A stretch of DNA of 64,000 nt, from positions 3,534,001 through 3,598,000 of the forward strand of contig JAPNXP010000009.1 in the NCBI GenBank assembly GCA_028753945.1. The letters run 5' to 3'. Below the pieces are notes generated by a model. The model saw nothing but the letters and a program-made list of their open reading frames with translations, was not told where the DNA came from and ran no database searches. The position numbers and the translations under genes are program-made. How positions within the stretch are numbered: position 1 is the first letter of the stretch; each line of letters starts with the position of its first letter. The stretch comes from Hexactinellida sp. DTS-2022 (Eukaryota; Porifera; Hexactinellida). Below, piece by piece: positions 1-64,000 of this stretch.

Positions 1-1
1 T

Positions 2-910
2 TTGACACGTATAGTATTTTGGCTAGATGCTTGGCAGGATTTACCTGACAAAATGGGTAAATTGGGTAAGCAAACGTATACTAGTTTTAGACACGCCTGT
101 ACTGCCCTACCACTTATAACTAACCATCTAACTGAAAATTGTGGCTTTTCTTATGTATTATCATCCTTTTTGCAACTGACCCGTTGGAACACCATTTTGG
201 ACTCTACCGTATGATGTCGGGTTCGAATTACCATATTTCTTACCTTCAGATTCTTGAAACCGAGCGTCGTCTTAAACTTTCTAGTATATTAAACATGTTT
301 GCATACCAACAAGACGTTTTCCAAACGATTCATACATTTGTAAGTCTTTTTCTACCCCCTTTGATACATCTAGTGATTATGGAATAGCTGTAATGCCTTT
401 TCTTGATGAATTTGGCGATCTATCTTCCATTGAATGCTCTCAACAAATGCTTCAGTCATTAGCTTTTATCGCAGGTTATACGGTCCATAAGTTCTTAAAA
501 AGATCTCCGGAATGCCATGTGTGCACTGATACTTTAACTTATGATAAAGAATTTGTTTTTGATGTTGAATCACATACTGAGTTTAAGCTCTTACAATTAA
601 CAGATCGTGGCGGACTTAAGTATCAGTCCGAGCCTGTTCTTACTTCAGTTATAACTTTATGGAAGAGAATGATTGCAATAGAAAATAATAATCAGCTGTT
701 GACTTTGCTTGTAGGCGGTCCCTCTAGAAGTATATTAGTAGAACTCACCTTGATATAGTACATGGAAAATGATGATGATATTGCTATCTGGAAATCAAAT
801 TGTATTAATTGTGATGTGTACAGTTGGAGTATTTTGAGCAAGTTAATCTTTACTGCTGCTAATTGTTTTCTTGACAATAAAATAAAAACTACAACTCCTC
901 TGTCCTTCAA
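2..910 (+). pseudogene. P-element-like transposase, C-terminal relic
   Basis: C-terminal part of a P-element/THAP9-type transposase, entering from the left edge. Its reading matches the second P-like copy at 25.4-26.3 kb almost word for word (NHLTENCGFSYVLSSFLQ here, NHLTQNCGFLYVLSSFLQ there; then RMMSG and ILETERRLKLSSIL in both). The conserved PLEHHFG block, which holds the likely third acidic residue of the catalytic triad, is hit by a single-base loss near 178, so the reading jumps frame. A further frame change near 300-390 and a stop near 757 follow. Codon-level similarity to the other copy is still high, so decay is moderate. Inactive relic; the 5' half lies outside the window. Confidence 0.85.
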
Positions 911-1370
911 ATAGGTATCGATAAACGTAAATTGAAAAAATTCTCATGAATTATTGTTTACCATTACATAATATTTATTGTTGTTAGCACTTAATTTGTT
1001 TATATTTATATCTTAGATTTCGCGCTATCAAGTATACTTAATTGTCAAGTGATGTGAATTTGAGAGAGAGAGAAAGAGAGAGAGGAGTTCCAAGGCATGC
1101 TGTGTTTCGTATATGTCTTGTGTATTACAGTAGTTTAAATGTTAGTATTTGGTATGTAGGTTGACTTATTATCATTAAAATATATCAATTCCAAATAAAT
1201 GTATGGGTTTATTCTTCACGGATATACTGGGTTGGGAAATATCTGATTTGAGATGCACTTAAGTGCTTTTATGTTCACTCCCATAAGATTATTCTATTCC
1301 TAAAGTCCATCTATTACCACATCCATGGTACATCTACTGTTAGGCCTTATATAGAGTAGGCTATGCATGA
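911..1370. other. no gene; short GA microsatellite
   Basis: AT-rich sequence downstream of the transposase relic, probably including its 3' flank. A GA-rich tract lies at about 1061-1085. No coding signal was found on either strand. Confidence 0.5.
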
Positions 1371-3035
1371 ATGTTCTCTATCCATGACAGATTTACTACA
1401 TTTGATCATGACTTGAGTTCTCATCACACAACTCTTAGTTCTACTTTAACTATTACTATGTACTTTTAATGGTTTCTTTTTTCTTCTACTTGACTAAATA
1501 CAAACAGTATGTAGTAATCATACACTAACCAGTCAAAAGTGTTTGGACAATAGGGATTTTCATTCACACACAATACTCGTCTGGTAACTTATTAACTGCT
1601 ATCTAAACTATTCTGAAATGACTTTAAATATCTTATTATAGATACCGTATTTATTCGAATAGTAGCCTAGGCGATTATTGTTTTTTAGGCCATTTTCTGA
1701 CCAATAACTTTTGTGACTTTTCGAGAATATCACATGTTGATACAATTTATTTAGTATAGTCGGTTGATAATCGTATTGCGATTAATATTAGATAAAGAAA
1801 TTTACTCAGGGTAACGGTAGCAAATTTATATTTGCAAATTTTGGGGGGCTATTATTGGAGGTAGGCGATTATTCGAATAGGGGCTACTATTAGAGTATAT
1901 ACGGTATACCTTACAAAATATTGCGATTTCAATTAAATTTAGAAGATATCCACGAAGTGGCACAAGTGTTTCTGCCACGTGCCACTTGTGGCATAAGTGG
2001 CACAAAAGGAAATGTTGCTGTATCACAGTAGAAATATTCGGATTGATTTGAATAATGCTCTTAGAGTGATTTAACCATGTGGAATTCAAATCCGCTATGA
2101 GAATTAATATATTAACATTGCATCTTAATGATCAATAATGAATTATTTAATTAGCTAATTATATATTTAATGAGTTTAACGCCTCAATAAAAATGTAAAT
2201 TCGAAAATTTTGCTGTTTTATTATATCGTTTCATGTTAATAGCCATTTTGTAGCATCTACTAATGTTATTATGATGGTATAACCTCAAATGTATGAATAC
2301 ATGTTATTGCTGTTCTAATACTTTTGGCCGGTAAGTGTATATAGGAAATGGTAATTCATTTATATTATTTATTCTACTCATCAATTTTACATAAAGTACA
2401 CAAATTATAGTCTTGATTCAAGAAATCACATACAATAATTAATATTTCCGAATATTCAAAGCTTGTGAATTTTCTCTCCCATGTAATTTTTCCGAATTTT
2501 AAAATGCGTGCCTCTGGTCAAGTTATTGACATGATACAGATACATAGTCGTACCATAACTTTATTTACACAGACAGCTTCAGTGATGCAATTATTATTGA
2601 GTAGAGCGATACAGTTTTTGACAGCTAATATATCCTCAGATTTCCCAATATGTTATGTATTGTTAAATCAATTAAAAGGTCCAATCTCCGATGTTAGAAT
2701 AATTATTTATTTGCAATACCGTTCACAATGCTATGCATATTAATTAACCTAGCGAATAATGAATACGGGGAAGGCGGATGTGGAAATGTCAATTATATAG
2801 ATGATTGAGCGAGTCAAATTCAATAAAAAAATTTAATGATACAAGTAATATTTCCTATATTTTAATACTGTTTGTATTTAGTCAAGTAGAAGAAAGAAAG
2901 AATCCATTAAAAGCGCATAGTAATAGTGTAACTACAAATAAGAGTTGCGTTGATGAGACTCAAGTAATGATCAAAGGGTAGTAATTCTGTCATGCAAGGT
3001 AGTAAATCTGTAATGGATAGAGAACATCCATAGTA
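1371..3035. mobile_element. non-autonomous element with ~160 bp inverted ends
   Basis: The stretch 1371-1527 reappears as its reverse complement at 2873-3035. Shared blocks include ATGTTCTCTATCCAT, TACTTTTAATGG and TCTTCTACTTGACTAAATAC. The right arm holds an extra internal duplication around a CAGATTTACTAC-like block, repeated again just outside at 3045-3080. No transposase reading frame is seen between the arms. The left interior carries a pogo-type MITE (1643-1906). No target duplication was identified, so the exact ends and superfamily are unknown. Confidence 0.6.
1643..1906. mobile_element. pogo/Tc1-type MITE
   Basis: Starts TACCGTATTTATTCGAATAG and ends with the imperfect reverse complement (GGGGCTACTATTAGAG then TATATACGGTA). 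The flanking TA is the expected target of pogo/Tc1/mariner insertion. No coding capacity. A fragment of the same family (ATCGAATAGTAGCC, TCTCGAATAATCGCC) is near 47826-47870. Confidence 0.7.
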
Positions 3036-3247
3036 CTAGTAATAAGGTAGTAAGTCTGTCATGGTAGTAAACTGTCATACAACAGTCGAATTACTAACCA
3101 ACGAAGTTTTAAAAGTAGAATTGATAATACAAATATTATCCCACTCACTCATGTCGAGATAAAACTCACCACAGTCACTACTAGTCGTGTACTTAGAACT
3201 TCAATATCAGAACTTTAGATCGCCATTTGTGTTACAAAATTGTCAGT

Positions 3248-3433
3248 TTAAATATCAGGGACATCGTGAGATCGAGGAAGTGGAAGTTCACAAAATTCAC
3301 TATTCAACTCTAACACTAAATCAGTACACATACTTTCTAAGCACTTAACACCATCAGCATTGTACTCATCTCTTAACACCTTTACACAAGTATTAAAAAG
3401 ACTCAAGTCATCTCCACTTAAAAAAACATATTT
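3248..3433 (-). CDS. candidate terminal exon, unknown protein
   Basis: On the minus strand, a 62-codon open stretch follows a good acceptor (ATTTTGTCAG) and runs to TAA at 3250-3248. The reading is acidic and leucine/cysteine-containing (KYVFLSGDDLSLFNTC near the start, LPRSHDVPDI at the end). It lies about 115 bases downstream of a GTAAGT donor at the end of the exon-like stretch 3547-4204, so the two may be the last exons of one gene. The simple join does not keep phase (one base left over). No family was recognised; it could equally be transposon-derived. Confidence 0.35.
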   Translation of the reverse strand, partial: KYVFLSGDDLSLFNTCVKVLRDEYNADGVKCLESMCTDLVLELNSEFCELPLPRSHDVPDI

Positions 3434-3546
3434 CTGACAAAATCATTTGATACAAGAAACTACATTCAAGCTGTACTTCAGACAACCACAAAACCACTAA
3501 AGGAGTACATTCCACAAAACTTTTACAATAAGTACTTACTATCGAT

Positions 3547-4204
3547 CGTGGGAATAAAATCAAAACACTCATCAAAAGAGCAAGTTTCCTCGAATTACAA
3601 AAAACCAGAAAGATTTTGTGGACAAGTTAATCCATAAATCATAGCACCGTCTATCCATAGCTGACATTGAGTTGTATTGAACATGTAATACACATCGTGA
3701 CCATCACTATTTAGAGAACTAAGATTTGTAGTCTGAGAATCTCTATTCAACCGGTCATAAATAGCTTGGTCGGAGGCAGAAGATGCCGACACAAAAAGAA
3801 GTTCATAGTCAAATACAGTCAACATCCGGTAACTCGAATGCCGTTAACTCGAACATTCGTTATCTCGAACGAATTTTCATTTCCCCTTAGTCAACATCCG
3901 GTAACTCGAAAGCCCGTTAACTCGAACATTCGTTATCTCGAACGGATTTTTCATTCCCCTGAGGGCACGAGTTACCGGATGTTGACTGTACATTCAATTC
4001 AATTTTAAATTAAATTTTTTCTTAAATTTTTCTTTCGCATGATGATAAAAATCAAAACAAGCGGGTACACCTGAACTCACTACCTTAAGAACTGTGGAAG
4101 TTACCAATGATGCTCTGCTCTGAATAGTTAAGTTACTAAGACTATAACTCACGTGAAATTGTTCCTCAGAACAAGGGGCACAGTGGAACACACCCTGGAA
4201 CTAG
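3547..4204 (-). pseudogene. candidate exon broken by a MITE and a stop
   Basis: Minus-strand coding-like stretch bounded by an acceptor (TATTTCCTAG) near 4205 and a donor (GTAAGT) near 3546. The first part reads FQGVFHCAPCSEEQF and continues about 65 codons; the second part reads FDYELLFVSASSASDQ and continues about 72 codons to an in-frame TAA near 3597, after which the same frame is open again (FEETCSFDECFDFIP) to the donor. The two parts are separated by the 177-bp MITE at 3814-3990 and by a small frame change in an A/T run. Two CxxC/CxxxxC patterns suggest a small cysteine-stabilised module, but no family was recognised. Most likely a decayed host gene or old transposon gene. Confidence 0.4.
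3814..3990. mobile_element. pogo-type MITE, internally duplicated
   Basis: Ends TACAGTCAACATCCGGTAAC and, reverse-complemented, GAGTTACCGGATGTTGACTG TA. The terminal ~80 bp is present twice in direct orientation (the CAACATCCGGTAACTCGAA block at 3819 and again at about 3892), so it has duplicated one end. TA target. It interrupts the exon-like reading 3547-4204. Confidence 0.8.
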
Positions 4205-4805
4205 GAAATATTTACCATCTTATAAAATATCCAAACGTAGTCTATCTGATAGAGAATTGTCTAATATCTGAGGTTGTATTTAAATTTTCTCGAAACAATA
4301 CAGCTTCTTGGAATAATAGGAAATCAAACTCGTCTTAACGAAAACTAATTTCAATTGGAACTTATTGATTGAAATACCACAATTATTATTTGATAAGATT
4401 ATAGTATGAAATGTAAAGACAGCATGTTATTGAAAGATTTCAAGGCTATATAATTAGTATCCTTTGCAGGAATGTTGCAGATATAAAAGAATAGCTCAGT
4501 ATTTAACCTATATTTTCATTGTAGCTATCGCTATTTTTGGAAAAGCATTTTCTGCAATATCACAACTTCGAACCTTAAGAACATCATCTGTCGCGCTGTG
4601 TCAACTTTATAGACAAGTTTTATTTTATAGCATTTTAATATCTCCAGTTGTTCTGAAAAAATTTACGATCATTTCAATTTAATTTCCTGACCTAAATTGT
4701 CCAAATTTCGCTTGTCAAAATATAATATAAAATATTGTGGTTCTTTAATATTAGTAATTTAATCATAATAAATTGGGTTCAATTATTGATTTTAAAGTAC
4801 TTTAA
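4205..4805. other. no gene seen
   Basis: AT-rich sequence with short spurious open frames only. No splice-bounded coding stretch or repeat was recognised apart from the start of the R1 copy at about 4806. Confidence 0.4.
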
Positions 4806-5175
4806 TTCATACAAGCTCGTTTCGCTTGCTTGGTCGCTTAGCGTTAGAACACAACCACATACCAACCGCTTCGAAGTTGGTGTGTGCTTTACATATTTCT
4901 ACCATTGATTATAAAGCGTAAATAGGACTAAATAGTAAATTTAACAATGTGTAATTTTAGTGATTACGTGCTTATGCGACAATGAGCAAGCATATTGGCA
5001 ATCTGGTGTAACCAACTTGTCCGCATCATTAATGTACATGTTCTATTAGATTTTATATTCTTATCTCTTAGAAGGCGCGAATTATTGTGAGATTAAGTGA
5101 ATTTTCAGGGCTCTCGAAATGTGACAATGACGTCATAAATTACACACCTGAAACGATAGGATAATTGTGATTACT
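4806..5175 (+). repeat. dispersed repeat R1, copy B
   Basis: Shares with copies at 15.6 and 52.4 kb the start CGCTTGCTTGGTCGC, the hairpin region AGAACACAACCACATACC.. with GGTTGGTGTGTG, and the block TCTCGAAATGTGACAATGAC followed by GTCATAA. The 3' part with the CAAA/CA microsatellite is missing here. Non-coding; see copy A for structure. Confidence 0.7.
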
Positions 5176-6726
5176 CCAAATGATTCCTTGGGGTCGATTT
5201 CCCACAGGTCAATAATATAGTTTACAATGTTGTCTGCAATCTAAATGCCTAGTTCCAGGTTTGGGATGTTTCGTGCCACTGTGAGGGTGACATATTAAAG
5301 ACTTAACTTCGATCAAAGCATCCCTCACACGAGTGTTATGTTAGCGGCGGATTCGCAGACCTCACGTTTATGCTAATAACGCAAAAAGTTTACAGCTAAG
5401 TGAAAAAATTTCACATCAGCGGAAATGAAAGTTGTGACAACCCATATATCATCCCAAAATGCCAAAATTCTTCAAGAAGACTTAGCAATTTAGTTCAAAT
5501 TAAGACCTCGGTTTTTCCATAATAACTCAAAAACTATTCATTATATCAAATTTCCATTTAATCACATGTATATCTCACCTATGACAACCTGTCTTGTAAA
5601 TTTCAAAACAAAATATTCATTTTTGAAAAAATTATTAACATAAATTTCACTAAAATCGTTTACAATGATGATATGCATACCTATTCAATATCCATAATGT
5701 AGAATATGTTGTCAAAAACGTGCAATACCATTTGATATAATTATTATGTCCTTTGTGTATAATTCGATGATTTCTCACTATAAATGATACACTGCCTTTC
5801 TTCTACTTGATTTTCTTCAAATTTATCCATTTTTTTTTAACACACGCTTTAACTTTTTTTTTCAAGCATCTTTTTGACTTTACATCATATTTCTCATCTC
5901 CTTTTTCTTCTATTTCATTTTCTGCTGTCTTCTTTATTTCTCCAAGTCAATTCTTCCTATTTAAGTGAGTTTATTCATTTTATTTGGTTAGATAGTTTTT
6001 GATTGATTAATATTACCACGGCAGGCCAAGACCGGACCGATATTTACTACTAAATTTGAAGGATCAGATCTAAAATTAAATTTACAATAACGTGGACCAC
6101 AAGGTTTGGATGCCCAAAGCAGGCAGAAGGAAATTCCGCCGGCCTAGAATACTAATATAATTATATAAGGCTATATAAAATAATTAACTTGTATATCATT
6201 CTCGTCCGTCCAAATTTTTACGCACGTCTGGATATATTTTAGAAATTACTTATATAGAGCTCAGCTCTAGTAGAGTTCAGTTTTTCAGTATGTGTTCAGG
6301 CACTGAGAAAGGTCAGTTTTCCCAAGCTTTGAAATTGACCTTTAGAAAGTAAGCCTGGGCTCTTGGTATTGGAAAAAATCTGAACTCTACTAGAGCGGAG
6401 CTCTATATAAGCATTCTCTATATTTTATTATTATTTTATGAAGGTAAACGTACAGATATTAGCAATAAACTTGTGTAAAGTACTTCTAATGTATGATTTT
6501 TAATTAGTCTTGTATTTTAGGGAGTATTTAATTATTTGGGCATTGTCATTTTATTTTCTAATAAAACAAAATATGTATATTTATTGTTTGGCATAGGATA
6601 ATGTCATTTGAATATTAATGGTAATAAAAATAAAAATAAAATCCCGTCCGCCGTCCGCCATTCGTGTTTTCTGAAAAAATCCGGATGATAAACAATTAAT
6701 TTATTCTACCTGGCCTAATATTACTA

Positions 6727-6899
6727 TATGCAGTCGATACCAACGGACGATAAAAATTTGTTCGCTTTATACGGAGTTCGTATTAACCCGAGTAATACCC
6801 ATTCAATCGCCATTGTAGGGACTTTTTTGTGGAACTGTTCTTCTTATCCGGAAATTCGTATTAATTAACCGTGTTCGTACTAACGAGGTTCTACTGTAG
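6727..6899. mobile_element. probable pogo-type MITE, diverged
   Basis: The right end reads, in reverse complement, TACAGTAGAACCTCGTTAGT; the left end (CAGTCGATACCAACGGACG) matches only roughly. Interior words such as TTCGTATTAA and TCGTACTAACG are typical of the tandem-end MITEs elsewhere in the window. Weak because the left TIR is diverged. Confidence 0.4.
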
Positions 6900-6954
6900 T
6901 AGTATATATGTATTGATAAATAATAATTATCATTATTTCATCTAGTAATGACTC

Positions 6955-8900
6955 AAAGAGCAATTCGTCGATGCTCTCCAGAAACTCGGCTATGATAGCT
7001 TCGATACCGTAAGAGATGCTTTGAACAAAGACGCAAACATAAGACAAAATCTTTCAGGGGAAATTATCAATTACTCTTTTTGAAAAAACAAGGCTACTTA
7101 CAAGGCGCGATTCTCTCAGCTCTAAATGGAGAATGAATAGAGGTAACTTTCAGTATCTCGTAAAGCAAATGATCAGTACGCGTAAGTCTATCATTCCCAT
7201 TGATGTATCCCAATTGGCAGTAGAGCATATCAGTACTCAGTTAATATCTGCTAGCCCATATCCTGACACTGTAGAGCTCAGTGAAATGAGTTTGAAGGAG
7301 TTCGATTTAAGTTTTACAAGTTTACAGAGAGACGCAACGAATAACAGTTTGCTAGGTTTATTGGCATCTGGTTGCGATGACCAACTTTACGTTCTGATGT
7401 TTAAGATAGCTTCTTCTCCTCCCCAAACAGGGAGGAATGATAGCCATTTTGGTCATTCATAATCTGTAATAATAGTATATGGTTAGATGCACTAAAAGAT
7501 TTCAGCTTAGAGTGTCCGCTTGTTAGTGGAGAGTTCATGCTAGTGGATGGCAAACTCCACGACCAGTCGTTTAGTTGCTTGGAGTCAATGCAATGGATTC
7601 GACTAATCAGGAGAAATTGTAACTTAGTGGATGCACGGATTTTGGTTGAAAACATTAGTTGTGAGATATTAGAGCTATTCGGGAATTCATATAGTATAGC
7701 TATCACAGCCCAACAACTAGATTTATTCACTAGCTTTGTTCTATCTTGTCGATAAAGTTCAGATACTTTAAGCTCATTTCATGAATCACTGTGCCTAAAA
7801 TTGCATCATACCTCTTCTTCTTCAGATCAACAAGTCCCGATATTGTCATCTAGCGATGACCCGCAACCTGAAATTGATATTACCTCCAATATCCCTGAGT
7901 CCAAATTGCTAGTGCCATCACTAGATGACAGTACTCTGGGTAATGAAGTAATAGTTTAACAATCCGTGTTTAGTGAGGAAGTATGCGGTAAATTTTTAAT
8001 AAGTGGAATAGAATGGAAAAGTATTACACCAATTAATGGATACTCTGAAGTATGTTATAAAGATTGGACCAATTTATTTAGTTCAAAAATCGAGAGAAAT
8101 TTTGTGTGTGTTCGTTCTTTTCAATACAAAAAGATTAATAAACTTAGTAGTAGAAAACAAAATAGCTGTTTTTTTAAAGCTAAAGCAGAGTGTAAGTTTA
8201 AAGATTGTTTCGAATTTACATTTGTAATAAAGAAAGAGTCGTTGGAGTGTAAAATTGGTGATAATATTAATGTGGAGTATGCAGTTTATGGAACCTTATC
8301 TGAACAGCATTTCGATAATACAACTGTGCACTCACGAAATTTATCACATTCGCATAGGTTAGAATTAGCTAGAGGGCTAGCAGATACATCTGTAAATGCC
8401 TATTTATATGATTAATTGGATTATGTAGAGAACACAAACTTAGCACTTAATTATGGTAACCTAAATAAGGCTAGGAGTTCTGCAGTTCTGCGAAAAGCTA
8501 AATTTGATTTGTCTAATTTCAGAGGTATTCTAATGATAACTGGACTGAGTTAATTAGCTTACAACAGTATTATAGAAATAGTGTTATTGGTCTTCATGTT
8601 AGTGGTTACATACAGTCATTAAGTCATAATCCTTTTATTGTACATATGTACACTGAAGATCAAATAAAAAATATTGAAATTGTTTAAAGATACAACAATT
8701 GTTCTTCACTTAGATGCGACAGGATCAATTGTTAGGAAAATAGAACCCTCACTAAAGAAAGTATTCTATTACGCTCTTACTGTAAGATATCCTACTTACT
8801 CCACTAGTCCAATTCCACTAGCAGAAATGATTAGTTCAGGACACAACAGTGCTGAAATAAGTTATTTTTTGCACAAATGATCCCTCGATGCAAAGAAAAT
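6955..8900 (+). pseudogene. relic of an unnamed DDE-type transposase
   Basis: A coding-like series in changing frames. 6955-7465 and 7537-7755 read as low-complexity-free protein (e.g. SEMSLKEFDLSFTSLQ). 7966-8415 is open for 149 codons. 8420-8880 ends with LHLDATGSIVRKIEPSLKKV, then FYYALTV and PLAEMISSGHNSAEISYFL. The pattern D-A-T-G-S followed by KK-hydrophobics and E-M-I-S-x-x-H is familiar from transposon-derived proteins widespread in animals; I cannot name the superfamily. Several stops and frame changes; the C-terminal part is absent. Its place inside ~245 bp TIRs supports a transposase identity. Confidence 0.6.
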
Positions 8901-9267
8901 ACTGGGCGATCTAAACGACGATCTATGATTCTATGTGATAAAAAGGAAAATTTGATATAATGAATAGTACTTGAGTTATTATGGAAAAACCGAGGTCTAT
9001 TTTGAACTAAATTTGCTAAGTAATCTTAAGGAATTTTGGCATTTGGGACTATATATGGGTTGTCAGAACTTTAATCTTTCCGATGATGTGAAAATTTTCA
9101 CTTACAGCGTAAACCTTTTGCGTTATTAGCATAAACGTGAGGTCTGCGAATCCGCCGCAAAGATAACACTCGTCCCACATCAGGGTTCTTACGTAATAAT
9201 AATTATTTATCCACTTCAAGTACAAGCTATGTCTCTTATCAGGCTTGTTACGCAAGGAGACTTTCTT

Positions 9268-9686
9268 ACAGATGGAACCCCAAATGGAACTGGACGAACT
9301 GTAGCTTGCAGACAGGGACTGGAAAAAAATGTTTGAACGATAGTGTTAGGGAGAGGAGTGCGTCGACAAAAGATATGATCTCAGCTGGTAGTCCTAAAAA
9401 AATAACAAAAAGGTAATTCTTATTACATATATCAGTAATAATTACCTCGTTCGTGATGACTATCTTGAGTTGGGGTAATAGGCCCAGGATTGATCTCGAT
9501 GCCGCCAATGACGAGTAGAATGGCTACAATACATGCCATAACAGCCGAGATGACCGAAACAGATGAATCAGTTTGGTCTGTTAAATGATGATGATGATGA
9601 GTATCATTGCATCTGCGGCTGAAATGCAATCCGATGCGAGCACGCCACAATTCAATATAAATCAATGAGAGAGAACTAAAGTTCAA
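9268..9686 (-). CDS. two-exon reading with a 2A-like motif
   Basis: Minus strand. Exon 1 (upstream limit unclear, drawn to 9686; first in-frame ATG at 9539) encodes a hydrophobic segment (VMACIVAILLVIGG) immediately followed by IEINPGP, i.e. the core of the 2A ribosome-skipping consensus D-[VI]-E-x-N-P-G-P with the Asp replaced by Gly. It ends HHERG at a GTAATT donor near 9446. A 52-base intron (9394-9445) with an acceptor ending TTTTTTTAG follows, and exon 2 continues in frame (GLPAEIISFVDALLSL) to TAA at 9266. Hydrophobic leader plus 2A-like motif is known from N-termini of some CR1/L2-type retrotransposon proteins and some invertebrate NLR proteins. Could be either; the short downstream reading favours a decayed copy. 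Confidence 0.4.
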
Positions 9687-9699
9687 GAAATAATTGTAG

Positions 9700-10640
9700 A
9701 AGAATCAAGGAAAAGTTTTAAAGAATGATGAAGATTAAAAAGCAATGAATGTCAAATTATAAATCTCCTCCTAGCCTTAGTCGAGGCATAGATATTCTAA
9801 GAATAGCCTAAATGCGCGCAACAACTAAATTTGTAAGTGGAAATAACGATTGTGTGACGCAAATTAGACTTGTGAGAAGATACCCTTTATGGCTATAGGT
9901 GCATAAAGATGTATACTGAGCTAACTAAAGTATGAATATTGACAATTTAATTATTTAGCTATTGCTATCCAAGATATTTAAAAATTCTGAAAGAAATTAC
10001 TAGCGACCCTGTTTTTTTTCGGGCGAATGAAATATAATATACCAGAGAAAGTATCTGTAAAGTTTGAATCGATTCTGATTATATTTGATCTCGGAAAATT
10101 GAGTTCAAAGTTTGAAAAGTGAACACAATAAAAACAGAGATTTAGGCCATTTTCTAAAGACTGATTTGTCTGTTATCAAGGGAAAATTCGAGAACTAATA
10201 ACATTGAGGTAAACCTCCATGTCTCCTCTAATGAATGATACCAAAATAAATTATATTCAGTTTGATATTGGATAGGAATTGACACTTTGAACTAATCATA
10301 CTAAGTTGACTCTTCAAATTTCGACTTCCACGGATTTTCACAACTTCAAGTTTGAATGTTTATAACACCAAATTATTTTGGGAATTTTGAAATAATATTT
10401 TAATCACATAAACCTCCATCTCTAAAAAGTATAATGCCATTTTTCAGAAATGTTATCAAATTTAGAAATAGCGATTTTTTGATGAGATACCAGTGCGGCT
10501 TTGTATGATTAAAATAACCAACTAAAGTTAATTTTTTGAAAATAAATTATATCACTGAAAACCACCATGTTATTTGTTTTTTCAGCCAACTTTCTGTAAC
10601 TTGAAAGTATAGGGTCACTTTAGCTTACAAGACGAAGAAA
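9700..10640. other. no gene seen
   Basis: AT-rich sequence with repeated words of the type AACCTCCATGT and TTTGAAA, suggestive of old decayed repeats. No reading frame or inverted-end element could be supported. Confidence 0.4.
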
Positions 10641-10846
10641 ATATCTTTGATATTGTCTTGAAAATTATACTTCCTTGAAAGTCTCTCCCTATACCTCCTA
10701 ACATATTTGTTCAGCGATTCAATGCTTTCTTCTGAAAATAATTTCAACCATATCCGTTGCTATGTACAGCAATTAGTTCGACTGAATGTGCTAGCAGCTT
10801 ATGCAAAGACGGTGTGAAGCTGACCCAGGGAAATTCTTTCAGTATA

Positions 10847-11326
10847 CCCTCCCCTACCAAAAGTATTCGTACACCCAAAAATTTCCTATGGAAATAGTAC
10901 TATATAACTCTAATATTTATCGCTAATGTATACAAATTCTAAGAAATGTCGCCACTTTGGTTTCCGAATCGTATTCTACACCACCGAATTGACCATTGTA
11001 GAAGCTTTCAACTCAATTACATATTTATTAGTTTGAAAATTATCATCCGGTGTCACCATGTACCACTTCTTCCATTTGTCCCCATGGTACAAGATGGGAA
11101 TAAGTGGTACATGGTGGCATAGGATGATAATTTTCAACCTAATCAGTAGCTAATAGAGTTCAAACCTTCTTTAAATGTATATTTCGAATGCGTAGATTAC
11201 GAATATGAAATCTAAATTGCAATATTACATGTATTTAGTGTACAACAAACATTATTATTGACACACTATATTACTAACTTCTAAGGGAATGCTTATGGAG
11301 TACGAATACTTTTGGTAGGGGAGTGT
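10847..11326. mobile_element. mariner-type MITE with internal palindrome
   Basis: Ends TACCCTCCCCTACCAAAAGT and, inverted, ACTTTTGGTAGGGGAGTGTA, with TA at both sides. The middle holds an imperfect palindrome (CACCATGTACCACTTCTTCC against GGGAATAAGTGGTACATGGTG). A second copy in inverse orientation lies at 23585-23981. It interrupts the transposase-like gene 10640-12890. Confidence 0.8.
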
Positions 11327-11961
11327 ATACTGATAAGTTTCTTTACAAAAATTATCAAGTTTAAGGGTGTCGAGTTTTGAGCTGCTATTATACAAGCTCA
11401 AGATAACAGAAAGATTTTTCTGAATTAAAGCCATTGAAGATTTGTCCTCTGGTAACAAAGAAGAAGTTGCCCATCTTATGAAATCCTTTTCATTATGAAA
11501 CAGGATCGCGCTACATTTCCAGTGGAACAAGTTCCAACATCACATGAAGGGAGGAAAAATATGTATACCAGTTTTCTCCAATAATAGAGTGCGGATTCAT
11601 TTCATAGACTGGTGTATCTTTGCAGATGTAGGAGACCACTTTCTTTGTCCTGCATCTAAGCGATAGTCTTAGGGTCTGTATTCTCCCTATCAGCAAGAAA
11701 AGAAACGTGATCTAATAATACAGATAAATGTGTTCTAACTGATTGAAATGTGAGTTCTGAAATTGGTTTCCTACTGTTACTTGAAAGAGATTCTACAAAT
11801 GAAATAGAATTCAACATTTCACAATCAGATTTACGTTTTTTGGAAGGGTTACTAGCTGCGGGATGATAGAAAGACATCTCTTCCCATGTGGTTAGGTCAT
11901 TATTTCGGACAAATTCTCTACGAACACCTACCAAATCCTTAAATTTCTTGTTCAGGAGTGT

Positions 11962-12748
11962 CATGGCCTACTTAATATACGGCCGTGTATGTCACCGAGA
12001 AGGCCAAAAAAATAGAAGGCCAGTTTATAAATTTAATTCTAAGCTAAACTATGCCTCCTATTCTTATTATTTAGGTTGTATATGGGGTAATCAACCATTG
12101 CGAGTCTAATGGAACCACTTTTGAGAATATCAGATTTGTGGTTAAGCTGTTTAGGCGCCATTTAATGATGACACCACAAATATACTAAATATACAATTCG
12201 AGTCTAAAAGAACTACGAGAAAATGAAGATATTTTGCTAATATGCTTAGTATACATTTCCGAATATATAATGAGAATGATTATATATAAACCAGCAATTA
12301 TATAAGTTTTATGGACGAAAATAGTAAGTTGTAACTCGGATACTACTTGTATTTTAGCATGTGGTTGCTTTATAAATTCTAGAATTTTCAGAATTTCGCC
12401 ATTTCGTGATTTAGTAGCCTTGGGAGTGTGAAATAAGTCCCTATTTTAGTATTCCTGTTATAAAATTATCAGAAAAGTAAGAAGAAAATGAAATTTATGA
12501 TATTTAAAAAAATTTCATTTTACCATAAATTGTTACCGTCACCATGAAATGGCGCCTAAACAGCTTAACCACAAATCTGAGATTCTCAAAAGTGGTTTTA
12601 ACGGACTCGCAATGGTTGAATACCCGTTATACAACCAAAATAATAACAATAGGAGGCATAGTTTATCCTAGAATGAAAATTAGAAACTGGCCTTCTATTT
12701 TTTTGGCCTTCTCGGTGACATACACGGGCGTATATTAAGTAGGCCATG
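11962..12748. mobile_element. 787-bp MITE with ~205 bp TIRs
   Basis: The arms 11962-12170 and 12540-12748 are inverted copies, both beginning CATGGCCTACTTAATATACG (second arm with one change). Inner words include GTGGTTAAGCTGTTTAGGCG. The flanks share at least GAGTGT, consistent with a 6-9 bp target duplication. Removing the element joins the surrounding coding frame (SEYTL to LLNKKF). A second copy is at 51668-52402. No coding capacity. Superfamily uncertain. Confidence 0.8.
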
Positions 12749-12894
12749 AGAGTGTGTATTCAGATTCGGGTAAATCAAACAATTCTAGGATATTTCGAGT
12801 TGCTTTACGACAATTATCTTCGGAATTTTGAAGAAAAACTCTAGCTTCCTGATCATTCATAATATGAAATAAATGATAAATAGAATGGTGTACT

Positions 12895-13800
12895 TTAGTT
12901 ACAAGCAAGATCTAAGTTTGAAATGTAAACAAATTCTGAATGAAATATATAAATACGTATATTTGGAAGATTACTGAATTCATATGATTGCGTATTATAA
13001 TATTGATTACTGCATAACAACAATTTGTAGCTATCGCTAGGCAACGCATGCACCATATAGCAATTTACTAAATTAATCACCAATTAATGTGCCAAATCAT
13101 TGTATACACATGTTTTATATTAGTAATGAATATCAACTGTATTTCTAAGCTTGATCCTAATAAAAAGTGACAACCAAAAATGAGTGATAATATGGGGTAC
13201 ACAACGAAAATCGGTGACACCCAATATGATATTTGAAAATAATACTTTCGTCATCTTTCGTCACTCTGAAATGGTATTATTTTCATATTAGGATATCCAA
13301 TGAATCATTTCGTAATAAAAAGCTTTTGGTCCAGGATAGTCCAATATAACATTCTGATATTTAGAATACGCAATCATCATATTTTATCTTCTGAGAATCC
13401 TTACGAATGAATACGTATAATTACAAAGCTAATTTTAACACACGAACCTGGAAAGAACTAGAAATGAAATTCAGAATTAGATGAGTCAATTCAAATGAAA
13501 TGGAGTTCATAAGATCCAGTTATAATTGAAATTCAGATGATTTTATCTTGACTCATTTTTTGAGAATTATTTTAGAAATCTTGTTATCATTTTACAGCCA
13601 CACTCGAATTGCTAGTGTATTACAACCAATCATAATATTAACAATAAAGTTCTGAATTATTGGGGTTTCAATATTGCTCTTCACGATTTTGGAATCAATT
13701 CATAGATTTGAGAGGATCATAAAAATTCCTATTCAGCCATATATTCCCACTGTGCGAAGGCTAGTCTGGAAATATTTTAGTAGCTGCAAAGAAACACTCA
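12895..13800. other. no gene; small foldback near 13200-13300
   Basis: AT-rich. 13222-13290 is partly self-complementary (CCAATATGATATTTGAAAATAA against TTATTTTCATATTAGGATATCC-type words). No coding stretch was supported. Confidence 0.35.
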
Positions 13801-14110
13801 ACAGAGACTTTCTTGTATGAGATGTCCTCGAAAATCCGGATGCAGTGAAGATTTGACGGATAGTTTGCTAGGTTTTGCTTCCCAAGGAAATTCGGAGGTC
13901 CACCACTCATTATTTAATTGGTCGAAGCATTTCTTAGATTACTTTAAATTAGAGTGATATATTCTCAAATCTGAAGTAACCGAGTCTGTCAATTCTTCTT
14001 CAATATTTAAAAGAGTAATTACTACTTCATTGACTGCTCAAGGGATATTGAATTCATTCTCCTGCAAAATGTACGCAAAATCACGACGGTTCCGTGGAAA
14101 ACATCAGCTT
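13800..14110 (-). pseudogene. coding relic of unknown family
   Basis: In one minus-strand frame the sequence reads RRDFAYILQENEFNIP, a stop, then NEVVITLLNIEEELTDSVTS, a second stop, then KKCFDQLNNEWWTSEFPWEA and onward. Amino-acid composition is protein-like and only two stops occur in about 100 codons, which suggests a degraded gene or transposon exon. No family recognised. Confidence 0.3.
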
Positions 14111-14734
14111 CAGCCATTGGTAAATTGGTAATTGTATGTTACAGAATTAGAATAATGAAAAAATAAATGTTAATTAAAAAGATGTGTTGCCATTTACATA
14201 TAATATACATAGTAGATAGTGGTTTGAAACATAATGCAACAAACCAAATGTATTGAGAGTTGCATAGCACAAAAAATAGAGAATGGAATTTGAATATAAA
14301 TTCTGTGTTGCGCATCGAAGCGCATCTAAATATTCTAACATGTTGCATATGTTCCATAAAATAATAATAATAAATATAATATATACACTAGAATGGCCGA
14401 AGGAAATTTCTAGGCTATAGAATGCTATGTTCTAGCTGGTACTTACAAATTTGAAAATCATTTGATATTGATCATTTTAGTCTCTAAGCTCCAAAGAAAA
14501 AATTTGAGAAGTTAACACACATTTGGATCAATTTGACAAATTAATAGATTGAATGTGTTAAATTTAGAATGTGTAAAGAGTAGATACATTGCGAAACAAA
14601 ATCCTAGCAAATTGAATTCTTGATATTGTAATCCGCAATTAAGGAATTTTGATAAATATATTCTTTCAACTACAGAAGCAAGTTTTAGCTATGGGTACTC
14701 AATCAAGCTAATATTTGAAATACTTTGCAATTAC

Positions 14735-15268
14735 CAGGCCTGGGGTAATAGTAATATGTAATAGTAATTGTATTAGTAACGATTACATTTTAGAAGTTTA
14801 AGTAATAGTCTTTCAAAAAGGATGTAATAGTAATAGTAATAGAAATATAACCTATTTTAATAGGAATTATCTATTACAATTCTATAACTTCGAAATGGCT
14901 TATTTGATTTTTCGTGAAGAAATAGGAAGTTGTTAAAATTAAATTAAGGCAAGATGATTATCGTTTTGAATTTGTCACTTTATAGAAATTAGTTGTTTGC
15001 TTAAGTTAGATAATATGTTTTTTTGTGTGGGATAACCAATTCAAATAATAAACTTCAGACATTCTGAATAATAGCAAAGTCTTAGTAAATGTCTAGTAAT
15101 TTGTAATAGTAATATTAAAAGTAATAGAAAAAGTAATAATAAAAGTAATAGTAATAGTAATATATTACATATTATAATAATGTAATTGTAATAATAATAG
15201 TACAGTAATAGGAAGAAATATAAGTAATAGTAATATAATACATTTTAGAGTAATTGACCCCAGGCCTG
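14735..15268. mobile_element. hAT-type MITE, TAATAG-rich
   Basis: TIRs CAGGCCTGGGGT and ACCCCAGGCCTG; flanked by GCAATTAC and GGAATTAC, an 8-bp target duplication with one change. The interior is largely (TAATAG)n-like arrays around a unique core (TTCGTGAAGAAATAGGAAGT). A sister copy with an exact duplication sits at 34759-35302. Confidence 0.85.
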
Positions 15269-15616
15269 GGAATTACACAATTAATAATTAAACAATTTCC
15301 ACAATTCGAAATATTCAACAATTCCGTGCCCCAAACCAGCTGTGATACTGATGATATATATTTAGCAAAAAATTAAGACACCAATCTAGTAAAAGTGTAC
15401 CATGTGAGAGATCGAAATTAGTTTTAATTGCGTAATCACTGCCATTCAGTTGACATACTCGAGACTACTTCTCTAATTAATTCAGACTCATTAAAGTAAT
15501 TTCTTAATGATTAAAATTGTCTAGAAAAATATCATACTTATCAACAACACAACGTGATAAACTATAATTAAATGAGTTGTACCTGAAGTTGTCCTAACCT
15601 TAATCTGAGATTATAA

Positions 15617-16940
15617 CTAGCGGGCTTCGCTTGCTAGGTCGCATCGCGGCAGAACACAACCACATACACCAATCGCTTGCGGTTGGTGTGTGGTTTATAA
15701 ACTTCTAACGTTGATTATAAAAAGTGAATCGGCATAAAGTAAAAATTTAATAGATGTGAAATATTTGATGACGTCATCATGCGATTAGTAAGCATATTAG
15801 CAATCTGGTATTACCAACGTGTCAACATCAGTAATCTAAATATTCTATTAAATATTCAGATTTTAATCCAATAAAGGGCGGGAATTATGTGCGATTAAGT
15901 GAATTTTCATGCTTCTCGAAATGTGACAATGACGTCATAACATGTCGAGGTGTGAGAAATTTTTAATTGAAATCTCAACTCGTTGGCGGGATCCAAAAGT
16001 TACCCCCATTGCCAAAAATCACATTTGGAAACCGTCCAGTTTCTTCAATCAACTCGGAACAAACAAACAAATATATACATATATAATGCACACATACAGG
16101 CAGGGGCGCCGAACTTTTTTAAAAGTCCAAAACTGAGGGGGGGCTCGAAACATTTAATAAAACATTATAGAAGTTTTAATAACAACAATGATCATCGATG
16201 CTAAGACTAAAATTATGCACTGTATTTTTCTTCAAATAATAACCGGGAACATCATTGATTTTCCGAGGATATTGATCATTCATAGGATACAGCTATAAAT
16301 GCTAAATACTGTGAGATATAAACGCTGAAAAATTCATAAAATAATAAAATGATATACATATTAACAAATCAGCATACGCAAGTTTTGAATTAAAAAAGTT
16401 CACAAAATGGTAATTTGCCAATTTGCTTTTTTTCCCTAAAAATTTTCCAGGGAGTTTTGGGTTAATTGTCAAAGTTAGGTGCTCCTCCAGCAGGGTAACC
16501 AGATGACTACTTTAACAGAAGGACACGTTTAAAATTAAAGAGATCGCAGGTTGAGAACCCCACTATAGTAGAACATTTGAGAATAAAGGTTTTTGTACAA
16601 GGACAAGGGGTAGTATAATTTAATAATTCTGAGTATGGTTGAACAACAAAGTTATTTAGATAGGTAGAGGAGTGGATTATTAGACTGAACAGACTGTAAA
16701 CAATATTTTTAAAGATACAAAAGGAGAAGTACTGTCCTTCGAAAAATAGGACATTTGGTCACCCTGCTCGTCAGGTCCTTTGGCCAAAACCCTACACCCC
16801 CTGGCCCCTCAACAGCCCCCCCCCCTAGCCCCTCCGGGTTTGACACGAGGGGGGGCTCGGGCCCCCCGGGCCCCCCTGCCCCCCCCCGGGTTCGGCGCCA
16901 ATGCATACAGGTTTGTGTTATAATAGTATAGATAGACCAA
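15617..16940 (+). repeat. dispersed repeat R1, copy A (interrupted)
   Basis: Begins GGCTTCGCTTGCTAGGTCGC. Next come a hairpin-forming block (ACCAATCGCTTGCGGTTGGT), TGATGACGTCATCA, CTCGAAATGTGACAATGACG, GGCGGGATCCAAAAGTTACC, CAGTTTCTTCAATCAACTCG, a CAAA/TATA microsatellite, and finally AGGTTTGTGTTATAATAGTA followed by TAGAT. A hAT MITE (16101-16903) splits it near the 3' end. Copy C (52414) has the same ends without the insertion, which confirms the join. Non-coding; a SINE-like or Helitron-derived family is possible. Confidence 0.75.
16101..16903. mobile_element. hAT MITE with exact 8-bp target duplication
   Basis: TIRs CAGGGGCGCCGAAC and GTTCGGCGCCAATG; flanks CATACAGG at 16093-16100 and 16904-16911. 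The right end contains long C/G runs (16800-16890). It sits inside R1 copy A. A related GC-rich end fragment (CCCAAGTTCGGAAATCTGG) lies near 48898. Confidence 0.9.
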
Positions 16941-16985
16941 ATATAGCGGCAATAATATTGTTTCAAACCACTAATGGTAATTCTC

Positions 16986-17480
16986 TTAAATCAATTCCTC
17001 TCCCAAAGTGGAAAATTTTGGGCACTTCAATTTTAGTTCCATTTGGGCTTGACGAAAATTAACAACCTTTTCTTTATAACAAGTGACAAAACTATTGAAA
17101 AAATATAGCTTCATTTGGGACGAAATTACAGTATGTTCTCACTAATGAAATAGGATACAACACATATTGAAATTTTGAAATTTTTGAAATTTACAATACA
17201 AGTATAGTAAAGGAATATAATCACCTCAAGTGGAGGAAAAAATGACAATCCATTTTGCAATGACACCTCTACATCATGTAGATAAATTTCTTGCCAATGT
17301 TGGGTTAGAGAATCACTTATTTCAGGATATGTGTCAAAATTAGAGTAGGTCTCTTGTGGTTGATTTGAAAATCCTTGCACAACATCATTGTTCTCTTCAT
17401 TAGAATAAAATTGAGGATTTAATTCTTGATTATCAACGTCACTAGTATATGAACTAGATTTTGCATACAAGATGAGATCT
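16986..17480 (-). CDS. candidate last two exons of an unknown host gene
   Basis: Minus strand. Exon 17480-17225 follows an acceptor (AAAATTCAG) and is open for 85 codons: a hydrophilic, Asn/Gln/Ser/Glu-rich segment (YAKSSSYTSDVDNQELNPQF near the start) ending LSFFPPLE at a GTGATT donor. The next exon, 17066-16986, starts in the right phase (VVNFRQAQMELKLKC) and ends GEELI-stop. Together about 112 residues of a C-terminal tail. Composition fits a transcription-factor or adaptor tail, but no domain is recognised. The RFX exon lies 12.5 kb upstream on the same strand; a link is possible but not shown. Confidence 0.4.
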
Positions 17481-17489
17481 GAATTTTGG

Positions 17490-17870
17490 CGTAGCTAATA
17501 CAAGCATTTATAAAAATTTTGAACACTATAGATGAGTAAATCAAAATTATGTAGTAAATCCAGAACACGGCTATGCAATACATTTATAATTAAACTAATG
17601 AGTTATGAAAACAATATATGTGCTAGAAAAGCGTCCTTGTACAAAGTAGTGTCAGGGTTGGAATCATTATCTTTTTCACTTGTAATTGCCATTACACTTA
17701 CAATGCTCGTGGAAAAATAATTAAAACTCCACATTAATTAAAATTATAATTGAGTAGTCAAAATTCAAACAATAGAACTTTTGAAAAATAAAAAAATTAT
17801 CTCTACATTAAAAGCACAATTGTAGTCTGTGTGTTTGTCCAGAATAAATAGGAAATACCATATGCTCTAG
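17490..17870. other. no supported gene
   Basis: A short minus-strand reading (MAITSEKDNDSNPDTTLYK, near 17620-17690) is protein-like and might be an upstream exon of the 16986-17480 gene, but it lacks a clear donor. Otherwise AT-rich with nothing recognised. Confidence 0.25.
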
Positions 17871-17874
17871 AAAT

Positions 17875-18055
17875 CTGCATGCAGGGGCAGGGGCAGTGTC
17901 AGGATTTGGCTGCCCTGGGTAAGGGAGCTGCTTTTAGTATAAACCCGGGGAAATCCCGTGTAATTATACTAACAACTCGCCTGGGGCCCCGGGTATAATG
18001 TTTTAATCCGGGGCTTTTGCCCCGGGAGCTCCCCCCTGTGACCGCCACTATGCAG
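17875..18055. repeat. probable short GC-rich MITE
   Basis: A GC-rich block with the right end CCTGTGACCGCCACT and a less clear left end (GGGGCAGTGTCAGGATTTGG); flanks share ATGCAGG. The pattern resembles short hAT ends. Confidence 0.4.
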
Positions 18056-18493
18056 GAAAATGTTGAACGCTGACAACGTTTATTAGTTTTCCAACGGAAT
18101 AACGGGGACATGACGTTTTGCTCATGTTTGGGAATAATTCTTTCGCTTTTTATTCGATTCGCCCATAATTTAGATGATTAGTGAACATAAATGAGACATA
18201 TGTAAATTATTTACGAGATTATGACGTCATTTAAGAACTAATTGGGATTCGGCTCTTACAATTTTGATTCAGACGACATAAAGTTTTGTCACATTATAAA
18301 ATATATTGTATACAGGTAGCATGTCTCTTAAAAATTTTATGATTTTTTAATCTGTGCCAGATATTAACAAAAATGTAACTTCCTACTTCTGCCTCATTGC
18401 ACATATTGAGGTTTGGTGATTTAATCTTCACCTACTTTATTTCCGAAATTGCATACTTTGATTAAACCAGTTTGGCTTTCATCAGTTTAGTTA

Positions 18494-18670
18494 TACAGTG
18501 GATGCCGTTATAAGCACATCGTCGGGAACTGCACTTAATGTGCTTATAACCGAGATGTTCTTATAACCGACATAAATTATGCAGGGTATATGGCAACCGT
18601 TTCACAACATTGTGTGCTTATATCCCATACGTTCTTATAACCGGTGTGCTTTTATCCGACATCTACTGTA
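18494..18670. mobile_element. pogo-type MITE
   Basis: Starts TACAGTGGATGCCGTTATAA and ends with CGACATCTACTGTA; TA target. Interior consists of alternating TTATAACCG-type words. Same family, inverted, at 20793-20970. Confidence 0.8.
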
Positions 18671-18729
18671 CCAGTTAATGGTGATATTTTTTAGCTTTTT
18701 TATTTTTTATTAGTAGGGACATATCAATC

Positions 18730-18908
18730 TACAGTGCAACTTCGATTATCCGGAACCATTGGGACCGAACGAAAATGTCCGTATAAGCTAAAGTCCGGAT
18801 AATCGAGGTCATTTTATATATAATAGTATAGGATTGGGATTTGGACCCATGTCCGGATAATCGAAGAGTCCGGATAATCAAAGTCCGGATAATCGAGGTT
18901 GCACTGTA
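18730..18908. mobile_element. pogo-type MITE
   Basis: Starts TACAGTGCAACTTCGATTAT and ends ATAATCGAGGTTGCACTGTA. Three TCCGGATAATC words near the right end show tandem repetition of the subterminal motif. TA target. Confidence 0.85.
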
Positions 18909-19600
18909 TATACTAAGGCAATGGCACTCTAGTGAATTACTGGACGATGGATGGCAATTACAATGGAATTATTATATATAATAACTAAAAATTGTAAGAT
19001 GATTTTAGTATTTATGGTGAATTTATCCACTTCATGCCACTTATAACTTATTTTTGGAATAACTGCGAAACTATAAACTTGATTTTAAGGGATATTTACT
19101 CTATTAATCTAGCGGTAACAATTGTTTGAATTCATCGCCTAAAGAACAATTAAAATTAATTTAAATCATATTCACGTTCAAAAAATACAAGTACTGCTGG
19201 TATATAGAAGTTATAAACACTTGAGTACAAGGATTTATCCAGGAGCGCGAGACGCTCCTTTTGGAGCATGATTTTTGGAAAATTTGAACTTAGTAGCGCG
19301 AAAAAATTGGCATATACCCCTATACAGTAACATTATTTTGTGATTTAGGCGTATGGAAATTGGATCAGACCAGGATTATGAGCGTATTTACAAATGGCTG
19401 TATAATACACTGCTTGAGTAGATGATAAATAACTACATTCTACCCAATAAACGTAAGAGTAGTGAGAGTACGAATTTCAGCAACCACATAATAATCACCC
19501 ATAATTATTACACTAAAAATGTTTACGATATTCAATAATGCTTTTAATTATATTTTTACCTCTAAACTTCATTATGTTTTCACTCATCCTAATTTCAACA
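18909..19600. other. no gene seen
   Basis: AT-rich sequence upstream of the THAP relic; contains TTTTGGAGCATGATTTTTGG-type repeats but no reading frame with support. Confidence 0.35.
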
Positions 19601-20002
19601 TGACTTGCCTCGTACCAGGTTGCAAGTCAAACTATTCCGATAAAGATGAATATGCACATGTTTTCCCTTTTCCCACTGATGTTGAACTCGTGAGAAGTGG
19701 TTCCGAGCAAAACCTAGGCAGAGAGAAGACTACGAGATGAACAAACGATTGAAGGTGCTTTGTTATAATATGTTACTTAGATATTGTATTCTTTGTCTTA
19801 TATTTTCAGAGTCTGTACACACCATTTCCATGAAGAAGACATAGAAAGAACCATTCAATACTTTAATAGAATGGAGATGATTGAGATGGCCAGGAAGAAA
19901 GTGGCTCCGAAGAAGTGTGCAGTCCCTAGCATCTTTCCAAATTGTCCTAGCTATCTGACAGATGCTGCTGATAGATATCAAAGACCATCTTTAAATCTTT
20001 AG
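19600..20002 (+). pseudogene. THAP zinc-finger exons (P-like element relic)
   Basis: Reads MTCLVPGCKSNYSDKDEYAH then FPFPTDVEL: the C-x4-C half of a THAP C2CH finger. A single-base shift near 19692 moves the frame to KWFRAKPRQREDYEMNKRLK. An intron of about 70 bases ends at TATTTTCAG, and the reading resumes with VCTHHFHEEDIERT, the C-x2-H half with its hydrophobics, followed by AVPSIFPNCPSYL. That last block is mirrored in the P-like transposase at 28.5 kb (RVLPNCPSYF), so this is probably a second P-like element head. Broken by the frame shift; downstream transposase body not recognisable. Confidence 0.65.
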
Positions 20003-20540
20003 AAAAAAATAATCATTTAATAACTACAGAGTAGGCCATGTATGCTAAAAACTTCGAATTGCAGCTTTTTCAAAGTCCATCAGCATCTCTGATGGATAGG
20101 CGTGGACAAAGAAGTTGTACCTGTTGCCACATTCTTCTGTATGCAACCAGAGATTTATTGGGTAATAAAACAAAGACACTTGGCAATAAATAGCCATCTT
20201 TCATCATATATGGACCTGCACGAAGTGCATGAAGTGAAGAGGAAAGGGGCCGTCTTAAAAGTGCTATCTGCCAACTACACTCTGGAGTGAATTAATATTT
20301 CCAAGTTCCTCTTCGCGAAAATGAGTATTCACGGAGTCACTGGACCCGAGAATCATATAAGAGAAAAGGTTCACCTTTAGATGTACAATTATACTCTTCT
20401 GGTATAATAAGTTGCTCGAGAGTGTCAGGTTGCACTGGAGCAGTTAGAACTCTCTGATGCTGTATTGTACATTTAAGCTGTACGGTTTAGGTAGCTTAGC
20501 ACTTCGATTCTTCTGCAATAAGGCAGCGATAGACGCATCC
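20003..20540. other. no supported gene
   Basis: Follows the THAP relic. Short open frames (e.g. 20102-20290) could be decayed transposase sequence but share nothing recognisable. GTAGGCCATG at 20032 matches one tip of the MITE family at 11962. Confidence 0.3.
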
Positions 20541-21297
20541 GTACTAGAACTCTGCGAGCGGGGCGGGAATAAATGCGGGTAGCGGGACCCGTAATTCGCG
20601 GGTTCTTGGGGTCAAATGATCAGAATATTGTGGGGCAGGTGCGGGTCATGGATTCTTCTTGCGGCGCGGGTGCGGATCAGAAATTCTTCCTGGACATTGT
20701 TGCGGATTAGCGCTGGAAAGGACGCAGTGCCCCTCTATTGTAACAATATATATTCCCTCTATAGTTCCTAAACAAACTTAATTAATGGTCAATACAGTAG
20801 ATGTCGGATAAAAGCACACCGGTTATAAGAACGTATGGGATATAAGCACACAATGTTGGGAAACGGTTGCCATATACCCTGCATAATTTATGTCGGTTAT
20901 AAGAACATCTCGGTTATAAGCACATTAAGTGCAGTTCCCGATGATGTGCTTATAACCGGCATCCACTGTATTATCTTAAGATTGCAGAAATGTTACGATC
21001 GAAAGAATTGTACAGCAAAATTATTCTGTAATCCCATATAATAAACTCGGAATTCGCTTTCAAATATCCGCCCAAAAGTATTGCCGTATTCCTTCTTCCT
21101 AAAGGCTGGAGATAGTTTTGTGCCGGCAATGTGCATTTTACCCTCTATTATATAATCCTAGAGAGAATACAGGTTAGCGCGGGTTATTGTGAGATAGGTG
21201 CGGGTTCATTTTATTATAGCACAGGGTCTCGCGGGGCGGGTCGGGTCAATCACCAAAATATGTTGGGAGGGTGAGGGACCCGCGCAGAGTCTAATCC
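20540..21297. repeat. GC-rich inverted-end element with nested MITE
   Basis: The ends ACTCTGCGAGCGGGG and, inverted, CCCGCGCAGAGT bracket G-rich arrays of the form GCGGGTAGCGGGACCCG and GGTGCGGGTC. A pogo-type MITE is inserted at 20793-20970. No target duplication could be read, so the class is uncertain. Confidence 0.45.
20793..20970. mobile_element. pogo-type MITE
   Basis: Starts TACAGTAGATGTCGGATAAA and ends TTATAACCGGCATCCACTGT A. It is the inverted sister of the copy at 18494-18670, sharing words such as GAACATCTCGGTTATAAG. TA target. Confidence 0.85.
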
Positions 21298-21451
21298 GTA
21301 TCAACTCGAGACTTGAATTCAGAGGACATATTGGCCGCGGTGGTGTGACTTGGCTAATCTGGTCAGTCTTCAACGCCTCTGTTACTGTGTCATACATCTG
21401 ATAAATGACTTATTGGCTAATGGACCAATATCTCTACAAAAGTGACGGTAA

Positions 21452-21555
21452 TACAGGTAAACCTCCCAAAGCGGCACCCATCGGGAGAATGATTTTGTGC
21501 CGCTTCTCGGAGGTTGCCGCTACTCGGAGGTGCCGCTTTGGGAGGTTTACCTGTA
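21452..21555. mobile_element. 104-bp palindromic MITE
   Basis: Starts TACAGGTAAACCTCCCAAAG and ends CTTTGGGAGGTTTACCTGTA, perfect inverted ends with a TA target. The interior repeats GCCGCT-type words. Tc1/pogo-type end sequence. Confidence 0.85.
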
Positions 21556-21650
21556 GTAACAGAACACTCGATTAGAGAACTCTGACCATTCGATCCACGG
21601 GAAGGCCTGGTAGTATTCTGAAATTTCAATTCCAGGGCAATGGTGCTTAA

Positions 21651-21866
21651 TTAATTAACTGGTTGGGTCGGAGGTTGTTTTGTACATTTAGACAAATCTG
21701 CTCGACATGGAGCATTATCACTTGTCCCAATGTCTTGATAGTAGAAATAATCATCAACCAGGTTTTCACTGGAGCAAGTCTTCATTTCATTCTGGGGGTT
21801 AGGTTTCTTAGGACAATTAGCGTTTGTCCAATAAACAGTTGAAAGGGATTTTTCTTTTGGGGTTTG
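21651..21866 (-). CDS. candidate terminal exon, unknown protein
   Basis: Minus strand. A strong acceptor (TCTTCCTTCTCTTGCCCAG) precedes 72 open codons ending TAA at 21653-21651. The reading begins QTPKEKSLSTVYWTNANCPK, includes NLVDDYFYYQDIGTSDNAP and ends KQPPTQPVN. It has no internal ATG-led frame long enough to be found by a simple scan. Hydrophilic, proline-rich C-terminal tail with tyrosines in acidic context. No family recognised; it lies between the RFX exon (30 kb) and the 17 kb exons on the same strand. Confidence 0.4.
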   Translation of the reverse strand, partial: QTPKEKSLSTVYWTNANCPKKPNPQNEMKTCSSENLVDDYFYYQDIGTSDNAPCRADLSKCTKQPPTQPVN

Positions 21867-22143
21867 CTGGGCAAGAGAAGGAAGACATTGTAATTACTAA
21901 AAAATAAAATGTACGTAGTTGTAATAAAATCAATGTGTAATTATGTAGTTCGTACTTTTAAAATTGAGTGTAAGCTTATTTCTGATCACAATTCAATAGA
22001 TATGTATCTAATAAATATAGTATTATTGATACGGTATAGATATATAACACATTTATAATTTCAGAAATTAAATATTTAAGTGATATAATTTCACAATTAT
22101 TGCCAATATTACCTGTTGGTATGAAGCTCGAATATATTTTGTG
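21867..22143. other. AT-rich, nothing recognised
   Basis: Probable intron upstream (minus strand) of the exon 21651-21866. No repeat or reading frame stands out. Confidence 0.3.
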
Positions 22144-22144
22144 A

Positions 22145-22215
22145 CAGGGTTTGATACAGAAATCTTTAATGGGGGGGGGGGAATCCCAGCCCCTCCCCCC
22201 TCTGTATCACACCCT
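22145..22215. mobile_element. tiny inverted-end repeat
   Basis: CAGGGTTTGATACAGA and, inverted, TCTGTATCACACCCT bracket a G-run/C-run core. Likely a very short MITE remnant. Confidence 0.4.
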
Positions 22216-22543
22216 ATGTGATATGTGGATATGTGGAACAATATTTGCAATCAAAGAATAATCATTATCACACTTCTGAAATTATCTGAAGTGATAAATC
22301 CAACAGAGCCTAAAGGAACGAGCACCGGGATGTAAAAGAGATGTTAAACAATATTAGGAAATGCGCCCTCAGTTATGTTGTGCGCCGGTTGTGTGCCCCC
22401 AGTTCAAAAACTCAAGCCAAGCGCCTGGGAGCAAATATTTTAAAATTTAAAGGTGTCCCAAAAAATAGGGAGGATGGAGTTGTAACAGTAAATTTCACAA
22501 GGATATGGCCTGTTTAACTATTCTATGGCTGCTACTAGCCTAC

Positions 22544-23593
22544 TACTGTATTTATCAGTCAATTATCCGATTCAGTCAACCTATAATCCGATTGGGTCAA
22601 CCAATCATCCGATTCAGTCAACCAATCATCCCATAGGGTCAACCAATCATCCGATTGGGTCAACCAATCATCCGATTGGGTCAACTAATTATCCGATTCA
22701 TCCAATGAATATGAATACAGTTGTTTTTCAATTTGGTATACGGTTGGTGTATTTATATAAGCAGGTAAATATAAATATGAGGCACAAACAAATAATTTCC
22801 TTAATAACTTTCAAGATACAAACTTAGATACTTCAAAAATGAACACAACATTGGAACTTGAGAATCTGTTGGAAGTAACAGTGTAGCTCCAAAAGGAGGC
22901 AAGACAATTACAAACGATGTGAGCAGGAGATTAATTGATGCCCACGAAGCAGGCCTGACCTACAAGCAAATGTCCCAACTATTTGGTGTACAAGTAGATA
23001 CTGCATATAGGATTTGTAGTTTGAGAAAGTATCAAGTGAAGAATAGAGGTGGCTCTAGAGGAAAGAAATTAAATGATACACATGTTCATTTTTAATTGAA
23101 AAAGGTTGAATCCCGTCAAGACATCACGCTCAACGAATTGAAAGAACAACTGGATTTAAAAGGAGTACAGGTTTCAGTGAGCATGATAGCCAGTTGTATT
23201 GAAGGGAAATTAATCACAATGAAAAAATTGGAACAAATTCCAATAAATAGAAATTGCGACCAAGTGAAGGCATCAAGAAGGGAACACCCAACATGATTGA
23301 TGTCCCAGCATTAGATGGGTGCTCGATTTTGTTATGTTGATGAGTGCGGGTTTGGACTCTACACATCAAGAACAACATGTAGAGCTGTAAAAGGATTGCC
23401 AGCTAAGAATATAACAGGGAACCAACGCACACCACATATTACGATGCTTTGTGCAGTATCTCCAAACGTGGGACTGATTCATCACACCATCATCGTTAGA
23501 GGAGCTAAACAATCCCACTTCGATCAATTCATTCAAGAATTGTTCGTTTGCGATTTTGGACAAACGTTAGTTGAGCATCAAGCCCTACACTAA
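22544..23593 (+). pseudogene. Tc1/mariner-type transposase relic, element 1
   Basis: Left end TACTGTATTTATCAGTCAAT followed by about six tandem ~21-bp units (CAACCAATCATCCGATTGGG). The transposase (22839-23593) begins with a helix-turn-helix region (RRLIDAHEAGLTYKQMSQLF) and continues, through frame changes, to FCYVDECGFGLYTSRTTCRA, holding the first catalytic Asp, then RTPHITMLCAV. The remaining catalytic region and right TIR are gone; the MITE copy at 23585 starts where it stops. Element 2 at 39394 is a fuller relative. At least three breaks, so inactive. Confidence 0.8.
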
Positions 23594-23981
23594 ATACATG
23601 GAATATTGCAATTTAGATTTCATATTCGTAATCTACGCATTCGAAATATACATTTAAAGAAGCTTTGAACTCTATTACCTACTGATTAGGTTGAAAATTA
23701 TCATCCTATGCCACCATGTACCACTTATTCCCATCTTGTACCATGGAGACAAATGGAAGAAGTGGTACATGGTGGCACCGGATGATAATTTTCAAACTAG
23801 TAAAAATGTAATTGAGTTGAAAGCTTCTACAATGGTCAATTCGGTGGTGTAGAATACGATTCGGAAACCAAAGTGGCGACATCTCATAGAATTTGTATAC
23901 ATTAGCGATAAATATTAGAGTTATATAGTACTATTTCCATAGGAAATTTTTGGGTGTACGAATACTTTTGGTAGGGGAGGG
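23585..23981. mobile_element. mariner-type MITE, truncated second copy
   Basis: Inverse-orientation copy of the MITE at 10847-11326, sharing the central palindrome and the right end ACTTTTGGTAGGGGAGGGTA. About 100 bp including the other TIR is missing at the junction with mariner element 1. Confidence 0.8.
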
Positions 23982-24210
23982 TATATGCATATTTCTCAAT
24001 TTAGAAACAATTGTAACAGTTTCATTGACATATATCGCATGTTTTTGTAAATATTGAATATAATACTTCATCAGATAAACATTTTGAACTTAATGAATAG
24101 GATGATCTTTCTCATACATAATAAATTAAGTATAACTTCTCAATTCAAATATTGTAAAATAGAATAAAAAGTAGTGCTACAGTAAAAGAAGCCATAAATA
24201 ATGAATTCCA

Positions 24211-24353
24211 TTGCCGGCGCCACGTATTATGAGGTGTGGCAGTAATGGGTGTCCACTGTATAGTCTAGTGGGTGTCAGTGTACAAGCACCGCTTCATTTC
24301 CTTGAGGCAGTGGGTGTCCGGACACCCAGGACACCCCCGGAAACGCCGGCACT
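24211..24353. mobile_element. 143-bp hAT-type MITE
   Basis: Ends TTGCCGGCGCC and CGCCGGCACT with GAATTCCA on both sides (24203-24210 and 24354-24361), an exact 8-bp target duplication. Interior has GGGTGTC/GGACACCC repeats. Confidence 0.75.
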
Positions 24354-24364
24354 GAATTCCATAA

Positions 24365-25080
24365 TATTTTATAAGAATTTACATCTCAAGAATAATTATT
24401 CCGGTAAGAGTTATTGACAACCTGATCAGATGCATTTCAGATTTGATAAATGTAAAAACATTCAGGTCAGGGCCCCAGTCCATCACAGTGGAATTTAGGT
24501 GGAAATAGGATAAAATTATCATTCTCTTGAAACTTGAATTCGTGGTTACCACTGAATTCAGAATATCAAATAACGTAATAATGCATAATTTCGTTCTGAT
24601 CTAAGAAATATTTTGGTTGCTATCACAGCGAACCCCAACCTTTTTCAACCGTGGACCCCCTTTAACAAATACCAAACACCTCCCATTGCCCGTAATACAA
24701 ATTTAGAGCTCTTGTCGACCCCCTACTTTCATCCGTTGACTCAATTTCAGAACCGCTACCCTATCAGATGTTTGTTAAGAGAAGAGTTCCTCTGACGAAT
24801 TCTACTGCAAATAAAAGTTTAACTCCTAATCTCATTACTTTATAAGAGAGATTTGTTTAATGTTACACTTAGCTCATTGTGTCTGGTATATTTATTTAAT
24901 GAATTAATTAACTATGTAGTGTTAGTTCAAATCTTGACTAACTACTATTAGGGATTTAATTAATATCAGAAGGGGAACAATTAATAAGAAAAACTTAAGA
25001 AATATGCATCAACAATGTAACCTGACTGTAAACAATGAAATTTTTTATTATACCTAATGTATTAGGTATATTATCGAAAT
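24365..25080. other. no gene; hAT-end fragment
   Basis: 24625-24790 contains ACCCCAACCTTTTTCAACCG, resembling one end of the hAT families at 27861 and 54173. Otherwise AT-rich with nothing supported. Confidence 0.4.
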
Positions 25081-25390
25081 ACTATATACCGTGACCTACG
25101 TTATAATAAGGCCTATTCACTGGACTTTGGATTTGTACCATGGATATTTTCTAGGCCATTGATATTTCAATATAATAAAAAAGTTTATTTGTAATAATGT
25201 CAATATTAATAGAATAGAAGAATCATTGAATAGTTATATCATTAGCAATAAATAAAATACATTTTAATAAGTGAAATTGAATTTGATAAAATAGAGATTA
25301 TGTAATTCTGGAATGTAATCTATGTAGAAAGGTGGATAAAGAAAAGACTTAGTTAGATTTCAATTTCTTTAACTTTCTAGTATGTCTTTC

Positions 25391-28300
25391 TTATCTGCTT
25401 GTAGGGCAATTCAAGTTTTTAACTTTATTAGAAAGGATGCAGTTAGAAGTAGAAGTTAGCAGTTTGGCTAACTTATTCCATCTGAGTATACCACAATCTT
25501 TACATACTCCTCTCCAGAACTCTGCATATTCGTTTTCTATTATGGTAGTTGACAAGCTCACTAATATACTTATTGAAGGTCCAGTCATAAAATTATCCAT
25601 TAAGGTTAGGTTGTTCTCGATAGACGAAATAACTTTCCACACTGTGACAATAGCTTCGATGACTGAGTTGCTAGGCCATTTGAGTAAACCACGATCGATA
25701 ATTTGAATAAGTTTATATTTCGAGTCAGATGGTTCCTCAAATTCCATATCCTTTATTTCTGTGAGGAGGGAGAGACAGGTTGTGCACTTACTAGAATGCT
25801 TGTAATACACGTGTACGGCATACCCTGCTATAAAAGATAATGTCTGAAGAATTGACGGATGTAATCCAATTTCTGAATAATCTTGGATAGTTATCATATA
25901 GCTGTCAAGATTTAAATTAGAAATAGACTCGGTGTAACAAGAGGGTGAACATGTGTATAAAAATTCTATCAACGATGTTTTATCCTTGTCACTTTTTCTT
26001 GAAAATAATTTAAGAATACTCGATAACTTCAATCTACGTTCTGTTTCCAATATCTGACAAAAGCTTACATGGTATTGAGCACCTGACATCATTCTGTAGA
26101 TCCCAAAATGATGTTCAAGCGGGTCGTTTTGCAAAAATGAGGAAAGAACATATAAGAAACCGCAATTTTGGGTAAGATGGTTTACAATCAAAGATAGTGC
26201 AATACAAGAATGGCGCAAACTTGAAAATGTTTGGGAGCTGAGTTTTCCATTTTTTGAAGGAAGAGAATTCCAACATTCAACCCATTTAATAACACGTTCG
26301 AGAAAACAGAATCTAGGATCATTGGAAGATATCGGCTTAGAAAAATCATCCTTTAATAGAATACCTTTTTTGGGAGTATTGATGTTGAAAATTTTCCATA
26401 CTTTACATATAGTAGAGATAAAGTCTGCAGTTTGAGAGTTGGTTGAGATTTGTCGTGATAGATGCACAAGGTTTAAAGCAGCAGCTGTGGAATCATCAAA
26501 TATTCTTAACGCCAAATTAACATTTTGCCGTTCAAAGGTTGAGGGCCAGCAAGATTTAGAAGTCAATTTTGGGGCTAATTTGGCAACTGAGTGTTGGTCG
26601 TCTTTATATAAGAGTCGAACATCTTCAAGGATTGCACTGTTCGTAATAGAAAAGTCCTCAAAGTTAGGATAGATAAATGTTTCATTGTAGTCTAGTCCTT
26701 CTGGTTTAGCCAGTTGTTACGCACAGACTTGATAATATGAACAAAATCAAATAACAAAAACAGAGGTCGGTTGGGATCATTTGGATGGGGAACAATAGGG
26801 TCCAAGGCATGCGTTGGCGAAAATAATTTAAAAATATTTACATTCATTGGATAGCTATCCGTACATAGGACTTGGACGAAAACTCCACATGACTCAAAAT
26901 CTTCAATGACAGATTTAATGGTAGGGAGGAGTTTGGTAGCTGAGGAGTTCGTACAAGGAAGTAAGCGAACAATCGTTGACCATTTTCTAGACAAACTAGA
27001 GACAATGAAAGCGAAAACTGTTTTAGCAGGGTTATTAGGATTCACTGAAGTCCCCAATATTCGACAACCTTTATATGTAAAAGTTGACATAACATGAATT
27101 TCGTCCATTTGAATTATAACATTACGTTCCCAATTATTGAATTATTTAGTAGATTGTTTGAGATAGTGGATAAACTCAATATCCAAACCAAAATTGGAGT
27201 ACAGGCGATTAAATGTGGAATGATGTGGAAGAGAGAGACAGTCCAGGGATTGTAGAAATTTATAACCAATTGGTGATATAAGTTGACATTTAAGGGCAAC
27301 AATAAGAGTTTCAATATCATACTTACGAGTATGTTTGGATATTAATGAATTTTCCAATTGACATAGGATGAATTGAAGATGTAGTAAATATACATGTAGC
27401 TGATCAGTCGAATCGTTATCTGGTGAAGCAGTGAGTAACTCAATAGCGCGCGTCGTATGTGTCTGGTTGCTTCATTAACATGGTGTTGGAACGAAGCGTT
27501 AGCGAGTTCTAGAAATATATCTGGAGACTTGGCGGTGGTAGATGATTGATCAAGTTCTTCCAATAAATATCAATGTGCGGTATGTCGTTGATAGTAGGTA
27601 AGGATAGCAAAAAGCCTTGAGCATCACTACATCCAATAGTGTGTAGTGGATCAGTTATTGTTAACGAACAAGCAATAAAAATACTGTTTTTCATGATACA
27701 GGGCTTGATGAAATGTAGACTTGGAGCATCGGTGGACCAACTAGACCACTGTTTAGGCAAATCGAATGGTTTTCGTCTAGACACCAATTGCAGTGTGGTT
27801 ACTTTATATTGTTCTTCTTCAACCCGAAATTCTCCTAAACTCTGTACAACAGCTATAAAGCAGTGTTCCGCAACCTTTTTCAATCTCGAGGCCAATTTTC
27901 TATAGCCCACAGCTGTGCCGGCCACAAAGAAATTCGAAAAAATTCCCTAGTGTATCACTTATTTTGGTGGTTAGTAGTATACTAGTATACTAAATGTTTT
28001 ATTTTTCAAAAAGGTGGTACATATAATATAATGATAGTTTATTAATTAAATGTCAACGCCCAAATTGGTAGACTAGGCTCTGAATAGTGACGAAATATTT
28101 CATGTAAATTCAAAGGCTTGTCACTGAAATTTTGGTAACCTTGAAAATTGGTCCATCTGAGTAATGTTAATTTAGTTACTCAATAATTAATTATGCTGAA
28201 TCAACTTGATGGAATATAAGATTTGGGAGACTCAAGATCTGATACAAGACGTATACCAGTAGTAAAATGTATGTAACTCGAAAATTGATCCCTCAAAGGT

Positions 28301-28839
28301 TTTCGGTGGAAAAATGGTCCTAGGAACATTTTAATATGCAATATTGCATGGACTTTAAATCCATAAGATATTCTATAAAACAATTATTGTCTGAAATTCT
28401 GCCGGCCGCAAAAAGTTATTTGCCGGCCGCATGCGGCCGGCAAATGAGGGGTTGCGGAACACTGCTATAAAGAATAGCTTATCATCTCGGGCTGAACGGT
28501 CTAATCGCTGTGGTTTAGAATGTGAAGATGAAGAAAAGTAACTGGGACAGTTAGGGAGAACCCTGGGGATTCCGTTTTACGTAATTTGGGAATAGTACGC
28601 TGAATTTATAAAACGGATCCATCCAGTTGAGGTATTGAAAAATTGGTCTCGATGTTTTGCGGAAGAAAATGTTTCGCACATACATAAATGTTCTTCAGAT
28701 CTTCAATACCTTCTCTGGAGAGTGCTCGTAACCACTGATTGACCAAGTCTCGTGGACAAGTCGGAACTTTAAAATCTGGAGTATAAGATTCTCCTGCATA
28801 GTTGCTTCGGCATCCTGGTGCAGAACACTTGTTGGGCAT
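25391..28839 (-). pseudogene. P-element-type transposase (THAP + RNase H-like)
   Basis: DNA cut-and-paste transposase of the P/THAP9 family. It starts at ATG 28839 with a THAP finger (MPNKCSAPGCRSNYAG... with YVCAKHFLP). Next come LPNCPSYF, then after the hAT insertion VVQSLGEFRVEEEQYKVTTL, and a CIMKNSIFIAC block. The catalytic region has MDEIHVMSTFTYKG (first acidic residue) and CTDSYPMNVNIFK, and the C-terminal 391-codon stretch has QNDPLEHHFGIYRMMSG (probable third acidic residue). Breaks: a frame shift and stop near 28590, shifts near 27500, 27370 and 27140, and one near 26690. The last 391 codons are fully open, so inactivation is recent. Sister relic at 2-910. Confidence 0.85.
27861..28464. 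mobile_element. hAT element inserted in the P-like transposase
   Basis: TIRs CAGTGTTCCGCAACC and GGTTGCGGAACACTG; CTATAAAG occurs at 27853-27860 and again at 28465-28472, an exact 8-bp target duplication. Inner sequence has GCCGGCCGCATGCGGCCGGC palindrome near the right end. No transposase frame: non-autonomous, 604 bp. Confidence 0.92.
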
Positions 28840-29387
28840 CACGTTATAAGCCAATAAAAAGTATCAAACAATAATCTAAACTCATAAAATATAAAAAATA
28901 TAATTAATTAAATTAATCAATTGAATGGGGGAGAGAATATATGTTATGAGAATAATAATATTCCCTAGCCACAGCCTATGCCAGCACAAAGGGAACATTT
29001 AACATCACGATTTAACTAATTAGAATATTATATTATATTATATATAGCTATTGTATGATGCTAATTACCATTTAGGCAAATTTTCAAGATTATGGGTGAT
29101 TAATAAAATGGCCTTCGAAAATATCCATGGTACTATTCCAAAGTCCAGTGAATAGGCCTTATTATAACGTAGGTCAAGTATATACTAACTCGTTTAACCA
29201 ATACATGGTCCAAAAAACATGAGTGCCATTGCCTTAGTATTAGAAAGCTACGCCTCATTAAATAGAGCTGATACGTAATGCTTGTATTAAATTACGCTTA
29301 ATATTGATTTAGAAACATTTCTTCTAACTAAATATCCTTCAAATAATAAAAAGTATAGTGAAAGGTATATACGCACGACAGTGTTAC

Positions 29388-29646
29388 CATGGGCGTAAAC
29401 TTCATCAAAATACCCATGGTGCCACGACACTTAGTTTATCTCCTAGTTGTATATTTTTATGGAGAACTATTCATTTTGTGTTTTTGAGGCTTAATTAACA
29501 AATTAATTAGCTCGCCATCTGCTAAATTAAGTTTGTGGGGTTAATTTCGGTTTGAAAATGCCAGGGTGCAAGACACCTTTGGAACCATGGCATCACAGCC
29601 GTCAGGGTGCCAGGCACCCGCCGCACACCCCAAGTTTACGCCCCTG
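29388..29646. mobile_element. 259-bp hAT-type MITE
   Basis: Ends CATGGGCGTAAACTT and AAGTTTACGCCCCTG; flanks AGTGTTAC and ACTGTTAC, an 8-bp duplication with one change. A GGTGCAAGACACC-type foldback lies near the right end. Confidence 0.8.
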
Positions 29647-29659
29647 ACTGTTACACATA

Positions 29660-29999
29660 CAATACACATACATAATATAATTGGGACGAAAACTTATAAT
29701 TACTTGCCAAACGGAATTAGATTCAAAATCTCATTAATCGAAGATTATTTAAGTGCCAAGGTCACATATTGGATTAACCAAATTGCACACATTTTAACGT
29801 CTCAATAATTATGCATGAATCAAAATATCTATTAAACCTATAAATTATTAGGCTCATAAAAATTATTTTTGTGCATGCATATTCATGGAGATAAAATTAG
29901 CTCGGGAGTAAATTTATAGGATTTGTGATAAATTTGCTGTGGCAACACGAAATATGTCTAATAGCTGTCAAGTGTAAATTGAACAAAAATAATCACTAC
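29660..29999. other. probable intron 3' of the RFX exon
   Basis: AT-rich sequence after the donor of the RFX exon (minus strand). No following exon could be identified here. Confidence 0.3.
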
Positions 30000-30305
30000 C
30001 TTAATACCATAATAATGATACTTAGATTGTCCACGGTGTCCTAATCTTCGCGTCCGAATTGTAGGAAACACACTTTTAAGCAACTTTCCATACGAAGCAG
30101 CATTGATCGGTTCAATTCTCTCATGCTGACAATGACGATAATAAAAATAATACATGGTAAATCTGGGAATACTAGAATCCATATTTTCACGCGTTTCAAA
30201 ATTAGTCATCAACCACGAAACTGTCTTCTTATGAATTTTCCAAGAGATTGGTACAGAAACATCGGGAATAATATTCATTGTAATAAAATACGAACTAATT
30301 ACCAT
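30000..30305 (-). CDS. RFX-family DNA-binding domain exon
   Basis: Encodes an RFX winged-helix domain, which binds X-box DNA and regulates, depending on the paralogue, ciliary or other genes. The reading is TVSWLMTNFETRENMDSSIP, then RHCQHERIEPINAASYGKLL, then the signature TRRLGHRGQSKYHYYGIK. All key recognition residues of the family (RTRRLG, G-x-SKYHYYG) are kept. The exon ends with AAG at 30000 followed by donor GTAGTG; its 5' limit is unclear (ATG codons at 30305 and 30278, or an acceptor upstream). No stop or frame break. Which RFX paralogue it is cannot be told from this one exon; the PINAASYGK spelling and GHRGQ loop do not decide it. Other exons were not identified with certainty. 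Probably a working host gene. Confidence 0.88.
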
Positions 30306-30507
30306 AAAGGAATCGTGTAGGAATTGTTAAAAGCCAATAAATACAGTTGTCTAAAGTGTTTGAAATGTTTAATCGGCTATGTCTCGTTAACCCGCTGATA
30401 ACCACTTGTGACCCACATGCCCATATATGGGCATAAAGTGGTTTAGTTCCATTTCCGTGACCCATCGGTGGTAAACGTCGTGTTAAGTCCATGGTGAGAC
30501 CAAGATT

Positions 30508-30632
30508 AAAATCCAAAATTGCAGCCTGTGCCGACGCATGTTCCTTTGGTGGCAATATATTTTGTTGGTTGTTTATTGATAGTGCCTCCAAAGGAACATG
30601 CTGACGGTACAGGCTGCAATTTTGGATTTTTT
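30508..30632. repeat. foldback hairpin
   Basis: CCAAAATTGCAGCCTGTGCC and GCATGTTCCTTTGGTGGC in the left arm are matched by GCCTCCAAAGGAACATGC and ACAGGCTGCAATTTTGG in the right arm, giving ~45-bp arms around a ~30-bp loop. Probably a MITE or structured repeat. Confidence 0.7.
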
Positions 30633-30708
30633 TTAGCCAAGTCATCAACGACCCAAGGTGTCAAAGAGGCGCATGCATTTGTCCGAATTTTGAGGGATAT
30701 TTTGATTG

Positions 30709-31001
30709 ATTTTTGTAAGTTCTGCACATGTCCGAATTAATTTTTGTAAGTTTTGCACATGTCCGAATTGATTTTTGTAAGTTCTGCACATGTCCGAATT
30801 GATTTTTGTAAGTTCTGCACATGTCCGAATTGATTTTTGTAAGTTCTACACATGTCCAAATTGATTTTTGTAAGTTCTGTACATGTCCGAACTGATTTTT
30901 GTAAGTTCTGCACATGTCCGAATTGATTTTTGTAAGTTTTGCACATGTCCGAACTGATTTTTGTAAGTTCTGCACATGTCCGAATTGATTTTTGTAAGTT
31001 A
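30709..31001. repeat. 31-bp minisatellite, about 9 units
   Basis: Tandem units of the form TGATTTTTGTAAGTTCTGCA + CATGTCCGAAT with few substitutions. Its apparent open frames are products of the repeat (31 is not a multiple of 3, so three units give one frame cycle). Confidence 0.92.
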
Positions 31002-31022
31002 AATATCGAATAAACCTTACTA

Positions 31023-32134
31023 CTAGTGGTTCTCAAACTGTGGTACGCGAGCCCCTTCTAGTGGTACGGGGAGGTACCTAATTTGACGTAAATAAATCAA
31101 AATTTTAATATAATACCTTCTCACTGATTAGGACTGTAGGTAACCATGTCGATGTAGGCCAACAAATTTACGTACATCAGTGTATTCAACCTAAATATCG
31201 GTCATACAGTAGAAACCGTTTTTCTAACCAATTATTTTCAGGTAACTATAGTTAGACTAAACCGATAGTTAGCATACCTGCCAACTGTACATTGACTTTA
31301 ACCATTTTGGCTGTTCTGTACAGGCGTCCAGGGATTTTAGTTGGGTCAAAATTACTGATTGTGAGTGTAATAATTAATACATCCAAAATGTCTACACCCT
31401 CAAAGTGTAGCAGTATGTTGTATAAATTAACAGTTCCAATTGAAGCGTACAAGGATTCTCTGTACAATCTATATAATTCAATGTTTTCTCCTTCAGAAAG
31501 TTATTTGAATTATGTCAACAAAAATAATTATAAATTTAAATAACATGATAGTATATCTTGATATGCATTCTGCATTAACCACATGAATGGAATGACTTGG
31601 TTAGTGTAATTTATCCTAGCATAAATGTGCAAAGATTCCCTAGATAAGTGAGCGAGAAAAAATCTGAGGATTTCCAGGGATTTTGGCCAATGTGTAGGGG
31701 AAGATTGGAGGAATATGACTCAAATATGTTGGCAGGTATGAGTTAGAATAGAACGAAGTTAAATAAAACGATATTTAGAAAAAAACAATGGTAATACTAG
31801 TCAAGTTGGAATTATTACACCACAAAGTTATCATCAACGATAAGTTAGAATAACCCGAGTTCGAAAAAAACGATAGTAATTAATTATAATAACGAATTAA
31901 ATAATAAGTTCAGTTAAATTCGTCGGAAAAAAAAGATAGTTTGAATACTGTTAGAAAAATCCCGTTGCAACTGTATTCTATGAATTGGATTATACCTAAA
32001 TACTGGTTATTTACAAGTGTTTTTGATATGGTTATTATTCGGGTGTGTATTTAACTATCGGTTATTATGGTGGTACGCGGAGACCCTAATAATTGCTGAA
32101 GTGGTACGCGCTGTAAAAAGAATGAGAACCACTG
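31023..32134. mobile_element. hAT-type element with exact 8-bp duplication
   Basis: Ends CTAGTGGTTCTCAAACTG and ATGAGAACCACTG, both followed inward by GGTACGCG words; CCTTACTA flanks it at 31015-31022 and 32135-32142. No transposase frame, 1.1 kb. It carries a nested pogo-type element. Confidence 0.9.
31205..31975. mobile_element. pogo-type element nested in the hAT element
   Basis: Left end TACAGTAGAAACCGTTTTTC; right end in reverse complement TACAGTTGCAACGGGATTTT. Internal words ACGATAGTTAG/AAACGATA resemble the copy at 43984. No coding capacity; the short ORFs inside are not supported. Confidence 0.55.
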
Positions 32135-34628
32135 CCTTACTATATCTAATAGCTTTAATAATAGCCTTCATAAATAGAATTTACTCATATTAAATCAATA
32201 TTAACCGAGTGCCGTTACACATTCCTTGAGTCGGGTCAAGACTACGCAATAAAATTATAGAAGCGTAAACCTTAAGGTACAGTCGGTGAGGAGGCAAACC
32301 ATTTGGTGTAATAGAATTTAGGAACTCAGTGGGTACATACCTGCCTGCTCCTCACCTACCGAGTCTGCGCTTAATAACGTGCTCGCTTCCCCAGGTATCA
32401 GGTCCATAACGTATTGATTTATAAACTCAGTGGTATCATTCTTAGGACACATCAAACTACGGCGAGAAATATAATCTGGATTATTATAGTTAACTTTAAT
32501 ATCGCCGTAAGTAGCAGCTACCAAATCAGAAACTGGCTCGCCTGCTATTACGAATCTGTGGGCTACGTGAATCATATGACTCTCATCCTCGGGCTCAGTG
32601 CATTCTCCAATTCTCAAAAGGAATTTGGAGAAGTCACTAACTTGGGATGCATCACCAGAAGATAAATTACGGAGTCGCATGTTTATAGAGAGTTTAATAA
32701 TCTTAACATGACTCCAGAGAGGCGATCTATTCAGACAGGCTGACACAACATCAGCTTCGGTCCCATGTCTGATTACAGGCAGTATTTGACGGAAATCACC
32801 TCCAAACACAATAACTTTGCCACCGAATGGGATATCGCATGAACAGAGATCTCTCAATGTACGGTCGATACACTCTGCAGCATGTCTATGTGTCATAGGA
32901 GCCTCGTCCCAAACAAACAGTTTGGTGCGCTGAATTAACCTAGCTAAGGCGCTCTGTTTGGAAATACTGCAGAAAGAGATTTCATTCAAATGGATAGGGA
33001 CCTTCATCCTAGAGTGAACAGTCCTACCACCCTGTAAGAGCAGAGCTGCTATACCGGATGAAGCCATGGCTAATGCTATATTACCCTGTGAACGGACCGT
33101 GGATAACAGCGTGTTATAAAGGAACTTTTTTCCGGTCCCTCCAGGTCCATCGATAAAGAATGCATTAGAGTACGAATTAGTATCGTTAACAGCTGCAATT
33201 ATAATGTTATAAATACTTAACTGGTCAGCATTAAGTAGAGGCAAGTTTTGACTCACTATATCATTCTGTTCACTAACAATATAATCAAGCTCATCCATAA
33301 TGATACGCGACTCCTCATACGGATTACTCACATTAGTAGGGATCGGCATTCCTGGGTAGTCAGCTAAGGACTTTCCATGTTTCTGCAGTCGGTACTCAAG
33401 ATCAAGCAATACACTATTTAAGATATGCTCGTCGAGTTCCACATTAGGAAATACAGTTCTAGCACGACACAGGAAGTCCTCAGCGAAAGAGGACTTGTAC
33501 TTATTCCAGAGAGCGAGCGGAATAGATGGCTCAACAAACAGGAGAATAGTCACGAATAGCTGACGCAACTGTGCAGGCATAGAACAGGTAGCTGCCTCTG
33601 CCAAACACTGATCAACTTCCTGATCATCCTCCAGCAGACCTCGTCTCAGACATGCCTCCTTATAGGTGTCACAGACGGTGCCATCAGGGAGAGTACGGAC
33701 GTCCTGAAAGCTCGTGCAACCTGTGACATGGTTCAGCAGTATCCTTAGGTAATAACGGGTCCCTCCCCTGGATGAGCTGAGTACATACGGGCTATCACTT
33801 TACCATGCTAACTCTAAGTTTCCATTCACGCTTATTTTTGTCCCACACAAACATGTCAGCGAAATTCGTGTAAGTGAGTTCTAGCCCTTCAGGGAATTTC
33901 TTATTCGCTTCGAACCAAGCAGTTAGTGTGGGATGCTTCTGTCCGCTCAGAACATCTCCAATGTCCGCGTCCGCAGAGAAGACCACATACTGCTCATTCT
34001 CAAGATGGAGAGCTAGCCTGACCACTTTGGGGAATTTACCATGAAGGTCAAAGGCGAATATACGGTAGCAAGCTTCCGTGGCAGAGACGTATCGACCTTC
34101 TACGTGATTAGCGACCTCGTCCTTACGCTTAGGTACGCTAGTATTCGCATTTTCGCCTGAACTGAACTCTACAATGGCTCTATCGTGACCCTTGTACACA
34201 TATTTGAAGAGATACTTAACAGCAGTAACTATGGTACAAAGCTCTAAATTAATGTGCGCATTGTACTTCAACAGCAAATTAGGATTGTGTGCGACTACCC
34301 ACCGATTGTCAAGAAGAGCCTTGCCTACTCGCACACTACGGCCATTATCCCTGCGGCGGTAATTAAGGTACCCATCATTAGCAGTACTGGTCACGCAGAT
34401 CGCTGTAGAGATCACTCCTGATCTGCCTCTGGTTGAACTTTATGTAGTTTAGTCTCTGCTGCTCTATCTTAGCGTACATATCAACCAGGTACTGATGGAA
34501 CAGTCTCCCGAACACGTGCAGATAGATCAGGCTGCTCCGGACCATCAGTCTGTAGGAGTAGTACTCCATCGGAGTGACGCAGCCCTTTCCTCTGCTGTGA
34601 GGGAATTTAAGGCGCCAGCCATCCTCAC

Positions 34629-34690
34629 CTAAGAGAAGCAATATAATAATGCACACTAATACATAATGTCAATCAATCAGCAGTACTTAC
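34629..34690 (-). other. 62-base spliceosomal intron in the Helitron gene
   Basis: Donor GTAAGTACTG after CCTCGAG and acceptor TTGCTTCTCTTAG before GTGAGGATGG (minus strand). Removing it gives FPRGEDGWRLKFP, a conserved Helitron block, so the intron is real by protein continuity. Confidence 0.85.
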
Positions 34691-34758
34691 CTCGAGGGAA
34701 TAGGAGCACATAATGCAGAGGATCGTAGGCGCGGTGGGTCTCGGTAATGCGCTGCAAG

Positions 34759-35302
34759 CAGGCCTAGGGTAATAGTAATATGTAATAGTAATTGTATTAG
34801 TAACGATTACATTTTAGAAGTAATAGTAATAGTAATAAGTAATAGTGTTTCAAATAGGATGTAATAGTAATAGTAATAGTAATTGAACCTATTGTAATAG
34901 GAATTATCTATTACAATTCTACAACTTCGGACTGGCTTATTTGATTTTTCGTGAAGAAATAGGAAGTTGTTAAAATAAATTTAAGGCAAGATGATTATCG
35001 ATTTGAATTCGTCATTATATTGAAATTAGTTGTTTTATTGAAATTAGTTGTTTTCTTAGGTTAGATAATATGTTTTTGTTTGTGTGGGATAATCAATTAA
35101 AATAATAAACTTCAGACATTCTGAATCATAGCAGAGTCTTAGTAAATGTCTAGTAATTTGTAATAGTAATAGTAATAGTAATAGTAATAGTAATATATTA
35201 CATATTCTAATAATGTAATTGTAATAGTAATAGTAATAGGAAGAAATATAAGTAATAGTAATAGTAATATATTACATTTTAGAGTAATTGACCCCAGGCC
35301 TG
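34759..35302. mobile_element. hAT MITE in the Helitron exon
   Basis: TIRs CAGGCCTAGG and CCCCAGGCCTG with GCTGCAAG duplicated at 34751-34758 and 35303-35310. Sister of 14735-15268. Removal restores the Helitron reading GNLQRITETHRAYDPLHYV. Confidence 0.92.
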
Positions 35303-37072
35303 GCTGCAAGTTCCCACTCCGCGCGTGCAGGACAATGTCTCTGCTGGCTTCCAGCTCGTTATATCCGTCTCCAGGCATGATAACGGCGATCTCAGGTGCA
35401 GGGGGCGTTGTACCGACGGGGATCAGAGGCCCCGTCAGATCTAATCGTCATCCTCACGTCTGCACCTCCATGCTCTCGCATAACGTCTATTTCCTGTCTG
35501 AAGAATGAGACATACGGATTGACCTCGTGCAGCATAGCCTGTAGACACGGGAGCTCGGGTAGGGCAGCCCCTCCCAGAGCCTGCTGGCGATACTCCGCTT
35601 CAGCCTTAGGGGTACCGTCATGGATATATATCTGAGCAAATGCCGGGGCCTGTCCCTCTCTCGGCATGAGCTGTCCAATGTAGTGGTGTACAGTCCCGTG
35701 AATACGGAATGTGACACTCCTCTCTTAGCATTGGCGAGCTGCTTATCCAGGTTAACTCCGAGCGAGGCGAAGGCAAGAGCAGAGTTGTACGCTCGGATGT
35801 TATCTCTGAAAGCTCTCCCTCTGGTGTCACCCGCTGTCAGCTGGTGATCAAGCAGGTCAGGCGGCGTAGCTAAAGAGGGAAGAACAACCTTGGCCTGCCC
35901 ACAACAGAGTGGAAACTTAGGAAGTAATCTGGTGCTAGTTGAAAGTTTTTCACTTCCCCAGAATTTCGCTTCACAAAAAGTGCAGGAAAAGTCATACTGC
36001 CAACTGAAAACTCAGCGCTAAAGTTATCAGTAACCTCACAGGCAGATTGTGACCGAGTTAATTCAAGGCCTACTTAGAAATGAGGGAATTAGCATATAAC
36101 TCAACCCTTTCCTGCATACGCTCAGCATGCTGCTCTGCTGTCTCTCCTGCTTCAGCGTGGTAGCATATTCCCTCTTCTAATCGAGGCGCGCAGCAGTTTG
36201 CCCGTCAGTCTGAGACTATAAATAGACCGACTGGTGTTCCCTCTGATTATCGAGGCGCGGAGCAGTTTGCACGTCAGTCTGAGACTCTAAATAGGCTGAC
36301 TGGTGTTCCCTCCGATTATCGAGGCGCGCAGCAGTTTGCTCGTCAGTCTGAGACTCTAAGTAGGTTGACTGGTATTCCCTCTGATTATCGAGGCGCTTAG
36401 CAGTTTGCCCGTCAGTCTGGACTCTAAATAGGTTGACTGATATTCCCTCTGATTATCGCGGCGCTTAGCAGTCTCCTCGTCAGTCTGAGACTCTAAATAG
36501 GCCGAAAGGTGTTCCCTCTTCTTATCGAGGCGCGCAGCAGTCTCCTCGTCAGCCTGAGACTCTAAATAGACCGACTGGTATTCCCTCTTCTTATCGAGGC
36601 GCGAAGCAGTCTCCCCGTCAGTCTGAAACTCTAAGTAGACCGACTGGTGTTCCCTCTTCGTTAGGAGGCGAGCAGTACGTTCACTCTCCGACTCTCCATC
36701 TCGTCTAGAAGACTGAAGTTGTCTTTGCGTATCGAGACGGAGTCGGGTCTGCTCTGGAGTCTCGTTAGCTCGCTCCCAGCGCTTCCGTTCAGCTTCAGTT
36801 TTGAACTTCTTCCCCCCCTGAATCCCAGTCTTCCGTTTAGGAGGCATAATAATAATTGAATCTAATTCGTCAATGTAAAGAAAAAGAAATGTATGTTCTG
36901 AAAAAAAGTAAGTATTTATAGTCAGGCATACTAAAAGAAATACATGCAATGTGTTACAGGCACAAATGATTGGTTAAATTAATTTATTTTCAATCAATCA
37001 AATTGCAGCCTCAAAAAATATTCCTATTATGCACAATCTATTTATACTAATTGATGAAATCTGCTAATCCAT

Positions 37073-37746
37073 TAGTGCTGCGAACTGAAACTGAATTAAA
37101 ACTGTAACTGAATCACAACTGAAATAGTTTTAGCGATTTTTCTAAACTGTAACTGTAACTGTAACTGAAATGTACTCGTTTATAAACCTGTAACTGTAAC
37201 TGTAACTGAAGTGTATTTTTCTACAACTGAAATTAAAACTGGAATGAATTTCTTCAAATTCAATTCCGGTTTGCAGCACTAGTCAGGCGGCACAAATGAA
37301 ATTAGAAAAAATGAAACTAGATTATGTTGTCTGCAGACCTTGGAACCTAGATAAAGCGATTACGATTATTTATTGCATAGAGTATAATAAGGATTGGTAA
37401 TAATTAACTAAGGTTTAGTCGTAAAATAGGTGAGAGTTGTGAATACCAAACTAAGTACGAAATCGTACTTGACTGTGGTAAAAATTGTAACTGAAATGAA
37501 AACTGTAACTGATTAAAACTGTAACTGAAATGAAAACTGTAACTGATTAAAACTGTAACTGAAATGAAAACTGTAACTGATTAAAACTGTAACTGAATTA
37601 AAACTGTAACTGAATTAAGACTGTAACTGAAATGAAAACTGTAACTGTAATTGAATGAAAACTGTAACTGAAATGAAACTAAAACTGTAACTGTAACTGT
37701 AACTGTAACTGAATTGAATGAAATTTAATTCCAGTTCGCAGCACTA
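37073..37746. mobile_element. hAT-type MITE of GTAACTGAAATGAAAACT arrays
   Basis: Ends TAGTGCTGCGAACTG and CAGTTCGCAGCACTA; TAATCCAT at 37065-37072 and 37747-37754 is an exact 8-bp duplication. The interior is mostly AACTGTAACTGAAATGA arrays. An extra terminal-like word (TTTGCAGCACTAG) at 37272 and a unique spacer (37285-37480) suggest that two related units fused or one inserted into the other. Confidence 0.85.
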
Positions 37747-37754
37747 TAATCCAT

Positions 37755-37995
37755 ACTAACAAACCCTCGAATTTAATTGGCTAACATATTTTGTCACCTT
37801 CAAATCTGAATATTTCTCTTCAAAAACCAATAGATCGTTGTCGCAGTACAAAATTACCCCTATATACAAATTTTCAGCTTTCCTGGACTCGTAGTCTTTC
37901 CAATCAATTCTGGACAAACACACACACACACACACAAACAAACAAACAAACAAACAAACAAACACACAACAATTCCACTTTTAATATATAGATAG
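37755..37995 (+). repeat. dispersed repeat R1-like, diverged copy D
   Basis: Shares with R1 the order ACAAAATTACCCCTATATAC, CTTTCCAATCAATTCTGGAC, a CA/CAAA microsatellite and the tail TTTAATATATAGAT. The 5' part is not recognisable. Confidence 0.5.
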
Positions 37996-38426
37996 ATATT
38001 CATTAGTTTACACTTGGTAACTGTGAACGCTTTAGCATTTAAAACTTTCTGACTTTTCAACTCATTGGGTGGTCCTTTCACATCTCTATTTTGAATCTCA
38101 GAAACCCGTTGACCAATAAAAATTTTTGTGTGCAAAATGCTCGAAATACCCGGTTTCCTATCCCTCCATAATACATTTCATGACACTAACTCGCACAATC
38201 TTTCCAAATGACCATATATGGGCATAGAATGTGCCCATTTTGGATGATTTATCATATTAATTTCTCGAGAACTATAAACTCCAGAGCTTAGCACTAAATT
38301 TCCAATCACATCCATGTAATATTTCAAACCCATTAGATTAACAAGTGAAACCATTTTCGAAAAGATTGCTATCCTATAAATTCCCGTTTACGCTCATAAT
38401 AGTGTGAAAAGTAATTTAAAAATATA
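37996..38426. other. no gene seen
   Basis: AT-rich stretch with words such as CCATATATGGGCA also present near 30420; nothing else recognised. Confidence 0.3.
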
Positions 38427-38790
38427 TTATATCAAATATACATTTGGTTCAGGTTTTCTCAAATTTGGTCCTAATTGTTTGAAACCAAGACTAAACTAAT
38501 GAGGACATATGTAATTCGGAATGATTTTTCAAACTAACCTCTAGCAGACAAACCTTCAGAATTCTATAGCTTTGAAGTTCGACTTGGACCGCAAAATTAT
38601 CATAATTCGTTCAATAATGCAAAATTGGCTCTCTAAATGTAACTTCAAAGTGCTATAACTCCCAAAGTTTGTATGCTACTGATTAGTTTGAAAAATCATC
38701 CCGAATTACATATGTCCTCGTTAGTTTAGACTTGGTTTCAAACTATTTGGACCAAATTTGAGAAAAGCTGAACCAAATGTACATTTATTT
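38427..38790. repeat. foldback with ~105-bp arms
   Basis: Left arm 38431-38538 (ACATTTGGTTCAGGTTTTCT, ACATATGTAATTCGG, ATGATTTTTCAAACTAA) is the reverse complement of 38683-38787. Spacer about 145 bp. Likely a MITE; ends and duplication not defined. Confidence 0.7.
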
Positions 38791-39063
38791 TAATTGAAAA
38801 TTGACCTTTTCATGTTGATACACACATTCCTCAGCACTAAACTGGTAGTAACAGCAAAAGTAGGGCTCAGATTCACTTGAAATTTTCAATGTATCTATAC
38901 TTCACTGGGTACTATACGAAAACAGTCTCATCTCAATTACCAAATTAACCAAAGAGGGGACCTAAGAACTCAATCGATATTTGTAAGAGTTAAATAGAAG
39001 CAATAGTGTATTCATTGTATTACATACGTGTATTATGTTTTGCAAGTTTACATATTATCTCAG

Positions 39064-39385
39064 GGAGTGGACCTACATTTGGCACTTTGATGATACAAAT
39101 TTTCAAAATTCAGAATTTGAAGTAATTGACGAAATCAGGACTATTTTTGGCGAAAATATTTGCTTCGCCATCCCCGTGTGTAGTCCCCTGAACAGATGGG
39201 TTACAAAAAATAGATTCACTCCAAAGAATAATATACATATTAACACTCTTTCAAGTATAGTCAAACTTATTCAACCAAATTTGAACAAAGTTTTGACCCG
39301 AACAACACAACATTCTGCTAAGAATGTTGGAAATGTCAATTCGAGCACCAGAGCCTATCATTGTGAAGGCTATTATCCAAGCTAA
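39064..39385 (+). CDS. candidate terminal exon, unknown protein
   Basis: After an acceptor (TTACATATTATCTCAG) the plus strand is open for about 106 codons to TAA at 39383-39385. The reading starts EWTYIWHFDDTNFQNSEFEV and contains IDEIRTIFGENICFAIPV and SSTRAYHCEGYYPS at the end. Protein-like composition, no low complexity. Mariner element 2 starts 8 bp after the stop, so the natural 3' end may have been altered by that insertion. No family recognised; no upstream exon found. Confidence 0.35.
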
Positions 39386-39393
39386 AGAGATAC

Positions 39394-40708
39394 TACTGTA
39401 TTTCTAGGTCAATTAACCGATTGGTGAACCAATTATCCGATTGGGTTAACCAATTATCCGATCGGAATTACTTTTGATTTTCATTGGTTTATCTATTTAG
39501 GATACTAGGTTGATTAGTATAAAACAAACTAATACGAAATAAGTATATTACTAAATATTCAAATATTCAATATAAATTATGGCTTCGAGTTCATACGATG
39601 CAGGACAACACTCTGCCACGTCATCTACGGTTGCTATTTTACGAGGTGGGAGAGCAATTTAAAATGAATTACGGCTAAGACTTATCGATGCCCATCAGTC
39701 GGGAGTAACCTATAAATAGATGATCAGATTGTATGGCGTTAAGAAGAATAACGCTTACAGAATTTGTACACCAGACAATATTCTACCTAGCTTTGGGGTG
39801 GTCCAAGAGGAAAAGAGTTGGACGATGATTCGATAAGTCTTCTCTTAATTTCCATTGAAGCCCGTCCCGATATCACTCTTGGCGAGATGAGAATTAAACT
39901 ACTTCTCGAATGAGGGATAACTGTTTCGATATCTACGATCGCTCGGTGTCTTGAAGGATGCTTAATTACAGTAAAAAAACTTGAATTACTTCCAAGTGTA
40001 CGTAATTCACCTGCTAACAAAGAATGTAGAATAACTCATTCTCTATGGTTGCAAGAACAGCATGAAATCGGAGCAAGATTCTGTTACGTTGACGAGTGTG
40101 GATTTGGCTTATATACCGCTCGGAATCGTGGTCGATCAATGCAAGGATTGCCAGCTCGAAGGGTTGCTGACAATCAACGAACTCCCCATGTCACTCTGAT
40201 ATGTGCTATCTGTCCAGGTGTTGGACTCGTCCATTCAAAGATCCTATTCGGAGGTGCTAAACAAACACATTTTGATCAATTTAGAAGTGAATTATTCCAT
40301 TCTCATTTGGTTTGGCATTGGAACCAAGTAGCTCAGTTGACACGGCATTTATCGTACTTGACAACGCTCAGTGCTCAAGGACCAATTATACCAATAGAGC
40401 CAAACTATGGTAAGTGCAAGGAGAGATAAATTATTGCAATTATGTCCAAATGCTTTGGCTTAAATTACTCCAGAAACTTGCATGAATTCGTTCTACCATG
40501 TATTGACAGCAACAATTCCGAGAGCGATCCGCCTTGAAAATCTATAGGAGCTAGATTTTTCCAATATATATATCCAATAAATCACTTTATCCTATATTAA
40601 TTAACTGTATTCATTACCACTACTATATCAAAATATCACTATAATTGTTGATTGCTTGAATCGGATAATTGGTTGCCCGAATAGGATAATTGACCGAGAA
40701 ATACAGTA
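39394..40708. mobile_element. Tc1/mariner-type element 2, ~1.3 kb, both TIRs
   Basis: Left end TACTGTATTTCTAGGTCAAT and right end, inverted, TACTGTATTTCTCGGTCAAT; subterminal ATTATCCGATTGGG words occur on both sides. TA borders. It is the same family as element 1 (22544) but keeps both ends. Confidence 0.85.
39579..40600 (+). pseudogene. Tc1/mariner-type transposase relic
   Basis: ATG at 39579 (MASSSYDAGQHSATSSTVAI), an early stop at about 39660, a helix-turn-helix region (RLIDAHQSGVTYK), then frame changes. From about 40055 one clean stretch reads GARFCYVDECGFGLYTARNR with the first catalytic Asp, then RTPHVTLICAICPGVGLVHS and QTHFDQFRSELF. The second and third acidic positions are not recognisable after about 40340. 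Inactive. Identity to element 1 in this stretch is high (FCYVDECGFGLYT in both), giving the family. Confidence 0.8.
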
Positions 40709-40844
40709 TTGACGTTAGAGAGACTGTTTCCATTGGGACTAGATATTGCAGAGCAGACAGACACAGAGCACTTTGATTACAAATTTTATCAATACCATGG
40801 CGTCATTCTATTTGGTATAGCACGATGAGAATTAATCTATTTTT

Positions 40845-41960
40845 AAATATAAGCTTACTCGATCTCACAAGTTGAATCAATAAAATTATCACAAGTTGAA
40901 ACAATAGAATTAGTTCTAACACTTTCAATTGAACTGAAGTATTAGTAAGAAGGAAACTAGTAACTCAATTCATAGTGGGCAAACCAGTGGAAATAGCGTA
41001 TTTTTCATGCAACCTTATTCGTGAAATTGATATATTATCTATTTCTAAGATACCTAAGAATCAAAGAAATGTAATTACTTTTAGCACATTCCAATTGGTA
41101 GTGAATGTTTTTATGATATTTTATGCTAAAATCTATCAATCAGCACTTCAAGTTAGGAATTCATTCATGCTTTTAAAATTTCTGTAAGATAATTTAATTC
41201 GGTTCGGATGAAATTTAGGAGCTAGATATCTTCCACAATTGACAACTATGCTACTAAGAACGAGCTACAGTTCTTAAGGGTATTTGCACCTGTGATGGTT
41301 TAACTCAGCATCCATCTACCTTCTTTAAATTGAATGCAATATCATATTATCCTGGAATATGATATACTTCTTTAAATATTTTTCCCAAGTTAAGATTTAA
41401 TATAAACATTCATGGGTGAATAATAAAGGATTGTTACTAAACCAAAAATATAACTAATTAAAACAATACATTTGATCGTCCAAAACTACTGTTTTGAGAT
41501 TGCATACATCATTTTTGATTATGCGATTCGGTTTGCAGCTACCAATAACCTATAGGTCAATAATACTTCATTTATGGCTAACTGCTACCAAAATGTCTAT
41601 TTCCCCTAATCTGCCCTTTTTGCCCACTGTGCAATTATGGCACAATTGCCGCACAAACGAAGTCCATTTTGAAAATTCGTGCACTGCGAAAAGGTATATA
41701 CGTAATTCAAATCTCTAGCGAATACATATAAATTCAAAATTCGGCATTATTTATTGTACTTTAAACAGGTGTAAAAATTTGTCCAGAAAAATATAATCAA
41801 AATCGTGACCCCAGCACATTTGTACACATGAGACACCGATCCTGAAAATTTCGGTTCTTAGTTAATGAAACTCTGTTCTGTGGAGGAAATGCGGGTCGAT
41901 TTTGAAAGGTCAGTCAAAAATTCAGTTATCAAAGTGGGGGTCTATTATTGTAAGGGGTGA
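40845..41960 (+). repeat. dispersed repeat R2, copy 1
   Basis: Shares two blocks with the copy around 54.0 and 55.8 kb: GATCTCACAAGTTGAATCAA to ACTCAATT (40857-40965) and TTTGAAAATTCGTGCACTGC to GTCAGTCAAAAATTC (41665-41930), including ACACATGAGACACCGATCCT. About 650 bp of extra sequence separates the blocks here. A third partial copy, inverted, is at 60105-60245. Non-coding. Confidence 0.6.
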
Positions 41961-42600
41961 ACAAACTTTGTGACCCAAATCAATTCTGTTATGTTCACTC
42001 TACTAGCTATATGCATACTTATCTAACAGTGTAGTATAGTACCTGATTAATACGTAAATGAGAAATAGCTATAACAATACAATAGTTTAATAACACGTTT
42101 AGTATTAACGATATTTACAAATTTCCATATCATTAATGTAGTCTACGAGTATAATAGCTGATTTGTTTGCTTAACAATTTGCAATCATTAATACTATATT
42201 CCTCCCATCTTCGCAATTATCTCATAATATATGTGGTGAGGTCATATTTCCTAATCTCCAAAGTAATTGAGTAAGCGACTTTCACATTGAGGTCGAGTGC
42301 AACTTTTCCTATGAGTTCACTTTGTTTCTCAGTCTTAAGGGTAGATGCTGTCGTTTTCGTAGGAGTCGAAATGTCGAATTAATGAAGCTATAATCTGAAT
42401 CAATAGTTAACTGTAGTTGTGAATCAATTGGAACTATGTCGTCAGATGACCAATCTAGAAGTGAACCATCCATTCGAATATTGGTCTTGGTCTCATCTTG
42501 TAATGGTTGACTTTTCGGTTACATTGTCTAACAATCTATATAATGATTAGGTGAACTCATTGTTCCTGTAGTAATTGCGATCTGTTCGAATAAGCGATTG
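41961..42600. other. no gene seen
   Basis: AT-rich upstream flank (3' side in the minus direction) of the Ty3/gypsy relic; may contain its decayed LTR, but no terminal TG/CA repeat pair was found. Confidence 0.3.
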
Positions 42601-43600
42601 GTAGAGATTCTGAATGCCATTTCCCTCTAGTCTAACAAGTGGTTGTAATTGATTAACATGACCACTTTAACTCTACCATCTGTGGTTTAATTAAAACATC
42701 CACTGGGCCTTTAACCTGAGCCACTAACCATCCTCCCTTCCATCGGTCATCAAGTTTCTTAGAAACTCCAGAATGTTGAAGGAAAAACATACACTGTCTG
42801 TCACTGTAAACTTCAGTGAATTCCTCCAGCTTGTGTGTGCATCATAATATTCTATTTGTCATCGCTGTGCCTGTAGAAATTTCCTACGCCATTTTCCATC
42901 AGTTTCTTTCCCAAGAATTGTTTTTCTGCTTTATGATAGGTGGGTCTCGCGATACATTATTTGGAAAGAATACCAGTACTGTAATGTAAGGGAGGAGAGG
43001 GGGGGTTGCTAGCAACCCCTTAGCTCTCCATTAATAATATCCAAGTAGAGAGAAATTGAAGAAAAATGAAAAATACTTTTCTCAATGGACCCACTGGGCG
43101 GGGGATTATAGCGCCCCGCCAGACTACCAGCTGAGTAATTGCTACGCCCTTCCAAAAACCCTGGATCAGCGGCTGTCACATAATATCGGAGCACTTGAAG
43201 GACCGTCCTATTGCTCCTTTCTATTAGAGAATTTCCCAGAGGATGATAAGGAGTAGTGTGAGTTACCGTCCTTGGTCGGAAAGGAGGAATTCAGGGATAC
43301 CGAATCTAGCAAAGAAGTCCACCAATTTTTCGTAATGGTCTCAGCCTTCTGATTGGGCATTGGAATGCATTCCAGCCATTTTGTAAACTCGTCCTCGACT
43401 ACTAAATACATCCGTGACTTTTGGAATAACAGGAACTTCAAGAATGTCACTTTAACTAATTGAATCGTTCTCCCAATTGGAGTATAGAGTAATGTGGCTC
43501 GACAATCGCATTCACGTTGCCGTCGAAATACTGCATTGAATCTCGTGTATGTGACTCAAAATGTGTAATGACTGGCTTTTCCTCCTTCAAGCTCCGCCTC
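42600..43600 (-). pseudogene. Ty3/gypsy-type integrase relic
   Basis: Minus strand. The integrase core start reads MYLVVEDEFTKWLECIPMPN then QKAETITKNW, matching the D-x-FTKW-x-E-x-IP block of retroviral-type integrases of Ty3/gypsy elements, with the first Asp altered to fit VEDEF. Further on (about 42800-42650) KKLDDRWKGGWLVAQVKGPV resembles the C-terminal GPY-like module. Many stops and shifts; a GC-rich segment at 43010-43180 breaks the middle. Reverse transcriptase and LTRs are not seen. Deeply decayed. Confidence 0.65.
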
Positions 43601-43983
43601 AATGCCATGTAGAGATTTTGTGATGTGGTTACATCGTGCTTCAGGACGAATATTTAAATTTGATTATATTGAACAAATTTATCAATTCGAAGAGGCTTTT
43701 AATAGTACAGGAATACCATTTTCAACTAAGTCCATATAATTTGTCGCCACGTTGTACCTTTTATCCAGAAATACCTTCCTCCAGGAAAGGGTCTTGGATG
43801 TGTTTCAGAACAAGCAGATAATCCTCTCAATTACGCTTTATGTAGGTCTGGAATAGATACAAATGCAATCAAGATTTTGAAAGTTATCCAAAATGCATCT
43901 ATAACGCAATTTCACCAACAACTCCATATGTTAGTCTAATTAATATGCAATTTACGTACTTGAGATGAAAAATAAACCAGTAA

Positions 43984-44173
43984 TACATGCGAAAACGGTT
44001 TATCTAACTCGGTTTATTCTAACTTATCGGTTTATTCTAACTATTAGTAATGCAATCTTTTTGTAAGAAATTCCAATTATACTGTATTTTTCATCGGTTC
44101 TTTCTAACTATCGGTTTTTTCTTACTATTTTTATCTGAAAAGAAATGTTTAGAAAAAACCGGTTTGAACTGTA
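43984..44173. mobile_element. pogo-type MITE
   Basis: Left TACATGCGAAAACGGTTTAT, right inverted TACAGTTCAAACCGGTTTTT; inner ATCGGTTTATTCTAACTAT words repeat. TA borders. Confidence 0.6.
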
Positions 44174-44399
44174 TGTTAATTTTATGTTAATTATGATAAC
44201 AAAAATAAAAATTCGATAAATATTTGACACCAAATTATGAAATCACACTAGAAAAAAATTATGTGATGGAAATATTTTATTCAAAACAAATTAAAAAAGT
44301 ACATGAAGTGCTCTTTCTAACCTGTAAATTTCGTAGGGTCCGTTTTTTTTGACCGAGATTATGATTTCAGAGGCCCGTGGCCAGCCATGCATGATATAT

Positions 44400-44750
44400 A
44401 ACATATCAATCCTCAGCCCCCAGACACAGATAGCACACCATCACAATCCAGTGTCTCATCGTACCTAAACCATGGTATTTCTGCAAGCCAAGCCTTATTG
44501 AAAGTACCAACGCAGTGTTTTCCTTTGGATGCATGATTTGAATTCACATCAAGTACGACTTGATCAACCGGTGGTGGAGGTGCAATATATTCAGTTAATA
44601 TAAATTAACTGAATATATTGCACATCCACATTCAATAAGGCTTGGCTTGCAGAAATACCATGGTTTACGTTACGATGAGACAAGGAATTTGTGCTGGTGT
44701 TCTATCTGTGTCTGGGGTCTGAGGATTGATATGTCACCAGCAAATGAGAA
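44400..44750. repeat. inverted duplication of the hAT gene 5' end
   Basis: The centre at about 44601 is a perfect palindrome (GTGCAATATATTCAGTTAAT and its complement). The left arm (minus) and right arm (plus) both encode the same transposase start, AWLAEIPWF-YDET. The right arm lacks about 85 bp that the left arm keeps. A hairpin-forming head-to-head duplication. Confidence 0.75.
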
Positions 44751-44919
44751 TAAAGACAGGGTTGCCAAGAGCAGTTTTGTTACTGGCCGGAATAATTGGC
44801 ATGGAGGTAAGTCGAAGCTTCAGAGGCATACTAGAGCTGATTCTGGTTCACAGCACAATCTGCATCACTACTTGGTGAGTGCCAAGGCTGCACACGAGAA
44901 CCAACTAATGATCAAGGCC

Positions 44920-45461
44920 CAGGGCCCGTATTCACTAAGAAGTTAAGTACGTACTTAGTACTTAAGTACTAAATATGTACTTAAGTCGTATTCACTAAGA
45001 TTTAAGTGTGTACCTAAGTACATTTTTAGTACAAAACTTTAGTAACATACTAAGTTAACTTAACTTATAAGAATTCACTTTTATTGACTCTTTAGACGTT
45101 GGTGTTTAATTAGAACATTGTATTATATTTATAGTAGTACTTGCTTTACTTTAGGGGAAGTTTATGATTCTATTTTCAACATTTATTACTATTGGTTGTT
45201 GTTTTCTAAAAGTTCTGTTTTTCTCAAGCACACAAATCACAGGAACTTCATTGAGAATATTCTTTTTAAAGTTAAAAGAATACAGCAAGCTATTACAATA
45301 GCATACCATACACTAATATGCTATGCTATTAAATATAATTAAATAAATATAATTCAATTTCGTACTTAAGTACGTACTTAGTGAATACGACTTAAGTATG
45401 TACATAACCAAGTAAGTACTTAGTACTTAGTACCAAGTAATCTTAGTGAATACGGGCCCTG
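44920..45461. mobile_element. MITE, CAGGGCCCGTATTCACTAAG family, copy 1
   Basis: Inverted ends CAGGGCCCGTATTCACTAAG and CTTAGTGAATACGGGCCCTG, then AAGTACGTACTTAGTACTT palindromic arrays. The core (TATGATTCTATTTTCAACAT) is shared with copy 2 at 53238. Lies in the hAT relic reading. No clear target duplication; hAT or Harbinger. Confidence 0.8.
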
Positions 45462-46514
45462 GTCAGCAGACTGAAGAAGCAGGATATGGAAAGGAACAGG
45501 GTTGGTTTGGATGCCGTTATTTCTAGTATACAACACTTGCCAAGACAAGGCATGCCGCTACGCGGTCACGGTGAAGAAAAAGTTATCTAAAGTTTCAATG
45601 AGAAGTAAATGCTAATTTTATGGTTCTGGATACAAATTAATGTCTATACTAATGCAGAATGAATTTCCCAGGATGTTGGGTGACGATGTCCTGGATATAA
45701 TTGTAAAGATAAAAAGTCAGGTTGGTTTCTTGCATCTTGAATGGCACTCAAGACGTCGCAACCCTCGAGCAAGTTTACATCTGTATGAGGTACGTCGACG
45801 AGGCAGATCTCAGTGTATGGGAAGAATTGGTAGGATTTCATGACATAAATGGAACCACAGCTGTGGCCAGACAACTTTCACTTTGTCGTAACATTAATGC
45901 CCAGGGAGATCCAAATTTGGCCGGATCACTTTTGAGAGCCGACCTATGCAGCTGTAAATGTATTAATAAACTGAAGATTTAAGATATACGTTAGTTACAA
46001 TTAGTTTAATAAAAAATGATTTGGGAGAATCAACTCATTTTCTTGAATGAGTTGAATGAGTTGGTGAAGGAAATTTGAATGAGTTGGCAGACAAAAAATG
46101 AGTTGTTTTGCCAACTCAAAATGAGTTGATACAACCCTGCCGGAGGCCCTTTGAATTTGTCGCTATAAAGAAGTTTGCCCAAACTTTCCAGAGCGGCATG
46201 GGAGCTTAAATCGCGAGATATTTCCTAAAGTATCAGAATCAGGCATAAAACTTAACTAGCCAGAGGTTGGTCACGGAATCTTAATTTTTGACCCCACTAT
46301 CCCTAGAGACATGAAAACAAGGCTCAAAGATATGTACGAGAACTTCAGCGATTTGAAGTTTATTTTGGGGTATGTACGTATACTAAATGGCATCTTTGGC
46401 CAAGTTAACCCAGTCCATAATGTAATCCAATCTGACTCAATGCCACTGGGAGAGTGTTCAAATATGATCGTTGCACTGACAGCTGCACTGAAAACAGACG
46501 GAGACTCTATGGAT

Positions 46515-46943
46515 CATAGGCGTAGAGTTATTAATTATTTTACCAAAAGCTGACGGGGCGTGATTCTGTGTTTGAAAATAATTTTTCGCCGAGTTTTGAA
46601 TAGCGGGGTGGTCGTAATTCCAAAATCAATTAATACTAACGTTAATAAGTGGTTGATCGAGAAATATAAAAAGTAGTAGCAATATCGGGATGATCGATAT
46701 TCTGAGGTGGTCGTTAAGCGGGATTCCACAATTGGTATACTCGTAAAGTAAATTATTGATAAAATATCCGGAAAGTATAATTATTCTTGATTGAAATAGT
46801 CGTGATTTCATACTCTGTATATATATATATATAAAATTTCCGGAATTTTTAACAGAAAGGACGGGGCGAAGAGGCCTCCGCCCTGTAATGCATACGGGCT
46901 GACGGGGCGTGCCCCGGCCGCCCCGTCATACTCTACGCCTATG
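46515..46943. mobile_element. hAT-type MITE in the hAT relic
   Basis: Ends CATAGGCGTAGAGT and TACTCTACGCCTATG; CTATGGAT at 46507-46514 and 46944-46951, an exact 8-bp duplication. Removal gives the reading KTDGDSMDTFTLFMAN. Confidence 0.9.
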
Positions 46944-47610
46944 CTATGGATACCTTCACTCTATTCATGGCTAACTGAAAGAAGACAGGAATCGCGAAAA
47001 TAGTGAAGAGAGAAAACCGGGTTGACTGGAAATTGATGATGTTGTCATTGAAAAATAGTATCATAGTAATTGGAAATATATGTCTTACTCTCTAGCAATG
47101 TCGATGACAAAGTGTTTTCAAGGTTAGGCGATTGACATTGCCAGATATTTCTTGAATATTTTGTTAAATTTTAAAGAAGGTACTGAATTCCCCAATATGA
47201 GCTCCCTCATGGAGCTGTATACTACATATATCAATTGGGAGTTTTTGAAGATGGAGATGGTTCAATGGAAGCGAGTTAGACTATTATCCAACTTGGTCCA
47301 AGATACGACTAGTTTGAAGTACCTTCACCAGTATCTTAGAGAGAATTCAGATCATCGTGTCGTGTGACCTAATTTGGTATAATTCCTGAAGCTCTACATT
47401 CTTCTAATTCGGACGTCATGTTCTGCCGAACGGGGATTTAGCTGCCTAAGAAGTATCAAGGCATATCTTCGCAGCACTATTGGTGCAGACATATTAAATC
47501 CATGCGCTTTATGCAACATAAAAATAAATAATGGGCAGCGTGACATCGGTGCAATCACTGAAGAAAGGATAGGAAGGAGTAAGGCCAGGCGCGATGCTAG
47601 TGGGGGGTAG

Positions 47611-48327
47611 GGGGCAGCCGCCCCTTTAAGTTAATCCTGTCCCCCCGAAGGGGGGCATGATTTTAGGGTATTCTCAAGTTAGAATCATATCGGATAACTC
47701 AGGCTAATTCCTAGACTCATGCCAAGAAGCTGGAAAGTGACCCATTACCCTGGACACATTACTAGAGGCTCGAATGTCTAAAAATTCACCTCGTTCGATT
47801 TTTACGAAAAACATACATACTGTTATGTATATATCGAATAGTAGCCCCCTCCTCTCGAATAATCGCCCCCACAAAGTAGCAAAAAAATGTATTACCACTG
47901 CCATAGTAAACACATACTTCGATTATATTCCCTAACACGATTATTAACCAACTTTAATAAATAAATTGTGACATGTGTGGCGAAAACAACAATAATCGCC
48001 GATAAAATACGCTAATTGAAATACTTTCTATCACTAAATACATATCTTAGTCACTTTCAGAAGTGATATACTGAGTTTGTGGAGTCCAGTGGACTAAATA
48101 CGTATCTGAACGGGTGGACCATGGGTAAATCCACAACGGTGGGAGGTATAAATTGGGTGTGGCTTTGTGCACTCGCATCATTACCGTTTCACCATTTACC
48201 GTTTACATGCAAACTTTCAGATATATACCATTTGTATGAACTGTGTCTAACCAGTTTTTTCAGATTCTTAAGAATTCCAAATTATTTTCCTAAAGATAAC
48301 GGGATTCCTTGGATTTTCATTGCCAAA
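47611..48327. other. no gene; repeat fragments
   Basis: Contains a GGGGGG/CCCCCC foldback (47605-47660) and a fragment of the MITE family of 1643 (ATCGAATAGTAGCC near 47826). The open frame at 48079-48363 runs into the pogo-type MITE TIR and is not supported. Confidence 0.4.
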
Positions 48328-48641
48328 TACAGACAACTCCCGTTACAACCAAGTCGGTTATAACGAAGTATCTGAATATAACGAAGTCATTTAAATCCCA
48401 TATAGCCTATAAGCTATTAATTTTACTCCGGTTATAACGAATTCTGCTTATAACGAACTGCGGTTATAACGAAATCCGTATATAATGATTTCCGTTTATA
48501 ACTAAATTCAAATTGTAATAGGCTCTTTTTAAATCGAACTCTGCATTAACGAACTCCAGTCTCCAGTTATATAACAAACTCCGCGTGTAACGAAATGAAA
48601 CTACGGTTCCGAGCACTTCGTTATAGCGGGAGATGATTGTA
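48328..48641. mobile_element. pogo-type MITE, ~314 bp
   Basis: Left TACAGACAACTCCCGTTACA, right inverted TACAATCATCTCCCGCTATA; many ATAACGAA words between. TA borders. Confidence 0.75.
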
Positions 48642-49487
48642 CCTGGAAATGAACATTCTATAGTTCCTCTTGAACTATTTAGTTATTTTCTTCCAGAATA
48701 ACATTATTTCTATATAAATACAAGCCCATTTATTAACGGAAAAAAGCAAATATAATTTCAAAAAAATCCCTGTTATATTAAATGAATTCCCTTAATCCCT
48801 ATATAGTTTGTAAGTATGACAAGTTCATCGCAGCTCCATTGTTTTCTGATAAATTCTGACACATGGAAATGCTGCCCCCTGAACAATTGGTTGCCCCCCC
48901 CCAAGTTCGGAAATCTGGCGCCGCGCATGAGTAGGGCCATGATGAAAGTTTTGTAATGAGTAAGGATAGTCTGAGAAAATAATAGAACCTAAGCAGGAAC
49001 ACATACTATCTGGTAGCATTTATTACTCATTGCAAAGTATAAAAAAATTGTAATCAAATTAAGAGCTACAATAGCAATATCTAAACAAACGATTACTTTA
49101 CTTTATCGCATAAAATTGAGATAACTTCAGTCAAAAATACTTAGCCATAGGTTTAAAATATGCTAAAAAATTCGGTGGGACAGCCCTCCCCGTCCGAACC
49201 GATTTTAGGATTCTGTTAAAAGCCCCTGGTCACTAGATAACATTCACATATCAATTTCAATAGTTCGAAAGGTAATGTCTGTATCTTAAAGGTTTAACTG
49301 TAAATTTATAGTGTTGGAAGTTGCACACCCTATCCGACCTAATGGAATCCATTAAAAAAGGATGTGCAAAATTTGATTAGGTTAGGCGTAAATAAGCATC
49401 TTAGAATTAAGACGCCTATAGGTAAGTGACTAAAATATATGAAAAACTGATGTAAATATATGGAAAAATTAAGAATATAATAGCCAT
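48642..49487. other. 3' flank of the caspase-SH2 gene; no other gene
   Basis: AT-rich. A hAT-end fragment rich in C runs is near 48890-48930. AATAAA (minus strand) overlaps the stop codon of the caspase-SH2 exon and is its most obvious poly(A) signal. Confidence 0.4.
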
Positions 49488-51504
49488 TTATTTATAATTA
49501 CGGGATTTTAGAACAGAAAGAATGTTCACAGGATGTATTAAAAAGATCTGAGGGTCAACAGACATAGGCAATGGAAGAGCATTCTTCATGTAATAATCAA
49601 TTAAATCAACAACATTATCAAAAATATTGAAAGAACGAAGGTCTAAACTATATTTTGTGGGATTGCTTAGAATAAATATACCAAAGGTTTTCACATTCTT
49701 ACCAGCTCTAACAGTAAGCAAAATATTTCCTGGTCTAGATTGACTAGTACGAACAATGAAATCACCCTCGTTCAAGAGTACTTCACAGGCAGCGTCACTA
49801 GTCAAAAAATCACAAAACCAAACTTGCTTAGTGAGGGGAATTGATCTATCAATAAAACAACTTGGTTTTTGAAAAGATTTATCATTAAAATATGTATTGC
49901 ACTGTGATATTAGTTGATTTGAGTCAACTTTAGCAATATTAGAATCAATTGTATGTTTTGACATACGAAAGCAGTCATTATAAGAAACAAGTATGGGATT
50001 CTTTAAATAAACTCCACTATAGTATGTATGATGCAAAAGTAGGTGTTGTACGAGATCATTTAGGTCGTCGAATTCACCAGCAATAAGGTCAGTTGATATT
50101 GTTCCTTCCTCCGTGGTGTTTGCGTAAATGCATTGTATTTCTTCTTTGAAAACAAAACTAAGTATATAGTGAGATTCAGCTTCCCAAACCAAAAAATCAC
50201 CATCATTTTTAAGGCAGCTTTGTACATATTGCTTGGTTACAGACCCATGCATCCAGGTATTCGAATTATTCTGATATAAATCAACAATTCTGGATCTTTT
50301 AGGCAAACTTCTCCGCGTTTGGAAATGAATACCTCTCTCAATCCGCACATATGTATTATGAGTTGGGATTATATGAGAATTGTTGAGATAATAGTCAATT
50401 AATTCTCCTACACACGAAAAGATTGGCTCATTCTTAATGTTGACACCTGAATGGGATATTAAAAGTGGGATTTGGAATAAGAGATCACGGTATAGTATAG
50501 AGAGAACTAAGTGACCTAAACTACAAGGAGAAAAGCTTAGACGAACAAGAAAATCGCCCTCACACTCCAGCATTTGTTCTGATTCGTCACGTGTTAATGC
50601 TCCATGAAACCATTCAAATTCCATAAGAGAATCATAAACTATGTTAAAAGAAGCAGAATCATCAAAGTGAGGTGCATTATCCTCAAAAATGTAAGAAGTT
50701 TCATCAGGGAAAGGGGTAGAGCCCGCCACGTTTTCCGTCACTGGTAGTTCTTGAATTTGAATCGAATCAATGAGTTGGTCATCTAGCTGAACACTCAGCT
50801 TGAGGTCAGATATTTTTGACTCTGTAACAATAGAATGGTATACATGCTTAAGAATGCAGCTTATATCATTAGAAGATCGTACCTTTGCCGGTATCCGAGA
50901 TTTTGAAAGAGAGAGCTCAGCAGTAAACTTGGAAACAAAAGTATCCTGAATAGAGGGCCCACGCTTCTCAGCAGCGCCAACAGCATGAACTATTTGCATC
51001 GTTAGACAAAAGGGTGATTTACAAAATGGAAGAGACTGAGATTTTATACCAAAAAAGGTTTTTACACTTGCAGGACGAAATAGTTTGTAAGTGTTCACAA
51101 TAATTATTTTAGGGATTTTGGACCATGCTGTTAACGGATCTACAAGATCATTAAATATAGTCTGATAATCAACACCAAAACCATCTTCAAATATTAAACT
51201 CTTTCCATCCTGGTAACCACTAAATATGAACAAAATACAGGGATATTGTTTCCGAGTAATAGAATAATTTAGTTTCTTAAGTAGTAACTGAAATTGGTCA
51301 TATTTAGCACCAAATAGAGAAACAACGAAAAATCCGACCTCCTTCAATGTAAGGTTGAGATTCCTCTCATCAAATACAGATCCTTTAATCTGAGGGAACT
51401 TCACGTTTTTATCAACATATGAATTTACAATCAGGATAGCGTATCCAGTATATTCTTTAAAAGGAAGTATCGAAGCCGTTGTTAATTTAGAAAAAGTTTT
51501 AGCT
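49488..51504 (-). CDS. caspase-like pseudoenzyme with three SH2 domains
   Basis: Minus-strand exon, open for about 670 codons; the 5' limit is a likely acceptor (TTATACTTAG) near 51504, since no ATG is in frame and the caspase fold already starts at EYTGYAILIVNSYVDKN. Numbering from the GTG at 51404: p20-like region 1-110 (FDERNLNLTLKEVGFFV; CILFIFSGYQDGKSLIF), p10-like region about 131-205 (MQIVHAVG; DISCILKHVYHSIVTE). The catalytic His site (S-H-G) reads S-G-Y (residue 63) and the Q-A-C-R-G site reads N-T-Y-K-L (Cys replaced by Tyr 106), so it should not cleave substrates. Then SH2-1 (264-356, WFHGALTRDES, FLVR with R288), SH2-2 (384-473, FLVW: the phosphotyrosine Arg is Trp 407) and SH2-3 (529-625, FIVR, R552). 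It ends TAA at 49488. No breaks. Likely cytosolic phosphotyrosine-binding adaptor; function inferred. Confidence 0.85.
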
Positions 51505-51667
51505 AAGTATAATGTGTTATAATATAAAACTAGAGCTTAGCCGACAAGTTGTACCTGTTGAAGCACGAAAATTTAGTGGTTGATTGATTGATAGTAGTCA
51601 TAGTACCCCAAGTTAAAAAGCTGTTTCGCACAGCTGTAATTTTAGATATCTTCGTCATGTATTCATA

Positions 51668-52402
51668 CATGGCCTACTTAATATACGCTATATATGTCGC
51701 CGAGAAGGCCATTAAACAGATAGCACAGTTTCTAATATTAATTCTAGGTAAAACTATGTCTCCTACTGTTATTATTTGAGTTGTATATGGGGCAATCAAA
51801 CATTGAGAGTCCAATGGAACCACTATTGAGAATCTCAGATTTGTGGTTAAGCTGTTTAGGCGCCATATAATGCTGACACCACAATATACTATATATACAA
51901 TTCGAGTCTAATAGAACTAAGAGAAAATAAAGATATTTTGCTAATATACTTAGTGTACATTTTTAGAATAAATAATGAAATGAATATATATTACCCAGCA
52001 ATTATATCTGTTATATGGACGAAAATAGTAAGTTGTAACTCGGATACTACTTGTATTTTTAGCACGTGGTTGCTTTATAATTTTAGCAGCCTTTGGAGTG
52101 TGAAATATCTCTCTCTATTTTGTATTCCTGTACTAAAATTACTAGAAAGTAGGAAGAAAATGAAATAAATGATATTTGAATTTTTGTCATTTCACCATAA
52201 ATTGTTACCTTCACCATGAAATGGGGCATAAACAGCTTAACCACAAATCTGAGATTCTCCATTGGACTCACGAGGATTGATTACCCCATATACAATGCAA
52301 ATAATAACAATAGAAGGCGTAGTTGAGCTTAGAATGAAATTCATGAACTAGTCTTCTATTTTTTGGCCTTCTCGGTGCATACACGGCCGTATATTAAGTA
52401 GG
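51668..52402. mobile_element. MITE with ~200 bp TIRs, second copy
   Basis: Same family as 11962-12748: CATGGCCTACTTAATATACG at the left, CGTATATTAAGTAGG at the right, inner GTGGTTAAGCTGTTTAGGCG. Lies about 165 bp from the 5' end of the caspase-SH2 exon, in its likely intron or promoter. Flanking duplication not resolved. Confidence 0.8.
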
Positions 52403-52413
52403 ATTTAATAGTA

Positions 52414-52832
52414 ATAGCGCGCTTCGCTTGCTAGGTCGCTTCCCTGCAGAACACAACCACACATCAACCGCTTCGCGGTTGATGTGTAGTTATACACTTC
52501 TAACATTGATGTACATGTTCTATTAAATTTTCTGATTTTATCACTTAGAGGGCGCGAATTATGTCATATTGATGAATTAATTAATTAATTAATTAATTAA
52601 TAAGTTTTAAATTAATTAAGTATTTTCAGGTTCTCGAAATGTGACAATTACGTCAAAACATGGAAGGTATGAGAAATTTTGAGTGGAAACCTTAACTTGG
52701 TGGCGGGTGCCAAAAGTGACACCTATATACCAAAAATCACATTTGGAAACCGTCCAGTTTCTCCAATCAACTCGGAACATACAAACAAATATATACACAC
52801 ACCCAGGTTTGTGTTTTAATAGTATAGATTAA
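52414..52832 (+). repeat. dispersed repeat R1, copy C
   Basis: Full-order copy: CGCGCTTCGCTTGCTAGGTC, the hairpin CAACCGCTTCGCGGTTG, a TTAATTAATTAA run, GGCGGGTGCCAAAAGTGACA, CAGTTTCTCCAATCAACTCG, microsatellite, and tail AGGTTTGTGTTTTAATAGTA then TAGAT. It lacks the hAT MITE present in copy A and gives the empty-site reference. Confidence 0.8.
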
Positions 52833-53205
52833 AACACAAACCTTTGATGACACGGACAAGTTCGAGTCTTGAAAGAAAATTCACAGCTACCATGGAATTA
52901 TGACGTAATTGTCACATTTTGAAAAAGCAAATCAACCTATTGCTTCTAACTCACACTCCATGAGAGATAGAAACGTGAAAATCTAATACAAGAATAACAG
53001 TACTAATATATGCCCCAACCAGAATAACGTCATGATTTTAAATAATTTGAAAAATATTTGTATTCTAAATAATTGAAGTTTTATCCTTCTCGAGGCACAA
53101 GTGCCGAGTGTAATACACAAATCCACGAACTGGTTGCTGTGTGGGTTGCACCACGTCGTGAAGCGACCGAGCAACCGTATCGCGCTAGTTTGTTATAAAT
53201 AGTAA
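52832..53205 (-). repeat. R1-like copy E, inverted, tail-to-tail with copy C
   Basis: Begins AAACACAAACCT, the reverse complement of the R1 tail, and ends GCGACCGAGCAACCG then TATCGCGCTAG, the reverse complement of a diverged R1 head. The middle shares only words such as TGACGTAATTGTCACATTTT. Confidence 0.6.
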
Positions 53206-53237
53206 TTTAAAATGAATTTGATTACATTATTTGAATT

Positions 53238-53811
53238 CAGGACCCGTGTCACTGAGATTACTTAGTACTTAAGTACTAAGTATATACTTAAGTACTAAGT
53301 ACGTACTTAGTTAAGTACATACTTAAGTCGTATTCACTAAGAAATATTGTTGTACTTAAGTACATACGTAAGTAAGTACGTCTTAAGGACGAAATTGAAT
53401 TATATTTAATCAATTATATTTAATAGCATAGCATATTAGTGTATGGAATGCTATTGTAATAGCTTGCTGTATTCTTTTAACTTTAAAAAGAATATTCTCA
53501 ATGAAGTTCCTGTGATTTGTGTGCTTGAGAAAAAACAGAAACTTTAGAAAACAACACCAATGGTAATAAATGTTGAAAATAGAATCATAAACTTCCCCCA
53601 TAGAAAAGCAAGAACTACTAGAAATCTATTACAATGTTCTAATTAAACACCAACGTCTAAAGAGTCAATAAAAGTAATTCTTATAAGTTAAGTTAACTTA
53701 GTAGGTTACTAAAGTTTTGTGCTAAATATGTACTTAGGTACACACTTAAATCTTAGTGAATACGACTTAAGTACTAAGTACGTACTTAACTTCCAAGTGA
53801 ATACGGGCCCA
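53238..53811. mobile_element. MITE, CAGGGCCCGTATTCACTAAG family, copy 2
   Basis: Diverged ends CAGGACCCGTGTCACTGAG and AAGTGAATACGGGCCC; core inverted relative to copy 1 (44920). Flanks show no clear duplication. Confidence 0.75.
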
Positions 53812-53985
53812 GCACACTCGGTAATCGCTATAAACAAATTGGAAGCGTCTCTGTTTCATAATTACAGACTGAATGAATTAGAAATAAATACGTCAGTATA
53901 ATAGAGTATCCTTGGAGAAGGAAATAAACTCATAATCTGTAGTTGTTAAGGAATGTAAATCTTAGTTTTCAATTAGAAAATAGAA

Positions 53986-55930
53986 GCCTAACCGATCTCA
54001 CAGGTTGAATCAATATTATAATAACGCATTGAAACAATAAAATTAGATTTAACACTTTAATTGAACTGAAGTGTTAGTAACAAAGGAAATTTGAAACTCA
54101 ATTGTGGCACAAACTAAGTACAATTTGAAAATTCGTGCACTGTGAAAAGGTGCAAAATTTAATTCTCCAACGCAGGGGTCCCCAACCTTTCTCAGTCGAG
54201 GGCCGCAACTCAAATAAACTAAAATTTCAACAGCATATAAATTTCAATTTTTATTGTAACCTAGCATTAAATCTTTAAATCGAACGTTCCGTGCTATTGC
54301 AGTTGCAGGAGTATATTGATAAGTACAACTTAGAAAACGTTTTTCAGTCTGCTTATAGGAAATATCACTCAACAGAGACTGCTCTGATCCGTGTACAAAA
54401 TGACATACTTCGTGCAGTTAATGCCAAAAGAGAGGTTGTTATAGACTTATAGTATTACTCGACTTGTCTGCTGCCTTCGATACCATAAACCACACAATAT
54501 TACTTGATCGCTTAGAGAATACTTTTGGTGTAGGTACTGTTGCTCTTAATTGGATCAGTTCATATTTATCTGATCGTCAACAAAGGTTGTTACTGTAAAG
54601 TTACCTCACAATACAAGCCCTTATTATGCTGAGTACCACAGGGTTCAGTAATCGGACCAAAGCTCTTCACGCTGTATATTGGACCTCTGAGTTTGCTCAT
54701 AAAAGAACATAAAGTTGATGCGATGAAGTACGCTGATGATACACAATTATATGTTAGTTTCAACTCGTCTACTAGAGCAGACACACTGATATCCCTTAAA
54801 TCTTGCATAGCTGACATACGCTCCTGGTTGATAAAAAATAAACTGATGTTAAATTAAAAAAAAACTGAAGTTCTTCACATAACTTCTCGTTACCTAAAAA
54901 CTGAGCCACTTCCACCTATTCAGATTGGTCTCTCTATCATTAGTCCAGCCCTTACAGTGCGTGATCTCGGAGTAGTCTACGATAGCCACTTAGTAATGTC
55001 ATCTCATGTTACTAAAGTTAGTTGTGCTGCAAATAATGCTTTGAGGACTATTGGGCAATTACGTAGATTTCTAGACCGTAAAACTACAGAGCGTCTTGTC
55101 CATGCGTTCATTTCTTCACGTATTGACTGTTGTAACAGTTTACTATACGGGTTACCAATTTCAGAGATTGGTAAACTCCAACTTGTTCAGAATGCGGCAG
55201 CTCGCATGGTTGTCGGAGCATCTAGATGGGACAGCATACAACCTATTCTTCGGAAACTACATTGGCTACCAGTTAATAAACGTATTTTGTTCAAACTCCT
55301 CCATATAGTCTATAAGTCTCTCAGTGGACTTGCACCTGCATACATAGATGATCTACTGATACCCTATATTCCAACAAGGACATTAAGATCAAGCACACTC
55401 AGGCTCCTTGCAATACCTTCTGGAGCATGTGGTTGCTCAGGGTATGGTGACCGGGCTTTTTCTATTGCTGCACCCAGAGAATGGAACAAATTGCCTGAAT
55501 CTTTGAGAAGAGCTCAAAGTGTAGAAACTTTTAAGACTCAGCTAAAAACGTATCTTTTCAAAGTATAAACGCTGTTCACGTTTTAACCCAATTCCTAAAC
55601 ATATACTTACTTCTGCACTGTTTCTTGTACATTGTATATATTATTTGAACTGTTTGTATGTATTGTTATTGTAAATCGCCCTGAGGTTGTTTCAACGTGG
55701 GGCGTTTACATAAATTAAAATTATTATTATATTATTATTATTATTATTTTTCCAATATTAAACAGTGTAAAAATGTGTCCAAAAAATTTAATCAAAAATC
55801 GTGACCACAGGTGCACCCATGAGACACCTATCCTGAAATTTTGAGCTCGTAGATGATAAAACTCTTATGTGGAGAAGATACGGATAAATAATAACAATAA
55901 TAATAACTAACCAAGTCAGTCATTTCAATA
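53986..55930 (+). repeat. repeat R2, copy 2, split by a LINE
   Basis: Block 1 at 53996-54170 (GATCTCACAGGTTGAATCAA to GAAAATTCGTGCACTGTGAA) and block 2 at 55752-55900 (AGTGTAAAAATGTGTCC to AAACTCTTATGTGGAG) are the two parts seen in copy 1. A hAT-end fragment (CAGGGGTCCCCAACCTTT, 54173) and the LINE 54275-55745 lie between. Confidence 0.6.
54275..55745 (+). pseudogene. CR1/L2-clade LINE, 5'-truncated
   Basis: Reverse-transcriptase part: LENVFQSAYRKYHSTETALI, with [18 protein letters not shown], then stops and shifts through 54450-54950 (a DDTQLYV block near 54735 holds the RT active-site A-D-D as Y-A-D-D). 54957-55568 is open for 203 codons and reads the typical C-terminal module: RDLGVVYDSHLVMSSHVTKV, RIDCCNSLLYGLP, LHWLPVNKRI, YGDRAFSIAAPREWNKLPES. 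The 3' end is short non-coding sequence and an (ATT)n tail (55725-55747). Endonuclease part missing; truncated on insertion or later. Confidence 0.88.
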
Positions 55931-55956
55931 CTGTCCACTATACTAAAGTATAGTGG

Positions 55957-56043
55957 CACAGTAAAAATTGGTACCGAGAAAAAGTGTTCATTTTTTGGAG
56001 TTGTTCATTTATTGAAGATGTTCACTTTTGGAGGTTTACTGTA
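55957..56043. mobile_element. 87-bp pogo-type MITE
   Basis: CACAGTAAAAATTGG on the left; on the right, inverted, TACAGTAAACCTCCAAAAGT. Core GTTCATTTTTTGGAGTTGTT. Confidence 0.5.
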
Positions 56044-56925
56044 GATCAAACGTCACGGTGAAAGTTATGCATTCCCATGAGTTTCATGGACGCGGATAAC
56101 TTTAGTTAATTTGCATAAATGATGAAAATCTACGCTACGAATATAAAACCAAGAATTAGTTAGTTAAAACACAGTTAGTTTGGTCCAAATAATAATCACT
56201 GAATAACAGTGGGTTGGTCAACAGTTGTGAGGTCACGGTTATGATCGGTCTTCACACTACGGTTAACCAGTTAAACGCCACTGAAAGTTAAAACAAAATA
56301 TATAGATATTTTCTCACATAATATGTAAATTGTAGTACCGAAAAAGTATTTTTTAATCCAACTACACTATAAGTATAATAAATTGAAAGTTTATCACTGC
56401 ACTTTACTTATACCTGTGTTGTCATCAGATATATCGTGTGACAATGGTTAATAAGTGTAAAAATATCATATTCTGAACAAAATGCGTATGATTCACACTT
56501 TTACCCAAAATTGTGATCTTATAATGCTAATATTAACATACCGTTTAAATGATCAACAAAATCCGTAACAGTTAACCGGCATTAGCGGCGGCTAACTGGT
56601 TAACCGAATCCAGGCTTGCAATAAAAAATAGAGTAAATTATTAGATGGGGACAAAGAACGAATCCTGGACGCTTGGCAGGAGTTAAGTTGTTTGGCACAT
56701 CTATGAATAAAAGTACATTTTTCAAATTGGTATTAGGATGCTGATAATTCCTATTTCGAGGTGAAATTTAAAAATAGGAAACAAAAGACGTTGTAAACTA
56801 TGTATACATTCTAATAGAGGGGACCAAAATAAGTAAACTAGTAGTGTATATCCATGATTTCACACAAATAGTTAATAATTAATAATGTCAACGGTACTAA
56901 TTTGAAAAAATGAATTTAAAGTTAA
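56044..56925. other. 3' flank of ROMO1; no gene seen
   Basis: AT-rich; contains TTAACCAGTTAAACGCC and, inverted, GGCGGCTAACTGGTTAACC near 56270 and 56587, which may be the ends of an undefined element. No coding stretch. Confidence 0.35.
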
Positions 56926-57150
56926 TTAAAAGGTACATCCACGAATAGCTTGTCCTATTGACATAAAGAAACCGAAAGTAAATGCTGTTTGACCAATAGT
57001 TCTGCCCAATCCGTATAGAAGATCTCTCCCATTGAGTCTCAGCCTGACTGCTCCAAAAGTGCCGAAGATAACACCAATGCCTGCGCCTACGGCCATACCC
57101 ATTAAGAAACCAGTCTTCACTTGTTGAAAACAGCTTTGCTTTTGATACAT
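56926..57150 (-). CDS. romo1: ROMO1 (mitochondrial inner-membrane protein)
   Basis: Small mitochondrial inner-membrane protein of the ROMO1/Mgr2 family, linked in animals to reactive-oxygen control and cristae shape and in yeast to the TIM23 translocase. 74 residues from ATG 57150 to TAA 56926, near the family's usual ~79. It has the family order: Cys-Phe near the N-terminus (SCFQQVKTGFLMG), a first membrane segment GMAVGAGIGVIFGTFGAVR with the GxxxG-type glycines, a short basic loop RLRLNGRDLLYGLGR, and a second segment TIGQTAFTFGFFMSIGQAIR. No intron or break. A Mutator-like element begins 222 bp upstream of the ATG, so the promoter region is short or displaced. Strong identification. Confidence 0.92.
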   Translation of the reverse strand: MYQKQSCFQQVKTGFLMGMAVGAGIGVIFGTFGAVRLRLNGRDLLYGLGRTIGQTAFTFGFFMSIGQAIRGCTF

Positions 57151-57671
57151 TTAGGTATAAATACTAAGATGAGAAGTATTGAATAAAAGCGGTCAGCAGT
57201 AATATAATATAATTTGGTATTCACGTAATAGCAAGTGTCATTCTCCAAATGCTCGCTTGGGTCTGAGAATAAATTATTAATAGAACAATATCAATAATTG
57301 CTAATAAAGCAATTGTTATTAGGCAAACACCACTCTAATCGTTTCTACATACAAGGTATTATCATTGAGATGCGGGAGTACGACAATTCGCAACACCGAC
57401 AACTGGCAACGCGACAACTCGCAACACCGACAACTCGCAACGCGACAACTCGCAACACCGACAACTCGCAACAAATCTGATTGGACAATTATTGAACTCG
57501 TACAATGTTGGAACAAATGTAGTTTAGGAACAATAGATGTGTATCCCATACACCTCTATTGTTCCCATAAGAAAAATCCCATTTGTTGTCACAGGAATTC
57601 TCGTAGTATAAATAGATCTTGTTATTTACAACGTATATTATTAACAGTACAATTTTTGCATTCTTTACACT

Positions 57672-59225
57672 ATGGCAGAACTTCCGAGTGAATATTTCAC
57701 TTTAACCCGGTCTCAGAGAGGAGCAATGAAACTAGTTTATGGGAAGCAGAGGAAAATTGGAGAGATGACGCATTGGCTGTGTGAACAAAGAGGCTTTTGC
57801 AAGGCGATTATGCATACCAAAGGCGCAGAGATTATTAAACGGATGAATGTTCATCTCCATGCACCAGATGGAAAGACAGCTATTTGCTGTGAAGTGAAGG
57901 CTAGAATAAAGAGAAAAGCTATAGACTCGCAAGATAGCTCCCATCAGATAATAGGCGAAAGTCTTCAAACTATATCGGAGGGTGTTGCTGCTATGTTACC
58001 GAAGCTCGATAGCCTCAAGCGCTCCATACAACGTCAGCGAGTGCGCCATCTAGCAGCTCCAGTACAACCAGCTACTTTGGAGCACCTCAATCTCCCGGAA
58101 GAATACAAGAAAACTTCTAATGGCGAACAATTCCTCCTCTACGATTCAGGTTCAGACACGCAGAGGATTCTCATCTTTGGTACACAAAGGAACCTGGAGA
58201 TGTTGAAGTTATCCAGGATTGGTTAGCTGATGGGACGTTTAAGACAGCTCCTTCACTATTCACCCAAGTATACGTAATTCGTGCTTTGCGTGGAGGCCCT
58301 GATCTAATGAAGTATGGCCATCTATTGCCAAGTCTCTTTGTACTCCTACCAAACAAGACAGAGGCTGTGTATTCCAAAATGTGGGAACAAATCCAGCTTC
58401 TTTGTCCCCAAGCCGATCCTGCTGAAATGTTGATGGATTTTGAGAAGGCTGCGATTAACAGTTTCGAGCGCAGATGGCCCACTTGTATTGTGAAAGGTTG
58501 CTTCTTCCACCTCGCACAAAATCTATGGCGCAAGGTACAAGCAGCTGGAATGCAAGTCACATATTCCCAGGACGAAGAATTAGCTATCCGTATCAGAATG
58601 ATACCAGCTCTGGCATTTGCTGCTCCTCATGAAGTACCTGCTCTATTTGCTGAAGTGGCTGGTCAGCTCCCTACGCCTGAGACAGACGATTTTATACAGT
58701 ACTTCGAGAGGACCTATATCGGACGTACACTCCCAGGTGGTGCATTTCAGCAAGCACTGTTCCCTATCAGCATGTGGAACCATCACTTTGATACGGCATA
58801 TGGCATACCTAGGACAACGAATGCGGTGGAAGCATGGCATCGCAGCTTCAATGCGACTGTTGGGTGCCATGGTAATGCGGAAATGGTTCGATTTTTTCAA
58901 AATAGGAAATAGTTCGAACAAAAAAGGAAATAGTTCGAATTTCATTTTGTATTGTTGGACCATGGATTCAAGCCGGGATTTTCTCATATCCATGGTGCAA
59001 CAACACAAAAAAATTCGAACAATTTCCGGTTTTGGTTTTTCGAACAATTTCCGGTTTTAGTTTTTCGAACCATTTCCAGCATACCGGGTGCCATCACCCG
59101 AATATTTGGAAGTTTATTACTGCGTTGAAGTGTGAACAAGGTCTGGTTGAGATAAGGCAAGTCAAGTATATAGCTGGTGATCAGCCATATAAGCGGAAAG
59201 CTGCGCAAGCAATGAAAAAGCCTTG
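57672..59225 (+). pseudogene. MULE transposase with FLYWCH-type N-terminus
   Basis: ATG 57672. A FLYWCH-like zinc module (about 57690-57860, WLCEQRGFCKAIMHTKGAE with H-x-H in NVHLHAPDG), a linker, then RILIFGTQRNLEMLKLS. A one-base loss near 58222 shifts the frame into WLADGTFKTAP, the first catalytic Asp block. 58286-58870 holds LLPNKTEAVYSKMW, LMDFEKAAINSF (second Asp), KGCFFHLAQNLWRKVQ and TNAVEAWHRSFNATVGCH (Glu). A 215-bp insertion interrupts after GCH; the gene resumes HPNIWKFITALKCEQGLVEI to TGA 59225. Apart from these two lesions it is intact, so inactivation is recent. Confidence 0.9.
58871..59085. mobile_element. 215-bp MULE-type MITE inside the MULE gene
   Basis: GGGTGCCAT at 58862-58870 and 59086-59094 is an exact 9-bp duplication. 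Ends GGTAATGCGGAAATGGTTCG and CGAACCATTTCCAGCATACC. Inner sequence repeats GGAAATAGTTCGAA / TTCGAACAATTTCCGG. Removal restores the codons for GCHHPNIW. Confidence 0.9.
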
Positions 59226-59571
59226 AGGGAATTAGTTGGGAGCTATCTACACCGTCCCAGGGTTGAATTCTTAAGGGGTGTAGCACATCATTTCAAAATG
59301 GGAAGTGACTAAACAAAATACACTGTTATAATGCATTCATTATTATTTAAATTTTATATTAAAAGTTATTATGACTGTGCAAATATTACAGTTCCTAAAC
59401 TACATTTGTTCCAACATTGTACGAGTTCATTAATTGTCCAATCAGATTTGTTGCGAGTTGTCGCGTTGCGAGTTGTCGGTGTTGCGAGTTGTCGCGTTGC
59501 CAGTTGTCGGTGTTGCGAATTGTCGTGTTGCGAATTGTCGTGATGCGAGTTGTCGTACTCCCCATTGAGAT

Positions 59572-60104
59572 TCTCAAAAATATTAATATATAAAAACACG
59601 ATTATTCTTTGATTGTTTGTTTCTGTTTTGTCCAGAATTAATAAGAAAATCATAAGTTTGCATTTAAGGGTAATTTAATTAACACGCTAACAACGATCTA
59701 TGAGAAAGCAAATTTTGGTACAATAGCACTATCTTACATGGCCTACTTTTTCAATGATGGCCAAAATCACTGTATGCACGTGATAGAACACGTCGAGACA
59801 TGAAGATTAAGGGAAAGATCGCTAAAATTAGTCAAGAAACAAAAGTTAAATTTTTTCTAGCTCATAAGCCAAACTCTATGGGAAAAATTGAAATCATCAC
59901 TGAAGCCAATTATACCATAAAATAGTATTGTAGTAGCATAGCTATGTACATACAAGCCAATTACGTGTCTAACATTTCGCTTCGTTATTAGGGTGTCAGA
60001 TTCATTTTATCAGATTCCTATTCGAAATATCAAACCTCCTATTTCAAATTATTCTACAAAATGCAAAGCTACAATATTCATTATTTCAACTATTATGAGA
60101 TTCT
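59572..60104. other. no gene; MITE tip fragment
   Basis: ACATGGCCTACTTTTTCAAT at 59737 resembles one tip of the 11962 MITE family. Nothing else recognised. Confidence 0.35.
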
Positions 60105-60245
60105 TAATTGGAGTGGGTCAGAATTCAAATGACTGACTTGGGTAGTTTATATTTTATGGCTGTATCCTCTCCTCCGAACAAAATTTCATTAACTAAGAGT
60201 CAAAATTTCAGGATATGTCTCATGGGTTACAGATGTCACCTGTAT
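60105..60245 (-). repeat. dispersed repeat R2, copy 3 (partial, inverted)
   Basis: Reverse complement contains CCATGAGACATATCCTGAAA, CTTAGTTAATGAAA and CCAAGTCAGTCATTTGAATT, matching block 2 of copies 1 and 2. Confidence 0.55.
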
Positions 60246-60437
60246 TTCAATCCCGATCCTTTTTCCTGATGTCTCTTACTTTTAAATAAATCCCATAAAT
60301 CCAGTCAGTCTTAATAAATTTACCAACAGTATGGCAATTTTCGAGTTGTTAATTCCTTTAGATTCTAATTTAAACAAGCTGAATATACATTTAGAATCAA
60401 ACCAAGTTATTTGTAGTTATTTTTATTATCTATTAAC

Positions 60438-61305
60438 CAGGAGCCTTATTCACTATCATTTCTTAAACTTAATTAAACTTAAACTAAGTCTAAACAAAGT
60501 TTTGAATTAGTTTATGCTATGTTTATTCAACTTGGCAAAACTTATCTGCAAACTTAAGAAAACTTAAACTTAATTTCCCTTAAATTTAACTTAAATTATT
60601 ATTTCCTCGGAATCTACGAACATTTTACTAGATCAATCTATTACCTTCCTTAAATGCAAATTATATTCCAATTAAATATCAAAACACGATTCCACCATCC
60701 AAAAATCAGGATATAGTACAGTAGTGTTTGTATACTACAAGAATGTGAGGTAAATAAATGAATTAATAAAATAATTGTCAAATAAAAGATATTAAAATGA
60801 AAAAAAAACATATTAAAATGAAAAAATCAGTTAAGTCTGGAAGAACTAGACTTAAATTTCTTCTATCGCACATTTAATCTACCTTGATTGATATTAGACT
60901 TCAAATAAACTTTAAATATTTCTTCTTTGTTCCTAATAATTTGACATTAATTGCGCTCAAAAATAAAATAAAGAAATATATATTTTAAATGATAAATAAT
61001 AAATAAGCACTTGCCATAACTAAATTATACATTAGTTTTGTATTTAATTAGGATAATGCTCTATTCTAATCATATTTACCTTAACTTTATTTTTAAATTC
61101 GGTCTTAAGATCGATCTTAAGTTCGATCTTCATTCTTAGTGAATACACGTAGCTCTAAGTCGGTCTGAAGATTGACCTTAGTACTTCTTAGTGAATACGG
61201 CCGCAAACTTAGTTTGCTTCGTGAATACTGACTTAATTTCAGACTAGGTTTATGCTTAGTTTAAGCACAAACTAAGTTTAAGAAGTTTAAAGAATAAGGC
61301 CCCAG
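60438..61305. mobile_element. inverted-end element, CAGGAGCCTTATTCAC
   Basis: Ends CAGGAGCCTTATTCAC and GAATAAGGCCCCAG, with AACTTAATTAAACTTAAACT and AAACTTAGTT arrays inward. Near the right, GTGAATACGGCCGC and TAGTGAATACACG look like internal ends of a related element. No target duplication found. Confidence 0.6.
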
Positions 61306-61923
61306 ATTATTTAAAGTGATCGTGATGGATCAAAAATCCATTTCGAAAGTATGATAAGTAAAATTAGCACTTACAACTTTCTCCTGTTAATCAGCCTAGT
61401 ACATGTAAACAGCAATAAAAGTGATGCATATTTGCTGATTTGAAATAAATAAGGACTAGTACGCGAAAAGCGGACATCTCTCTACAATGGACAAAATCAT
61501 TGCCCCCAACGTGTCGGTTATTCGCAGACTTCACTGTATTCGGTAAGTAATCATATGAATTTATAGTAACTAAAGAATGAGTAGAACAAAGAACGTTTAT
61601 AAATATTTACTGTAAATAAGTGAATAATATCGATCCCAAATGTTCTATATCCAGCTATCATTAAATAGAATATACTGTACATACACCATTCGAGTGAATT
61701 AACTGTTTGCATGTAAGAAAAATTGTCCTGTGTATGTCAAGACTTATTTGAAATGTTGCATGCAACTTGTATGCAAATAGAGCTGTGTTCTATTTAAATG
61801 CAACGCGTTACTTAATAATTCATTGGATTGTAGGTAACAAATTTGAATCGTGTATGGTGAACTTTATCTAATCGATTAATAATTTAGGAAATGGATGCCA
61901 CTGCATCGTAGATTATCAATTGT
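61306..61923. other. no gene; possible MITE at 61455-61540
   Basis: ACGCGAAAAGCGGACATC and, inverted, TACAGTGAAGTCTGCGAATA suggest a diverged pogo-type MITE. The rest is AT-rich. Confidence 0.35.
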
Positions 61924-62253
61924 TTAATAATAAATTACAGGAAGCAAATTACAGGAAGTACAATTAACAACTGGGTATTGATCGCTTATTTCTTTAATTA
62001 ATTTGGAGAAAGTAGCTTCTACATTTATTTTTCTCCAACATATTTCTGCCAAATAGGTGTCCAATAGTTCCGAGTTAGTAGTCATTGAATTCCTCATCCT
62101 TTTTTCGCTTGACCCTGAGTACATTCCACAGTTTGGGTATGTAATCCAGTGGTGGGATTTACAAAATCTAAGCTGTGGTTAAAGGTTAAGTGTTGGAATG
62201 TGCTAGCAGGAATTAAATTATACAAGGCCCATTCATCAGAGTAGATACTCAAG

Positions 62254-62625
62254 CAGACATGGGGTCAATCCTTTTCAAAAGGGCTTAATTCCAAGCCCAT
62301 CCCTTATGGGAAGGGCTTAAGCCCAAGCCCTTATGGGAAGGGCTTAAGCCCAAGCCCTTTTCTAAGCCCTTTTTGAAAAGGGCTTAAGTCCAAACTCAAG
62401 TCCATAATAAAGGGCTAAAGTCCTTTTACTCTAATTATTTAGAAATCCATACCGTATTATATTGAATAAGTGCCTTGAAAAAGGGCTTGAAAAGGATTGA
62501 AGCTCACTATAAAGGGATTAAGTCCAAGTCCGGACTTTAGCCCTTTTATTAAAGGAGGATTTAAGTCCGGATTTAAGCCATCTCAAAAATGGGCTTAAGG
62601 CCTTTGAGGCTTGGCCCCATGCCTG
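62254..62625. mobile_element. MITE of GGGCTTAAG arrays
   Basis: Ends CAGACATGGGGTCAATCC and GGCTTGGCCCCATGCCTG; interior of AAGGGCTTAAGCCCAAGCCC-type palindromes. It lies between PGTTI and YSDEW in the Merlin gene. Flanks share only part of an 8-bp word, so the duplication is decayed or absent. Confidence 0.75.
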
Positions 62626-62675
62626 TACTATATAGTAGTCCCAGGGAGAATATACTGTTGTATGATCGGGAGTCC

Positions 62676-63186
62676 CAGGGTTGGAAATAAATCATTTATT
62701 TTTTTCTCAAATCAAATCATTTAGATTAAAATTATATCAAATCATTTCAAATCAAATCAAATGAAATATCTGAAATTTCAAATCAAATCAAATCAAATAT
62801 TTGAAATATTTGAAACTTTCAAATCATTTCCGAATCACTGTCAAAACGTTTAAAAATTTTGAAAATGATCTTATATATTTGAAATTGAATTGAAAATGAC
62901 GCGAAATTATATTAAAGCGATTTGGAAACGATTTGAAAATGATTTAAAGAATATGATTTGAAAATTATCTAAAATGATTTGAAAAATGATTCGAAAATGA
63001 TTTGAAATAATTTCAAATCAAATCATTTGAGAATTCAAATATCTTCAAATCAAATCAAATCAAATCATTTGAGGATTCAAATAATTTCAAATCAAATCAA
63101 ATCAAATCATTTGAGAATTCAAATTCTTTTAAATCAAATCAAATCAAATCAAATATTTGAAATATTTGATCAGATTTACAACACTG
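62676..63186. mobile_element. MITE of TTTGAAAT/ATCAAATC arrays
   Basis: Ends CAGGGTTGGAAATAAATC and ATTTACAACACTG; interior of CAAATCAAATC and GATTTGAAAATGATT arrays. Inserted in the Merlin gene; both flanks contain a CTCCCGAT/TCCCGAAT word, a possible decayed duplication. Confidence 0.7.
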
Positions 63187-63751
63187 AGATTCGGGACTCA
63201 AGTTTTGCTGTCCGATCAAGTACAGGGATCATAAAAACCTCCTTTGTCTCTCTATCAATCCCTCCAAATATCCATTGACCAGAAAGTAATCGACCTCAGG
63301 AATATTTTCTGTGACCGAATTTTGATTCATCTATTTCAACAATATGTCCAGGTCCGTCAATTGGTTAGGGAATACTAGTTAAAATACTTCAACACACAAG
63401 TCACGAATAAAGTTCTTCAATCAGTGAATGTATGTTCTCCCCAACCAAGATTCTTGTGTAAAAATGCCGTTGTTTGCAGATTATCAGCCCAGAAATAGAG
63501 AAATTCTACCAATTCGGGTAATGGTACATTGGAACCTTCGAAAAATGAACCAATTCTCAGTGACGCGAACTTTTTGCAGTTTTTCCCGTACATCACCTAT
63601 TTCCTTCTGATATACATGCAAATGCTCCAGGACGGATCATGCTACCCTATTTACATAGCATCCCTCTAGCTAAAAGCCGATTTGTCTCCAACCACATGAT
63701 ACAGGTATCTTCGTCTATAGTGACAGCACGAAAAAGTTGTTTTAATGTCAT

Positions 63752-64000
63752 TTCATTATCAGTCGGGAAGATAGTAGGAACAATAAAAGGTTGGAATGAA
63801 GGAGCAATTGCCATTAATGATCAATGAAAGAATAATTACGTGTGATATGTAAATGTTCAAATTTAGAATTGTCGTCTCTGGAACTTATTTATATTCATAT
63901 AAGTGGTGATTTGTATGTAATTTTGGAATTTAAGTTATCTAAGGTCTTTACCACTTGTAGTTTGCATGACACTTTTATGAAACCAACAATTGTTTAACAA
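63752..64000. other. 5' flank of the Merlin relic; no gene
   Basis: AT-rich window edge. The Merlin TIR may lie here or beyond, but no matching inverted end was found. Confidence 0.3.

Follow-up and report, generated by a model that had tools for sequence, protein, structure and literature searches.

Introduction

Known recruitment of caspases proceeds via death-fold domains. The c-FLIP family is recruited through tandem death-effector domains located at its N-terminus. Its long form c-FLIPL (CFLAR), a vertebrate pseudocaspase, pairs with caspase-8, thus a dead caspase fold with a live one (PMC11121540). Tyrosine phosphorylation can also meet caspases: Src-phosphorylated caspase-8 attracts separate SH2 proteins (PMC6320982), and synthetic chimeras of a death-effector domain with a PTB or SH2 domain couple tyrosine-kinase signals to apoptosis (cited in PMC2575513). 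Caspases wired to other unusual upstream modules are described in amphioxus, where TNFR-caspase and LRR-caspase hybrids keep the QACXG active-site motif and are described with no SH2 domain (PMC2575513).

No report of an architecture combining a caspase fold with SH2 domains was found in the literature (open-licence papers, preprints falling outside), in agreement with the initial annotation of the locus analyzed here, which knew of no vertebrate or insect protein with this domain order. The words "caspase" and "SH2" are absent from the main text, as accessible, of two glass-sponge genome papers (PMC10280926, PMC10282587), and for one clade another article names SH2 or caspase, but not the pair, as the C-terminal domain (PMC8195603). 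The pieces are thus of known kinds, and their combination was not found in the literature searched. In this study, we analyzed a gene of this type, probably from a glass sponge.

Results

An uninterrupted reading frame in a transposon-rich region

The window, i.e. the whole stretch of 64,000 nucleotides that was analyzed, corresponds to C18:3534001-3598000 of the host genome (112.4 Mb, 18 contigs). It contains the following features:

49488-51536, minus strand: pseudocaspase-SH2-SH2-SH2 gene, open frame of 682 codons (stop codon at 49488-49490)
51477-51479, minus strand: codon 20, ACG in the context ACA-ACG-G, candidate non-AUG start proposed from the onset of homology
51668-52402, no strand assigned: transposon-like terminal-inverted-repeat element of 735 bp, 189 bp upstream of codon 20

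The frame is single and intact, as the initial annotation had stated, and it extends to 51536, the end given there (51504) falling inside it. Given the local stop density, about 1e-15 frames of this length are expected by chance, and a chance open frame was rejected on this basis. There is no in-frame ATG before residue 180. The tblastn matches of two related proteins, P0004 and P0006, begin exactly at codon 20 (51479), and the residue aligned with this codon is Met in P0005 and P0007 and Thr in P0004 and P0006; this comparison covers P0004-P0007, the four other relatives falling short of the position. The listed sequences of P0001 and P0002 begin with a Met that aligns with Phe26 of the window protein. 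The context of the ACG codon is a strong one for initiation. Translation could possibly start at this codon, or an unseen upstream exon could supply the start; inspection of the 5' side by eye, not exhaustive, revealed no frame-compatible ATG exon. In another glass sponge, Aphrocallistes vastus, a trans-spliced leader has been reported in the genome paper (PMC10282587).

The surrounding region, in which the initial annotation saw almost everything else as broken, is rich in transposons. Among the 29 other frames of at least 110 codons in the window, 20 were scanned and six had a Pfam match, all of transposon type (PIF1 helicase, two TNP-like, DDE_3, FLYWCH and MULE). Out of 1051 first-look candidates, the terminal-inverted-repeat element has 39 other scored copies in the genome at 78-83% identity; the window's other copy lies at 11962-12748. 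At gathering scores, the Rfam search of the window was empty.

The N-terminal part is predicted to adopt a caspase fold devoid of catalytic residues

The features of the N-terminal half are:

50742-51461, minus strand: predicted caspase fold, residues 26-265, with p20-like and p10-like parts and no recognizable cleavage linker
51213-51215, minus strand: Tyr108, aligned with the catalytic His
51087-51089, minus strand: Tyr150, aligned with the catalytic Cys
50997-51086, minus strand: region linking the p20-like and p10-like parts, residues 151-180

A complete p20+p10 alpha/beta caspase fold (clan CD, C14) was predicted in two models. Its predicted extent is residues 26-265, so that the absence of a caspase fold before residue 205, named as a refutation in the initial annotation, did not occur. 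The whole-chain models have a low pTM, and SH2 proteins fill the list of the 50 Foldseek matches given for the full model; the caspase match came from a second-look aligner, which merely re-ranks the Foldseek candidates. This domain is very diverged, being 11-18% identical to the solved structures listed. In agreement, the domain search that had been suggested placed Pfam Peptidase_C14 at residues 31-130 with 17.6 bits, below the cut-off of 21.4, along with three SH2 domains.

In the alignment with caspase-6, the His of the L-S-H-G motif falls onto Tyr108, and Q-A-C-R is aligned with N-T-Y-K, the Cys falling onto Tyr150. Both tyrosines are invariant in the eight of nine alignment rows that cover them, the ninth, P0008, covering neither. 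The loss of both catalytic residues is thus borne out. The first Arg of the caspase-6 R-R-G motif, which we take to be an S1-pocket residue belonging to the arginine set for the P1 Asp, is aligned with Ile in 7/7 covering rows. Arg192 is kept in the p10-like part, in a register that is weakly supported (probability 1.1), and the same part holds a conserved block, GAAEKRG..DxFVSKF. Residues 151-180 contain no Asp or Glu in any of the eight covering rows; there is consequently no Asp cleavage site between the large and small subunits, and a caspase-type activation cut is not expected there. Effector caspases 3, 6 and 7, in contrast, possess the catalytic His and Cys, while the window protein has two tyrosines, an acid-free linker and no expected zymogen cleavage. 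With a predicted caspase fold, lost catalytic residues and conservation as a protein, the window gene qualifies as a pseudocaspase.

Two SH2 domains with the FLVR arginine flank a pseudo-SH2 domain

The C-terminal half comprises:

50373-50612, minus strand: SH2-1, residues 309-388; FLVR Arg332 kept in 8/8 covering rows
50010-50255, minus strand: SH2-2, residues 428-509, a pseudo-SH2; Trp451 (codon 50184-50186) instead of the FLVR Arg in 9/9 rows
49578-49820, minus strand: SH2-3, residues 573-653; FLVR Arg596 kept in 9/9 rows

Pfam reports three SH2 domains together with two DUF families that overlie SH2 stretches. The initial count of three SH2 domains therefore holds by Pfam; as the FLVR arginine is borne by SH2-1 and SH2-3 and missing from SH2-2, the middle one has to be read as a pseudo-SH2. 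HMMER aligned the Trp451 position with the FLVR arginine of PLC-gamma1. SH2-2 is conserved no less than its neighbors (54-60% identity to P0004-P0007, against 42-55% for the other two), so that we regard it as a conserved pseudo-SH2. The order of the protein is pseudocaspase, SH2, pseudo-SH2, SH2.

The best PDB sequence matches are SHC (3.2e-8) and FER (6.9e-7) for SH2-1, the C-terminal SH2 of PLC-gamma1 (5.4e-6) for SH2-2 and SHP2 (PTPN11, E = 2e-13) for SH2-3. Unlike these proteins, the window protein carries no phosphatase, kinase or lipase, and it has three SH2 domains, the middle one without the arginine. It also differs from c-FLIPL, whose death-effector domains are N-terminal, whereas its SH2 domains are C-terminal; the two proteins are 11% identical and we do not claim orthology. 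With E-values up to 10, Pfam gave the SH2 domains, the two DUFs and a weak C14, and no N-terminal death-effector domain.

The protein is conserved in related sequences

A search of about 5.8 billion proteins returned eight matches (P0001-P0008). Seven of them are full-length or near full-length proteins, P0001 to P0007 being 88, 76, 68, 48, 48, 46 and 44% identical to the window protein; in P0003, the caspase domain is missing its N-terminal part. The eighth, P0008, is the hypothetical protein LOD99_11314 of the hexactinellid Oopsacas minuta, truncated at 432 residues; it looks like an orthologue, with the p10-like part and SH2 domains; the p20 part and a good deal of SH2-1 are missing from it, and its annotation is merely hypothetical or SH2 domain-containing. 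This hexactinellid relative points to a glass sponge as the probable source of the window. A further profile search, restricted to the candidates with the most words in common, yielded a single addition, a FER-like kinase that matches across 10% of the query, and a word- and length-limited profile search for stand-alone pseudocaspase relatives returned only P0008.

The tree pairs the window copy with P0001 (100/99), and P0002 and P0003 join this pair (100/100). Domain-versus-linker conservation was used as a stand-in for dN/dS. Identity to P0004-P0007 reaches 50-56% in the caspase part and 42-60% in the three SH2 domains, as compared to 16-37% in the three linkers, which upholds the conservation at the protein level that had been proposed. 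A relative-rate count gave 28 changes in the window lineage and 21 in the P0001 lineage, with 30 sites differing in all three sequences. There is no acceleration (two-sided p = 0.39), which speaks against a relaxed or decaying copy.

A paralogue and numerous caspases in the host genome

Searching the host genome with the whole protein gave four matches. One is the gene itself, two fall within the same frame on C16, and the last is an SH2 match on C1, in a frame that also contains RasGEF. The C16 paralogue is as follows:

C16:5308564-5310216 (L005:3565-5217), plus strand: pseudocaspase-SH2-SH2, single open frame of 551 codons

In a reciprocal search, this frame had no match other than itself and the window gene. 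It contains two SH2 domains and a C14 match of 22.2 bits, above the cut-off. Its alignment with the window family extends over 432 columns (probability 99.3, E = 1.1e-20), the p10 part aligning poorly; in this alignment, the position of the catalytic His is occupied by Tyr (M-G-Y-S) and that of the catalytic Cys by Phe (D-T-F-D). Together, the two genes indicate that the architecture belongs to a duplicated family, which was perhaps already catalytically dead before the duplication.

The genome gives 64 C14 and 62 SH2 matches, counted per exon. The window gene and its paralogue are not among the 64 C14 matches because they are too diverged; further genes of this kind may therefore be missed. 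A motif search of 65 loci, several of them overlapping, yielded 20 distinct S-H-G ... C-R/Q-G pairs, at the motif level only. In the tree, the C16 paralogue alone shares the long branch of the window pseudocaspase (93/89, unstarred). The likeness of N-T-Y-K to N-G-C-R suggested that the gene might have arisen within the host's NGCRG subfamily of caspases; the tree, with its long branches, gives no support to this origin.

Other caspase genes of this genome have varied architectures. L062:1978-3747 (plus strand), L063:2738-4441 (minus strand) and L064:2925-4664 (minus strand) encode single-frame proteins with an N-G-C-R-G-type caspase and then a further part; of these, L062 and L063 were scanned with Pfam, and NHL repeats were detected in both. 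The frames at L009:1-2265 (plus strand) and L012:1498-3690 (minus strand), of 1859 and 1559 codons, end with a caspase preceded by weak COR-A (Roc-COR) matches below the Pfam cut-off; the L012, L013 and L014 pieces are 90-94% identical copies on three contigs. L066:3115-5829 (minus strand) encodes an Ig-Ig-caspase protein (Pfam Ig and C14), which we take to resemble the paracaspase MALT1.

A candidate fusion of an intact-looking caspase with SH3 and SH2 domains

Same-strand C14 and SH2 matches within 30 kb of each other were looked for in both genome lists. A single pair was found, on C5, with 1790 bp between the two:

C5:973626-977351 (L022:3127-6852), plus strand: candidate gene with five exons and four GT-AG introns, from reading of the sequence

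The predicted product scores 99.6 bits for C14 and 39.3 bits for SH2, retains S-H-G and N-G-C-R-G as an intact-looking caspase, and matches zebrafish caspase-3 (E = 1.7e-22). Its C-terminal part aligns with the SH3-SH2 part of Src (E = 1.2e-12) across the last splice junction; Pfam reported no SH3 in this product. This stretch is therefore a candidate for one gene joining a caspase to Src-like SH3-SH2. Two neighboring genes are also possible, since exon 3 contains a stop if unspliced and an in-frame ATG precedes exon 4. Intron 1 (L022:3399-3920) appears by eye to consist in good part of minisatellite sequence, in which the end of exon 1 recurs together with the splice donor.

The C5 caspase clusters with two NHL-type caspases (96/93), apart from the pseudocaspases; fusions of these two kinds may hence be independent of each other. 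The hhalign comparison of the window pseudocaspase with the C5 caspase was insignificant (probability 1.1).

Discussion

We tentatively propose, with a probability of roughly 0.45, that the window gene encodes a non-enzymatic, phosphotyrosine-recruited pseudocaspase adaptor resembling c-FLIP, with SH2 domains taking over from the death-effector domains. The two domains that retain the arginine, SH2-1 and SH2-3, would dock the adaptor onto doubly phosphorylated products of tyrosine kinases; such a partner would be favored by two arginine-bearing SH2 domains flanking one without. The Trp-bearing SH2-2 could play a different role, either structural or independent of phosphate. The pseudocaspase fold, with its acid-free linker, would serve for protein interaction; its most likely partners are catalytically competent sponge caspases, which it would bind via the caspase dimer face. 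Such caspases could in this way be activated or inhibited where tyrosine phosphorylation takes place. We rank this model first in view of the c-FLIPL/caspase-8 pairing, the SH2 recruitment to Src-phosphorylated caspase-8 and the synthetic chimeras.

A close second, of nearly comparable credibility, is a phosphotyrosine scaffold unlinked to caspases or to death, in which the fold would be a stable platform for an unrelated partner, for instance in immune, adhesion or syncytium signaling. The C14 score under the Pfam cut-off and the lack of any catalytic relative grouping with the gene in the tree fit such a scaffold, and the conserved p10-like block could be a new binding surface; on the other hand, a complete p20+p10 fold appears in two models, and the host possesses caspases to pair with. 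One could also imagine a caspase look-alike acting in defense as a decoy or guard, baiting pathogen factors or buffering phosphotyrosine signals. The titles of the PDB matches do include caspase-bound bacterial effectors (CopC, OspC3), which shows only that caspases are targets of effectors; nothing ties the gene to infection and it evolves at an ordinary rate, so that we judge this role improbable.

We give very little credence to a decaying gene or a chance frame within a transposon-rich stretch. The missing early ATG, the nearby repeat element and the transposon remnants would suit it, but the frame length, the seven relatives spanning 44-88% identity at the protein level, the conservation of domains far above linkers and the absence of acceleration all speak against it. 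Equally hard to credit is an enzyme still active with unusual catalytic residues. Tyrosine is polar and invariant at both catalytic positions; however, neither the nucleophilic Cys nor the His is kept, one Arg position of S1 is lost as well, and the C16 paralogue has Phe at the Cys position.

Returning to the c-FLIP-like adaptor, the initial annotation had also read the gene as a possible link between tyrosine kinases and cell death. Its observation is confirmed and this interpretation is partly supported: we infer such a link, which gains weight from the presence, in the same genome, of the paralogue, of many motif-bearing caspases and of the C5 caspase-SH3-SH2 candidate. A broader and doubtful extension, which we consider unlikely, is that glass sponges would possess a phosphotyrosine-gated caspase system made of two pseudocaspase-SH2 adaptors (the window gene and its C16 paralogue) and a competent caspase with Src-like SH3-SH2 (C5), in which kinases would control caspase complexes directly, without death-fold adaptors. 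If true, phosphotyrosine gating would be a third recruitment logic besides death-fold domains and receptor fusions.

Glass sponges are largely syncytial, and the death of a whole cell is problematic there. The gene places SH2 domains and a predicted caspase fold within one conserved polypeptide of early-branching animals, and it raises a testable question: could phosphotyrosine alone be sufficient to recruit and regulate caspases? It would also supply, in such largely syncytial animals, a pseudocaspase for comparison with c-FLIP.
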